From contig DASXUT010000159.1 of assembly GCA_036504675.1 (NCBI GenBank), positions 1-47,487 on the forward strand: a stretch of 47,487 nucleotides of DNA. The letters are read 5' to 3'. Shown here piece by piece: positions 1 through 47,487 of the stretch. Made by a program: the position numbers and the translations under genes. The notes below the pieces were generated by a model. That model saw only the letters and a list, made by a program, of their open reading frames with translations, was not told where the DNA came from and did no database searches. The stretch's first letter is position 1, and the number at the start of each line of letters is the position of its first letter. Source of the stretch: Bacillota bacterium. Lineage in GTDB: Bacteria > Bacillota > Sulfobacillia > JAJYWN01 > JAJZPE01.

Positions 1-2
1 AC

Positions 3-992
3 ATCGCCCGGCGCCTGCTGATGGTCATCCCGGTGATGCTCGGGGTGTCCATCGTCGTCTTCATCGTGCTGACCATGACCGGCGACCCCACTCTCGTCAT
101 CCTTGGCCAGCACGCCACGCCCGAGCAGCAGGCCGCCCTGCGGCAGTCGCTCGGGCTGAACGACCCCATCTACGTCCAGTACGGCCGTTTCCTTTGGCAA
201 GCCGTCCACGGTGATCTGGGGCGCTCTTGGCTGACCGAGACCCCGGTCGTCGAAGAGGTCCTGGCCCGCTTCCCCCACACCGTCGAGCTGACCCTCCTGG
301 CCATGGTCATCTCCACCATCGTCGGGGTCGTGGTCGGAATCATCTCCGCCGTCCGGCAGTACTCCTGGTTCGACCACCTGTCCATGATCGGGGCCCTGAT
401 CGGCGTCTCGACCCCCATCTTCTGGCTCGGCCTCATCTTCATCTCCATCTTCTCGATGAAGCTCGGCTGGCTCCCGGTGGCCGGCCGGATCGACCTGACC
501 CTCGGGTTCGAACCGAAGTCAGGCTTCTATGTCTTCGAGGCGATCCGGTCGGGCCAATGGGCGATCCTCAAGGACCTCCTCAAGCACATCATCCTCCCGG
601 CCGTGGCCCTGGCGGCCTACTCGATGGGTCTGGTCGCCCGGATGACCCGCTCGAGCCTGCTGGAGACGATCCGGCAGGATTACGTGCGAACGGCCCGGGC
701 CAAGGGTCTGGCCGAACGGGTCGTGGTCCTGAAGCACGCCCTCAAGAATGCCCTCATCCCGGTGATCACCGTGGTCGGCCTGCAGTTCGGGTACCTTCTC
801 AGCGGGGCCGTCCTGACCGAGACCATCTTCTCCTGGCCCGGCGTCGGCAGCCTGGCCGTCAACGCGGTCCAGAACGCCGATATGCCGCTGGTCGAGGGCT
901 GTGTCCTCCTGGTCTCGCTGGTCTTCGTCCTGGTCAACCTGGTGGTCGACGTGACCTATGCCTTCGCCGACCCGCGGATCCGGTACAGTTGA
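3..992 (+). CDS. ABC transporter permease, DppB/OppB type (5' end off the window)
   Basis: Inner-membrane permease of a peptide/nickel-type ABC importer. The reading frame is open to the left edge; the residues before the first in-window ATG (IARRLLMVIPVMLGVS) match the usual DppB N-terminus, so the real start lies just outside the window. Several hydrophobic spans are visible. The conserved EAA-type loop is around DYVRTARAKGLAE (about residue 220), followed by LKNALIPVITVVGLQ and the C-terminal FADPRIRYS typical of the family. It is followed after 15 bases by a DppC-type partner, so the two form one operon. The substrate cannot be told because the binding protein is outside the window and no ATPase gene follows. 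Confidence 0.93.
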   Translation: MARRLLMVIPVMLGVSIVVFIVLTMTGDPTLVILGQHATPEQQAALRQSLGLNDPIYVQYGRFLWQAVHGDLGRSWLTETPVVEEVLARFPHTVELTLLAMVISTIVGVVVGIISAVRQYSWFDHLSMIGALIGVSTPIFWLGLIFISIFSMKLGWLPVAGRIDLTLGFEPKSGFYVFEAIRSGQWAILKDLLKHIILPAVALAAYSMGLVARMTRSSLLETIRQDYVRTARAKGLAERVVVLKHALKNALIPVITVVGLQFGYLLSGAVLTETIFSWPGVGSLAVNAVQNADMPLVEGCVLLVSLVFVLVNLVVDVTYAFADPRIRYS

Positions 993-1007
993 GGGGAGCG
1001 GGTACCG

Positions 1008-1880
1008 ATGACGAGACTTGGACGACTGCGGCAGAAGGTGGCCGAGAACTGGCGGCCCTTCTGGCGGCGGATCCGTAAGCATAAGCTGGCCGTAGCCGGC
1101 GGCGCCTTCTTCCTCTTCCTCATCTTCCTGGCTGTCTTCGCCCCCCTGGTCGCCCCGCACAGCCCCTACTCCGCCGACTTCGAGCACGCCTTCGAGGGGC
1201 CGACCCTGGCCCACCCGCTGGGGACCGACGAGATCGGTCGCGACGTCCTCTCCCGGATCATCTTCGGCACCCGGCTGTCCCTGGCTGTCGGGGTCATCTC
1301 GGTGGCCCTGGCCCTGGTCATCGGGGTCTTCTTGGGGGCCGTCGCCGGCTTCTTCGGGGGCTGGGTCGACAACGTGATCATGCGAGCGATGGACGTCCTC
1401 CTTGCCTTCCCGGCCATCCTGTTGGCCATCGCCATCATGGTCCTGCTCGGCCCGGGCCTGGAGAAAGCGATGGTCGCCATCGGCATCGTCAGCATCCCGG
1501 GGTACGCCCGGATCGTCCGCGGCTCGGTCATGTCGATCAAGGAGAACGAGTACATCGAGGCCTCCCGGGCCATCGGCCTGGCCAACTGGGGGATCATCTG
1601 GAAACACGTCCTGCCGAACATCCTCGCCCCGATCATCGTCCGATCGACCCTCGGGGTCTCCGAGGCCATCCTCGATGCCGCCGCCCTCGGCTTTCTGGGG
1701 CTGGGGGCGCAGGCCCCCAAGGCCGAGTGGGGGGCGATGCTCAGCCGCGGCAAGAACTACCTCTACACCTCACCCCACCTGGTCTACTTCCCGGGCGTGA
1801 TGATCACCATCACCGTCCTGTCGCTCAACCTCTTCGGCGACGGCCTGCGCGACGCCCTCGACCCGCGGCTGAAGGTCTGA
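1008..1880 (+). CDS. ABC transporter permease, DppC/OppC type
   Basis: Second permease of the same peptide/nickel-type importer. It has a cytoplasmic N-terminus, a first membrane span near residues 25-45 and the DppC hallmark HPLGTDEIGRDVLSRIIFGTR (about residues 65-85). The EAA-type loop is YIEASRAIGLANWGIIWKH, and the family C-terminus is GDGLRDALDPRLKV. At 290 residues it has normal family length. A purine-rich ribosome site (GGGGAGCGGG) precedes the ATG. It normally pairs with DppD/DppF ATPases, but here the next gene, 18 bases on, is an Fe-S protein, so the ATPase genes must lie elsewhere or upstream. Confidence 0.94.
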   Translation: MTRLGRLRQKVAENWRPFWRRIRKHKLAVAGGAFFLFLIFLAVFAPLVAPHSPYSADFEHAFEGPTLAHPLGTDEIGRDVLSRIIFGTRLSLAVGVISVALALVIGVFLGAVAGFFGGWVDNVIMRAMDVLLAFPAILLAIAIMVLLGPGLEKAMVAIGIVSIPGYARIVRGSVMSIKENEYIEASRAIGLANWGIIWKHVLPNILAPIIVRSTLGVSEAILDAAALGFLGLGAQAPKAEWGAMLSRGKNYLYTSPHLVYFPGVMITITVLSLNLFGDGLRDALDPRLKV

Positions 1881-1898
1881 ACTGAAGGAGGGACGACC

Positions 1899-2972
1899 GT
1901 GGGAAGCGGAGTCTACGAGGCCCTGGCCCAGGCCCTTGACCGGCTCCCGAACGGGTTTCCGAGGACCGGCAGCGGGGTCGAGATCGAGATCCTGAAGGAG
2001 ATCTTCACGCCCGAGGAGGCGGACCTCGCCGCCCGCCTCTCGGAGCTGGCCGAAACGCCCCAGGAAGTGGCGGCAAGGCTGACCCTCGACCCCGAGGAGG
2101 TCGGGGGTAGGCTCAGGTCGATGGCCGAGCGCGGCCTGATCTGGGCCGGGCGGTTCGGCGGCCGGCGCGGGTTCCGCCTGGCCCCCTTCATCGTCGGCTT
2201 CTACGAGGCTCAGCGGGAGACGATGAGCCACCGCCTGGCCCACCTGGTCGAGGAATACGCCGACTCGCCGGAAGGGATGCGGACCCTGATGACGGTGACT
2301 CCGGCCCTCCACCGGGTGATGCCGGCCCACGGGGCGGTCAAGTCAGAGTGGGTCCTCCCCTACGATGACGTCAAGGGTCTGCTCCTGGAGGCGAAGAGCT
2401 TTCGCCTGATCGACTGCATCTGCCGGCACCAGCAGGACCTGCTCGGCCGGCGGAAGTGCGCTTTCCCGGTCAGGGCCTGCATGGTCTTTTACTTTACAGA
2501 GCGCCCGCCTGGCCCGGACAGTGTCTCCCGCGAGGAGGCCCTGGCAACGCTGGACATGACCGAGAAGGTCGGTCTGGTCCACACGGTCAGTAACGTCGTC
2601 AAAGGTCTGTATTACATCTGCAACTGCTGTGGGTGTTGCTGCGCCATCCTCCGCGGGGTGACCCAGCACGGGATCAAGCAATCCGTGGCCTGCGCGAACT
2701 ACTTCGCCACCGTCGACCCCGGGCTCTGCTCCGGATGTGCCGATTGCCAGGGGCGCTGCCAGGTCGGGGCGATCGCCGTGGCCGGCGACTCGGCCGTGGT
2801 CGACCGCTCAAAATGCATCGGCTGCGGGCTCTGCGTCACCGGCTGCCCGACCGGAGCCGCCGAGCTGAAGCTGAAACCGGAAGACGAGATCATCACTCCT
2901 CCGGAAGACTTTGCGGCCTGGGAGATTCTGCGCCGGGCCAATCGCGGGCGCCAGAAGACCGGCCAGGTTTGA
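1899..2972 (+). CDS. Winged-helix / multi-cluster ferredoxin-domain protein
   Basis: A 357-residue Fe-S protein of unassigned function. The GTG start is chosen because AAGGAGGG lies 7 bases upstream. Residues about 30-100 look like a winged-helix (marR/arsR-like) segment. The middle carries unusual cysteine groups, CICRHQ..RRKC near residue 173 and CNCCGCCC near residue 240. The C-terminus has two ferredoxin motifs, CSGCADCQGRCQVGA (about 276) and CIGCGLCVTGCPTGA (about 306). Ferredoxin-type domains bind [4Fe-4S] clusters and move electrons; the CNCCxCCC block would need its own metal or cluster. No signal peptide is visible, so it is probably cytoplasmic. It is likely co-transcribed with the permeases and ends in a strong terminator. 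A redox-sensing or electron-transfer role is inference. Confidence 0.85.
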   Translation: MGSGVYEALAQALDRLPNGFPRTGSGVEIEILKEIFTPEEADLAARLSELAETPQEVAARLTLDPEEVGGRLRSMAERGLIWAGRFGGRRGFRLAPFIVGFYEAQRETMSHRLAHLVEEYADSPEGMRTLMTVTPALHRVMPAHGAVKSEWVLPYDDVKGLLLEAKSFRLIDCICRHQQDLLGRRKCAFPVRACMVFYFTERPPGPDSVSREEALATLDMTEKVGLVHTVSNVVKGLYYICNCCGCCCAILRGVTQHGIKQSVACANYFATVDPGLCSGCADCQGRCQVGAIAVAGDSAVVDRSKCIGCGLCVTGCPTGAAELKLKPEDEIITPPEDFAAWEILRRANRGRQKTGQV

Positions 2973-2988
2973 GGATGACGCGAGAAAG

Positions 2989-3027
2989 AAGACCGGCGGC
3001 CCTTGGGCCGGCGGTCTTTTCTTTCCC
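2989..3027 (+). terminator. Rho-independent terminator after the Fe-S gene
   Basis: Arms AAGACCGGCGGCC and GGCCGGCGGTCTT (one mismatch) with a short loop, followed by TTTTCTTTCCC on the + strand. It closes the dppBC / Fe-S operon and insulates the spore gene downstream. Confidence 0.85.
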
Positions 3028-3037
3028 TTCGCGGCGC

Positions 3038-3068
3038 TAACAAAACCCCAGGTTACCTGGGCATACTA
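3038..3068 (+). promoter_or_regulatory. Sigma-G/sigma-F-like promoter of the SASP gene
   Basis: CATACTA at 3062-3068 equals the forespore sigma-G/F -10 consensus CATnnTA, placed about 50 bases before the SASP start. The -35 region (CTAACA around 3037-3042, about 19 bases upstream) is a poor match. The call rests on the -10, the position and the identity of the gene behind it. Confidence 0.5.
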
Positions 3069-3117
3069 GCAACGGTGGCCGCTTTACGTCGGACGCGCCA
3101 TCAAAGGGGTGAGTTGA

Positions 3118-3306
3118 ATGGCTCAGGGACAGAGTGACAAGCAGGTCATGTCGGACCGTTTGAAGATGGAGTTGGCTAGAGAGCTGGGTGTGGCCGCCAT
3201 CGTCGAGCGCGAAGGCTGGGGTGCCGTCCCGGCCAAGGACTGCGGTCGTCTGGTCAAGCTGGCCGTGGAACGGGCGGAACGGCTGCTGCAAGGGTCTGGC
3301 CGTTGA
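3118..3306 (+). CDS. Small acid-soluble spore protein, alpha/beta type
   Basis: A 62-residue DNA-binding protein that coats and protects chromosomal DNA in dormant spores. It matches the alpha/beta SASP pattern. The first helix is SDRLKMELARELGV. The second part is EREGWGAVPAKDCGRLVKLAVE, corresponding to the family's REGWG..(S/T)R(D/E)xGxxV motif. The GPR protease site region ELARELGV is recognisable. AAGGGGTGAG precedes the ATG. It stands alone between two terminators, with a forespore-type -10 upstream, so it is probably made late in the forespore. This is the clearest evidence in the window that the organism makes endospores. Confidence 0.92.
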   Translation: MAQGQSDKQVMSDRLKMELARELGVAAIVEREGWGAVPAKDCGRLVKLAVERAERLLQGSGR

Positions 3307-3346
3307 CCATCCGCGGGCGCGGACGGGTGCCGGACACGGTCACCGG

Positions 3347-3425
3347 CCGCCGGCGGGCCCAGTGCCCGCCGGCGGTGGCTAATACCGGTCACGAAACACC
3401 CAACCCCCGGTCGTGACCGGGGGTT
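3347..3425 (+). terminator. Two tandem hairpins after the SASP gene
   Basis: CCGCCGGCGGGC / GCCCGCCGGCGG (3347-3358 and 3364-3375) is a perfect 12-bp stem. AACCCCCGGTC / GACCGGGGGTT (3402-3412 and 3415-3425) is a perfect 11-bp stem. Neither has a long T run, so they may act as mRNA-end hairpins rather than strong intrinsic terminators. Confidence 0.6.
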
Positions 3426-3558
3426 GTCGTCGCCGACGATGGAGCGTCTTACCCTGTCAACCAAGGTCTCGATGAGTCTCTTCATGGCGCCCTGAGGGGG
3501 CTTTCTCCGCATAGACATGACCCTCCATCGGGAGGTTAGTTCTGGAGGCGAGGTTCTT

Positions 3559-4164
3559 GTGAAAATGCTCGCAGAGATAGGCATGCACATCCTCAAGTCG
3601 GTCATCCTCTATGCGATCGTGCTGGCCGTCTTCCGCCTGATGGGGAAACGGTCGATGGGCCACATGGCCCCCTTCGACTGGGCCGTCCTGATCATGATCG
3701 GCGAGGCCGCCGCCCTGCCCATGGATCAGGAGGGATTCAAGATCGAACAGGGCGTCGTCCCGATACTGACCCTGACCGCCCTGCAATTGATCGTGGCCGA
3801 AGTCAACATGCACTGGCGGGGGTTCGAGCGGATCACCCAGGGCGTCGCCAAGCCCCTCATCAAGCAGGGCCGGCTGGTCAAGGACAACCTGTCCTTCGAG
3901 CGGATCACCGAGGCCGACCTGCAGATCGCGCTGAGGGAGAAAGGGATCACCAACCTCAACGAGGTCGAGGAGGCCAACCTCGAGCCGACCGGGAAGGTCA
4001 GCGTGATCAAGGTCAAGGACAAACGGGCCCTGACCCAGTCCGACATGGCTCAGGTGACCGCCGCCCGCCTCGACGCCATCCTCGAGGAGAACCTGCGGCG
4101 GCTGCAGGGCCGGGCCGAGCAGACGCTGGCTGAGATCAGCCGGCGCAAGAGCGGCGGCGGGTAG
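3559..4164 (+). CDS. DUF421 (YetF/YcaP-like) membrane protein
   Basis: Membrane protein of the DUF421 family. GTG at 3559 is preferred over the upstream ATG at 3517 because GGAGG (3544-3548) sits 10 bases before it. The N-terminal third has membrane spans and the conserved block LMGKRSMGHMAPFDWAVLI; after the spans comes the cytoplasmic DUF421 domain with KPLIKQGRLVKDNLS and LREKGITNLNEVEEA..EPTGKVSV. The length (201 residues) fits the family. Relatives are induced in sporulation or stress in some bacilli, but no biochemical function is established. It is a single gene closed by a terminator at 4168. Confidence 0.88.
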   Translation: MKMLAEIGMHILKSVILYAIVLAVFRLMGKRSMGHMAPFDWAVLIMIGEAAALPMDQEGFKIEQGVVPILTLTALQLIVAEVNMHWRGFERITQGVAKPLIKQGRLVKDNLSFERITEADLQIALREKGITNLNEVEEANLEPTGKVSVIKVKDKRALTQSDMAQVTAARLDAILEENLRRLQGRAEQTLAEISRRKSGGG

Positions 4165-4167
4165 TCA

Positions 4168-4196
4168 AAGCGGCGCCCCCCTCGGGGGCGCCGCTT
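4168..4196 (+). terminator. Hairpin after the DUF421 gene
   Basis: Perfect 13-bp stem AAGCGGCGCCCCC / GGGGGCGCCGCTT with a 3-base loop directly after the DUF421 stop. It lies between converging genes, so it can serve both DUF421 and plsY. Confidence 0.7.
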
Positions 4197-4238
4197 GGCA
4201 TGACGCATTGCTCTTGGTTGGCCGGACGGAGCAGGTGG

Positions 4239-4886
4239 CTACTGCCGGAGTTCCTCAGGGACTCCGAAGATGGTGTAGTGGATGAACCGCCTCAGGCTTC
4301 CCTGAGCCGCTTCGTAGACCTCACGGGTCGACGTACCCAACCTCATCGCCATCAGGGCCAGCAGGGCCCAAGAGAGGGTGACCAGCTCCGGCGACTTCGA
4401 CAAGTAGATGTTGAGGAACGGCAGGGCGACAAAGGCTAGCCCGAGCCCGAAGGAGACGTTGCGGGTGAGGGCATAGCAGGCGATGACCACGGCCAGGACG
4501 ATGGTCAACTCCGGCGGCTGAGTGGCGGCGACCACGCCGAGGCTGGTGGCCGCGCCCTTCCCGCCCTTGAACCCTAGGAAGAACGGCCAGTTGTGGCCAA
4601 CCACGGCCATGATCCCGGCCAGCATGATGGCGGCCTCTGACCAATTGCTCCAGCGGGCGAAGGCCACGGCCAAAACACCCTTGCCGGCGTCGACCAGGAA
4701 GGTGACGGCTCCCCAGAACGGTCCCAGGACTCTGAAGGCGTTCAGCGAGCCCATGTTCCTGGCGCCGACCCTGCGGATGTCGATCCCCTTAAGCCAGCGG
4801 CCGAGGAAGTACGCGGTCGGCATGGATCCGAAGAGGTAGCCGGAAAATGCGGCGCCAACCACACTTCTCCCCCCCTTGGGGCTCAC
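4239..4886 (-). CDS. plsY: Glycerol-3-phosphate acyltransferase PlsY
   Basis: Integral membrane enzyme that transfers an acyl group from acyl-phosphate to glycerol-3-phosphate, the first step of phospholipid synthesis in most Gram-positives. Five or more membrane spans are visible. The three PlsY motifs are recognisable: GSMPTAYFLGRW near the N-terminus, the loop GARNMGSLNAFRVLG (a variant of the usual GSGNIGATN), and VGHNWPFFLGFKGGKGAATSLG. Length (215 residues) is typical. The GTG start overlaps the stop of the upstream membrane gene by GTGA, so the two are translationally coupled. The N-to-R change in the second motif is a small departure from the common form. Confidence 0.87.
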   Translation of the reverse strand: MSPKGGRSVVGAAFSGYLFGSMPTAYFLGRWLKGIDIRRVGARNMGSLNAFRVLGPFWGAVTFLVDAGKGVLAVAFARWSNWSEAAIMLAGIMAVVGHNWPFFLGFKGGKGAATSLGVVAATQPPELTIVLAVVIACYALTRNVSFGLGLAFVALPFLNIYLSKSPELVTLSWALLALMAMRLGTSTREVYEAAQGSLRRFIHYTIFGVPEELRQ

Positions 4887-5698
4887 GGCCCATCATCGCA
4901 GAGGACGACGGTCGTAATCGGCCACCCCAGACTGCTCGACCAGGGCAGGCTGGCGGTCACCCGATAGCGGCCGTCCTCGTCGGTGACGGTGCCTGGATTC
5001 GCCGGATGCATCGGTGGACCCAAGACTCTTTGATTCACCATCGGCGGCGGGTTCTCCTGCACGCCCTCGGCCGTCCCGGCCCCGTCGGGTCCCAGCCGGA
5101 AGACGCGGCAGAGGCCATTCCTCCCCCAGGCGGCGATGATCTGTTCGCCCGCCTGATCACCACCGGCGGCGACGGCGCCGATGAATCCGTCGTCGGGTTC
5201 CCATGTCCAGGTCAACCGCCCGGACCGATCGATGAGGTAGAGACCGCAGTTCTCCAGGTCATAGTCTCTCACCAAAACGAATCCGGTTCTCATCGCCAGG
5301 ACCTGAGCGTGGCCGCCGAAAGTGGCCGACCAGAGCTTCTTCGGATATCGGGCGGACTCGGGCGCGGCCACCCGGATCAGGTTGGGCCCGGCGGCCCGCC
5401 AGACCGCCCGGAGGGTGATGTACTGGTAACGGAACAACTCGAAGCTGTAGCCCAGGTCGGCCAGGACGAGGACGGCCAGGAGGAGCCCGACCCGCTGGTG
5501 GCGGCGAAGGATGGCCGTCTGCGGACCGACGGCCGACGGTGATTCGACCCACCGGCCGCCGCCCGGGTGAACCTGTCCGGTCTCCCCGTAGAAGAGTCGC
5601 CTGACCCGGTTCTGCCAGGCGAAGTCGTAAACCACCCAGAAGGCCACGAGTCCGATGAGCACAAAAGCCGCCAAGGCCGCTTGAAACACGTGACCCAC
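4883..5698 (-). CDS. Membrane-anchored protein of unknown function
   Basis: I do not recognise a family. The open frame reaches further right, but that extension runs through the mdh terminator and into the end of mdh. GTG at 5698, just after a GGCGGGG tract, is therefore the probable start, giving 271 residues. Two hydrophobic segments are visible: about residues 5-25 (ALAAFVLIGLVAFWVVYDFA) and about 75-95 (VGLLLAVLVLADLGYSFELF). A long extracytoplasmic part follows with beta-repeat-like pieces such as VLAMRTGFVLVRDYDLENC and GLYLIDRSGRLTWTWEPDDG, reminiscent of propeller or PQQ-type repeats. It is coupled to plsY by a GTGA overlap. Confidence 0.65.
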   Translation of the reverse strand: MGHVFQAALAAFVLIGLVAFWVVYDFAWQNRVRRLFYGETGQVHPGGGRWVESPSAVGPQTAILRRHQRVGLLLAVLVLADLGYSFELFRYQYITLRAVWRAAGPNLIRVAAPESARYPKKLWSATFGGHAQVLAMRTGFVLVRDYDLENCGLYLIDRSGRLTWTWEPDDGFIGAVAAGGDQAGEQIIAAWGRNGLCRVFRLGPDGAGTAEGVQENPPPMVNQRVLGPPMHPANPGTVTDEDGRYRVTASLPWSSSLGWPITTVVLCDDGP

Positions 5699-5760
5699 CC
5701 CCGCCAACGGGGACCCCGCCCCCCTCTCAAGATATGCCGCCGGAGATGGCTTGAAACCAA

Positions 5761-5794
5761 AGGCACGAGGCCCGGCAGCGCCGGCCTCGTGCCT
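5761..5794 (-). terminator. Terminator of the mdh gene
   Basis: Perfect 10-bp arms AGGCACGAGG and CCTCGTGCCT around a GC-rich loop, followed on the - strand by TTTGGTTTC. It lies 20 bases after the mdh stop, which argues that the next gene starts downstream of it. Confidence 0.75.
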
Positions 5795-5813
5795 CCCCAT
5801 GATCCCACGCTTG

Positions 5814-6740
5814 CTAGCCGATGCTCCTGATGACCTTGCGAATGGCGTCAGATGAGCGCTGTAGACCAGTCTTCTCGTCTGGCTCGAGGCCGACATCGAG
5901 GATCCTTTCAACCCCGCCCCCGCCGATGACGCACGGGACGCTCATGAAGATGTCCCGCTGGCCGAATTCCCCGTCCAGGTAGGTCGATACGGAGAAGATC
6001 CGGTGCTGGTCGAGGATGACCGACTCGACCATCCTGGCGATCGAGGCGCCAGGGGCGTAGTAGGCGCTCCCCGACTTGAGCCGGCTGACGATCTCCTCGC
6101 CGCCCTTCCGCGTCCGTTCAGCTAGGCGGAGCAGGGTTTCGCGACCGAGGAGCCGCTCCGCCGGAACGCCTCCGACCGAGCACGAGTCGAGGAGGGGTAC
6201 CATGTCGTCACCGTGGCCTCCGATGACCAGGGCGCTGACATCCTGGACGGCCACCTTCAACTCCATGGCGATGAAGGTCTGGAAGCGGCATGAATCAAGC
6301 AATCCCCCGAGGCCCATGATCCGGCTCTTCGGCAGTCCGGTGTGCTTGTATGTCAGGTAGCTCATGGTGTCGACGGGGTTGGTGACGATCAGGAGGAAGG
6401 CCTCAGGAGAAAGGGGAAGGGCGGCGTCGAGGACGTGCAGGAGGACTCTCGCGTTGTTCTGAGCCAACTGCTCCCGGGTCATCCCGGGCTTGCGGGCGCT
6501 CCCGGCGGTGATCACGATCATGTCGGAATTGGCGGTGTCGCCGTAATCATTGGTCCCGCTGATGGCGACGTCGAACCCGACGACGGGAGCCGCTTCCTGC
6601 ATGTCCAGGGCCTTGCCCTGGGGGATTCCCTCGACCACGTCAAGGAGGACCGTATCGGCGACGTTCTTGGCCGCGCACAGCTGAGCGACGGTCGCACCGA
6701 CGTTCCCGGCTCCGATGATGGTGACCTTCTTCCGGTTCAT
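5814..6740 (-). CDS. mdh: Malate dehydrogenase (LDH/MDH family)
   Basis: Cytoplasmic NAD-dependent dehydrogenase interconverting malate and oxaloacetate. ATG at 6740 is chosen because GGAGGGG stands about 10 bases before it; the frame is open further upstream without a site. The Rossmann motif is VTIIGAGNVGATVA. The substrate loop ARKPGMTREQL carries the arginine typical of malate rather than lactate enzymes. VTNPVD is present, and the catalytic histidine is in GGHGDDMVPL. The length, 308 residues, is usual for the LDH-like MDHs. It follows yeiH and comA in the same direction, so activity on sulfolactate cannot be excluded, but the known sulfolactate dehydrogenase ComC belongs to a different family. 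Confidence 0.9.
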   Translation of the reverse strand: MNRKKVTIIGAGNVGATVAQLCAAKNVADTVLLDVVEGIPQGKALDMQEAAPVVGFDVAISGTNDYGDTANSDMIVITAGSARKPGMTREQLAQNNARVLLHVLDAALPLSPEAFLLIVTNPVDTMSYLTYKHTGLPKSRIMGLGGLLDSCRFQTFIAMELKVAVQDVSALVIGGHGDDMVPLLDSCSVGGVPAERLLGRETLLRLAERTRKGGEEIVSRLKSGSAYYAPGASIARMVESVILDQHRIFSVSTYLDGEFGQRDIFMSVPCVIGGGGVERILDVGLEPDEKTGLQRSSDAIRKVIRSIG

Positions 6741-6945
6741 GACCCAATTCCCCTCCAGTGTCGTGGGTCGGCCGTCGCGAGACGGCCGCCCGCCAACAAT
6801 AGCCGATGCTCCGATGGCGGGAACCTCTTCAGTGTTAGTCCTACGGACGGAATCAGGTCTAAGTTTGCCACGCCGACTCAAAAAACCTTCCTGCCAGCCA
6901 CCAATGGAGTCGGGGGGCGACGGATCTCTGGGAATACACGAAGGA

Positions 6946-6975
6946 GGACCACCGGCCAGGATGACCGGCGGCCCC
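6946..6975 (-). terminator. Possible terminator between yeiH and mdh
   Basis: GGACCACCGGCC and GACCGGCGGCCCC can pair with several G-U pairs. On the - strand the hairpin is followed by a pyrimidine-rich tract. The rest of the 284-base gap between mdh and yeiH shows no gene. Confidence 0.4.
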
Positions 6976-7024
6976 CTCCCCTGTTTCCCGCTGGCGCCTG
7001 AGACACCGCTGGGTCAGGCCGGCG

Positions 7025-8080
7025 CTAGGCCATTCCGATGAGCCACCAAACCAGGAAGAAGTTGACCAGGGTGACGGCGGCCTCGACGCCGCAGCCGACG
7101 ATGAATGGTTTGATGCCGGCCTTCATGTCGGCGAACCGCATCGACAACCCGACCCCGGCAAAGGTCATCGAGAACAGCCACTTGGACAGACCGGTCAGGG
7201 CCTTGACCTGAGCTGGGGCGAAGAAGCCGAAGGTGGCCAGGGCGGACACGGCCAGGAAGCCGAGGACGAACTTGGGGAAGCGGTCCCACAGGAACTTGCC
7301 CTTGTTTTTGACCTGGGCGGTCATGCCGCGCTGCGCGTACCAGACGGCCATGGCCAGGATGACCAGGCCCATCAGGGTGTTCCGGGCAAGCTTGACGACG
7401 GTGGCCACCTTGCCGGCCGCTTCGGAGAAGGCCATCCCGGTGGCGACGGTCTCGGCCGTGTTGTCGACGCTGACGCCGGCCCAGAAACCGAAGAACTTAT
7501 CGCTCAGCCCGAGGGTCTGGCCGAGGAGCGGCAGCAAGAAGACCATGACGGCGCCAAAGAGGAGGATGGTGGCGACGGCATAGCCCTGGTCGTCCTCATC
7601 GGCGTCGATGGCCCCGGAGGCGCCGATGATCGCCGACACGCCGCAGATGCCCACGCCGACCCCGATCAGGCTGCCCAGCTTCTCCTTGAGCTTGAACGCC
7701 TTGGCCAGGTAGTGGGCGACGACGATGGAGACGAGGATCTCGACGACGACCAGGATGACCCCCGGGCCGCCGATTTTGGCCACATTCTGCAGGGCCAGCC
7801 CGACGCCCATGAAGACGATGCCCGTCTTCAGCCAGAGCTCGTAGGTCTTGACCCCGGGGACGAAGATCTTGGGCAGGCCGGTCGTGTTGGAGATGAGCAT
7901 CCCCAGGGCGATGGCGAAGAGAACGTATTCAGTATGCGGGACGTACCTGGCGATGACCTTCCCGGCATAACCGAGGGCGAGGAGCAGCGCCAAACCGGGC
8001 ACATAGGCGAGCCCGCGGGTGACGATGCCGGACCCCCTGGCGGGGACCGCCGCATTCGGCGAGCTTGGAGTCACTGACAC
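7025..8080 (-). CDS. YeiH-family membrane transporter (putative sulfate/sulfonate exporter)
   Basis: Polytopic membrane protein of 351 residues in the YeiH/PSE family ('putative sulfate exporter'). Around ten hydrophobic segments are visible. Family signatures include GLPKIFVPGVKTYELWLKTG, GVGVGICGVSAIIGASGAI and AGVSVDNTAETVATG. It starts with GTG after GGAGGGG. It is third in an operon behind comA and a 35-residue membrane protein, which suggests that it handles sulfite or a sulfonate made by ComA. YeiH relatives in proteobacteria sit next to sulfur genes, but the transported compound is not firmly known. Confidence 0.88.
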   Translation of the reverse strand: MSVTPSSPNAAVPARGSGIVTRGLAYVPGLALLLALGYAGKVIARYVPHTEYVLFAIALGMLISNTTGLPKIFVPGVKTYELWLKTGIVFMGVGLALQNVAKIGGPGVILVVVEILVSIVVAHYLAKAFKLKEKLGSLIGVGVGICGVSAIIGASGAIDADEDDQGYAVATILLFGAVMVFLLPLLGQTLGLSDKFFGFWAGVSVDNTAETVATGMAFSEAAGKVATVVKLARNTLMGLVILAMAVWYAQRGMTAQVKNKGKFLWDRFPKFVLGFLAVSALATFGFFAPAQVKALTGLSKWLFSMTFAGVGLSMRFADMKAGIKPFIVGCGVEAAVTLVNFFLVWWLIGMA

Positions 8081-8123
8081 TTAGTTCCCCTCCATAGACT
8101 TGATGGTTTTGAGGTGGTCCGCG

Positions 8124-8231
8124 TCACCACGGGATCTTAGTAATGGCCCCGGCCTTCACCAGGCAGATGACGATCCCGGCGAGGATGACCGCCACCCAGT
8201 CGATGTGGATGTAGACGCCGAAGATCTTCAT
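8124..8231 (-). CDS. 35-residue membrane microprotein coupled to comA
   Basis: A short gene missed by usual length cut-offs. It begins MKIFGVYIHIDW and ends AGAITKIPW, with one hydrophobic segment (about residues 11-25) carrying a single cysteine. Its ATG overlaps the comA stop as ATGA, and GGAGGGGAGAGG lies just upstream, so translation is probably coupled to comA. Codons end almost always in G or C, as in the neighbours. It is followed 43 bases later by yeiH. It could be a small subunit or stabiliser of the YeiH-type transporter; that is inference. I recognise no family. Confidence 0.75.
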   Translation of the reverse strand: MKIFGVYIHIDWVAVILAGIVICLVKAGAITKIPW

Positions 8232-9061
8232 CCTCTCCCCTCCTTCCTGGGAAGACATGTCTTGAAGGTGTCCCCGCGCAGCCCCACCCGCAGGGACTCG
8301 AGGGCAATGACCTCATTGGTCTGGATGTTGCCCAGGTTGACGTCTGGGCCAAAGCGCAGGAGCAAGGCCTCTTGCTGGTTCTTCAGAGGGGCTTCCCAGA
8401 GGATGTCCCGGGGGTCGGGCAGGCCGGCCACGATCAGCTCCAGCTCGTCCTGCTTGACCGAGCCGTCGGCGGCGTAGATACCGATACCCTTGCCTGACTC
8501 GCGGGCCTCGATGATTACCTTGAACGAGCCGTCGGCCAGGTCTTGCCGGGCCATCCGGTGAGTCTCTTCCGGGACCAGCTTGTGGTGGGCATCCTTCTTC
8601 CCCACCTCACTGACGACGCGGAAGCCGGCCGCGACGGCCTTACGGATGCACTCCGACCGCAACGACCCGTCCAGCTCGATGGTCCCGTCGGAGACCTCCA
8701 GCCAATTGAAGCCGGCGTCGGCAGCCCACCTCAGGAAGCGGTCGACGATCCCCTGGAAGATGGCGACCTCCAGGAGGGTGCCGCCGGGACAGGCGTTGAC
8801 GCCGCGGTCGCGGATCAGGGCCAGCTTCTTCTGGAGGACCTTCGGTGGATATAGGGCCGAACTTCCGAAGCTGATCTTCATCAGGTCGATGTACTCGCCC
8901 GCCAGGTCCAGGAGGTCCCCCGTCTCCCCGAGGCCAAGCCCCTTGTCGATGACCATGGTCAGGCCGTTGGCCCTTGGTTTGGGACTCCGTCCCTTGATCG
9001 GGTAGGCGGAAAACTCCGTCCACGCTTTCAACTCCTCGCTCGGGCTTTCCGCTCGAGCCAT
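8228..9061 (-). CDS. comA: Phosphosulfolactate synthase ComA
   Basis: Adds sulfite to phosphoenolpyruvate to give (R)-phosphosulfolactate. This is the first step of coenzyme M synthesis in methanogens and, in bacilli, of the sulfolactate found in spores. The protein (277 residues) shows the TIM-barrel family blocks MVIDKGLGLGETGDLLD, YIDLMKISFGSSALYP, CPGGTLLEVAIFQG, WLEVSDGTIEL and VVSEVGKKD, with the conserved Lys, Asp and Glu residues. AAAGGAG lies 10 bases before the ATG. It is the first gene of an operon with the microprotein and yeiH. With a SASP gene 5 kb away, a spore-sulfolactate role is plausible but not shown. Confidence 0.93.
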   Translation of the reverse strand: MARAESPSEELKAWTEFSAYPIKGRSPKPRANGLTMVIDKGLGLGETGDLLDLAGEYIDLMKISFGSSALYPPKVLQKKLALIRDRGVNACPGGTLLEVAIFQGIVDRFLRWAADAGFNWLEVSDGTIELDGSLRSECIRKAVAAGFRVVSEVGKKDAHHKLVPEETHRMARQDLADGSFKVIIEARESGKGIGIYAADGSVKQDELELIVAGLPDPRDILWEAPLKNQQEALLLRFGPDVNLGNIQTNEVIALESLRVGLRGDTFKTCLPRKEGRG

Positions 9062-9189
9062 GGGTCATCCGCTCCTTTTGCCGGCTTGAATTGCGGGCTT
9101 TCGCCCCCTCCACACTATTCCGAGGGCCGGGCCGGTGTCACTTGGGACGTTCGCCCTAGAAGGGACGACGTCCCGGCCGGGGAGATGAC

Positions 9190-9225
9190 AAAGAACCCGC
9201 CCCCGGCAAGGGGGGCGGGTTCTTT
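9190..9225 (-). terminator. Strong bidirectional terminator between the ArsR-type gene and comA
   Basis: AAAGAACCCGCCCC and GGGGCGGGTTCTTT form a perfect 14-bp stem with an 8-base loop and A/T flanks on both sides. It closes the ArsR-type gene on the - strand. Confidence 0.9.
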
Positions 9226-9245
9226 GGATGGCGTCCGGGGACCGG

Positions 9246-10556
9246 TCAGCCGACTTCTGTCGGCCGGCCCTGGGCCAGGTACTCGACGATCCGGGCGCCC
9301 AGGGTCTGGAGGGCGGCCTCGTTGACCCGGTAGTACCGGAGACGTTCGGTGTCATGAACGGTCACCAGCCCGGCCCGGACCATCAGGTCCAGGTGGTGAA
9401 GGATGGTCGGGTGGGTCAGCCCCAGGGCCTCGGCCAGTTCCTGCGTGTAGCGCTCGCGCTCGGCCAGGAGCCGCATCATCTTCAGCCGGGTCTCGTCGCC
9501 GAGGGCCTTGTAGACGGCAACCAGCGAGGCGGCCTCCCTAGCCCCGGCCCGCGGCCGACCGCGCTTGCGATCGGTCTTCGGGGGACGGCCTGGCCGCCCG
9601 CGACCAACCCTACTGGGCGACGCCGGCGGAATCGACGGAGCGGGCGGAATCGACGGAGCGGAAGCGATCGCGGCGGCCCCTTCCTCCGGCGGGAGTCGGG
9701 ACCCCTGGGGCAACCGCAACTCGGGGCTGGAGGCGTGGCCCTCGTCCGTCGCCGGCGAAACCGGCGGGACTTCTTCCGCCCGGGTCTCAAGAGGATAGAT
9801 GATGATCCGGTCTCCACCATAGTTGACCCCGAGGGTGAAGGGCCGAATGTAGAAGGACGGGGCCAGGACGACTCGCTGTAGCCGGTTGTCCTCGAGGATG
9901 GTCTCCCCGGTCAACTGCTCGATCAACTCAGCCGGCCCGGCGGTGGTCGCCGCCCGCCGCTTCCGCACCACGTCGGCCGAGAAGAGCGCGGCCAGCTTGT
10001 CCTCTTCCCCGCGGTACAGACGCTCGTAGAGATCGGTCAGGAGCTGCAGCACGCGGCGTTTGCTCTCGGCCGGGAAACGCAGGAAGACCTTGGCCTTCTC
10101 GCGTTCCTCGACCCTCAGGAACCACCGTAGGACGTACTGGAGCTTGGGGTCGTCATCCCGAACCCCCTCGTATCGCTCCAGGATGTCGTCGAGGAGCGGG
10201 TGAAAGCTTTCCGGCATCCGGGCGGCCAGGATGACCTTGGTCACCTCGGTCGGGGGCGTGCTCTCGAGATATTGGAGGAAGTCCCCGACCCGACCGTCCC
10301 GACCGGACCGGGGCACCAGGGCCAATAGGTCGATGGCCGTCGGGTTCTGCAAGAAGTAGTATCTGAGCTCGCGCAGGGCTTCCGGCCCGACGACCCGTCT
10401 GGTGGCCATCAGCCAGCCCTCAGGAAAGTCGAAGCTGTAGCCTTCACCGCTCCGCAGCACGGCGTAGACGGAGGCGAAGAAGTCGAAGGTCGGGGATGGA
10501 CTGAACTCCAATTCCGGAAGCGACCTAAATGGCTGGCGCCCAGAGAAAACGCTCAT
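9246..10556 (-). CDS. ArsR-type regulator with long N-terminal domain and AT-hook-like linker
   Basis: A 436-residue DNA-binding regulator. The C-terminal 80 residues are an ArsR winged helix: VYKALGDETRLKMMRLL, TQELAEALGLTHPTILHHLDLMVRAGLV and RLRYYRVN. The N-terminal 280 residues form an all-helical then beta-rich domain (FDFFASVYAVLRSG at the start) of the kind found in large ArsR relatives. Between them is a Pro/Ala-rich linker with two AT-hook-like patches, GRGRPGRPP and RKRGRPRAG (about residues 330-350). GGAGG precedes the ATG. An inverted repeat just upstream (10577-10607) is a likely self-regulatory site. No metal-binding cysteines are obvious, so the ligand is unknown. Confidence 0.85.
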   Translation of the reverse strand: MSVFSGRQPFRSLPELEFSPSPTFDFFASVYAVLRSGEGYSFDFPEGWLMATRRVVGPEALRELRYYFLQNPTAIDLLALVPRSGRDGRVGDFLQYLESTPPTEVTKVILAARMPESFHPLLDDILERYEGVRDDDPKLQYVLRWFLRVEEREKAKVFLRFPAESKRRVLQLLTDLYERLYRGEEDKLAALFSADVVRKRRAATTAGPAELIEQLTGETILEDNRLQRVVLAPSFYIRPFTLGVNYGGDRIIIYPLETRAEEVPPVSPATDEGHASSPELRLPQGSRLPPEEGAAAIASAPSIPPAPSIPPASPSRVGRGRPGRPPKTDRKRGRPRAGAREAASLVAVYKALGDETRLKMMRLLAERERYTQELAEALGLTHPTILHHLDLMVRAGLVTVHDTERLRYYRVNEAALQTLGARIVEYLAQGRPTEVG

Positions 10557-10576
10557 GGAACAGGACCTCCGGTGGT

Positions 10577-10607
10577 TAACTACTGTAGACCTTTGTCTAC
10601 GTAGTTA
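10577..10607 (-). promoter_or_regulatory. Probable operator of the ArsR-type gene
   Basis: TAACTACTGTAGAC and GTCTACGTAGTTA form an inverted repeat (one extra base in the first arm) around CTTT, 20-50 bases before the start codon. It is AT-rich amid GC-rich DNA, as expected for a repressor site. It contains the 8-bp palindrome CTACGTAG. Confidence 0.65.
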
Positions 10608-10678
10608 TGAGCAATACGACGCCCCCAGGGAAAATCCTCCTTTGTGAGCGAAGATTGCCAAGAAGATTGCCCAAAAAG

Positions 10679-10712
10679 CGCGGGGGCCCGGCTCACCCGC
10701 CGGCCCCCCGCG
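10679..10712 (-). terminator. Terminator behind the murA-like remnant
   Basis: CGCGGGGGCCCGG pairs with CCGGCCCCCCGCG (one mismatch); on the - strand it is followed by CTTTTTGG. It overlaps the stop of the remnant encoded just upstream. Confidence 0.8.
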
Positions 10713-10797
10713 TTCCGATGTCCGCCCCCAGCGACCGGAGCTTCTCGTCAATTCGTTCATAGCCGCGGTCGGTTCCAATCAGCAGGTAGCTGAAGCA
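10693..10797 (-). pseudogene. C-terminal remnant resembling MurA
   Basis: About 30 codons ending in DRGYERIDEKLRSLGADIG then a short tail and stop. This strongly recalls the C-terminus of UDP-GlcNAc 1-carboxyvinyltransferase (MurA: ..YHIDRGYE..EKLRxLGADI). The coding signal stops abruptly upstream, and the fragment keeps its terminator. It appears to be the leftover end of a deleted gene. The identification rests on one short motif. Confidence 0.5.
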
Positions 10798-10967
10798 CCG
10801 TCGGCCGTGTACGCGGCGGCGGCAGCCCCGGCGGCGCCGCCTACAACGATGGCGTTCACGACAACGGCCGTTGGGCCGGGCAACCGTCCGCCTCCGGCCG
10901 GCCGCTCGAGCCGGGCGTGGTCGCCGACACCGGGTCGACCATCCAAGGCATCTACATCCTGCAGTGA
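10794..10967 (+). pseudogene. C-terminal remnant of an unidentified + strand gene
   Basis: A frame open from 10794 to TGA at 10965, ending VVADTGSTIQGIYILQ, with nearly all third positions G or C and no start codon with a ribosome site. A terminator follows at once. It looks like the tail of a gene whose front was lost, abutting the murA-like tail. Function unknown. Confidence 0.4.
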
Positions 10968-10973
10968 ACAGGA

Positions 10974-10999
10974 GAGGGCGCCTCGCGTGAGGCGCCCTC
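10974..10999 (+). terminator. Terminator (perfect 11-bp stem)
   Basis: GAGGGCGCCTC - GCGT - GAGGCGCCCTC, followed on the + strand by GTCTTCTGTCTTCTTGG. It also lies downstream of the HD-GYP gene on the - strand and may serve both. Confidence 0.75.
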
Positions 11000-11062
11000 G
11001 TCTTCTGTCTTCTTGGTTTGTCTTCTCGATCCTTTCGTCGTTCGGCGGGCCCGACCGGTGGC

Positions 11063-12127
11063 TCACTGCCCGTGCAGGGCGACGATATGGACGTCGGACG
11101 ACCTGGCCAGGTCGATTTTTCGTCCACCCTCGACCGGCAGGCCGTCGGCACCGGCCACGACGCGCACGACCGGGCTGGCCGGCCGGCGCTTCTGCACCTC
11201 GATTACCCTGGCCTTCTCGCCGGTGTTCAGAACGAGGACGGTGCCGATCGGATAGATCGCGACGTTGGAGATGAAAGCAGGGACGATATTCGGGTCAAAA
11301 TGCGTTCGAATCCCGTCCCGAATGATCAGGATGGCTTGATGCGGCAGTTTTCGCGGCCGATACGGCCGGTCGGTGGTGATGGCGTCGTAGACGTCGGCCA
11401 GGGCGACGACCCGGGCGAACTCGTGGATCTCGGAACCCTTGATCCCCCGGGGATAACCCGTGCCATCGAGTTTCTCATGATGCTGGAAGGCGATGTGGGC
11501 CGAGACGATATTGAAGTCCCCCCGCTCGCGGAGTAGCTCGAAGCCGATGGCTGAGTGCCGCTTCATCTCTTCCCATTCCAAGGGCGACAGCGGGCCGGGC
11601 TTATAAAGGATCGAGTCGGGGATCTTGATCTTCCCGAGGTCGTGGAAGAGGGCGCCCATGCCGATCTTCTTCAGGTCGAACTGGTTGTAGCCGAGGCTGA
11701 TGGCGGTCATCAAGGAGAGGACGGCGACCCCGACGCAGTGTCCAAAGGTGTAGTCGTTAATCGCCCGAATGTCGACCAGGTTCAGCATCAGGCTGGGGTC
11801 GGCCATCAGCTCGTCCATGAGGTCGTCCATGACCTTGCTGATATCCTGGACGCTGGCCTTGGCCCCGGCCCCGATGCGGGTCATGGCGTCGCGGGTCGTC
11901 TTCAAGGCCTCGACCCTCGTCCGTTCGCTGACCACGTCCTCCATGTTGACATCGTCCTGAAATCCATCATCGATGTAGACCGAGTAGACGCCGAGCTCCG
12001 ACAGGCGGTTCAGGTAGACCTCCTTGACTTCCTTGCCGGCCGCCAGGAGCAGGGTCCCGTCTGAAGTGTAGATACTCCTCGCCGCCTTGAGGCCCAGGAT
12101 CGATTCATTTACGGCCATCAATTTCAT
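11063..12127 (-). CDS. HD-GYP domain protein (probable cyclic-di-GMP phosphodiesterase)
   Basis: Predicted cytoplasmic phosphodiesterase acting on cyclic-di-GMP. ATG at 12127 is chosen because GGGGGAG lies 9 bases upstream. The N-terminal ~100 residues are a regulatory segment (MKLMAVNESILGLKAARSIY..). The HD-GYP domain (about 115-290) has the first His in DYTFGHCVG, HDLGKIKIPD, HHEKLDGTGYPRG and ALADVYDAITTDRPY, so all metal ligands look intact. The C-terminal ~60 residues form a small beta domain (IGTVLVLNTGEKARVIEVQ). It is a stand-alone gene. This layout (short N-terminal segment, HD-GYP, beta tail) is common in Clostridia-type Bacillota. Confidence 0.9.
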   Translation of the reverse strand: MKLMAVNESILGLKAARSIYTSDGTLLLAAGKEVKEVYLNRLSELGVYSVYIDDGFQDDVNMEDVVSERTRVEALKTTRDAMTRIGAGAKASVQDISKVMDDLMDELMADPSLMLNLVDIRAINDYTFGHCVGVAVLSLMTAISLGYNQFDLKKIGMGALFHDLGKIKIPDSILYKPGPLSPLEWEEMKRHSAIGFELLRERGDFNIVSAHIAFQHHEKLDGTGYPRGIKGSEIHEFARVVALADVYDAITTDRPYRPRKLPHQAILIIRDGIRTHFDPNIVPAFISNVAIYPIGTVLVLNTGEKARVIEVQKRRPASPVVRVVAGADGLPVEGGRKIDLARSSDVHIVALHGQ

Positions 12128-12172
12128 TCCGCAAGCTCCCCCAAGAGTGACTATGGAAGTCGGCGTGGCCAT

Positions 12173-12624
12173 TGATTACGGTCGGTAGGGTCGGGGCAAG
12201 CTAGCTTCACCCACGACGGCCGAGCCAAGACGAGCGTCCGTCCGGCCAACGGTTCCTCGTCGCGCGACCGGCCGGGGTACCCCGGCCTGAGCTAAGGTCG
12301 ACGGTGGCGCTGAATCCGGGCCCGGCCCCTCTGACCGCGATGAACTCTCACAGGGGCTCCCTCGCCCGCGGGGCTCGGCCGGCCCGAACGGTCGTCCCGG
12401 TCCCGTCAGGTGTCGCCGGCGGCCGAGCGCAGACCTCACACGGCGTCGCGGCTGTCCGATCCGGCCGAAAGGTCGTCCCGGGCGGTGATGATAACCGTGT
12501 GACGTCGAGCAACGACGGTCCTCTGGTCCTCCGGGTCGGATTCGCGGCCGCCAGGTCGCGCTTTCGGCCCCCGGGCCGGAGTCCTGTCAGCGCGGAAGGT
12601 CGTCGTGGGCGGCCACGAAAAACG
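12173..12624. other. Gene-free GC-rich stretch
   Basis: About 450 bases between the HD-GYP gene and the cadA terminator. Open frames here have poor codon structure and no ribosome sites. It contains an 18-bp perfect palindrome, GGCCGGGGTACCCCGGCC (12270-12287), and three copies of a GGTCGTC(C/G) motif near 12390, 12472 and 12600. No tRNA, rRNA or riboswitch core that I know is visible. Confidence 0.5.
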
Positions 12625-12627
12625 TAA

Positions 12628-12667
12628 AAGCCCGGCATCCAGTCAATCGGACGCCGGGCCGTTTTTT
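12628..12667 (-). terminator. Bidirectional terminator after cadA
   Basis: GCCCGGC..GG / ..GCCGGGC arms with TTTTTT on the + strand and TTTTACGTTTTT on the - strand. Its position downstream of cadA suggests that it ends the cadC-cadA transcript. Confidence 0.85.
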
Positions 12668-12737
12668 GTGAGTCCCTTGGGCGCCGGGAGGCCCGAGTCT
12701 GTCCCCCTTTTCCCTCCCTCCTGAGCCCTGAGCCCCG

Positions 12738-15266
12738 CTAAGACCCGGTTTGAATGGCTTCGGCCGGGCTCGGCCCGGCCGCCTGAGCCGCCCGTCGGGA
12801 CCCGCCGAAGCTCAGGAGGCGCAGGCCGTTCAAGGTCACCACGAGGGAGGCCCCGACGTCACTCATCACGGCCAGCCAGAGGGTCAGCCAGCCGGGGAAG
12901 ATCAAGGCCAGGGCGGCGACCTTGACGAGGAGCGAGAAGATGATGTTCTCCCGGACCGTGGCCACAGTCCGGCGGCCGAGGCGGACGGCGTAGGCCACTC
13001 TGGTCAGGTCGTCGGCCATCAGGGCGATGTCCGCCGTCTCCAACGCCGCGTCGCTACCGACCACGCCCATCGCCACGCCGACGCTGGCCGCGGCCAGGGC
13101 CGGGGCGTCGTTGATCCCGTCACCGACCATGGCCACCTGCCCGTAGTCGGCCATGAGCCGACGGACGGCCGCCACCTTGTCCTCCGGCAGCAGGCCCGCC
13201 CGCACCTCATCGAGGCCGAGGCGGCGACCGATGAGCGCGGCGGCCCCCTCGGCATCGCCGGTGAGCATGACCACCGGGCGGACCCCGGCCCGCTTGAGAT
13301 CGGCCACGGCGGCCGCGGCCTCCGGGCGCGGGGTGTCGGTGAAGGTGATCAGGCCGAGCAGGAAGCCCTTGGTCCCGACGACGACCGCCGTCCGGCCCTT
13401 CCCCCGGGCGGCTTCGAGAGCCTCCCGAAAACCCGAGAGGTCGAGGCCCAGTTGGTCGCGGGCGAACTCCGGCCGGCCGACGTAGACGTTGACCCCGTCG
13501 ACCTTGGCCTTGGCCCCTCGACCCGGGAGGGCGACGAAGTTCTCGCCGGCCGGCGGGGCGATCCCCTGTCTCCCGGCCGCTTCCACGATCGCCCTGGCCA
13601 GGGCGTGCTCGGAACGGGCCTCGACGCCGGCCGCGGCCCTGAGGACTTCCTCCTCGCCGCGCCCGGAAGCCGGGACGACCCCGGCCACCTGGGGCCGGCC
13701 GAGGGTCAGGGTGCCCGTCTTGTCCAGAGCGATGCTCCGGATCTTCCCTATCGCCTCGAGATGGACGCCGCCCTTGATCATGATCCCGGACCTGGCCGCG
13801 TTGCCGATGGCCGAAACGATCGACACCGGGGTCGAGACGACCAGGGCGCACGGGCACGAGACGACCAGGAGCGCCAGCGAGCGGTAGAACCAGGGGGTGA
13901 AGGGCTGCCGCAAGACCAGGGACGGCAGGACGGCGACGGCCACGGCTAGGCCGATGACGATGGGCGTGTAGTAGCGGGCGAAAGTGTCGACGAACTGCTG
14001 GGTCGGAGCCCGCTGCCCCTGGGCTTCCTCGACCAGGTGGACGATACGGGCCAGGGTGCTGTCGGCGGCCTTGGCCGTCACCTGGACTTCGAGGTAGCCG
14101 TCTTCGTTGATGGTCCCGGCGTAGACGGCGGCCCCTTTCTCCTTGACCACGGACAGCGATTCGCCGGTGATCATGGCCTGATTGACCGGTGAGGCGCCGG
14201 CGACGACCACCCCGTCGGCGGCCAGGCGGTCGCCGGGTCTGACGATGAGGGTCTCCCCTTCCCCGACCTCCTCTACCGGCACGGTGACCTCACGGCCTTC
14301 GCGCCGGACGACGGCCGCCTGGGGGGCCGATTGCATCAGGTTGCGGATGGAACGGCGGGTCCGGTCCAGGCTGTAGGCCTCCAGGAGGTTTCCGAAGGAG
14401 AACAGGAAGACTACGGTGGCGGCCTCCTCCCAGCGATCGATGGCCGCCGCCCCGAGGGCGGCGATGGTCACCAGGACGTTCATGTCGAGGACCAGGTGGC
14501 GGAGGGAGAAGAGACCGGCCCGGGCCACCGTGTAGCCGCCCGTCGCCAGGGCCACGGCGAAGATGGCGGCCTGCCCCGATCGTCCCAGACCGGTTCGTCC
14601 GGCGATGATTCCGGCCAGGAGGGCCACTCCCGATAGGGCGGTCAGGACAAACTTGGGGTCGGCCGCCGAGAAGGGTGACCAGGCGACCGGGGTCGGGCCC
14701 GGGGCGGCCAGCTCGGCCCCATAGCCGGCGGCGCGGACGGCGGCGATGACCTCCTCGACCGGTCCGCTGTGCTCGATGACGAGCTTGGAGGCGGCGAAAT
14801 TGAGGTCGGCCCGCTTGACCCCCGGCCTTGACCGGAGGCTCTTCTCGAGCTTGGCCGCGCAGTCGGGGCAGTCGAGGCCGGTCAGGCGGAGGACCGAGCC
14901 GCGGGCGGCCCGGGGCCCGGCCGGCTGGGCCACGCCGTAACCGAGCTGGCCCACCGCCCGCCCGATCTCGCCCCGCTTGAGAACGGCCGGATCATACTCG
15001 ATGGACAGGGCGCTGGTGGCAAAGTTGACCGCCGCCAAGGTCACCCCGGGCAGGCGGGTCAAAGTCTTCTCGACCTTGGCCGCGCAATCCGCGCAGTGGA
15101 GGCCCTGGATGACCAAGCGCTCCTGGCGCAGGCCCCGGCCCCGGGTGGGTCGGCCCCCGCCGGGCGGGTCAGCGTGAGGGTTATCGTGGATGCGGTGTTG
15201 GGTGTGGTCGTGGCCGCAGCCGCAGGTCGCCTCGGCCTGTTCTGAACGGTCGTCTTGGTGGTGCAT
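12738..15266 (-). CDS. cadA: Heavy-metal P1B-type ATPase (CadA/ZntA type)
   Basis: ATP-driven efflux pump in the cytoplasmic membrane, probably for Cd/Zn/Pb/Co. The 842-residue protein starts with a His/Cys-rich tail (CGCGHDHTQHRIH). Two HMA metal-binding domains follow: GLHCADCAAKVE (about residue 55) and GLDCPDCAAKLE (about 130). Then come the membrane spans, the TGES actuator motif (MITGESLSV), the transmembrane SCPCALV site, DKTGTLT with the phosphorylated Asp, the HALARAI-type nucleotide motif, and GDGINDAPALA. CPC with a DxG near LAVMSDVGAS in the last span points to the Zn/Cd group rather than copper. It lies 15 bases after cadC under the operator at 15691. Confidence 0.95.
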   Translation of the reverse strand: MHHQDDRSEQAEATCGCGHDHTQHRIHDNPHADPPGGGRPTRGRGLRQERLVIQGLHCADCAAKVEKTLTRLPGVTLAAVNFATSALSIEYDPAVLKRGEIGRAVGQLGYGVAQPAGPRAARGSVLRLTGLDCPDCAAKLEKSLRSRPGVKRADLNFAASKLVIEHSGPVEEVIAAVRAAGYGAELAAPGPTPVAWSPFSAADPKFVLTALSGVALLAGIIAGRTGLGRSGQAAIFAVALATGGYTVARAGLFSLRHLVLDMNVLVTIAALGAAAIDRWEEAATVVFLFSFGNLLEAYSLDRTRRSIRNLMQSAPQAAVVRREGREVTVPVEEVGEGETLIVRPGDRLAADGVVVAGASPVNQAMITGESLSVVKEKGAAVYAGTINEDGYLEVQVTAKAADSTLARIVHLVEEAQGQRAPTQQFVDTFARYYTPIVIGLAVAVAVLPSLVLRQPFTPWFYRSLALLVVSCPCALVVSTPVSIVSAIGNAARSGIMIKGGVHLEAIGKIRSIALDKTGTLTLGRPQVAGVVPASGRGEEEVLRAAAGVEARSEHALARAIVEAAGRQGIAPPAGENFVALPGRGAKAKVDGVNVYVGRPEFARDQLGLDLSGFREALEAARGKGRTAVVVGTKGFLLGLITFTDTPRPEAAAAVADLKRAGVRPVVMLTGDAEGAAALIGRRLGLDEVRAGLLPEDKVAAVRRLMADYGQVAMVGDGINDAPALAAASVGVAMGVVGSDAALETADIALMADDLTRVAYAVRLGRRTVATVRENIIFSLLVKVAALALIFPGWLTLWLAVMSDVGASLVVTLNGLRLLSFGGSRRAAQAAGPSPAEAIQTGS

Positions 15267-15281
15267 GGTGTCCTCCGATGT

Positions 15282-15650
15282 TTATCGCCTCGTGTGCTCG
15301 AGGTGGTCGAGGCTTTGATGGAGCAGGCCGACCACGTGAAGGTCATCGAGGGTGTAGAAAATCCGCTTCCCTTGGCGGTGGTGCCTCACCAGGTGCATCT
15401 GGCGGAGCAGTCTCAGGTGGTGGGAGACGGCCGAAACCGATGAGCCGAGCAGGGCGGCCAGGTCGTGGACGCAGAGTTCCTCCCGGGAGAGGGCGTAGAC
15501 GATCCTCACCCGAGTATCGTCGGCCAGGGCCTTGAAGATATCGGCCAGCCCTTCTACGGACTGGAGTTCGGGCCGGAGCATCTCGACCTTCTTCCCGTCG
15601 AAGCACTCGTCGAAGCACTCTTCAAGGCGGTCATCATCATCGCTGGCCAT
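15282..15650 (-). CDS. ArsR/SmtB-family metal-responsive repressor (CadC type)
   Basis: Winged-helix repressor of the efflux ATPase behind it. The N-terminus has two cysteines in acidic context (EECFDECFDGKK), resembling the CadC N-terminal ligands. The recognition region reads EELCVHDLAALLGSSVSAVSHHLRLLR, with the alpha3 ELCVxDL pattern of the family, and the wing is RQGKRIFYTL. The C-terminus has D/H residues (DDLHVVGLLHQSLDHLEH) typical of the alpha5 zinc site. The start may be ATG 15650 or the GTG one codon earlier; GGGGAGG fits either. A near-perfect operator lies 40 bases upstream. Confidence 0.92.
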   Translation of the reverse strand: MASDDDDRLEECFDECFDGKKVEMLRPELQSVEGLADIFKALADDTRVRIVYALSREELCVHDLAALLGSSVSAVSHHLRLLRQMHLVRHHRQGKRIFYTLDDLHVVGLLHQSLDHLEHTRR

Positions 15651-15690
15651 CACTCGGCCTCCCCCCAGGACCCGACGGGCCCACTCTCTC

Positions 15691-15728
15691 CGAACAAACG
15701 CTTGAACATTTGTTCAAGCGTTTGTTCG
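15691..15728 (-). promoter_or_regulatory. CadC/SmtB operator, 18-bp perfect inverted repeat
   Basis: CGAACAAACGCTTGAACA and its exact reverse complement, separated by TT. The inner TGAACA..TGTTCA half sites match the known ArsR/SmtB/CadC operator type. It overlaps the transcription start region of the promoter at 15734-15762, so binding would block RNA polymerase. Confidence 0.93.
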
Positions 15729-15733
15729 ACCTC

Positions 15734-15762
15734 ATTATATCATTGGCGAGTCCTCCTGAGAA
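15734..15762 (-). promoter_or_regulatory. Sigma-A promoter of cadC-cadA
   Basis: On the - strand the elements are TTCTCA, 17 bases, then TATAAT (perfect -10). The start point would fall in the operator just downstream. Confidence 0.75.
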
Positions 15763-16030
15763 CCCCTAAAGCTGGGGAAACCAGCCGTCTCAGGGTCAAT
15801 GAGGCTTCGAAGTCAAGGACGGCGAAAGGGGAACGAATAGTGTGGACCATTCCGATACCCTCGATTCGGCCGACAGCTTCGACGGAGCCTACTAAGTGGG
15901 TTGATCATCAGCCGCGACTAACCGGCATGGCGGCGTCCTGAGGGCGACTGAGAGCATGCGCGGGAAGCCTTGCCATCGGCGGCCCGGCCTAAACCGGGTC
16001 GAATTCCGGTGCCGCACGGCAGAGGAAATA
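15763..16030. other. Gene-free stretch between the cad promoter and a terminator hairpin
   Basis: No convincing open frame with a ribosome site. Contains small repeats and stems (for example CTGAGA..TCTCAG near 15755-15800) but nothing I can assign. Any gene that the hairpin at 16031 once ended is not visible. Confidence 0.4.
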
Positions 16031-16071
16031 CGTGGGAGCCCCTCCGGGCCTGAACCGGCGGGGCTCCCACG
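16031..16071 (+). terminator. Hairpin directly in front of the truncated CoA-transferase
   Basis: Perfect 12-bp arms CGTGGGAGCCCC / GGGGCTCCCACG, followed by GCATCTTTGGG. Coding sequence of the CoA-transferase starts within a few bases of the hairpin. This is an odd position for a terminator and suggests that DNA was lost between them. Confidence 0.7.
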
Positions 16072-17451
16072 GCATCTTTGGGCTTCACCACCGCTGGCCC
16101 TGGCCCGGCGGGCCCGGTCCGACCGCGCCCTGCGCCTGACGGTCTGGACCGGAGCCTCCCCCGGTGGAGAGATCGACCAGGAGATGGCCGCCGCTGGGGC
16201 CCTCGCCCGGCGGTTGCCCTATCAGTCGCTGCCGGAGCTGCGCTCGAACATCAACGCCGGCCGCGTCGCCTATGACGACCCCCACCTCGGGGTCTTCCCG
16301 GAGCTGGTCCGGGCGGGACACCTCGGACCGCTGGACGTGGCGATCATCGAGGCCTGCGCGATCACTGACGACGGCGGGCTGGTCCTGACCTCATCGGTGG
16401 GCAACAGTCCCCTTTACGCGAAGGTGGCCCGGCGGGTCATTGTCGAATTGAACCGGTGGCACCCCCCGGAGATGCTCGGGATGCACGACGTCTGGAGCTA
16501 CCAAGGGCCGCCCGGCCGGCAACCCCTGCCCTTGACCGACCCGCTCCAGCGCATCGGAAGCCCGGTGGTCCGCCTTGACCCCGAGCGCCTGGCGGCGGTG
16601 GTCCTGACCGACCGACCGGACCATCCCTACACCTTCAAGCCACCGGATGAGGTGTCCGTGCGGATCGGCGGGCATCTGACGGCCTTCCTCGAGGGCGAGG
16701 TGAAAGCCGGTCGCCTGCCGGCCGGCCTCCTCCCGCTGCAGGTGGGCATCGGCAGCGTCGGTGACGCCGTCCTCGGCTCCCTGGCCGACTGGGGCCGCAC
16801 CGGTCTGACCTTCTTTTCCGAGGTCATCCAGGACGCGATGCTCGACCTGATCGAGGCCGGGGTGATCCGCGGGACCTCGGGGACCTCCCTGGCCCTGTCG
16901 GCGGCCGGGCAGCAGCGGCTCCACCGCGACCTGCCGCGATTCCGCCGCTACCTGGTCCTCCGCCCCCAGGAGGTGTCCAACGGCGGCGAGGCCATCCGGC
17001 GCCTGGGCGTGATCGCCATCAATACGGCCGTCGGGGTCGACCTCAACGGGCAGGTCAACTCGACCCACCTGGCCGGGACCTCGATGATCAACAGCATCGG
17101 CGGCTCCGGGGACTACTCCCGCAACGCCCATCTGCCCATCTTCGTCACCCCTTCGGTGGCCCGCGACGGCCGGGTGTCCTGCGTCGTCCCGATGGTCTCC
17201 CACGTCGACCACACCGAGCACGACGTGGCGGTGATCGGCACCGAGCAAGGGGTGGCCGACCTGCGCGGGCTGTCCCCGCGGGAACGGGCCGGGCGGATCG
17301 CCGCGGTCGCCCATCCCACCTACCGCCCGCTGCTCGAGGACTACTTCCGGCGGGCGTCGGCCCACGGCGGACACACCCCCCACTTACTGGCGAGGCCTTC
17401 TCCTGGCACCTGCGGGCCGCCGAGACCGGGTCGATGCTCCCCGACCACTGA
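16072..17451 (+). pseudogene. Acetyl-CoA hydrolase/CoA-transferase family, damaged
   Basis: Remnant of a CoA-transferase of the acetyl-CoA hydrolase / propionyl-CoA:succinate CoA-transferase family (normally about 500 residues). Typical blocks are present: LTVWTGASPGGEID, ARRLPYQSLPELRSNINAG, LVLTSSVGNSPLYA, QVGIGSVGDAVL, FFSEVIQDAMLDLI, HLAGTSMINSIGGSGDYSRNA and VSHVDHTEHDVAVIGTEQGVADLRG. Three defects are visible. About 40 N-terminal residues are missing. GFTTAG is joined to PLALARRAR in a different frame, as if about 20-25 bases between two CCGCTGGC copies were deleted. One base is missing near 17388, after which the normal end (GEAFSWHL..ETGSMLPDH) continues to TGA at 17449. Either a true pseudogene or sequence errors. 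Confidence 0.85.
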
Positions 17452-17513
17452 CGCTCGATCGGCCCTAGCGGCCGGACCCGGACACCAACCGACGTGGAAG
17501 GAAGTGCTCCATC

Positions 17514-18674
17514 ATGAAGCTGCCGGACTATTATCGGGTCGACGATCTGCTCTCCCAGGACGAGCGGGCCGTCCGCGACCTGGTCCGCAAGTTCGTCGAG
17601 CGCGAGGTCAAGCCGATCATCGGCGAGTACTGGCTGAAGGGCGAATTCCCCCAGGAACTCATCCCGAAGATGGCCGAGTTGGGGCTGTTCGGCCCGACCC
17701 TGCCCGAGAAGTACGGCGGGGCGGCCCTATCCTACATCGCTTACGGCCTGATGATGCAGGAACTGGAGCGGGGCGATTCCGGACTGCGCAGCTTCGCCTC
17801 GGTCCAGTCGAGCCTGGCCATGTTCGCCATCCACAAATACGGCTCCGAGGAGCAGCGGATGCACTGGCTCCCGCCGATGTGCCGGGGCGAGGCCATCGGC
17901 TGCTTCGGCCTGACCGAGCCGGACGCCGGGTCCGACCCGGACATGATGCTGACCAAGGCCCGCCGGACCGACCACGGTTGGGTCATCTCCGGCTCCAAGC
18001 GGTGGATCACCAACGGCTCGGTGTCCAAGGTGGCCGTCGTCTGGGCCAAGGATGAGAGCGGGAAGGTCCAGGGCTTCCTGGTCGAGAAGGGCCAGCCCGG
18101 CTACACCACCCGGGACATGCATACGAAGGTCTCCATGCGGGCCTCGGTCACCTCGGAGCTGTATTTCGACGAGGTCGAGGTGGAGGAGTCGGCCCGCCTG
18201 CCGGGGGTCAGGGGGCTCGGCAGCGCCCTCAGCTGCCTGACCGAGGCGCGTTTCGGGATCGCCTTCGGGGCGGTCGGGGCGGCCATGGATTGCTTCGCCG
18301 AGGCCCTCGACTACTCGCTCACCCGTAGACTCTTCGGGGCTCCTCTGGCGGCCAAGCAGCTGACCCAGGAGCACCTGGCCGACATGCTCACCCGGGTCAC
18401 CAGCGGACAGCTCCTGGCCCTCCGGCTCGGGCAGATCAAGGACGCCGGCCAGATCACCTACAGTCAGGTCTCCCTGGCCAAGCGGGAGAACGTCCGGCGG
18501 TCCATCGAGGTCGCCCGGATGGCCCGCGAGCTCTTGGGGGCCAACGGGATCACCACCGAATACTGCTCCATCCGGCACTCGGTCAACCTCGAGTCGGTCG
18601 ACACCTACGAGGGCGCCTACGAAGTCCACTCGCTCATCGTCGGCCGCGACCTGACCGGGATGGCCGCCTTCTGA
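17514..18674 (+). CDS. Acyl-CoA dehydrogenase, glutaryl-CoA dehydrogenase-like
   Basis: FAD-dependent dehydrogenase of acyl-CoA thioesters; intact at 386 residues. The N-terminus (DYYRVDDLLSQDERAVRDLVRKFVEREV) and C-terminus (SVDTYEGAYEVHSLIVGRDLTG) follow the glutaryl-CoA dehydrogenase group, with the catalytic Glu in TYEGAY. The flavin/substrate motifs CFGLTEPDAGSDP and WITNGS are present. The family's substrate-binding Arg region reads TKVSMRASVTSELYFDEVEV. GGAAGG-type site before ATG. It follows the damaged CoA-transferase by 60 bases and ends in a strong terminator. Decarboxylating and non-decarboxylating forms cannot be told apart by eye. Confidence 0.9.
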   Translation: MKLPDYYRVDDLLSQDERAVRDLVRKFVEREVKPIIGEYWLKGEFPQELIPKMAELGLFGPTLPEKYGGAALSYIAYGLMMQELERGDSGLRSFASVQSSLAMFAIHKYGSEEQRMHWLPPMCRGEAIGCFGLTEPDAGSDPDMMLTKARRTDHGWVISGSKRWITNGSVSKVAVVWAKDESGKVQGFLVEKGQPGYTTRDMHTKVSMRASVTSELYFDEVEVEESARLPGVRGLGSALSCLTEARFGIAFGAVGAAMDCFAEALDYSLTRRLFGAPLAAKQLTQEHLADMLTRVTSGQLLALRLGQIKDAGQITYSQVSLAKRENVRRSIEVARMARELLGANGITTEYCSIRHSVNLESVDTYEGAYEVHSLIVGRDLTGMAAF

Positions 18675-18709
18675 GGCCCGGTTTGAGGGCCTGATTTCAG
18701 CTGACAGAG

Positions 18710-18762
18710 CCAAGGGAGCCCTTCCGGACCTGGTCCGGAGGGGCTCCCTTGGTCTTGTTCTG
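18710..18762 (+). terminator. Terminator after the acyl-CoA dehydrogenase
   Basis: A long two-part stem: CCAAGGGAGCCC / GGGCTCCCTTGG outside, TCCGGACC / GGTCCGGA inside, then TCTTGTTCTG. It resembles the hairpin at 16031, with the same GGGAGCCC core. Confidence 0.88.
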
Positions 18763-18788
18763 AGGATTGGCCTGGGGGCCCGGGGGGC

Positions 18789-19821
18789 CTAGGCGCTCTT
18801 GGCCGCGTCGGCCGCCGCGCGCGAGGCCGCCCCCGCGGCGTAAGCCCTCGCCAACAGGTCGACAGGGTGATGCACCGGCAGCTCGTGGCCGGCCCGCCCG
18901 GTCGCGTCGATGAGCTGCATGCGGCAGCTCGGGCAGCCGGTGACGAGGGCCTCGGCCCCCGTCGCCAAGGCGTTCCTGGCCTTCCTGTCCCCCACCTTCA
19001 TCGACAGGTCGTGGCGGGTCAGGGTGTACGAACCCGCGGCGCCACAGCATTTGTCGGGTGACAATCCAGTCGGCGCCCGCCTTGGCGAAGCTCTCCGTGT
19101 TGGCCCGGGCCATCTTCCTGGCCGGCTCGAGGTCGCCGTTGGCCGAGGCCGGAACGCCGCAGCAGTTCTGCCTGGGTAGGACGACCTCGTGCCCGTTGCG
19201 TCTGAGAACCTCGATGGTCGCCCGGCCCGTCGCCGGGAAGACCTCATTCGTGACGCAGCCGTAGAAGTAGGCCACCCGGGCCTTCGGCCGCCCCCCGCCG
19301 AGCGGGGGCAGGACCGCGCCGGTCGGATAAGTCGCCGTCAGCGGACGGATGGACAACCGCGGGGCATAGTCGACCAGCTTCTTACCTTCCTTGGAGAACA
19401 GCCCGGTCACCGCGGCGGCCAGGCGGTCCAGCCTGAAAGCCTGAGCCAGGGAGGCCATCCGGACGCCCAGGCCGATCAGCCCCGGCCGCGGGACAACGAC
19501 GTTGAAGACGCCGCTCTTGATGGCCGACTCGCCGCGCCGGTCGACCAGGTTCTCCCGCAGGAGGAGGGTGAACTCCGGCCCGTCGACCTTGTTCGGACAG
19601 GCCTCCCGGCACGACCGGCAAAGGAGGCAGTTCTCGGCGATGCCCCGCAGGCCTTCGGATAGCTCAAGGGTCCGATCTTGGAGGATGGCCTGGGCCAACT
19701 GGATCTTGGCCCGCGGTGTGAATTGCTCATCCAGCGTCTCTTGATAGATGGGGCAGTCCTTGAGGCACGTCCCGCAACGGATGCACTTGATCAGCTTCTG
19801 TTCCAGGTCCTGGGGGGTCAA
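18789..19821 (-). pseudogene. glcF: GlcF-like Fe-S subunit of glycolate/lactate oxidase, internal deletion
   Basis: Remnant of the two-[4Fe-4S], two-CCG-domain electron-transfer subunit of FAD-linked 2-hydroxyacid oxidases. Present: CIRCGTCLKDCPIY and CLLCRSCREACPNKV ferredoxin motifs, then VAYFYGCVTNEVFPATGRATIEVL and QNCCGVPASANGD (first CCG domain). After GADWIVT the frame breaks. The other frame resumes at DKCCGAAGSYTLTRHDLS and GCPSCRMQLID (end of the second CCG domain). About 90 residues between these points are missing, and the joined length is about 344 residues against roughly 400-440 normally. TTG at 19821 is chosen because AGGAGG is 10 bases upstream; the GTG at 19833 directly abuts it. 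Confidence 0.85.
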
Positions 19822-19839
19822 AGGCCGCTCCACCTCCTA

Positions 19840-21008
19840 CTATGCCTGGCCCGGGCCGGCCCCGCCACCCGCCTGCCCCTTCCCCGCCTCAGACACCATC
19901 GGGTTGCGCGGGTCGGGGAACATCTTCAGTGGGTTGAGGAGGCCCTGCGGGTCGACCGCCTGCTTGGGGTCCTTCATCAGGCGGATGGCCCGTTCGCCGT
20001 ATTCCAGGGGCAGGAAGGGGGCCTTCATATAGCCCACCCCGTGCTCGCCGGAGAGGGTGCCCCCCAGGGCCACCGTGTGCTTGAAGATCAGCTCGATCCC
20101 GCGGTGGGCGCGGGCCCACTTGTCCGGGTCACGCCGATCGGTGAGGACGGCCGGATGCAGGTTGCCGTCGCCGGCGTGGCCGAAGACGACAATCGGCAGG
20201 CCGATCTCCTTCTCCACTTCCTTGAGCCTGACGACGAGTTCGGGGACCTTCGAGCGGGGGACGGTGACGTCCTCGGAGATCCGGGTCGGGGCGATCTCGC
20301 GGTAGCCGTCCACCTCGATGACCAGGAGCGCGCCGGCCCCGGTCGGCAGCCCGAAATGGCCATACTCCTCGGCCGCCCTGATCGAGGTGTCGTCCATGAT
20401 CTCGCAGGTCGTCGGGAGGATGCCGTGGTCGAAGATGTCGGCCACGGTCTGGCCGCCCTGGGCCCATTCCTTGAAGATGGCCAGGAGGACGACCTTCGCC
20501 TCGGGTTTGGGGATGAGCTTGAGGGTGGCCTGGGTGATCACCCCGAGCATCCCCGTGCGGGCCGGAGGCGTTCTCGGCGATGTTCCCGCCGATCGTGCAG
20601 AAGTCCGCGCTCTGCGGGTCGGGCGGGTAGTAGAGCCCCTCGGCCTCGACCGCCCGCTGCAGGTCCCCGGTGACCGCGCCCGGCTCCACCACCACCAGAC
20701 AGTCGCCTTTCGAGAACTCCAAGGTGCGGTTCATCCCCTGAAGGGCCAGGGTGACACCGCCGGTCAGGGGGATGGCCCCGCCCGAGAAGCCGGCGCCGGC
20801 CCCCCGGCGGGGTGACCGGGATCCCCTGCCGGCCGCAGAGCTTCAGGACCCGGGAGACTTCCTCGGTCGTCTTCACCCTGACCACCGCATCCGGCGAAGC
20901 CTGGAAGAAGGCGGCGTCGAGGCCGTAGACGAATCGGGCTTCCGGCGTGGTCAGGACCCGGTCGCGGCCGACGATCCTGGCCAGGTCCTTGATGATCGCC
21001 TCGTTCAT
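19840..21008 (-). pseudogene. glcD: GlcD-like FAD-linked oxidase subunit, frameshift plus internal deletion
   Basis: Remnant of the flavin subunit of glycolate/D-lactate oxidase (normally 450-480 residues). ATG at 21008 follows GAGGAGG. The first frame gives the N-terminus (EAIIKDLARIVGRDRVLTTPEARFVY..IPVTP). One extra C near 20812 shifts the frame in the FAD motif. The second frame supplies GMNRTLEF..PGAVTGDLQRAVEAEGLYYPPDPQS and TIGGNIAENASGP. It then joins directly to MLGVITQATLKLIPKPEAK in the third frame, omitting about 55-70 residues of the usual sequence. The C-terminus (VFGHAGDGNLHP, GTLSGEHGVGYMK) is complete. Adjacent to the equally damaged glcF. Confidence 0.85.
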
Positions 21009-21068
21009 CGGATCGAACCTCCTCGAGACCGCCTCGAATCTGGGCGGAGGCGCGGGGGCCGGGCCCCT

Positions 21069-21452
21069 TTATTTCAAGAGGAGATCCAGGTCCAACAAGC
21101 GTCTGATGAGGACCCCAAGGTCATTGTCCTTGTGACGTTTCAGTCGCCCATCCGGCTCGTGGCTCAGTTCCTCGCTGTCAATGTCGAGTAGGGTGAGCTC
21201 ATGCTCCCGGGCCCAGTCGGCGATGCGGTCACGGGCGGCACCCGACGCGTCTTCCCCGGCGCCGTGGTACTCGACGACCAGGTTTCGTCGGGGGAAGAAG
21301 CCGTCCACAGGCAACATGCGCCTGACCCCGAACATCCCCGGTTCGCCGCGCAGAGTCCCGAAAGTCTGCTGCCAAGAGCATTCTTCGCCGAGCAACTCCA
21401 CGATGAGTTTGAGGACATAGACCTCGTCTGATACGGCTTTCTGCGGCCTCAA
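21069..21452 (-). CDS. Small PD-(D/E)XK nuclease-like protein
   Basis: 127 residues from a TTG start preceded by CAGGAGGTG at 8 bases. The core MLPVDGFFPRRNLVVEYHG then RDRIADWAREHELTLLDIDSEE has the spacing of a restriction-endonuclease-like fold (Asp, then E-x-Y/K, then a helix with Arg, then a strand LLDID), as in Vsr/DUF559-type proteins. An N-terminal part (SDEVYVLKLIVELLGEECSWQQTFGTLRGEPG) may bind DNA. No partner methylase is nearby. Function uncertain; the nuclease call is by pattern only. Confidence 0.55.
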   Translation of the reverse strand: MRPQKAVSDEVYVLKLIVELLGEECSWQQTFGTLRGEPGMFGVRRMLPVDGFFPRRNLVVEYHGAGEDASGAARDRIADWAREHELTLLDIDSEELSHEPDGRLKRHKDNDLGVLIRRLLDLDLLLK

Positions 21453-21478
21453 GATGGGCACCTCCTGGGTTACGTCGG

Positions 21479-21748
21479 TTAGCGAGAGACCGCCCCCACC
21501 GCCCTGACCCCGCCGGCCATCGCCACCAGCAGGTCGAGGATCTCCCGCAGGTAGGCCGGGTCGGTCACCAGTCCTGGCTCGCAAAACATCAGCCCCTGGG
21601 GACTCACGGTCACCCCGGTGACTCCCACCCGGTCGAGGGCAACCAGGCGCCGGCGAACGTCCTCAACCAGGACGGCCCTCATCTCGGCCTCGTCCCGGCA
21701 ATGGACGGCGAACCTCCGGTCGAACTCGGGGTCGCCGGTCGGGGTCAT
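21479..21748 (-). CDS. Short conserved-looking protein, possibly a truncated C-terminus
   Basis: 89 codons starting MTPTGDPEFDRRFAVHCRDE and ending MAGGVRAVGAVSR. The ATG overlaps the stop of the CPBP fragment (ATGA). TPTGDPxFDRRF followed by a mixed alpha/beta tail recalls the C-terminal part of larger membrane-linked hypothetical proteins. The ribosome site is weak. It may therefore be the end of a gene whose front was deleted together with the C-terminus of the CPBP gene. No function assigned. Confidence 0.5.
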   Translation of the reverse strand: MTPTGDPEFDRRFAVHCRDEAEMRAVLVEDVRRRLVALDRVGVTGVTVSPQGLMFCEPGLVTDPAYLREILDLLVAMAGGVRAVGAVSR

Positions 21749-22272
21749 CCGCAGCCACCGCAGGTGGCGCTTGGCCGGCGGAAGGTCGTCTCGCCGAAGG
21801 CCCGCATCAGGCCGCGCATCGCCGGCGGGAAGATCAGGCCGGCCACGACCAGCAGGGCGATCTGGTAGACGAACTGGTAGGTCCATGAGGTGGGGACGGT
21901 CGAGACCGCGGCGATCGAGAGGACCCGCATGTTCCAGAGGGGGTGGGTGACGGCCACGGCCAGCAGGGAGCCGGTCGACCGGATGATCGTCCCCATGATG
22001 AAGCCGAAGGTCCCCGAGAAGACCACGTACCAGAGGAGAGCCGTCGAGTTGAACGGGAAAAGGTCGTAGTTGACGTGAAAGAGCCCGAAGAGCAGGCTCT
22101 GCGCGGCGATGGCCGCCCCCCACAGCCACGGACCGCGACCGTCGGCCGCCCGGTCCAGCTTGTTCTGGACATAGCCGCGGAAGAAAAGCTCCTCGGCGAA
22201 GTTGCCGTACAGGAAAGCGATGATCGGCCAGAAGGGGGTCGGATTCCAGAGGACCGGCCGCAGGCCGGTCAC
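21745..22272 (-). CDS. CPBP (CAAX-protease-like) membrane domain, separate frame
   Basis: CPBP-family intramembrane metalloprotease core: AEELFFRGYVQNKLDR (the EExxxR motif), LLFGLFHVNYD (FxxxH) and HPLWNMRVL. Four hydrophobic segments are visible. It begins with GTG overlapping the previous stop as GTGA. The upstream protein ends with membrane spans and LGLSRRRLW, which in CPBP proteins normally belong to the same chain, so this is probably the second half of one frameshifted protein. The end (FGETTFRRPSATCGGCG) looks abnormal. Confidence 0.8.
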   Translation of the reverse strand: MTGLRPVLWNPTPFWPIIAFLYGNFAEELFFRGYVQNKLDRAADGRGPWLWGAAIAAQSLLFGLFHVNYDLFPFNSTALLWYVVFSGTFGFIMGTIIRSTGSLLAVAVTHPLWNMRVLSIAAVSTVPTSWTYQFVYQIALLVVAGLIFPPAMRGLMRAFGETTFRRPSATCGGCG

Positions 22273-23720
22273 GCGACCGCCGAGGAAGGCGTTGCCAGGA
22301 CCGCGGCCACCACCTCGGCCACTCGGAAGAGGAGCAGGGCCAGCAGACCGAGGTTGACCTGGAGCCAGAGGCGGCGCCGACTCAGCCCGAGGGTCCCGAG
22401 GCCGGTCCCCTCATAGTGGAGGACCCATAGGACTACCAGCAGGACCATCGCGGCCTTGCCGAAGATGGCGTGGTCCTCGCGGTAGACGGCCAGCCGGACG
22501 GCCATGACCGCCAGGAACAGGCCGACGGTGATGAGCAGCGAACGGGCCAGGTTGCCGTGGCGCGGTGGCGGCAGGGTTGCGCCTGGTGAGCCTTGGCCGT
22601 GGTCTTGGCCTTGGCCTTGGGGCCTCGGCCCGTTCCGCGAGGCCCGCCAGGCCGACAGCCCGGCCAGGGCGATGATGAGGAGCTCGAAGAGACTCCTGTC
22701 TTCCAGTGACACGGGGAGGATCCCGACCCAGTACTCAGCGGCCACGGCCAAGGCATACAGGCCAAATACCCGCCGGAGGACCTGGGTGCGGGCCGGAAGC
22801 GAAGTCGCCGCCCCGGCGCCCGGTCCCTGCCCTTCCCGCATCGCCGGCAGGATCAGCCCGGCGCTCATGACCACCCCGGCGAGGACCCACCCCCAGGCGA
22901 CGAATTGGGCCCGCCGTGTGGCGGTGACGACCCTGGGGCCGAGCCACCCGGGCTCCCCGCCGTCGACCCAACGGAGGAAGGACGGGCCCATCTCGTCCAG
23001 GTCCAAGCCAGCCTTCTTGGCCAGGGACGAAGCCTCGTTGAGGTCGACGGAGGGGGTTCGCCATTGCGATGGTACGTTGGCCAGGCTGATCAGCGTCGTC
23101 GCCCCATGGTCGAGGAGGGCCTGGGCGGCCAGAGCCCCGGCCTGTCCTCGATAGAAGCGCACGTCGGGAGTGATGGTGAAGAAGTCGGCCCAGCCGAGCA
23201 GCTTCAGCTCGCCCAGGCGCCGGAGCTCCGCGGCCAGGCTGCGCAGGTCCTCGCGGAAAGCGGCCTCATCCGGCGGACGGCCGTAGCCCGGCAGGCCGAT
23301 ATCGGCCCGCGGGTCGATCAGGACGGCCAGGCTCTGGTGGGAGAAGGTCCAGCCGCCGGGGTCGCCAAGTCCTCCGGAGGAACGACGCACCCTGAGGGTC
23401 GACCATGAGCCGCCGCCGGACCACAGTCCAGCCGCCCTCCCGGGGGGCTCGGGGGTGGCGGCCAGCCGCAGTGTCTCGGCGGTCGGCTTGGCCCCCCCTC
23501 CGGCAAACAACCGGTCGAGGTTCGCGACCATCGCCGACCCCTCGTCGAGGATGGCCCGGGCCGTTGCCTCGTCAATCCCTCGGTAGTCGACAGTCAGTCG
23601 CAGACCGAAGACCGTCCCGCGGGCGGGCTCCGGCGCGGCGGCCAAGCCGACGGCCGGAGGCAGGAGCAACAGGGCGGCCACGGCCACGATCAGTCCGAAG
23701 GCAGCCACGCGTCCGCGCAT
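22269..23720 (-). CDS. Exported protein with N-terminal signal, large outer domain and C-terminal membrane spans
   Basis: ATG at 23720 is chosen because CGGGGGTG is 6 bases upstream. Residues 1-30 form a signal/anchor (AAFGLIVAVAALLLLPPAVGLA). Residues about 40-275 form an extracytoplasmic domain of unknown type, including VLIDPRADIGLPGYG and FFTITPDVRFYRGQAGALAAQAL. From about 275 there are five or six membrane spans, interrupted by a Gln/Gly-rich loop (RPQGQGQDHGQGSPG). The last span pair and LGTLGLSRRRLWLQVN are typical of the region in front of the CPBP motif, now in the next frame. Function unknown; probably a large CPBP-type membrane protease in the undamaged form. Confidence 0.7.
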   Translation of the reverse strand: MRGRVAAFGLIVAVAALLLLPPAVGLAAAPEPARGTVFGLRLTVDYRGIDEATARAILDEGSAMVANLDRLFAGGGAKPTAETLRLAATPEPPGRAAGLWSGGGSWSTLRVRRSSGGLGDPGGWTFSHQSLAVLIDPRADIGLPGYGRPPDEAAFREDLRSLAAELRRLGELKLLGWADFFTITPDVRFYRGQAGALAAQALLDHGATTLISLANVPSQWRTPSVDLNEASSLAKKAGLDLDEMGPSFLRWVDGGEPGWLGPRVVTATRRAQFVAWGWVLAGVVMSAGLILPAMREGQGPGAGAATSLPARTQVLRRVFGLYALAVAAEYWVGILPVSLEDRSLFELLIIALAGLSAWRASRNGPRPQGQGQDHGQGSPGATLPPPRHGNLARSLLITVGLFLAVMAVRLAVYREDHAIFGKAAMVLLVVLWVLHYEGTGLGTLGLSRRRLWLQVNLGLLALLLFRVAEVVAAVLATPSSAVA

Positions 23721-23742
23721 CGGTGACACCCCCGATTGAAGA

Positions 23743-23773
23743 AGCGCCCCTCCGGCGAGGCCGGCGGGGCCGC
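23743..23773 (-). terminator. Terminator after the polysaccharide deacetylase gene
   Basis: GCGgCCCCgCCGG pairs with CCGGaGGGGcGC, followed on the - strand by TTCTTCAATC, immediately after the deacetylase stop. Confidence 0.65.
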
Positions 23774-23774
23774 A

Positions 23775-24764
23775 TCACCTCAAGCCAAGCAGTTCGGAGA
23801 CCGTGACCAACTGGAACCCTCGTTCCCTAAGACCCTCGATGACCGCCGGCAATGCTTCCGCCGTGTGGACCCCCCGCCCGTTGATGTGGAAGATGATAAT
23901 CGAGCCCGGGCGGGCCTGGGCCAGGACCTCGCGGATCATGGCTTTGGCCGAGACATTGGGGTCGGGGTCGCCGGAGACGACCTCCCACTGGATCGGGGTC
24001 AACCCGAGGGAGGCGACCAGCTCCACGTCCTTCTGGTGGTGGTCCCCGAAGGGGAAGCGGAAGACGTGACCGCGCTTCCCGGTCAGGCGGTACTGGATGT
24101 CCTGAGTCTTGCGGACTTCCTCGATGACCCGCTCGTCGCTGATCTTCGTGAAGTGCGGGTGGATGTAGGAGTGGTTGCCGAGTTCGATCAGGGGGTTCGC
24201 GGCCATCAGCTTGGTCGACTCGGGGTGCTCCTCCATCCACTTCCCGCCCATGAAGACGGTGGCCGGCGTCCGCGTCTCCTCGAGGATATCGTAGGTCTTA
24301 AGGTCGAAAGTCCGCGGGTACTCGTCCTGGCAGGCGTCAAAGGTGATGGCCACGGCCCGGCGCTCGCGCGGGCCGTGGAAAACGAGTCTGGCCGGGACCG
24401 GCGGAAGCGGCGGGGCGGGCGAACCAGGGGCCGGGAGTGAGGGCCGGGCCGCGGGAAACCCGGAGGGCGACCCGGACGCCGGCCCTTGTCCGGACCCGAT
24501 GGCCGACCGCGAGGCATCGCGAAAGGCCACCAGTCTCCCGGCCGCCCACAGTGAGGCGAACAATACCGCGGCGATGGCCAGGACCACGGCGGTGAACGCC
24601 CGCCAGCGCCAAGAGAAGAGGCCCGCGCGCCGCGATCGTCGGGGAAGGCCCGGCCGGCCCACGGGGCTGCCGTGGCCGCCCTGGCCGCCGTCCAAAGGTG
24701 GCCTGGCTGCGGCTGCCCCGATGGTCTTTTCCCCGTATCCGTGCATGCCCTCTCGATCGCTCAA
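23775..24764 (-). CDS. Polysaccharide deacetylase (NodB domain), membrane-anchored
   Basis: Probable cell-wall or exopolysaccharide N-deacetylase. TTG at 24764 overlaps the previous stop (TTGA) with GGAG 8 bases upstream; ATG 24746 is an alternative. One membrane anchor lies near residues 55-75, followed by a Pro/Ser-rich linker and the NodB domain (about 125-325). The zinc histidines are in GNHSYIHPHF, and RFPFGDHH and IIIFHINGRG match later motifs. Motif 1 reads AITFDACQDE instead of TFDDG, so the second Asp, normally a zinc ligand, is Ala; similar TFDAC forms occur in some Firmicutes deacetylases. It is coupled to the metallophosphoesterase gene. Confidence 0.87.
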   Translation of the reverse strand: MSDREGMHGYGEKTIGAAAARPPLDGGQGGHGSPVGRPGLPRRSRRAGLFSWRWRAFTAVVLAIAAVLFASLWAAGRLVAFRDASRSAIGSGQGPASGSPSGFPAARPSLPAPGSPAPPLPPVPARLVFHGPRERRAVAITFDACQDEYPRTFDLKTYDILEETRTPATVFMGGKWMEEHPESTKLMAANPLIELGNHSYIHPHFTKISDERVIEEVRKTQDIQYRLTGKRGHVFRFPFGDHHQKDVELVASLGLTPIQWEVVSGDPDPNVSAKAMIREVLAQARPGSIIIFHINGRGVHTAEALPAVIEGLRERGFQLVTVSELLGLR

Positions 24765-25510
24765 CGAATCTCCGTCCCCAAGGTCAAGGCCTCCATCAGT
24801 GTCTCCGGCAGGCCGGCCTGACGCATGGCCGCCACCGTCTCCTCGACGGGATAGGCGATCCGGCGCGTCTCGGCCCGGACCTCCCGCCCGTTCACCGTCA
24901 ATTCCAAGTAAGCGGCCTCAGGCCGCCTGTCCTTCGGCCAGCCCACGCTGCCGGCGTTGGCGAAGAGGACCTCGCCGAGCGGGCCACCAGCCTCGCCGAC
25001 CCGGCGCCAAAAGGGCACGTGGGTGTGCCCGGCGACGATCACGTCGGCCCGGCTGACCTCGGCCAGCTCGGTGAAGAGACTCTCGTCATCGTCGACCCGC
25101 AGGTACTCGAAGGGCGACCGGCAGGTCCCGTGGACCACGAGGAGCTCGGTCTGCCCCACCCGGAGCCGGAGCCTCCTCGGCAGGCCGGCCAGAAAGGCGC
25201 GGTTCTCTTCGGAGATGGTCCGGTCGGTCCACCCGTACAGGCCGACCTCGACCTCTCGCCGCCGACCGACCGGCACCGCATAGCCTTCGCCAGGCTGCCG
25301 GACGGCCACCGCCCAATCGCGATTGCCCATTACGGTGACGATCTTGCAGGCCCGCACCAGGGCCACACATTCATTGGGAAACGGTCCGTAGACGACCAGG
25401 TCCCCGGCGCAGACGACGAAGTCGGGCCCTTGCCGGTGGACATCATCAAGGACGGCCCGGAGGGCCTGAAGGTTCCCGTGGATATCGGAAAGGACGGCGA
25501 CTTTCGTCAT
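24761..25510 (-). CDS. Metallophosphoesterase, YfcE/MJ0936-like
   Basis: Calcineurin-type phosphoesterase of 249 residues, cytoplasmic. ATG at 25510 follows GGGGGGAAAGAG. All metal motifs are visible: VAVLSDIHGN, CAGDLVVYGP, VMGNRDWA, LLVVHGT and VIVAGHTHVPFW. The family acts on phosphodiesters; the natural substrate of this subgroup is not known. It forms a two-gene unit with the deacetylase through the TTGA overlap and is divergent from fadD. Confidence 0.88.
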   Translation of the reverse strand: MTKVAVLSDIHGNLQALRAVLDDVHRQGPDFVVCAGDLVVYGPFPNECVALVRACKIVTVMGNRDWAVAVRQPGEGYAVPVGRRREVEVGLYGWTDRTISEENRAFLAGLPRRLRLRVGQTELLVVHGTCRSPFEYLRVDDDESLFTELAEVSRADVIVAGHTHVPFWRRVGEAGGPLGEVLFANAGSVGWPKDRRPEAAYLELTVNGREVRAETRRIAYPVEETVAAMRQAGLPETLMEALTLGTEIR

Positions 25511-25667
25511 CTCTTTCCCCCCGCTCAACAATCCGTCGGGCAGGGCTTCGTTTCCTCCCTATCGGTCAAAAAAACCTCCAGCCGCAATTGTGGGCTGAAG
25601 GAAACGACCGGAGGCCCATCGAAACCATCCGCCAATCGCGCCAATTGTCAGAAAGGTGTGATAGTGC

Positions 25668-27314
25668 ATGGCCCGTTGGGAGGTCCCGGCCGATCGCCCG
25701 TGGTTCCGTCACTATCCGGCCGGAGTCCGTCACAGCCTCGATTTTCCCGAGGTTCCCGTGACCGAGTTCCTCTGGGACGCCGCGTCCGAGTTTCCGGACA
25801 ACGTCGCCACCATCTTCTACGGGAACAAGCTGACCTACGCCGAACTCGCCCGCTACGCCAAGCGTTTCGCCGCGGCCCTGCGGGGCCTCGGGGTCAAGAA
25901 GGGTGACCGGGTGGCCCTGATGGCTCCCAACTGCCCGCAGTACGTCATCTCCTACTACGCCATCCTCCATGCCGGCGGGATCATCGCCCAGGTCAACCCG
26001 ATGTACGTCGAGTCCGAGCTCGAGCACCTGCTGAAGGACTCCGGGGCGAAGGTCCTGGTTGTCTTCGAAGGCCTCCTGCCGCGGGCCTTGAACGTTCGCC
26101 CGAAGGTGAACCTGGAGCACATCGTGGTCGTCTCCTTCGGGCCGCCGCAGGTGGCCGTAGGCGAAGGCCTCCACCGCTTCAATGACCTGGTCGCGGCCTA
26201 CCCACCAGACCCGGAGATGGGCCAAGACATCGCCTCCTCCGACATCGCCGTCCTTCAGTACACCGGGGGCACCACCGGCGTCTCCAGGGGGGCCATGCTG
26301 ACCCACATGAACCTGGTCGCCGACTGCATAGTCGTCCGCGAGTGGTTCACCGAGGCCACCCAGGGCAAGGAGAGGTACCTCACCGTCCTGCCCCTGTTCC
26401 ATTCCTACGGGATGACCTGCTGTATGAACATGGCCGTGATGATGGCCTCGACCCAGGCCCTGCTGCCCAAGTTCGAGCCGGACGACGTGATGAAGACCAT
26501 CCGCGAGTTCCAGCCGACCATCTTCCCCGGCGTGCCGACAATGTACGTCGCCGTCAACCACTACCCGAACGCGCAGGACTACAACGTCAGGTCGATCAGG
26601 TCCTGCGTCAGCGGGGCGGCCGCCCTCCCCCTGGAGGTCCAGGCCAGGTTCGAGGAGTTGACCGGCGGGGCCCTGGTCGAGGGATACGGCCTGTCGGAAA
26701 CGTCCCCCGTGACCCACGTCAACCCGATGACCGGCCTGAGGAAGGCCGGGTCCATCGGCGTGCCGCTGGCCAGCACCGACGCGAAGATCGTCGACCTCGA
26801 GACCGGCGAGCGCGACCTCGGCGTCGGGGAGATCGGCGAGCTTTGCATCCGCGGGCCTCAGGTGATGACGGGCTACTGGAACATGCCCGAGGAGACGGCC
26901 AACGTCCTGAGGAACGGCTGGCTGCACACCGGGGATATCGCCAAGATGGACGAGGACGGTTTCTTCTACATCGTCGACCGGAAGAAGGACATGATCATCG
27001 CCGGCGGGTTCAACATCTACCCGCGCGACGTCGAAGAGGTCCTCTATCAGCATCCGAAGGTTAAGGAGGCTACCGTCGCCGGCATCCCCGACGAGTACCT
27101 CGGCGAGACGGTCAAGGCCTACATCGTCCTCAAGGACGGCGAGTCGGCCACCTTCGAGGAGATCGTCGACTTCTGCAAGGAGCGGATGGCCCGCTACAAG
27201 GTCCCGCGACAGGTCGAGTTCCGGGCCGCCCTGCCGAAGACGACGGTGGGCAAGATCCTCAGGCGCCTCTTGATCGAGGAGGAGAAGCAGAGGAAGGGCG
27301 CGGGAGCGGTGTAG
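25668..27314 (+). CDS. fadD: Long-chain acyl-CoA synthetase (FadD-like)
   Basis: AMP-forming ligase that activates fatty acids to acyl-CoA. The 548-residue protein contains the P-loop YTGGTTGVSRGAMLTH, the A5-type motif GYGLSETSPVTH, TGDIAKMDEDGFFYIVDRKKDMI, and the C-terminal catalytic Lys in LPKTTVGKILRR. RHYPAGVRHSLDFPEVPV at the N-terminus is typical of bacterial FadD. AAAGGTG precedes ATG. In this neighbourhood, with acyl-CoA dehydrogenase and MaoC-type genes, it suggests use of fatty or aromatic-chain acids, but there is no single operon. Confidence 0.93.
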   Translation: MARWEVPADRPWFRHYPAGVRHSLDFPEVPVTEFLWDAASEFPDNVATIFYGNKLTYAELARYAKRFAAALRGLGVKKGDRVALMAPNCPQYVISYYAILHAGGIIAQVNPMYVESELEHLLKDSGAKVLVVFEGLLPRALNVRPKVNLEHIVVVSFGPPQVAVGEGLHRFNDLVAAYPPDPEMGQDIASSDIAVLQYTGGTTGVSRGAMLTHMNLVADCIVVREWFTEATQGKERYLTVLPLFHSYGMTCCMNMAVMMASTQALLPKFEPDDVMKTIREFQPTIFPGVPTMYVAVNHYPNAQDYNVRSIRSCVSGAAALPLEVQARFEELTGGALVEGYGLSETSPVTHVNPMTGLRKAGSIGVPLASTDAKIVDLETGERDLGVGEIGELCIRGPQVMTGYWNMPEETANVLRNGWLHTGDIAKMDEDGFFYIVDRKKDMIIAGGFNIYPRDVEEVLYQHPKVKEATVAGIPDEYLGETVKAYIVLKDGESATFEEIVDFCKERMARYKVPRQVEFRAALPKTTVGKILRRLLIEEEKQRKGAGAV

Positions 27315-27339
27315 GGGCGAGGCGAGAGTACCGAACGGT

Positions 27340-27363
27340 CCCGCCTTCCCTAATGGAGGCGGG
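27340..27363 (+). terminator. Hairpin after fadD
   Basis: CCCGCC-T-TCC / GGA-GGCGGG with a 5-base loop, 25 bases after the fadD stop; the tail CTCACTTGT is only weakly T-rich. The following 170 bases up to the higA stop hold no gene. Confidence 0.55.
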
Positions 27364-27532
27364 CTCACTTGTATCATGACCAATCCCCACGAAGGGGCCC
27401 AAATGGAAAGGAGCCCGCTGAGCAGGCCCCTCGCGATACTGGCCATGGGCTCTCGTGAATGAGGCGGGTGCGAGCCGCTTCTTTCAAGGCCGTGTGATAA
27501 TCGTCGTGGTTGAGAACCAATGCGCTCGGAAT

Positions 27533-28675
27533 CTACTCGGGCCCAAAGCCCGGCGAGACCACATGTCCCCAACCATCAGTCGGCGCGGATTCCGTAACCA
27601 AAGAGCGAACTCTGACGAGCAATTCTCGACTGTGGTTCCAGCCGATTTCCCTCCTGTGCTGGAGCTGGCCGACCACAATGCCGGGGTGAACACCCAGCTG
27701 TTCCCCTAGAGCTCTCATCCTTTGTTTGGAATAGAACGGACGCACTTCGGCAATGAAACACTCCATCTCGTCCTTCGGAACGAGGTAGTTGGCGGCAAAG
27801 CGATCGGCTTTGTCCTCTATTTGAGGGCGCTTCTCCCCAGTTTCCCCCAAGAGGTCATCCCACACGTCCCCGTCATGGTTGACAATGTGAGCCAACTCGT
27901 GCATCAAGGTGTGCCAAAACCAATCAATCCGGTCATAGCGAAGGGACAGCACAATCGCCGGGGACTCCTTATCCAGCCAGAAACACGCACCGTCGACCTT
28001 GGTTTGAGGCAACGGTTCAACCACTATAAACCTGATTCCACCCTCAGCAAGGACATGAGGGACGTTGACCAAATCCTCCGGATGGTGTCGCAAGCTCTTA
28101 AGTTTCTCCAAGGCGTTGGCTAGTGAGGTCTCGGAAAACGGTTCTCGAACCATGACCTCCGCCGCCAGGTGCTTCGCCCTGAACAACCAGGCCTGAAGAG
28201 CAGGTGATAGTTCCTTGACGTACGGTGTTGATTTTCGCGCAGCATGCCTCAATGGGCGGGGCTTTTCATCAAGTCGGTCAATCTCCAGAAAGCCCAAGAC
28301 CTGTTGCTCGAGGACCTCGACACTGTCTGACCCTTCGATCCACCCGCGCTTGACCATGTGCGATACGGGAGCAATCTCATACAAGCGAGCCCGACGAGAA
28401 ACGTCGTCAACACGACTCTGCCTGCTGAGTTGCCACAGATCGAACGACGTTTGCAGGTTCATCCAGACTTCAGCCGTGGTTCCGAAGGCAGCGGCGAGTT
28501 CAGTAGCGGTCTCAGGAGTGATGCCGCGCTTTCCGTTGATTATATCGCTAACAGTCTGAGCGGCACGCCCAAGAATCTCCGCCAGGTCAGTCTGCGTCCA
28601 CCCCCGTTCCTCGAGTTCCATCTTGATGTACTCCCCCGGAAGGGGGACTTCTGCGGCAACCAGCTTCTCTTTCAT
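27533..28675 (-). CDS. HigA-type antitoxin fused to an ImmA/IrrE metallopeptidase domain
   Basis: 380 residues: HigA/XRE helix-turn-helix at about 15-70 (WTQTDLAEILGRAAQTVSDIINGKRGITPETA), then an ImmA/IrrE-type domain with the zinc motif HTLMHELAHIVNHD (about 255) and the second-shell EDKADRFAANYLVP. It is likely to bind and repress its own promoter and neutralise the adjacent HigB-type toxin; the protease domain suggests that the antitoxin may be switched off by self- or partner cleavage (inference). ATG follows GGGAGGGG. It lies 17 bases after the toxin gene. Codon use is clearly less GC-rich than the housekeeping genes. Confidence 0.9.
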   Translation of the reverse strand: MKEKLVAAEVPLPGEYIKMELEERGWTQTDLAEILGRAAQTVSDIINGKRGITPETATELAAAFGTTAEVWMNLQTSFDLWQLSRQSRVDDVSRRARLYEIAPVSHMVKRGWIEGSDSVEVLEQQVLGFLEIDRLDEKPRPLRHAARKSTPYVKELSPALQAWLFRAKHLAAEVMVREPFSETSLANALEKLKSLRHHPEDLVNVPHVLAEGGIRFIVVEPLPQTKVDGACFWLDKESPAIVLSLRYDRIDWFWHTLMHELAHIVNHDGDVWDDLLGETGEKRPQIEDKADRFAANYLVPKDEMECFIAEVRPFYSKQRMRALGEQLGVHPGIVVGQLQHRREIGWNHSRELLVRVRSLVTESAPTDGWGHVVSPGFGPE

Positions 28676-28692
28676 CCAAATCCCCTCCCGAC

Positions 28693-28980
28693 TCAGTGGT
28701 AGTCCTCGATTCTGACGACAGTGACGGTTCTTCTGGGTGCCTGGCCGACCAGTCTCAGAATCAATCGGTATTGGTCATTCAGTCTCATGGAGCGTTCGTC
28801 GCCACCTAGCCTCTCATAGTGCAAGGATTTCATGTTGTGGAAATCCCGTTCGTCCACGGCCTGTTGAATGTAGTGCACCAGCCGGCGAAAGGACTTGATG
28901 ACGCCGTGGGGGAATCTCGCTCGTGCCTGGGCATCTATGAACAGCTGCACCAGTTTCTCATCGGCGAAGCGTACCTTCAT
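28693..28980 (-). CDS. HigB/RelE-type toxin
   Basis: 95-residue RelE-superfamily toxin, predicted to cleave mRNA on the ribosome. Family features: FADEKLVQLFIDAQARARFP at the N-terminus, FHNMKSLHYERLGGDERSMRLNDQYRLILRL (the basic/aromatic core) and VTVVRIEDYH at the end. Gene order toxin-antitoxin is the HigBA order. There is no ribosome site before the ATG, and the -10 element ends only 6 bases upstream, so the mRNA is probably leaderless. Confidence 0.9.
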   Translation of the reverse strand: MKVRFADEKLVQLFIDAQARARFPHGVIKSFRRLVHYIQQAVDERDFHNMKSLHYERLGGDERSMRLNDQYRLILRLVGQAPRRTVTVVRIEDYH

Positions 28981-28986
28981 GGTCTA

Positions 28987-29015
28987 ATGGTATATGGCAA
29001 GTATGTCCTTGTCAA
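28987..29015 (-). promoter_or_regulatory. higBA promoter, close to the start codon
   Basis: On the - strand: TTGACA (perfect -35), 17 bases, TACCAT (-10, 4 of 6), then 6 bases to the ATG of higB. Transcription would begin at or next to the start codon. Confidence 0.7.
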
Positions 29016-29090
29016 TTATCTTAATCCGCGGATTCGTGAATTTCATGCTTTTGGTCCGAACGGTCCATGCCCAGTTGGTTCAAACACGAA

Positions 29091-29112
29091 CCCCCGCCCG
29101 GAGCGGCGGGGG
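29091..29112 (-). terminator. Hairpin between the istA remnant and higBA
   Basis: CCCCCGCC - CGGAGC - GGCGGGGG, with TTCGTGTTTG on the - strand side. It would isolate higBA from transcription through the transposase remnant. Confidence 0.65.
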
Positions 29113-29142
29113 TGGCTGTTTACGAGTGCAATCTCGGTAGCC

Positions 29143-30186
29143 CTATAGGCAGAGCCGCTCGGCCGCGCGGGGGGTGACGTTGGCCGCCCCACGGCACGGA
29201 ATGGACGCAGGTCTCGTAGTTAACCTGCGCATAGCGGTTAACCTTGACGAAGGCCACCCGGGCACAGTCAAACGGATGAGGCGGGAGTGGCGGTAGCGCT
29301 GCCTGTTCGGTGGTCCATCGGCAACCGACGGTTCCCTCCGTGCCGGAGACCGTATGCTCCTTCTCGCTCTCACACCACTGGCGGAGGCGGGCGTTCAGCT
29401 CATCGCGGGAGCGAACTTCCGGTACCGGGACGAGGGCGTTCAGCCGCACGTACTTAACCAGGCTTTCCACCTGGCCCTTCTCATTCCCGCGCTCCGGGTC
29501 ACAGAAGTGGCTATCGAACAGGTAGTGGGCCCGCAGGCTCTGAAAAGCCGCCTGCTACTGCCGGTTGTGCCCCTCCAGGATCCGCTTTCCGGCCACTTTC
29601 AGGTTGTCGTAGGTCAGCCGGCGGGGGACCACCGAAGAACCTGAACGCCTCCCGGTGCCCTTCGAAAAAGGCCTCCTGGCGCTGGTGCGGGAAGGCCATC
29701 ACAAAGGGCAATCGGCTATAGGCGAGCTTCATGCAGAACAGCTGGACCTCTTGTCGCACTCCGGCAATAACCACCTGGGCCTCGCCGAAGTCCACCTGCG
29801 CTTCCGTCCCCGGCTCATAGGCCAGAGGCACAAACGCCTCTGGTTGCTTATGGCGTAGCTCCGCCACGCATCGCCGGACGGAGGGCTCACTACCTTGATA
29901 ACCATACTCATCCCTGAGCCGAGCAAAGATCCGGTGGGCCGTGTGCCTCTGCTTCCTGGGCTTTCCCTCGTCGCTGCGGAGCATCTCGGCGATTACTGGC
30001 TGCACCCTGCCCAGCACGGGGCGCGGTCGGGACCTGGTCAGCCGGTAACGTGGCGGTGCCGCGCTGCTCAGCGCCATGCGGACCGCGTGGCGCGAAACCC
30101 CCTCTTTCTTAGCGGCCTTCCGACGGCTCAGCCCTTCCACCCAACACCAGTCTTCTGATACGCTCAATCTGGTCCATCTTGATCAT
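29143..30186 (-). pseudogene. istA: IS21-family transposase IstA, decayed
   Basis: The frames read in order: MIKMDQIERIRRLVL (ATG 30186), then EGLSRRKAAKKEGVSRHAVR, EPSVRRCVAELRHK, YEPGTEAQVDFGEAQV (first catalytic Asp), RLTYDNLKVAGKRILEGHNRQ, HFCDPERGNEKGQVESLVKYVR and VNRYAQVNYETC. All are typical of IstA. At least three frameshifts (near 30145, 29630 and 29215) and an in-frame TAG near 29560 break the gene, and the C-terminus is cut short. No istB follows. It is a dead copy within the AT-richer island. Confidence 0.9.
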
Positions 30187-30762
30187 CCTTTCTCTCCCCC
30201 GGTCGACTGGTTGTTCTGCAACTCCAGTTTACCAGGGATGGAAGATCAAGGTGGCCAACTTTTCGATGATCACAAGGGCCCGTTTTCCGAATTTAGATTA
30301 GCACGGACAACTGTGAGACGTGACGGCATCCCTGAGCCAATGCAAGACGTTGGACGGGTCTTCGGGGGTTGGCCGATTTGGCCCCTGGCAGAGTTTAAGG
30401 GCAAGTATCGCATAGGTGCAGCTAGTAGTCCGGTAGCCGACACCAGTGAGCCTACTGCCCCACACCGACAATCGTGAAGGACGTTTGGAGAAGGTTGTCG
30501 AAAGAGAGTGCGAAGAGACCCGTAGATGAAGCGCCGCTACCCTTGCTAGAAGGGGCGGCGCTTTTTCACTGACGGGGCTTTTGAGGGATAACCCTTACGG
30601 AGGTGGAACTGGGACAATGAGAGACTTCCTCCTGGCCAACTAATAGGTGAAGTCAAGAAGAAGCACCCATGAACTGGTGCTTCTCTTGAGGGTCTGCCCC
30701 TCAAGTGGGCTGAGTCGGGTCTGCTTCCAGGAGGATGTGAACAGGAGGACGGCCGGGAACCG
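30187..30762. other. Gene-free stretch next to the istA remnant
   Basis: Probably contains the outer end of the IS21 copy plus unassigned DNA. No supported gene. A good + strand terminator lies at 30530-30566, so a short transcript from this stretch is possible. Confidence 0.4.
30530..30566 (+). terminator. Rho-independent terminator without a recognisable gene
   Basis: AGCGCCGC..CCC / GGG..GCGGCGCT followed by TTTTTC on the + strand. It may also act for the exported-protein gene at 30763 on the - strand. Confidence 0.75.
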
Positions 30763-31362
30763 TTAAGGTGACACCAGTGCAGATTTGATCTTGGCCTTGA
30801 GGGACTCCGCCGGCAGAGTCTCGGCACGAACTTCATTCGTGGCCGCTCCTGAGGCATCTATGAGATACTTGCCTTGATCGGCATGAAGGTTTCCACCGGT
30901 CCAACTCTTAAAAGCCCCTGTTGGCTTGTAGAGAGGGACAAGCACCTGCTCTCCCTCCTTGAACTCGGCTTCGCCGGCGTAGATAATGGTATGGCCACCT
31001 GCTTTGCCGCCCAACTGGGCGAATGTCACAATCTCTCCGGGTTTGACATTCCCTTTGAAGACCTCCGTCACCTCGAGGAGGACGGGGGTGTAGATTCCCA
31101 TATCCGCCTCGGCTTGGCCCAGAGTCGGTGGCGAGCTGATGACTGCAGGGCCCAACTTCTTGACCGTTCCGATTACCACTGTATCAGCAGATTGAAAAGC
31201 GCGGTCAAAGGGGCCAGGATCCTTGAGGGAACCGACTATAGTGGTCTTGCCGGTCTCACCCGGACCCTTCCCCGCTGCTGGCAAGCCCATGACGCCAAAG
31301 TACAACGCCCCGAGAGTCGCCAGCAGCACCGTGGAAAGGGCGATTTTCCACGTTCTTGACAC
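30763..31362 (-). CDS. Secreted or lipoprotein-like protein of unknown function
   Basis: GTG at 31362 is chosen because AGAGGTGG lies 6 bases upstream; the frame opens 30 bases earlier. Basic residues then [23 protein letters not shown] make a signal or anchor. The outer part (about 150 residues) is beta-rich: [60 protein letters not shown]. This pattern (ADxVVxGxV..LLxVxEVxKGxxxxGxxVxVxQxGG..GExxLLFL) is familiar from exported hypothetical proteins of Clostridia. No biochemical role is known to me. AT-richer codon use matches the island. Confidence 0.75.
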
Positions 31363-31442
31363 CGAGATCCACCTCTGTAGTTCAGACCCCACGGCCTGGG
31401 CCCATAGATGTAGCGGATGCCGTTTATGTCGTCCTGATCAAG

Positions 31443-31680
31443 GCTACGCCTGACTTCTTCGCGACGATCAAGGCGGAGCTGATTGAGGGGTGGACCTGGC
31501 CGACGCGGGCCGAGGCGACGCAGGCAATCTTCGAATGGATCGAGGTCTTCTACAACCGTCGCCGGCTACACTCCGGCCTCGGTTACTTGTCCCCCACGGA
31601 ATACGAAGAACGGGTTCGAGCAGAGAAGGTAGCGTAGGGAGAACCAAGCACAAACCTGTCTACGAAACCGGGTCAAGACC
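31443..31680 (+). mobile_element. 3' end fragment of an IS3-family element
   Basis: The frame to 31637 encodes [19 protein letters not shown] then [23 protein letters not shown] sequence ([20 protein letters not shown]), the C-terminus of IS3/IS150 OrfB transposases. The final catalytic Glu region is present; everything before it is missing. Just after the stop, TGTCTACGAAACCGGGTCA (31653-31671) looks like the right terminal repeat (its complement ends ..TGACCCGG..). The fragment separates two exported-protein genes. Confidence 0.85.
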
Positions 31681-32005
31681 ACACCCAGAGAGTCGCCCAT
31701 TGGTCGGTCCCCCCCCGGAAGCTGAACCTTCATTCCGAAAGGGAGCCATTCCGCTTCGAAATGGTCTCCGTTCTCGTCGCTGACCTGCTTTAGCGTGGTA
31801 TCTGGGACATTCTGGGCCAATACCCGGCTGAAGGTCATCCCGGAATCCGGAGGTTCATCAGTCCTAACGTCAGATCGACCTGGTCTGCTGTCTCCACGGG
31901 CTCAGGGGTGGCGGGGTCCGCAATCTCCGAAGCCGCGCCCACGGAGAATGTCGACAGGAGCACGATCCGGATGATCAGAATCCCAACCAATCGACTTCTT
32001 CTCAT
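31680..32005 (-). pseudogene. Small exported protein gene, frameshifted and cut by the IS3 end
   Basis: ATG at 32005 follows GGGGAGG. The first frame encodes 56 residues with a signal peptide (RLVGILIIRIVLLSTFSVGAAS) and ends LGLMNLRIPG. The second starts MTFSRVLAQNVPDTTLKQ with an ATGA overlap at 31835-31838 and continues FEAEWLPFGMKVQLPGG until it runs into the IS3 terminal repeat near 31680. Most simply this was one exported protein, now with a frameshift and a lost C-terminus. No family recognised. Confidence 0.55.
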
Positions 32006-32421
32006 GCTTTCCTACCTCCCCTTTGAGTTGCCGTTGGGCAGGGTATTGCGGCCCTTCCTAGGGTGTTTAGCCAAGGATGGCCCGAGGGCATGCCATATTA
32101 TCCTTTGTCTTCCATGATTTGACTAATAAATATATGTCACCTGCCGCGAGGGCCCCTGTCACTGCTCAAAAGTGTTAGACAATTGTCGACACCGTTCGTG
32201 CCCAACCCTTGAAGTCCCCTATGCGGTGGGCAAGCCACTCGCCTTCCCCCCACCCCCGCCGAATTCTTTCCCACGGAAAGGACTTTCGACCTTCAGGCCG
32301 AATTACAATTTTCAAACATCAAAAGAAGAACGCTTTGCGGCGTTCTTCTTTGCCCATCAAGGAGCTGTTGGCCGCCAGACTCCGCCAGCCGGACGGCAGC
32401 TGAGGTTGGGGAGGGACTAGC
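32006..32421. other. Intergenic stretch at the right edge of the island
   Basis: AT-rich, no supported gene. Contains a perfect 12-bp hairpin AAAGAAGAACGC / GCGTTCTTCTTT (32322-32333, 32340-32351) with T-rich flanks on both sides, probably a bidirectional terminator. A GGGGAGGG site at its end belongs to the next gene. Confidence 0.5.
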
Positions 32422-32949
32422 ATGGACTGGCCGGTCGAGCCATATGTCATCCCCGGCGAACGGGCCGCCGCCCTCATGGGCTCACTGGCCCTGGCGTGGG
32501 ACGGGCAGTGGTTCCTGAAGGCCATCGAGGAGTTCGGGCTGGAGGCGGCGATGCGGCTCAACTCCAGGGTCCGGGTAGCCTTCGGTCGAATCGAGATGAG
32601 GGAAACTCTCAAGGCGCTCGACAAGAAGCGCGCCGATGACCTCGCCGACGCCCTGCGCATAGTGATGACCTATGGGCGACTGATGATGAACGACCGCCTC
32701 GAGTCCACCGGCTCGCTGGCCGGTGATGAAGCGCAGATCGAGGTGACCCGCTGCTACGTCGCGGAGAACGCCAAGCGGGCCAACCTCGGCCGCTTCGACC
32801 AGGCCTGCCTGGCCTGCCCGGAGCTGTGGCAGGCGTGGCTGGGCACCCTCCTGCCGGGCCGCCAGGTCGACATCGAGACCCTCGCCCAGATCGGGCGGGG
32901 CGACGGCCGCTGCGCGATGACCGTCCGCATCGCTCCGGCCGGCCCCTAG
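32422..32949 (+). CDS. DUF6125-like protein
   Basis: 175 residues, no signal peptide. The pattern WDGQWFLKAIEEFGLEAAMRLNSRVRVAFGRIEMRETLK and the C-terminal CxxxxxC region (FDQACLACPELWQAWLGTLLPG.. GDGRCAMTVRI) match anaerobe proteins annotated as DUF6125, distantly related to small-molecule (V4R/heme-NO-type) binding folds. GGGGAGGG precedes the ATG. Cysteines in LACPE and GRC are conserved-looking. Role unknown. The stop overlaps the end of a convergent zinc-ribbon gene by 4 bases. Confidence 0.65.
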   Translation: MDWPVEPYVIPGERAAALMGSLALAWDGQWFLKAIEEFGLEAAMRLNSRVRVAFGRIEMRETLKALDKKRADDLADALRIVMTYGRLMMNDRLESTGSLAGDEAQIEVTRCYVAENAKRANLGRFDQACLACPELWQAWLGTLLPGRQVDIETLAQIGRGDGRCAMTVRIAPAGP

Positions 32950-33122
32950 CTGCGCGGCGTCGGGCGGAGGGCCCGGATATGCCGGCAATAGCAGTTGTCG
33001 CACAGGGTGAGCTGGAAGAAGCCCATGTCCCGGACGGCCTTCCTGTTCACCGGGCGCTTGCAGTAGTTGCAGTACAGAAGCTGGATGACCTTGCCCTTGT
33101 TCGCCTTGTCCGTCGTGTCCAT
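32946..33122 (-). CDS. 58-residue zinc-ribbon-like protein
   Basis: A gene too short for common cut-offs. It reads MDTTDKANKGKVIQLLYC, then NYCKRPVNRKAV, and later CDNCYCRH near residue 41. Two CxxC pairs (CNYC and CDNC, plus a further C and H) are spaced like a small zinc ribbon. Third positions are mostly G/C, as in real genes here. GGGAAGGGAAG lies before the ATG. It is divergent from the DUF362 gene and convergent with the DUF6125-like gene. A zinc or Fe-S binding role is inference. Confidence 0.7.
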   Translation of the reverse strand: MDTTDKANKGKVIQLLYCNYCKRPVNRKAVRDMGFFQLTLCDNCYCRHIRALRPTPRS

Positions 33123-33174
33123 CAGTAGTGGCTTCCCTTCCCCGACCTAGTTTGGCTGACAAGGAGGGGTTTTT

Positions 33175-34275
33175 ATGTCCCGGGTGATGGTCATTGACGT
33201 CGACCCCGGCCGCCTGGAGGCCGACCTGCGGGCGGCCGTCGAGAAGATCTTCGACCGTTTCCAGGTCCGGCTGGCCGGCAAGAAGGTCCTCGTTAAACCG
33301 AACATCCTGGCCGGGCTGCCCCCGGAGATGGGGGTGACGACCAACCCGGCGGTGGTCGGGGCCATCGTCGACGCCTGCCTGGCCCAGGGGGCCGAGGTCA
33401 GCGTGGGCGACAACCCCGGCGGGGTCGATCGCAACTCCCAGAGCACGGCCCGGGCGTGCGGCATCTATCAGGCTTCGCGGGGCCACTTCAAGAGCCTCTC
33501 TGAGCGGGTGGTCGAGGTCCCGACCAAGTCGCGTTTCGTCCCCTCCTTCCCTATCAGCAAGGCCGTTCTGGACGCCGACTACCTGATCAACGTCCCCTGC
33601 TTCAAGACCCACACCCTGACGACCATCACCGGAGCGGTCAAGAACTGCTTCGGCTGGATCGCCGGCGGCTACAAGGCCAGGCTCCACCTGGCCGCGCCCA
33701 GCCGCAACCGATTCCAAGAGCTGTTGATGGATATCTACCAGATAAGGGTGCCGGACCTCAACATCGTGGACGGCCTGCTGGCCATGGAGGGCAACGGCCC
33801 GACCCACGGCCAGGTCAGGCCGCTTGGCAAGCTGCTGGCTTCCGACGACGCGGTGGCCCTCGACGCGACGATGTGCCGGATGATCGGGGTCGACCCGGCC
33901 GGACTGAAGCTCTTCCAGATCGCCGCCGACCGCGGCCTGGGTCGCTGGGCCGAGAGTGACGTCGAGGTCGAGGGGAGCTTCGCGGTCATCCCCGACTTCA
34001 AGAAGCCGACCGATTTCTCCGTCAGCCCGACCGAACAGGTCTCCCTGCTCCAGGACATCGGGACGACGGTCCCCGCGGTCAAGGAGGAGTCCTGCGCCCT
34101 GTGCGGGGACTGCGAGACCAACTGCCCGGCCAAGGCGATCACGATGAATCCGTATCCGGTCGTCGACCCGCGGAAGTGCATCGCCTGCTTCTGTTGCGCC
34201 GAGCTGTGCGTCGAGGGGGCCATGGAGGTGCCCTCCGGCCGGCTGCCGGAGAAGTTCGACCAGATGTTCCGCTAA
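33175..34275 (+). CDS. DUF362 protein with C-terminal ferredoxin domain
   Basis: 366 residues; AAGGAGGGG lies 5 bases before the ATG. The DUF362 domain (about 1-285) contains VLVKPNILAGLPPEMGVTTNP, VGDNPGG and NVPCFKTHTLTTITGAVKN. The ferredoxin part (about 300-355) has CALCGDCETNCPAKAI and CIACFCCAELCVEGAM, room for two [4Fe-4S] clusters. DUF362-ferredoxin proteins are common in anaerobes and usually lie near radical or reductase systems. Being first in this cluster, it may pass low-potential electrons to the activator ATPase downstream (inference). Confidence 0.88.
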   Translation: MSRVMVIDVDPGRLEADLRAAVEKIFDRFQVRLAGKKVLVKPNILAGLPPEMGVTTNPAVVGAIVDACLAQGAEVSVGDNPGGVDRNSQSTARACGIYQASRGHFKSLSERVVEVPTKSRFVPSFPISKAVLDADYLINVPCFKTHTLTTITGAVKNCFGWIAGGYKARLHLAAPSRNRFQELLMDIYQIRVPDLNIVDGLLAMEGNGPTHGQVRPLGKLLASDDAVALDATMCRMIGVDPAGLKLFQIAADRGLGRWAESDVEVEGSFAVIPDFKKPTDFSVSPTEQVSLLQDIGTTVPAVKEESCALCGDCETNCPAKAITMNPYPVVDPRKCIACFCCAELCVEGAMEVPSGRLPEKFDQMFR

Positions 34276-34302
34276 AATAGACCGGGAGGGAGGTCACCGG
34301 AC

Positions 34303-35532
34303 GTGGCCGCCATCGCTGAACAGGTTGCGGTGTTTCGCGGGGTCTGGGACGGTCGTCGGGCCTACCTGGCCGACACCGACCGCTTCAAGACGGCCGGCTA
34401 TCGGGGGACGGTCGGCTACTTCTGCACCTACACCCCTGAGGAGCTGATCCTGGCCGCGGGCTTCCACCCGGTGCGGATCCTGGCCGAGCCGGGCCCGGCG
34501 GGACCAGTAGACGGTTATATACAGAGTTTCGCCTGCTCCTTCGCCCGGTCTTGCCTCGACCGGGCCCTCCGCGGCGAATACGAAGACCTTGAAGGGGTGG
34601 TCTTCACGGCCACCTGCGACTCCCTGCGCAACGTGGCCGAGGCCTGGCGGCGTTACGTGCCGCAGGGCTTCTTCCATTTCATGAACTTCCCGGCCCGCCT
34701 GGACGCCCCGGGGGTGGAGGCCTTCGCCGCCACGGAGCTGGCCGGGCTGGCCGCGGCCCTGGGAGGCGACCACGGGATCGAAGCCGCCAGGCTGCCCGAG
34801 TCGGCCGCCCTGATGGCCGAGATCCGTTCGCTGCTGGCCCAACTCTGGGAATACCGGGCGACCTGGCCACGACCGCCCCTGAGCGGGACCGACAGCCTGG
34901 CCGTCTTCCTGGCCGGGCTGGTCATGGAGCGGCGTGACTACCGCGACCACCTGGCCCGGCTGGTCCGGACCATCGAGGAGCCGGGCCGGGAGGGGGTCCC
35001 CGAGACCAAGCCCGCCCCAATCCGTCTGGCCGTGAGCGGCGGTGTCATCGAGGACCCACGGACTCTCGAGCTGATCGAAATGACCGGCGCGACGCTCGTG
35101 GCCGATGACCTCTGCACGGGCACCCGCGACTTCACCTTCGGCGACCGGCCCGGCGGAACCGCCTCAGGCAGCGGCGCCGTCGCCCAGCCGACCCCGACGA
35201 CCATCCCGCAACTAGCCCACCACTACCTCTCGAAGATCCCCTGCCCGACCAAGCATCCCATCGACCGACGGGCGGCCCACCTCCTCGACGTGGTCCGCCG
35301 CAGCCGGGCGGCGGGGGTCGTCTTCCTGCTTCAAAAGTTCTGTGAGACCCACGCCTTCGATCAGCCCTATCTGGCCTCGCTCCTCAGCGCCCAGGGCCTG
35401 CCCGCCCTGGTCCTCGAGATTGAACAGGGCGGCCTGGTCGAGGGGCAAGCGGCCACCCGTCTGGGGGCTTTCCTGGAGATGATCGCCGGCCGGCGCGAGG
35501 TCGCCGCCGGCTCGGGGGGTGCCGAGGGATGA
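34303..35532 (+). CDS. 2-hydroxyacyl-CoA dehydratase / benzoyl-CoA reductase family subunit (first)
   Basis: Member of the HgdB/BcrB-C family (409 residues); GTG start with GGGAGGGAGG upstream. Cysteines at the places expected for a [4Fe-4S] (or double-cubane) cluster: GYFCTYTPEELILAAGFHPVR near residue 46, SFACSFARSC near 80, FTATCDSLRNV near 105 and LLQKFCETHAFDQPYL near 348. The family removes water from (R)-2-hydroxyacyl-CoA or reduces aromatic or other hard substrates by single-electron chemistry. Its stop overlaps the next start by ATGA, so subunits are made together. Confidence 0.87.
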   Translation: MAAIAEQVAVFRGVWDGRRAYLADTDRFKTAGYRGTVGYFCTYTPEELILAAGFHPVRILAEPGPAGPVDGYIQSFACSFARSCLDRALRGEYEDLEGVVFTATCDSLRNVAEAWRRYVPQGFFHFMNFPARLDAPGVEAFAATELAGLAAALGGDHGIEAARLPESAALMAEIRSLLAQLWEYRATWPRPPLSGTDSLAVFLAGLVMERRDYRDHLARLVRTIEEPGREGVPETKPAPIRLAVSGGVIEDPRTLELIEMTGATLVADDLCTGTRDFTFGDRPGGTASGSGAVAQPTPTTIPQLAHHYLSKIPCPTKHPIDRRAAHLLDVVRRSRAAGVVFLLQKFCETHAFDQPYLASLLSAQGLPALVLEIEQGGLVEGQAATRLGAFLEMIAGRREVAAGSGGAEG

Positions 35533-36848
35533 CTAAGCTTGATGGCGCTGACGGCGTGGCGAAGGCGGCCGGCCGACTGAAGGCCGACGCCGAACTGAAG
35601 AAGCTGATGGCCCGCTACTACCAAGGGGTCTTCTGGGCCAAGCGGGTCCGCCGGCCGATCGCCTGGATCACCAGTGGCACCCCGGTCGAGCCGCTCTACG
35701 CGATGGGCATCGTCCCCGTCTACCCCGAGAACTACGGGGCCATCCTCGGCTCGCGCAAGGTCGCCGCAGAGTTCTGCGAGATCGCCGAAGGGGCCGGCTA
35801 CTCCCACGACCTCTGCTCCTATGCCCGTGGCAGCATCGGCTCGATGATGGCCGACCGCGGGCCGCTGGGCGGCCGGGGCCTCCCCGCCCCGGACCTCCTC
35901 ATCAGCACCAAGAACATCTGCAACGTCGTGGTCAAGTGGTGGGAGGTGATCGCCCGCCACTATGGCAAACCGCTATTCGTCCTGGACGTCCCCTACGTCG
36001 CCGAGGAGCCGGCCACTCCCCACCAGTTGGCCTACGTCCGCGGCCAGCTGGAGGAGATGATCGCCTTCCTCGAGCGGCACACTCACCGCCGGTTGTCGAT
36101 GTCCCGTCTGGTCCCGGTGCTCAAACGGTCGACCGAGACGGTCGCCCTGTGGGAGCGGGTCCAGGCCTGTCGCCGGGCCAGCCCTAGCCCGGCCAGCGCC
36201 CTCGACATGTTCACCAACATGTTCCCCATCGTCACCCTCCGGGGTACCGAGGACGCCGTCCGCTACTATCGCATGTTGGCGGAGGAACTCGACGAGCGGG
36301 TCCGGCGGCACGAGGGCCCGGTCCCCGACGAGCGCTTCCGACTGGTCTGGGACAACATCGCCATCTGGCACAACTTCCGGCTGGTTAAGTACTTCCATGA
36401 GCGCGGCGCGGTCTTCGTCGGGGAGACCTACACCAACGCCTGGGGGGCCTACGAGTTCTCGCCCGAGGACTACCGCGACCCGCTGGCGGCAATGGCCCGC
36501 CAGTACTCGTCGGTCCTCCTCAACGTGGGGCCGGCGGTCCGCCTGGCCCGGCTGGTCAAGATGTGCCGCGACTACCGGGCCGACGGCGTCGTCTTCCACT
36601 CCAACCGGAGCTGCAAGACATACTCGCTGAGCCAGTACATCCTGGCCCGGGGGATTCAGGAGCAGCTTGGCCGGCCGACCCTGTTCATCGAGGCCGACAT
36701 GACCGACCCGCGGGCTTACGCCGATGCGGCGGTCAAGACGCGCGTCGACGCCTACCTGGAGATCCTCGACGGGCGCCGGGCCGACGACGCCGGCGGGGTA
36801 GCGGGGACAGGCGCGGGCCGCGCGAGCGCCGCCGGGGGCACCGTCTGA
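35529..36848 (+). CDS. 2-hydroxyacyl-CoA dehydratase / benzoyl-CoA reductase family subunit (second)
   Basis: 439 residues. Family blocks are RRPIAWITSGTPVEPLYAMGIVPVYPENYGA, GYSHDLCSYARGSIG, STKNICNVVVKWWEVIA and FHSNRSCKTYSLSQY, giving three conserved cysteines for a cluster. It differs clearly from the first subunit, so a heterodimer is expected, as in HgdAB, FldBC or BcrBC, rather than the homodimeric double-cubane protein. It is coupled on both sides (ATGA and TGATG overlaps). The C-terminal ~20 residues are Gly/Ala-rich and probably disordered. Confidence 0.87.
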   Translation: MTKLDGADGVAKAAGRLKADAELKKLMARYYQGVFWAKRVRRPIAWITSGTPVEPLYAMGIVPVYPENYGAILGSRKVAAEFCEIAEGAGYSHDLCSYARGSIGSMMADRGPLGGRGLPAPDLLISTKNICNVVVKWWEVIARHYGKPLFVLDVPYVAEEPATPHQLAYVRGQLEEMIAFLERHTHRRLSMSRLVPVLKRSTETVALWERVQACRRASPSPASALDMFTNMFPIVTLRGTEDAVRYYRMLAEELDERVRRHEGPVPDERFRLVWDNIAIWHNFRLVKYFHERGAVFVGETYTNAWGAYEFSPEDYRDPLAAMARQYSSVLLNVGPAVRLARLVKMCRDYRADGVVFHSNRSCKTYSLSQYILARGIQEQLGRPTLFIEADMTDPRAYADAAVKTRVDAYLEILDGRRADDAGGVAGTGAGRASAAGGTV

Positions 36849-37639
36849 TGCTCGGCCTGGGGGTCGACATCGGGTCGATGACCACCAAGGCGGCCGCCGT
36901 CGACGGCGACCGCCTGTTGGCCTCGGTCATCCTGCCCACCGGGAGCCGTCCGGCCGAAGCCGCCAGGCAGGCCTACGAAGGGGTGATCGGCCGGCTGGGA
37001 GCGGAGCCCACCGCCCCCACCGCCGGGTCCCCCCCGCCGACGGTGGCCACCGGCTACGGTCGGGTGACGGCCCCCTTCCCCGCCCTGGCCGTCACTGAGA
37101 TCACCTGCCACGCCGTGGGCGCCCATTGGTACTTCCCCGGCGTCGGGCTGGTCATCGACATCGGCGGTCAGGATTCGAAGACCATCCGGGTCGGCCCGGG
37201 CGGCGCCGTCCTCGACTTCGCCATGAATGACAAGTGCGCCGCCGGCACCGGGCGCTTCCTCGAGGTCATGGCCAGGGCCCTCGACGTCGAACTGGACCAG
37301 CTGGCCGACTACGCCGCCAGGGCCCGGACGCCGACCCAGATCTCCAACCTCTGCACGGTCTTCGCCGAGTCCGAAGTGATCTCGCACCTGTCCCGGGGCG
37401 TCCCCAAGGAGGAGATCATCGCCGGGCTGCACAAGGCCATCGCCAACCGGGTCTACGGGCTGGTCGTCAGGGTCGGGGCCAAGCCCGAGCATGTTTTCAC
37501 CGGCGGCGTCGCCCGCAATCAGGGCGTCGCTCGCGAGTTGCAGGCTCTGCTCGGCGGCCCGCTGGCCATCCCGCCCGATCCGCAGATCGTCGGCGCCGTC
37601 GGCGCGGCGGTCATCGCCGCCAAGCGAGCGAAGGCTTGA
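36848..37639 (+). CDS. ATP-dependent activator of the dehydratase/reductase (HgdC type)
   Basis: Homodimeric ASKHA-fold ATPase that uses ATP hydrolysis to push one electron into the partner enzyme. ATG at 36848 overlaps the previous stop (TGATG). LGVDIGSMTTKAAAVDG is the phosphate-binding motif; VIDIGGQDSK is the second one. The bridging-cluster cysteines are in FAMNDKCAAGTGRFLE (about residue 128) and SNLCTVFAESEV (about 167). FTGGVARNQGVARELQ is the adenosine motif. The length (263 residues) is normal. With the two preceding genes it makes a complete activator/enzyme set. Confidence 0.93.
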   Translation: MLGLGVDIGSMTTKAAAVDGDRLLASVILPTGSRPAEAARQAYEGVIGRLGAEPTAPTAGSPPPTVATGYGRVTAPFPALAVTEITCHAVGAHWYFPGVGLVIDIGGQDSKTIRVGPGGAVLDFAMNDKCAAGTGRFLEVMARALDVELDQLADYAARARTPTQISNLCTVFAESEVISHLSRGVPKEEIIAGLHKAIANRVYGLVVRVGAKPEHVFTGGVARNQGVARELQALLGGPLAIPPDPQIVGAVGAAVIAAKRAKA

Positions 37640-37769
37640 CGGTCGTCAAGGACTCCTCGGCGTTCGACCCTCCTTCGTCGCTCTTGCCACTTCCTCAAGT
37701 ATCTGATATCTTTAACTGAAAGAGGGCGACCTGACCCAGTCAACAGGGCAAAACCCCGAGGTGAACCGG

Positions 37770-39521
37770 ATGACCTTGACGCGATGGGTTGAAAGCGCCT
37801 TCAGCCGCCGGCCTCCGGCGGCTTATCGTCATCTTTCAGGTCCCGCTGAAAAAACGGGCTTGGCGCCTTCTGCGGTTTCGGCACCTTCGGCGGCTTCCGC
37901 GCCGCCGGCGCCGGCGGCCATCGGACGAGGCCTGCCGACCGGCAGCCGCGTCATCGTCGTCGGCGGCGGCATCGCCGGGAGCGGCTTCGCCCGGCAGCTG
38001 GCCCGGTTGTCCAAGGAGGCCGGGCGTCCCGTTCACGTCACCCTGCTCAGCAGCACCGCCTGCAACTACTGCGGCGGCCTCCTGACCCGCGTTTCCCGCG
38101 GGACCCTCGAGGGCCTTCTCGACTACCCCATCCACGACGAGCTAATCCTGGGCCAGGTCGATGAGGCCGTCTATGTGACCCCGGCCGGCGAGGTCCCGGT
38201 CCCCATCGGCTTCCCCATCTTCTCCATCCTCCGCACCGACAAGTTCGGCTACCCGGGCTTCGACGACACCTTCCGGGAGGAACTGGTCTCGGCTCGCGCC
38301 CACGGCCCCGCCGGGGCCACGGGCTGCTCGGCCTGTCCGTTGGTCCCCCCCGGCGATTCGCCCTCCACCTGCCCCGCGGCCTGCCCCTCCCATGGCTGCA
38401 CGGGCTGCCCGATCGCCGACCCGACCGCGGCCACGACGGTGTCCGCCGACCCGCTCAGCCAGATCGAGCTGATCGAGCCGGCGGTCATCACCAAGGTCGA
38501 GCGACCCAGCGAGACGACCGGAGAGGAAGCCCCCTCGACGGCCGGCCCCACCCGCCCCTGGCGGGTCTTTTACCACAGCTACGAGCAGAGCCTCGGGTTC
38601 ATCCCCCACCACGTCGACGGCGACGTCCTCGTCCTGGCCACCGGGCTGAGGAGCCTCAACAGCAAGCTCCTCAAGGAATTCTCCCGCGAGTACGGGTACG
38701 TCCCCCCGCCGCTGATGGACGCCAGCGTCACCGAGATCGACTCGACGGCGGCCACCTATGACCGCCTGGAAGGGCGGATGCTGATCCTCGACAACGTCAT
38801 TCCCGGGCTCCTGGCGGCCATCATCCCCAAGCGCCCCGGCTGGCTGACCATGACCTCGCTGGGCCGCGTCCTCACTCGCGAGGACATCGACCACATCTTC
38901 GCCCATCCGTCGGTCCGGCGTTACCTCGAGCTGCCCGAACCCACCGAACATCTCCGGTGCCACGCCATCTGCCCGGCGATGGTCTACACCGGCCCGGCGG
39001 CAGACTTCTACGGTGACGGCTGGCTCTGCATCGGCGACCTGACCGGACACGGCCGGGTGCTCAAGGACGGCTATTTCGGGGCCCTCTACGGCGCCCACCT
39101 GGCCGCCGTGACCCTGGTCGAACGCGGAGCCGGCCGCGACGTCCTGGCCCGCTACTTTGACCGACCGCTGCGGCCTTTTGTGGCCGACAACCGGGTCGGG
39201 ATGTTCCTCTTCCACCTCGATCAACGGCTGATGCGGACCGGCTGGTTCCCACGGCTGCTCACGACGGCGGCCGAAAAAGAAGGCCCGCCCGAGACCTACG
39301 GTGGTCCCGTGCGGGCGGCTATCAGGGGTCTGGCCACGGGCGAGATCTCCTACCGCTGGATGCTCGCCTTCTTCGCGGCCGGACTTATCCGCTTCCTCGT
39401 TATTTGGCCCTTCCGGGCCCTGGCCCGACTGTTCGCGGGCCGCGGGGCGGCTCGAGGCATAAGCCGCGGGGCGGATCGTGGGCTGGGCCGCGGCCGGTCG
39501 CCGACCCCGCCTTCGGCCTAG
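37770..39521 (+). CDS. FAD-dependent oxidoreductase with a Cys-rich insertion
   Basis: ATG at 37770 (GAGGTGA just upstream); about 583 residues. The FAD motif is VIVVGGGIAGSGFARQLA (about residue 65), and a second flavoprotein signature is WLCIGDLTGHGRVLKDGYFGALYGAHLAA (about 430-455), as in geranylgeranyl-reductase-like and FixC-like enzymes. Unusual: residues about 185-215 contain eight cysteines (CSAC, CPAACPSHGCTGC and flanks), which could hold an Fe-S cluster or zinc, and CNYCGG lies near 97. The C-terminus has a hydrophobic span (FFAAGLIRFLVIWPF) then an Arg/Gly-rich tail, so it may sit at the membrane. It follows the activator gene by 130 bases. Confidence 0.8.
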   Translation: MTLTRWVESAFSRRPPAAYRHLSGPAEKTGLAPSAVSAPSAASAPPAPAAIGRGLPTGSRVIVVGGGIAGSGFARQLARLSKEAGRPVHVTLLSSTACNYCGGLLTRVSRGTLEGLLDYPIHDELILGQVDEAVYVTPAGEVPVPIGFPIFSILRTDKFGYPGFDDTFREELVSARAHGPAGATGCSACPLVPPGDSPSTCPAACPSHGCTGCPIADPTAATTVSADPLSQIELIEPAVITKVERPSETTGEEAPSTAGPTRPWRVFYHSYEQSLGFIPHHVDGDVLVLATGLRSLNSKLLKEFSREYGYVPPPLMDASVTEIDSTAATYDRLEGRMLILDNVIPGLLAAIIPKRPGWLTMTSLGRVLTREDIDHIFAHPSVRRYLELPEPTEHLRCHAICPAMVYTGPAADFYGDGWLCIGDLTGHGRVLKDGYFGALYGAHLAAVTLVERGAGRDVLARYFDRPLRPFVADNRVGMFLFHLDQRLMRTGWFPRLLTTAAEKEGPPETYGGPVRAAIRGLATGEISYRWMLAFFAAGLIRFLVIWPFRALARLFAGRGAARGISRGADRGLGRGRSPTPPSA

Positions 39522-39540
39522 AAGAGAGGGTCCCGCGGGC

Positions 39541-41010
39541 CTAGAAGTAAAGGTCGCGCGTGCCTTCCTCGATCTGCTTGAGGCGCTCCTCGGTCCGCTG
39601 CCTGGTCAGCGGGTTCTTGATCTCGCCGAGGTGCCGCCGGATGGTCTCCTCGCCGACCCGGCGGGTCTCGGGCGAGGCGTAGTCGAGGAGGTATTCCTTG
39701 AAGGTCAGGATGGCGTTGGGCTGGCAGACGTTCTGGATCTGGCCGCTCTTGGCCAGGGGCATGAACCGGTCGCCGGTCCGACCCTTGCGGTAGCAGGCCG
39801 TGCAGTAGCTGGGCAGATATCCGCCGGCGCAGAGGTTCTGCAAGATCTCGTCCGGACTGCGGTGGTCCTCCACCGTGAACTGAGGCGAACCTTCCTCGGC
39901 CGCCCCTCCGGCGGTCTTTTCGTGTTCTTGCCTATAGGCCCCGACGCCGGTGCACGACCCGGCGCTGATCTGGGAGATCCCGAGGCCGATCGCCTCGTCA
40001 CGGAAGCCCGGCTTCTCGCGGGTCGAAAGGATCATCCCGGTGTAAGGGACGGCCAGCCGGATGATGGCGACCACCTTGCGGAAATCGTCGTCGGAGACCA
40101 GGTGGGGGTAGTCCTCGAGGGACATCCCGGTGGCCGGGCGCAGGCGCGGCATGGAGATGGTGTGCGGGCCGACGCCGAAGGTCTGGTCGAGGTGGCGGGC
40201 GTGGAGGATGACCGCCATGACCTCGAACTTGTAGTCGTAGAGCCCGAAGAGTGGCCCGATGCCGACGTCGTCGATGCCCGCCGAGAGGGCCCGGTCCATC
40301 GCCCCGAGGTGGTACTCGTAACTGGCCTTGGGCCCGGCGGGATGCATGTACTCGTAGGTCGGCCGGTGGTAGGTCTCCTGGAAGAGGATATAGGTGCCGA
40401 TCTTGGCCGCCTTCAGGCGACGGTAATCTTCGGGGGTGGTCGCCGCGACGTTCACGTTGACCCGGCGAATGCTGCCGCGCTCGAACCTGACTGAGTAGAT
40501 CGTCTCGAGGACTTCGAGGACGTAGTCCAGCGGGCAGTTCTTCGGGTCCTCGCCGGTCTCGAGGGCCAATCGCTTGTGGCCCATGGACTCGAGGACGCGG
40601 ACCTCCTCCCTGACCTCATCCATGGTCAGGCGGCGCCGGGGGATCTTGTTCTCCCGATGGTAGCCGCAGTATCGGCAGTTGTTGACGCAGAAGTTGCTCA
40701 CGTAGAGCGGGGCGAAGAGGACGATCCGCTTGCCGTAGATCTTCTCCTTGATCTCCCTGGCCGCGGCGAAGATCTCCTGGAGCAGGTCCGGGTCCTCCAC
40801 CTGCAGGAGCCGGGCGACCTCGGAAGGCTCGAGGCCTTCGGCCCGGCGGGCCTTGGCGACGATCTCCCTGACGGCCCCCCGGTCGACGCGGGAAGCCTTC
40901 TCCAGTTCCTCCTCGACGTACCGGTGGTCGATGAAGTCGGCCCGGGACTGCCCGGGGGCGATGATCGACGGACCTCCCGACTTCGACAGCGGCTCGCTCA
41001 ACGAGACCAT
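39541..41010 (-). CDS. hydG: [FeFe]-hydrogenase maturase HydG (tyrosine lyase)
   Basis: Radical-SAM enzyme that cleaves tyrosine to p-cresol, CO and cyanide for the hydrogenase H-cluster. 489 residues. The radical-SAM site CVNNCRYCG (CX3CX2C, about residue 107) is followed by LALETGEDP and VNVNVAATTPEDYR. The auxiliary-cluster motif CTACYRKGRTGDRF..NVC (CX2CX22C, about 402-428) is specific for HydG against ThiH. It is encoded 14 bases after the TM1266-type gene; hydE, hydF and a hydrogenase are not in the window. It converges with the flavoprotein gene across 20 bases. Confidence 0.96.
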   Translation of the reverse strand: MVSLSEPLSKSGGPSIIAPGQSRADFIDHRYVEEELEKASRVDRGAVREIVAKARRAEGLEPSEVARLLQVEDPDLLQEIFAAAREIKEKIYGKRIVLFAPLYVSNFCVNNCRYCGYHRENKIPRRRLTMDEVREEVRVLESMGHKRLALETGEDPKNCPLDYVLEVLETIYSVRFERGSIRRVNVNVAATTPEDYRRLKAAKIGTYILFQETYHRPTYEYMHPAGPKASYEYHLGAMDRALSAGIDDVGIGPLFGLYDYKFEVMAVILHARHLDQTFGVGPHTISMPRLRPATGMSLEDYPHLVSDDDFRKVVAIIRLAVPYTGMILSTREKPGFRDEAIGLGISQISAGSCTGVGAYRQEHEKTAGGAAEEGSPQFTVEDHRSPDEILQNLCAGGYLPSYCTACYRKGRTGDRFMPLAKSGQIQNVCQPNAILTFKEYLLDYASPETRRVGEETIRRHLGEIKNPLTRQRTEERLKQIEEGTRDLYF

Positions 41011-41024
41011 CTCCTCTGTGGTTG

Positions 41025-41276
41025 TTAGCGGGACGGTGTGACCGCCGACTTGACCATGACCCCGGCGACGTTGCCGAGCTTGCCGGACATCGCCCCAATC
41101 TCGTCCGTGGTCCCGTCGACGATCAAAGCGATGACCGAAAGCCCCTTCTCGCGGTAGGGGATGCCCATTCGACCGACGATGACCTCGGCGTGCTCACCCA
41201 GGATCTCGTTGACTCGGCGGGCGGCTTTCTCCCGGTCGGTGATGACGACGCCGACCACCCCGATGCGCCGATCCAT
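41025..41276 (-). CDS. TM1266-type iron-only hydrogenase system regulator
   Basis: 83-residue ACT/NikR-like protein. ATG at 41276 follows GAAGGAGGG. The sequence RIGVVGVVITDREKAARRVNEILGEH, GRMGIPYREKGLSVIALIVDGTTDEIGAMSGKLG and VKSAVTP is characteristic of the putative hydrogenase-system regulators found beside hydE/hydG. Its ligand is unproven; the name comes from gene context. It is the first gene of a two-gene unit with hydG, behind an unusually long leader. Confidence 0.92.
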   Translation of the reverse strand: MDRRIGVVGVVITDREKAARRVNEILGEHAEVIVGRMGIPYREKGLSVIALIVDGTTDEIGAMSGKLGNVAGVMVKSAVTPSR

Positions 41277-41300
41277 CCCGTGACCCTCCTTCAAGGATTT

Positions 41301-41339
41301 CGGAAAAATCAAAGGCCTGTCGCGAACGCGCGACAGGCC
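41301..41339 (-). terminator. Terminator inside the leader of TM1266-hydG
   Basis: 11-bp perfect stem, 4-base loop, then TTTGATTTTTCC on the - strand. Its place between promoter and first gene is what suggests attenuation; it could also stop readthrough from the MFS gene. Confidence 0.8.
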
Positions 41340-41525
41340 CGGGCCGGCATGGCTGACGGAACAAACGGCGCCGGTCCCTTGCCCTCAGGCGTTCGCCCTC
41401 GACTCGGGTACGGTCCTCGATTTGGCCCCTCCGGGAAGGCGACGATGCCGCCCGCCCGTCAGGACCCTATTCTGCACCCGTGAAAGCCTTCTAGCCGCGG
41501 CGATTGTGCAGGCTTTCACGATTCC
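41301..41525 (-). ncRNA. Candidate structured leader RNA of TM1266-hydG (attenuator or unknown riboswitch)
   Basis: A promoter at 41532-41560 would start a transcript near 41525. It ends at a strong terminator, GGCCTGTCGCG / CGCGACAGGCC (41314-41324, 41329-41339), with TTTGATTTTT on the - strand, 25 bases before the TM1266 start. Between them lies a perfect 11-bp stem CGTGAAAGCCT / AGGCTTTCACG (41510-41520, 41479-41489). Its loop base run TGCAC can pair with GTGCA just downstream (pseudoknot), and GGTCCT / AGGACC close a further multi-stem region. No known riboswitch core is recognised. Alternatively it is an independent small RNA. Confidence 0.5.
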
Positions 41526-41531
41526 AAATAC

Positions 41532-41560
41532 ATTATAATCCGGCGGCTCACGAAAGTAAA
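41532..41560 (-). promoter_or_regulatory. Promoter reading toward TM1266-hydG
   Basis: On the - strand TTTACT, 17 bases, TATAAT (perfect -10). The -35 and spacer overlap a hairpin, CCGGCGG / CCGCCGG (41540-41546, 41561-41567), that may end the MFS transcript. Confidence 0.65.
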
Positions 41561-41591
41561 CCGCCGGAGTGGCCAAATCATCGATTGCCCT

Positions 41592-43145
41592 TCACCAGGC
41601 GTCCTCGAAGTGGAAGTCACCGAGGTCATAGTCATCATCATCGTCTTCCAGGACGGCCGCGCCGCCAGGACTGACCTTGCCGTTGCGCTGCGTCGAGGGG
41701 ACCGGCTTGGCCAGGGCCGGCCGTTGCTTCGGCCGTCCGTCGGGCCCACTCTTCCGGCGGGCGCCGGCCGAGGTCTGCTCGCCACCACCGGCGGCCGACC
41801 CCTGCTCGCCCTGGCGCAGCCTCTTGGGGATCATCTTCTTCTGGTCGATCAACCAGATGGCCAGGATCAAGGCAACCACGGTGATTCCGGCGGCCGCCAG
41901 GTAGGTCTGGAGCTTGCCGACCTTGACCCCCATGGCGAAAGCCGGCGGTCCGATGGCCACGCCGAAGAAGCGGACCGTCCCGTAGAGGGCCGTGACGATC
42001 CCCCGCTTCTCGGGGGTGGTGCAGCTGGTGACCATGGTGTTGACGGGCGGCAGGACCAACCCGCCGCCGATGCCCAGCAAGGCCAGGACGGCGATGACCG
42101 GAACGGGCTTGGTCAGGAAGGCCACCAGGGCCATGGAGATGGCGGTGAGGATCAACCCGACGACGACCGAGATCTTGAGTAGCTTGGTTATCTGCTTTTG
42201 AAGCAGGGTGCCGCTGATGTAACTGGTGACCGCCAGGGCCAGGACGGGAATAGCGATGATCAGGCCCTTGACCACTCCCTTGAGGCCATAGCGGTCCTCG
42301 AAGACGTCCGAGAAGTGGCTGAGGACGCCGAAGAGGAGCAGGAGGACGAGGCTGCCGGCCAGGAAGCAGCCGGCCAGCGAGGCCCCTTTCTTGGCGAAGA
42401 CCTGGCCGAGCCCGCGGAAGTAGGCCTTGGGCGAGATCTTCTGGGCCTTCTTGTTGCTCGGTTCGCGGACGAGGAAGAGGACCAGGAGGGCGGCCGGCAC
42501 GGCCGCCACGGAGTACACGAAGAAGGGCATGTACCAGGCGATCAAGCCCACGGCGGCCCCGGCGATCGGGCTGATCACCTTGCCGAGGCCGTTGGAGGCC
42601 TCCAGGGCCCCGAGGGCCTTCGTCCGCTCCTTGCTGGTGAAGATGTCGCCGGTCAGGGCCATGGCCAATTGGTAGGTCCCGCCGGCGCCGATGCCCTGAA
42701 TCACCCGCCCGGCCAGAATCAGGCCGTAAGCCTCCTTCTTGAGGAACAGGGCGGCCAGGCCGGCGATGAACCCGCCGGCCGCATAGGTGAAAAGGGCCGG
42801 GACGATGATGGTCTTCCGGCCCACGCGGTCGGACAGAAAGCCGGTGAAGGGGATGACGATCCCGGCCGGCAGGGAGAATAGCGTGATGAGCAGGCCGGCG
42901 TTGAGGGTGCTGGTCTTGAGGGCCGACTTTAGGGCCGGCAGGACCGGGATGAGCATTGAGTTGCCGAGGACCATGATGAAGGGGACGGTGCAAAGGGCGA
43001 TCAACTGGGTCCGTGTCGCGGCCTTCAAAGATCGTTTACCCCCATCCCTGAATGAACCCCGGCCAGCTAAAAAGGCCGGAACGGACGAAGCTAGCTTGCC
43101 CTTCGGTTTTGCGGGCGATACCGCCGGCAGATCTGGCGCGGTCAT
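41592..43145 (-). CDS. MFS transporter (12 to 14 spans) with acidic C-terminal tail
   Basis: Major-facilitator drug/solute exporter of 517 residues. ATG at 43145 is chosen because GGGGAG is 7 bases upstream and a terminator for another gene lies further up. The N-terminal ~50 residues are soluble. Spans then begin at RTQLIALCTVPFIMVLGNSMLIPVLPAL. The MFS motif A is GFLSDRVGRKTIIV, and motif C-like sequence is GLGKVISPIAGAAVG. The last ~70 residues are a basic then acidic tail ending LEDDDDDYDLGDFHFEDAW, not usual for the family. Relatives include proton-driven antiporters of the EmrB/BltE group; the substrate is unknown. Confidence 0.88.
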   Translation of the reverse strand: MTAPDLPAVSPAKPKGKLASSVPAFLAGRGSFRDGGKRSLKAATRTQLIALCTVPFIMVLGNSMLIPVLPALKSALKTSTLNAGLLITLFSLPAGIVIPFTGFLSDRVGRKTIIVPALFTYAAGGFIAGLAALFLKKEAYGLILAGRVIQGIGAGGTYQLAMALTGDIFTSKERTKALGALEASNGLGKVISPIAGAAVGLIAWYMPFFVYSVAAVPAALLVLFLVREPSNKKAQKISPKAYFRGLGQVFAKKGASLAGCFLAGSLVLLLLFGVLSHFSDVFEDRYGLKGVVKGLIIAIPVLALAVTSYISGTLLQKQITKLLKISVVVGLILTAISMALVAFLTKPVPVIAVLALLGIGGGLVLPPVNTMVTSCTTPEKRGIVTALYGTVRFFGVAIGPPAFAMGVKVGKLQTYLAAAGITVVALILAIWLIDQKKMIPKRLRQGEQGSAAGGGEQTSAGARRKSGPDGRPKQRPALAKPVPSTQRNGKVSPGGAAVLEDDDDDYDLGDFHFEDAW

Positions 43146-43192
43146 CGGCGCACTCCCCACGGGGAGATCCAGTTGCAGCACCGGGGGACGCC

Positions 43193-43234
43193 GCAAAAAT
43201 GAGACCCTGAGGGCAAGAGGCACCTCAGGGTCTC
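43193..43234 (-). terminator. Terminator between the small Cys-rich gene and the MFS gene
   Basis: Perfect 12-bp arms GAGACCCTGAGG / CCTCAGGGTCTC; on the - strand followed by ATTTTTGCGG. It lies about 80 bases after the stop of the small gene and 48 bases before the MFS start, so it may also regulate the MFS gene. Confidence 0.85.
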
Positions 43235-43315
43235 TCATTTTCGACCGTCGGCCGGCCGACTGACACCCCATCCGTCTCAGGTTCCCGGCCAGGAGCGGCG
43301 GACCTACCGCCTGGG

Positions 43316-43528
43316 TCAATCGAGCGGCGAAAAGGCTCCAGCGGAATCCCGCTGATTCAGCGGAAACTCCGGACACCCGCGGCACTGGCCCACGGAGGGC
43401 AGGATTTCGTCGGGCCCCCGTGCAGCCCCGAGCTCCGGGTCGGTCGCCGGCGGAATCCCATAGGCCTCGAGACCGCAGAACGAAACCCACCCGTAAATGG
43501 ACTGGTACTCGCTACGATGCCGGCACAA
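43316..43528 (-). CDS. Small Cys-rich protein of unknown function
   Basis: About 70 residues from TTG 43528 (AAAGGGG 9 bases upstream; ATG 43537 directly abuts that site). It begins CRHRSEYQSIYGWVSFCG, continues LEAYGIPPATDPELG, and has GQCRGCPEFPL near the end. Four cysteines and a histidine could form one metal site. Codon use is strongly GC-ending, and a terminator follows. No family recognised, but the sequence looks like a real conserved small protein. No signal peptide. Confidence 0.6.
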   Translation of the reverse strand: MCRHRSEYQSIYGWVSFCGLEAYGIPPATDPELGAARGPDEILPSVGQCRGCPEFPLNQRDSAGAFSPLD

Positions 43529-43701
43529 GGATGGCATCCCCTTTCCCGATCCGCCCTTCAGTCCTCTTGCCCGCCAAACTGACTGCAGTAAGTATTATTC
43601 GGCACGAGCAGCGTCTGTTCCTCTAATCTTTAGAAAATTCAATCCCATGGGCGTCTGGGCGGCCGAGGGGCATCCGGCGGGGGCCGCCAATACAATGAAG
43701 A

Positions 43702-43727
43702 ATGGCAGGACCCTCGAGTCCTGCCAT
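43702..43727. terminator. Hairpin upstream of the glucosaminidase gene
   Basis: ATGGCAGGAC / GTCCTGCCAT, perfect 10-bp stem with a 6-base loop. The - strand side is followed by TCTTCATTGTATTG. No gene ends into it on that strand, so it may be a leader structure of the + strand gene. Confidence 0.45.
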
Positions 43728-43759
43728 CACGAACGGTCATCCCAGGGGGGAATCCGCCC

Positions 43760-44434
43760 ATGACCACCGTCACCATCGGAACCCTGCTGGCCCTGGTGGG
43801 GGTGCTCCTGGCCGTCACCCTCAGACTGACGCGGGTCGGACCGACTCCGGCCCCCGAGCCGCCACCCCTGCCACCCGAACCGACCCCAGGACCGAGCCCG
43901 GGGCCCACCCCGGCGCCCCCGCTTCCGAGGACCTACACCATCGACAGCGACCTTCGGCCGCCGGGCGGCGTCACCGCGCCTGAGCTGGACGCGTTCTTCC
44001 GCGGCTACCCCTTGGAGGGCCTGGGCCGGTCGTTTGTCGCGGCGGAAGCGAAGTACGCCTTGAACGCCGTCTACCTGTCGGCTCACGCGGCCTGGGAGAG
44101 CGACTACGGGCGCAGCAAGATCGCCCGGGACAAAGATAACCTCTTCGGCTACGGCGCTTCCGGCCCGGACCCCTACGCCAACGCCAGGACATTCCCGAAT
44201 TTCGAGGCCTGCATCGACTTCGTGGCCGGCTACGTCGCCCGGGCCTACCTGGACCCGGCCGGTCAGTTCTACGGCGGGGCGCCGTCCCTGCGGGGAATGA
44301 ACGTCAACTACGCCACCGATCAGAACTGGAAGAACGGCATCGCGGCCCTGATGAACGAAATCGCCCGGCCCGCCCCGCGGGCTCAGGTCACCAAGAGCTC
44401 GGCTTCACCGGTCAGGATCTTCTCCCCTCGCTGA
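43760..44434 (+). CDS. Exported glucosaminidase (GH73-type) wall hydrolase
   Basis: 224 residues. One N-terminal membrane anchor (TIGTLLALVGVLLAVTLRL) and a Pro-rich spacer (PEPPPLPPEPTPGPSPGPTP) are followed by a mannosyl-glycoprotein endo-beta-N-acetylglucosaminidase-like domain: GVTAPELDAFFRGYPLEGLGRSFVAAEAKYALNAVYLSAHAAWESDYGRS, with the catalytic Glu in AAWESDYG, then NLFGYGA and NYATDQNWKNGIAALM. Likely trims peptidoglycan outside the cell, for instance during growth or sporulation. AGGGGGG precedes the ATG. The 3' end overlaps the convergent gene by 52 bases, which is unusual. Confidence 0.88.
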   Translation: MTTVTIGTLLALVGVLLAVTLRLTRVGPTPAPEPPPLPPEPTPGPSPGPTPAPPLPRTYTIDSDLRPPGGVTAPELDAFFRGYPLEGLGRSFVAAEAKYALNAVYLSAHAAWESDYGRSKIARDKDNLFGYGASGPDPYANARTFPNFEACIDFVAGYVARAYLDPAGQFYGGAPSLRGMNVNYATDQNWKNGIAALMNEIARPAPRAQVTKSSASPVRIFSPR

Positions 44435-45645
44435 TTGAAGCACTCGGTGCTGAGGGTCAGGCGGCGTTTCTCGGCATTGACCGCGGTCACCTCGGCGACT
44501 ATGGTAACCGTGTCGCCCATGGTCACCGGGCGCAGGAACCTGGCATCCTGCCGCAGATAGACGCCACCGGGTCCGGGCAGCCTCATCCCCAGGGGGGCGG
44601 AGACCAGCGCCGCGGTCAACATCCCGTGGCCGATCCGCCCCCCGAAGCGGGTCTTGGCCGCGTAGTCCTGGCTCAGATGGATCGGGCTGTAGTCCCCGGT
44701 CAGGCGGGCGAAGGCTTCGATGTCCTCGGCCGTGATGCGGCGGTGATAGACCGTCTTCTGCCCGACGGCGAAGTCGGTCATCGGGCGAGGCTCGATGGGC
44801 GGCGCGGACCCCCGGCCGACTTCCTCGGCGAACTCGGTGACCAGCCGGACGACCTCGTCCGGCTTTTCGATTTGGGGGGAGTGCCCGCAGCCCTCGACGA
44901 AGGCCAGCCGGGACCGGGGGATGGCCTCGGCGGTCCGGACCATCGGGGCCCGCGGAATGAGCCGGTCCTCGGTCCCGACGATGACCAGGGTCGGCCGGCT
45001 CAGGGCATGCAGCCGGCCGAAGACGGCGAACCCCTCCATGGTCACCACGTTATCGGTGAAGACGTGCTGGTCGGCCGCGGCCGCGTCGGCCACCACCAGC
45101 CGGAAGAAGTCGTCCCGAGGCGCCGTGGGCATCGCCCTGGAGACGGCTTCGGCCAGCAACTCCGGGTCCTCCTTGAGATGGAAGAAGGCCTCCCGGCCGA
45201 GGCGTCCGAACCTCAGCCCGTCGGCCGGCACCGGGTCGACCAGGACCAGCGCCTGGACATCGTCGGGGTGCTCCAGGGCGTAGGTCATGGCCACGGCTCC
45301 GCCCAGCGAGTGACCGACCAAGATGAAGGAGCCGGGCCGGGTGGACTCCACCAGCCGCCCCAGGTCGGCCGCATATTGGTTGATGGCGTAACCCGCCGCC
45401 GGATGCGAGCTGCGGCCACAGCCCCGCAGGTCTGGGGCGATGACCCGCCACCCCGCGGGGAGTCTGGATAGGAACGGGCGCCACCAAGCCGACGAGGCCA
45501 GGTCGCCATGGATCAGGACGAGGGTGACGGCCGGGCGACCGGCCCCGGGGGCCGTGTCCGACACCGTCTTGGCGGCCGGTCCCACGGACGGGGTGGTCTC
45601 ATCCAGGTAATGCAGCACGAAGTCGGAGAGCGTCAGGTCCGGCAC
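44383..45645 (-). CDS. Alpha/beta-hydrolase fused to a MaoC-type hydratase domain
   Basis: 420 residues from a GTG preceded by GGAGGTG. The N-terminal hydrolase (about 1-270) shows LVLIHGDLASSAWWRPFL, nucleophile GHSLGGAVA (about 113), acid GTEDRLIPR and histidine GCGHSPQIEKPDEV. The C-terminal hot-dog domain (about 285-420) carries the (R)-hydratase motif DYSPIHLSQDYAAKTRFGGRIGHGML. MaoC domains hydrate enoyl-CoA; the hydrolase could release the acid or act on an ester. Both halves keep their catalytic residues. Fusion of these two enzymes is uncommon; a single gene on its own, so the pathway is unknown. Confidence 0.85.
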   Translation of the reverse strand: MPDLTLSDFVLHYLDETTPSVGPAAKTVSDTAPGAGRPAVTLVLIHGDLASSAWWRPFLSRLPAGWRVIAPDLRGCGRSSHPAAGYAINQYAADLGRLVESTRPGSFILVGHSLGGAVAMTYALEHPDDVQALVLVDPVPADGLRFGRLGREAFFHLKEDPELLAEAVSRAMPTAPRDDFFRLVVADAAAADQHVFTDNVVTMEGFAVFGRLHALSRPTLVIVGTEDRLIPRAPMVRTAEAIPRSRLAFVEGCGHSPQIEKPDEVVRLVTEFAEEVGRGSAPPIEPRPMTDFAVGQKTVYHRRITAEDIEAFARLTGDYSPIHLSQDYAAKTRFGGRIGHGMLTAALVSAPLGMRLPGPGGVYLRQDARFLRPVTMGDTVTIVAEVTAVNAEKRRLTLSTECFNQRGEKILTGEAELLVT

Positions 45646-45838
45646 CGGTCAGCACCTCCGGGAGTTGGCTTTCCCTTTCACCATTCGGCGTCTGGCGACC
45701 TTACCCTTTTGTCCGCTCGACCGGGCCTTCGCCCGGCCGGCTGGCTATGGGTTTCCGCATCGGCGGGCAGAATAGGACCGTATCTTCGGATTGCCTGCAG
45801 AAAGCAACCGCTGTCCGCGGAATGAGGAGGGCGAACCT

Positions 45839-46231
45839 TTGACCAATCGAGCTCTCAAGGCCGTCCTGGCCGTCCTCGGTCTCCTTTTCCTGGCCTGGCT
45901 GGTGGTGGGCTGGCCGGCCGGGATGTGGGGCCCGGGCGCCGCCGGCCGATTTGGAATGCACCCGATGGCCCGCTGGATGATGGGCTACGGCTGGGCCGGA
46001 TGGCGCGGCGGGGCCTGGGCGCTGGCCTTCATGTTCCTCTGCTGGGCCCTCGTGATCGCCGGGGCCTACCTAGTCATCCGCTGGCTCTTGGCCCAGAGCC
46101 GGGTGGCCACCCGACCCGGACAGGCCGACCAAGCCCTGGCCATCCTCCGCGAGCGCTACGCGCGGGGCGAGGTTGGCGAGGAAGAGTATGACCGGGTCAG
46201 GCAAAACCTCGAGGGGGGTGGTCGACCGTGA
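45839..46231 (+). CDS. Membrane protein with SHOCT domain
   Basis: TTG at 45839 is chosen because GAGGAGGG lies 7 bases upstream. 130 residues: first span KAVLAVLGLLFLAWLVVG; a Met/His/Trp/Gly-rich loop (GMHPMARWMMGYGWAGWRGG); second span LAFMFLCWALVIAGAYLVI; then a short cytoplasmic SHOCT motif DQALAILRERYARGEVGEEEYDRVRQNL. SHOCT segments are thought to mediate oligomerisation. Met/His-rich loops often go with copper handling, but nothing else here supports that. Coupled to the next gene by a GTGA overlap. Confidence 0.85.
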   Translation: MTNRALKAVLAVLGLLFLAWLVVGWPAGMWGPGAAGRFGMHPMARWMMGYGWAGWRGGAWALAFMFLCWALVIAGAYLVIRWLLAQSRVATRPGQADQALAILRERYARGEVGEEEYDRVRQNLEGGGRP

Positions 46232-47079
46232 GCGAGCCAAGGGCGGCTTCCCCCCGCCGCAACCGGTTCCCGACCCTCGCCCTGGCCCTCATCCTCGTCG
46301 GCCTGGCCGGTATCGGGCTGTTCCGCTTCTACACGACCCGCTACTATCGTCCCCTGGGCAGCGCCTCCGGCATCGGCCGGGACGGCTACTACGGGTGGCC
46401 GATGGGTCCCGGCGCCGGCGGGCGGGGCTGGGGGCTGGCCACCGGCAAGGACATCGGCACGGACGCCGCCCGTAAGGCGACCACCGACTTCCTGGCCACT
46501 CTGAACAACCCCGACCTGACGGCCACCGAGCTCTGGAAGTTCAAGGGCACACCGTACTATGCGGTGGTGACCGAAAAGAGCACCGGTCGGGGAGCCTTCG
46601 AAATCCTCGTCGACCGGGCCGGCGGCCGGGTCTATCCGGAGATGGGGCCGAACATAATGTGGAACCTCAAGTATGGCACCGCCTGGGACTATGGGATGCA
46701 GCGGATGATGGGCTCGGGGATGATGGGACCGGGTCAGGGCAACTACGGCTTGATCGGCCCCGGGGGCCCGTTGGGTTCGGGCGGGACGTTGCCGGGGACG
46801 GGGGCCGGCGGGACGGGCGCCGGCGCGGCGGCGGGCAACGACGGGGCGACGATGACCGTGTCCGAGGCCGATGCCAGGACCAGGGGCGACTCCTTCCTGA
46901 AAGCCAACGCCAGTGGCTTCACCCTTGGTCCGAAGGCCCTGGCCTTCTATGGCTATTACAACTTCACCGTCCTGAGCGGCGGAAAGCCTTACGGCATCCT
47001 GAGCGTCAACGGGTTCAGCGGCCAGGTCTGGTTCCACGCCTGGCACGGTCCGGCCGAGGGGGTCGTCCCGGTGACCTGA
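46228..47079 (+). CDS. Membrane-anchored PepSY-like protein, Met/Gly-rich
   Basis: 283 residues from GTG (GAGGGGGG upstream). One N-terminal span (TLALALILVGLAGIGLF), then an outer part. Two PepSY-like repeats are suggested: DAARKATTDFLATLNNPDLTATELWKFKGTPYYAVV..GAFEILVDRAGGRVYPEMGP and SEADARTRGDSFLKANASGFTLGPKALAFYGYYNFTVLSGGKPYGILSVNGFSGQVWFH. They are joined by a flexible segment with a Met-rich patch (MQRMMGSGMMGPG) and a Gly-rich run. PepSY domains often act as chaperone or inhibitor modules. Operon partner of the SHOCT protein; the terminator at 47106 closes the unit. Confidence 0.8.
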   Translation: MSEPRAASPRRNRFPTLALALILVGLAGIGLFRFYTTRYYRPLGSASGIGRDGYYGWPMGPGAGGRGWGLATGKDIGTDAARKATTDFLATLNNPDLTATELWKFKGTPYYAVVTEKSTGRGAFEILVDRAGGRVYPEMGPNIMWNLKYGTAWDYGMQRMMGSGMMGPGQGNYGLIGPGGPLGSGGTLPGTGAGGTGAGAAAGNDGATMTVSEADARTRGDSFLKANASGFTLGPKALAFYGYYNFTVLSGGKPYGILSVNGFSGQVWFHAWHGPAEGVVPVT

Positions 47080-47105
47080 GCCCGGCGGACGAACGGGGAA
47101 TGCAA

Positions 47106-47135
47106 GCGACCCGGACCAAGAGCGGTCCGGGTCGC
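47106..47135 (+). terminator. Terminator after the PepSY-like gene
   Basis: Perfect 12-bp arms GCGACCCGGACC / GGTCCGGGTCGC with a 6-base loop; the T run downstream is weak (GGCGTTATTGG). Confidence 0.75.
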
Positions 47136-47159
47136 GGCGTTATTGGAGGGTTTGACGGA

Positions 47160-47219
<60 letters not shown>

Positions 47220-47224
47220 GGGTC

Positions 47225-47487
47225 TCAGATCGCCAGAGCGAGGACGATGACCCCGATCAGGATGATCAGCCAGGCGCTGAGGGCCTCGCCATGCCGCTCG
47301 AGAAATTCCAACCGCACCGCTCCCAGGCCTAGCAGGGATAGCCAGACGGCCGTCAGCATTGCTCCAATGGTGACGACGGCCCAGGCGGCCACCGCCCCGA
47401 GGGAGGTGAAGACGCCCCAGGTGCTGGCGGCGATGAAGATGGGAATGGATTCGGCGCACGGCCGGGCCCCGAGGAGGGCTCCAAGGC
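47225..47487 (-). CDS. C-terminal part of a membrane transporter (5' end off the window)
   Basis: The frame is open to the right edge and ends at TGA 47225. At least 87 residues: LGARPCAESIPIFIAASTWG, a span AVAAWAVVTIGAMLTAVWLSLLG, then FLERHGEALSAWLIILIGVIVLALAI. The xRPCxExIPIF..A motif and the closing span recall small-solute or metal exporters (UreH/HupE/cation-efflux-like), but the family cannot be fixed from this part. All spans are strongly hydrophobic, and codon use is normal for the window. Confidence 0.7.
   Translation of the reverse strand, partial: LGALLGARPCAESIPIFIAASTWGVFTSLGAVAAWAVVTIGAMLTAVWLSLLGLGAVRLEFLERHGEALSAWLIILIGVIVLALAI

Follow-up and report, generated by a model that had tools for sequence, protein, structure and literature searches.

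A 35-residue membrane protein encoded upstream of yeiH in a Bacillota bacterium matches the first helix of longer one-piece transporters

The window analyzed in this work (the whole stretch of 47,487 nucleotides, from a Bacillota bacterium) contains a frame of 35 codons, which we call mic, between comA, a gene for phosphosulfolactate synthase, and yeiH, a gene for a YeiH-type transporter. This raises the question of whether so short a frame encodes a protein and, if so, with which of its two neighbors this protein works. The features of the locus are the following.

7025..8080, minus strand: yeiH, YeiH-type transporter (PF03601, E 4.9e-72; TIGR00698, 119.5 bits)
8087..8093, minus strand: ribosome-binding stretch of yeiH, GGAGGGG, read from the spacer
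8124..8231, minus strand: mic, 35-codon gene of a small membrane protein, stop included in the coordinates
8228..8231, minus strand: ATGA overlap of the mic start with the comA stop
8232..8243, minus strand: ribosome-binding stretch of mic, GGAGGGGAGAGG, within the 3' end of comA, read from the sequence
8228..9061, minus strand: comA, phosphosulfolactate synthase (PF02679, E 9.8e-87; TIGR03849, 323 bits against a cut-off of 280)

The genes thus follow each other on the minus strand in the order comA (9061-8228), mic (8231-8124), and yeiH (8080-7025). The ATG of mic (8231-8229) overlaps the TGA of comA (8230-8228), GGAGGGGAGAGG abuts this ATG on its 5' side, the 35 codons are followed by a TGA, and the GTG start of yeiH lies 43 nt past the mic stop. 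An earlier note on this DNA had placed the gene at exactly these coordinates without stating the strand, which is minus; reading 8124..8231 on the plus strand does not give the protein. Other features it had listed can be read from the sequence as well: the start of the frame overlaps the stop of comA, the ribosome site is strong, and the frame is intact, has one hydrophobic segment, and lies directly before yeiH. The product, MKIFGVYIHIDWVAVILAGIVICLVKAGAITKIPW, shows one hydrophobic segment, and AlphaFold2 modeled the small protein of a close relative (L006) as one helix. Searches with the mic product gave no Pfam or NCBIfam match up to an E-value of 10, and a 44-residue query holding the peptide retrieved only the window's own copy from a set of 5.8 billion proteins, in a search that needs shared five-residue words. 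A literature search of titles and abstract starts found no published description of the 35-residue protein.

To answer the first part of the question, we looked for mic in 60 relatives. Three genomes of the same family or order carry it at 69-83% identity and 5 further relatives at 38-50% identity (E 8e-5 to 0.01), and these 9 places (window counted) are all directly 5' of yeiH. Six weaker matches (L012-L017, E 0.03-0.96) came without a YeiH match and were taken as chance. Among the 4 closest sequences, the dN/dS of mic was 0.19-0.39 in all 6 pairs, with a Fisher p below 0.05 in 4 of them (0.068 and 0.138 in the other 2), against 0.76-3.03 for the two alternative reading frames in the 4 pairs tested. 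A purine-rich stretch resembling a Shine-Dalgarno sequence precedes the small frame in 27 of the 27 relatives examined that carry it separately from yeiH (split relatives), the start codon having been partly chosen by this same criterion. Altogether, these results confirm that mic is a real, conserved protein gene under purifying selection. The earlier note had made its proposal depend on finding a similar short frame beside yeiH or comA in related genomes and conservation of its amino acids; these analyses were run, and both frame and conservation were found. The small protein of one locus (L215) is diverged and ends in FVKW instead of VPW; it was missed by the first search and found with a wider model.

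We then analyzed which neighbor accompanies the small gene. The search was done with YeiH alone as the query (E ≤ 1e-60), so that loci were not picked by the small frame. YeiH of the window's type was found in 14 of 398 genomes of the phylum and 11 of 154 genomes of the class, which together make 24 different genomes; PF03601 genes in general occur in 180 of the 398. A model of the small frames found mic in 24 of these 24 genomes, immediately 5' of yeiH and in the same orientation; relative to the first aligned codon of yeiH, the mic stop is located anywhere from 24 nt inside to 169 nt ahead. comA is directly upstream of mic in 16 of the 24 loci, and in each of these 16 the comA stop overlaps mic or is at most a few bases away from it, but no comA was found within the fetched flank of the other 8. 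Approaching from ComA, 7 of 80 ComA loci have a window-type yeiH, and all 7 carry mic; these are genomes also within the 24 and do not form a second sample. Among the 80 ComA loci, many of them short, those lacking a PF03601 match also lacked a small-frame match at E < 0.01. YeiH is therefore the constant partner of the small protein, because comA was found upstream in just 16 of 24 loci, and ComA accompanies it often but not always. The proposal in the earlier note that the small protein is made in step with ComA thus fits two thirds of the loci, those with overlap or near contact, and does not extend to the 8 in which comA was not found. In five loci (L199, L200, L203, L208, and L209) the comA stop lies inside mic, shortly before a conserved Asp-Trp pair, which makes the overlap much longer than ATGA. 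The window's own genome encodes a second ComA of 50% identity (L002, contig C12), and the stretch fetched around it has neither a YeiH nor a small-frame match.

The YeiH protein encoded next to mic scores 242.9 bits with PF03601, against a Pfam gathering score of 24.5, but stays at 119.5 bits with TIGR00698, below the NCBIfam cut-off of 232.6. Four other relatives that bear the additional helix described below (L118, L110, L102, and L044) score 85.3-134.5 bits with this second model. Among 6 scanned relatives without that helix, one passes the cut-off (L129, 261.4 bits) and 5 do not (132.4-224.3 bits), and the TIGR00698 cut-off is thus no marker of the helix-less group.

A clue to the function of the small protein came from a profile model (A1) built from 12 small frames, with no fused form included. 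Among 398 genomes it gave 34 matches at E ≤ 0.01, of which 18 are separate frames beside a PF03601 gene (window counted) and 13 lie inside a PF03601 gene, all 13 near the N-terminus. The other 3 (L120, L159, and L160) are weak matches with no PF03601 match in the fetched stretch and were taken as chance. The 13 fused proteins have 439-477 residues, and their first membrane helix is the in-frame DW...VP helix; a further long protein with an EDWW motif (L088) was found through ComA. Aligning 23 small frames with the N-terminus of 74 long forms by hhalign gave a probability of 96% (E 4.2e-9 for a single pair; 71% in global mode), and aligning them with the whole long form gave 93% locally and 68% globally over the same residues, whereas for 70 helix-less YeiH proteins, used as a control, the probability was 0.1%. 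Both the small-frame and the long-form alignments have an invariant Asp-Trp, with D and W present in 23 of 23 small frames and in 25 of 25 of a wider set. The small protein thus has the sequence features of the first helix of the long forms, with DW and VP, and judged by these alignments it is the apparent counterpart of the first membrane helix of one-piece PF03601 relatives. This in-frame fused form and the co-occurrence in 24 of 24 genomes back the suggestion of the earlier note that the protein serves the YeiH-type transporter as a small subunit or as a regulator, and favor the subunit.

The fused and split forms also differ in the number of helices that precede the core. In all 27 split YeiH proteins, the residues ahead of the first core helix (up to 45 scanned, only 16 in L103) contain no hydrophobic segment above the threshold. 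Fused proteins have two such segments in 12 of 13 cases, as does L088; in the remaining one (L124) only one segment passes the threshold. We placed these proteins on a tree of 107 PF03601 rows (115 frames minus 7 duplicates and 1 frame shorter than 250 residues), made by a quick method without bootstrap. The 41 helix-bearing rows (27 split, 13 fused, and L088) are separated from the 66 rows without the helix by one branch with an SH-aLRT of 100. L009/L039 was labeled as split by hand because its small frame was missed by the distance filter, and the YeiH of L157 is cut. The 66 helix-less rows consist of 30 best-match loci and 36 picked by hand from the listed matches, and are a non-random share of the family; none showed either the fused helix or an upstream small frame (in L187 the upstream region lies beyond the contig end). 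Since these 66 relatives appear to do without it, the helix would not be essential to the PF03601 fold. Within the helix-bearing branch the split state occurs in two groups, one of the window's type (23 rows) and one beside fused rows (L108, L110, L111, and L157), and by this quick method the split and fused labels each need at least 2 changes on the tree. One fused protein (L126) sits on a long branch, and its place is unsure.

The Putative Sulfate Exporter family (PF03601) has been described as comprising single-chain forms of 9 helices (PSE_1) and 11 helices (PSE_2), the latter with two added N-terminal helices, the N-terminus being inside in both (PMC8396727). From these two extra N-terminal helices, the long form found here would be PSE_2 as so described. 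The first added helix of PSE_2 matches the small protein, the family is the same, and the gene order corresponds to the helix order; the difference is that PSE_2 has both added helices in one chain, whereas here one is a separate 35-residue product and the second is absent. The YeiH proteins of E. coli and Salmonella, which we take to be of the 9-helix PSE_1 form, resemble the split YeiH in having a PF03601 core without added helices, but differ in that sampled relatives of this kind show no small frame upstream. Transporters of the same fold type that occur both fused and as two genes have been described in LrgA/LrgB and LysA/LysB (PMC8396727), where the small partner has, by description, 4 or 3 helices rather than the single helix of mic. 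Fused and split transporters of this fold type are thus known, but none that we found has a part of one helix and 35 residues.

Considering the sequence comparisons together, we think it probable that the small protein is a structural subunit of a sulfite-type transporter, that is, a first helix encoded in trans, which would insert as a single helix and pack against YeiH. In the long form, the second added helix would link the first one to the core, which begins on the inner side, by leading the chain back there. Split proteins lack this bridging helix, and with a core beginning inside, a single helix that ends outside could not be joined to it directly; therefore either a bridging helix or a separate gene would be needed, and in the split form the helix would be supplied in trans by mic. 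We presume that the core is of the elevator type and that the small protein sits on its outer, or scaffold, side and may stabilize the fold or the dimer there, and that translational coupling may keep its supply matched. More generally, the evidence leans towards an elevator-type family that delivers its outermost helix interchangeably, either in cis, together with a bridging helix, or in trans from a 35-residue gene. A point against this reading is that the charge bias expected of an N-terminus lying inside is weak: in 27 split small proteins, K and R residues are more numerous on the N side than on the C side in 14, equal in 10, and fewer in 3, the window's own protein being one of these 3.

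Structural models were examined for the added helix as well. In a joined chain of the L006 small protein and YeiH, residues 11-30 reached a pLDDT of 96, and in the long form residues 21-40 reached 93-96, values that a lone helix can also score. The N-terminus of the joined model (KIFGISIHI) is drawn as two short strands, at residues 2-7, before the helix. The added helix was not covered in either model by any of the 50 solved chains listed, and plain Foldseek gave no more than 3 matches at E ≤ 0.001, their TM-scores being 0.26-0.36. In the comparison with the long form, the CitS rows begin at model residues 52-57 (chain residues 18-25), after the first added helix, and with the joined model no row among the matches listed begins before residue 34. 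These comparisons thus do not support a view of the small protein as the first helix missing from the repeat of CitS or ASBT, although they barely test these parts, and nothing can be excluded by absence from a list of this kind. VIA-align ranks Na+/H+ antiporters first, which differs from the reentrant-helix-reentrant fold given to the family from trRosetta models in the published description (PMC8396727).

Other explanations of the small protein have to be weighed against a structural subunit, and the one deserving most attention is that of a dissociable, condition-dependent regulator of YeiH, which would tune its activity or substrate choice without being a fixed part. KdpF and CydX are examples of single-helix small proteins with a large membrane partner. 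Single-helix modulators of transporters are also known, as AcrZ is for AcrB (PMC7267776); with its one helix in the L006 model and its conserved place beside one transporter (24 of 24 genomes), the mic product resembles AcrZ as described there, and separate genes permit separate control. AcrZ is a modulator, however, whereas the helix studied here has a homolog fused into the transporter, and this speaks for a built-in part. This permanent fusion in another branch and the tight linkage to yeiH both favor a fixed subunit, and we regard a regulator as unlikely. It is far less probable still that mic is a leader peptide, in which translation and not the product would control yeiH. Its shortness, its place directly 5' of yeiH, and its overlap or contact with neighbors in many loci would suit a leader, but the amino acids are kept across families, with an invariant Asp-Trp and a low dN/dS, and the long-form proteins contain the same sequence.

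The match to the long-form front could also be explained by decay, if a long-form gene had been split by mutation and mic were the debris of its front part. We give this hardly any credence: an in-frame start, a ribosome site, and a stop right past the conserved end are present in 27 of the 27 split loci examined, and mic is under purifying selection and present in many genera. Finally, the small protein might work with ComA in sulfonate synthesis and precede yeiH by chance. Although comA is the gene directly upstream in most loci, we consider such a partnership very improbable and disfavor it, because 8 of 24 loci have no comA in the fetched flank, those of the 80 ComA loci (many of them short) that lack a PF03601 match yield no small frame at E < 0.01, and the fused partner of the helix is a PF03601 protein. 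A structural subunit of YeiH thus remains our preferred reading.

The substrate of this transporter may be sulfite or another, related sulfur anion. In the ComA reaction, sulfite is added to phosphoenolpyruvate; from this use of sulfite, and from the sulfur genes that lie beside the mic-yeiH pair in three genomes lacking comA, we infer a sulfite-type substrate. Of the 8 comA-less loci, 6 were examined for neighbors, and in 3 of them a sulfate- or sulfite-metabolism gene lies next to the pair: an APS kinase just downstream of yeiH (L007), a sulfite/nitrite-reductase half domain just downstream of yeiH (L008), and, upstream, a sulfite/nitrite-reductase-like protein with a TusA domain (L107). No sulfur gene was among the neighbors at the other 3, which include an MFS gene and a transposase (L102), FTR1 (L106), and a YARHG protein (L100). 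In the second split group, the neighbors are an alcohol dehydrogenase in L108 and a Na/Ca exchanger in L157, with nothing in L110. In Salmonella, sulfite resistance in vitro has been reported to be driven primarily by YeiH (PMC12880088).

If the small protein is indeed such a subunit, it would represent a helix of a sulfite-type exporter that is detachable by nature, and the fused and split forms would make a clean, testable case of a helix becoming a separate gene, or the reverse. The parity rule suggested by the two forms (two added helices when fused, one when separate) could then guide the search for subunits of 30-40 residues encoded beside other transporters, and lost transporter helices could be sought among unannotated tiny frames upstream. 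PF03601 genes are common, and the role of the family in sulfite resistance has been reported only recently (PMC12880088); expression or structure work on this branch that starts from the annotated gene alone could be spoiled by the missing 35-residue subunit.

Two other genes of the window flank the locus on the same strand. Upstream of comA (9246-10556, minus strand) lies a gene for a protein of 436 residues, a possible regulator, which carries an ArsR-type HTH at the C-terminus behind a long N-terminal part that is unassigned. After yeiH (5814-6881, minus strand) there is a gene of the malate/lactate-dehydrogenase type (PF00056, PF02866), the product of which might act on a sulfonate made through ComA.
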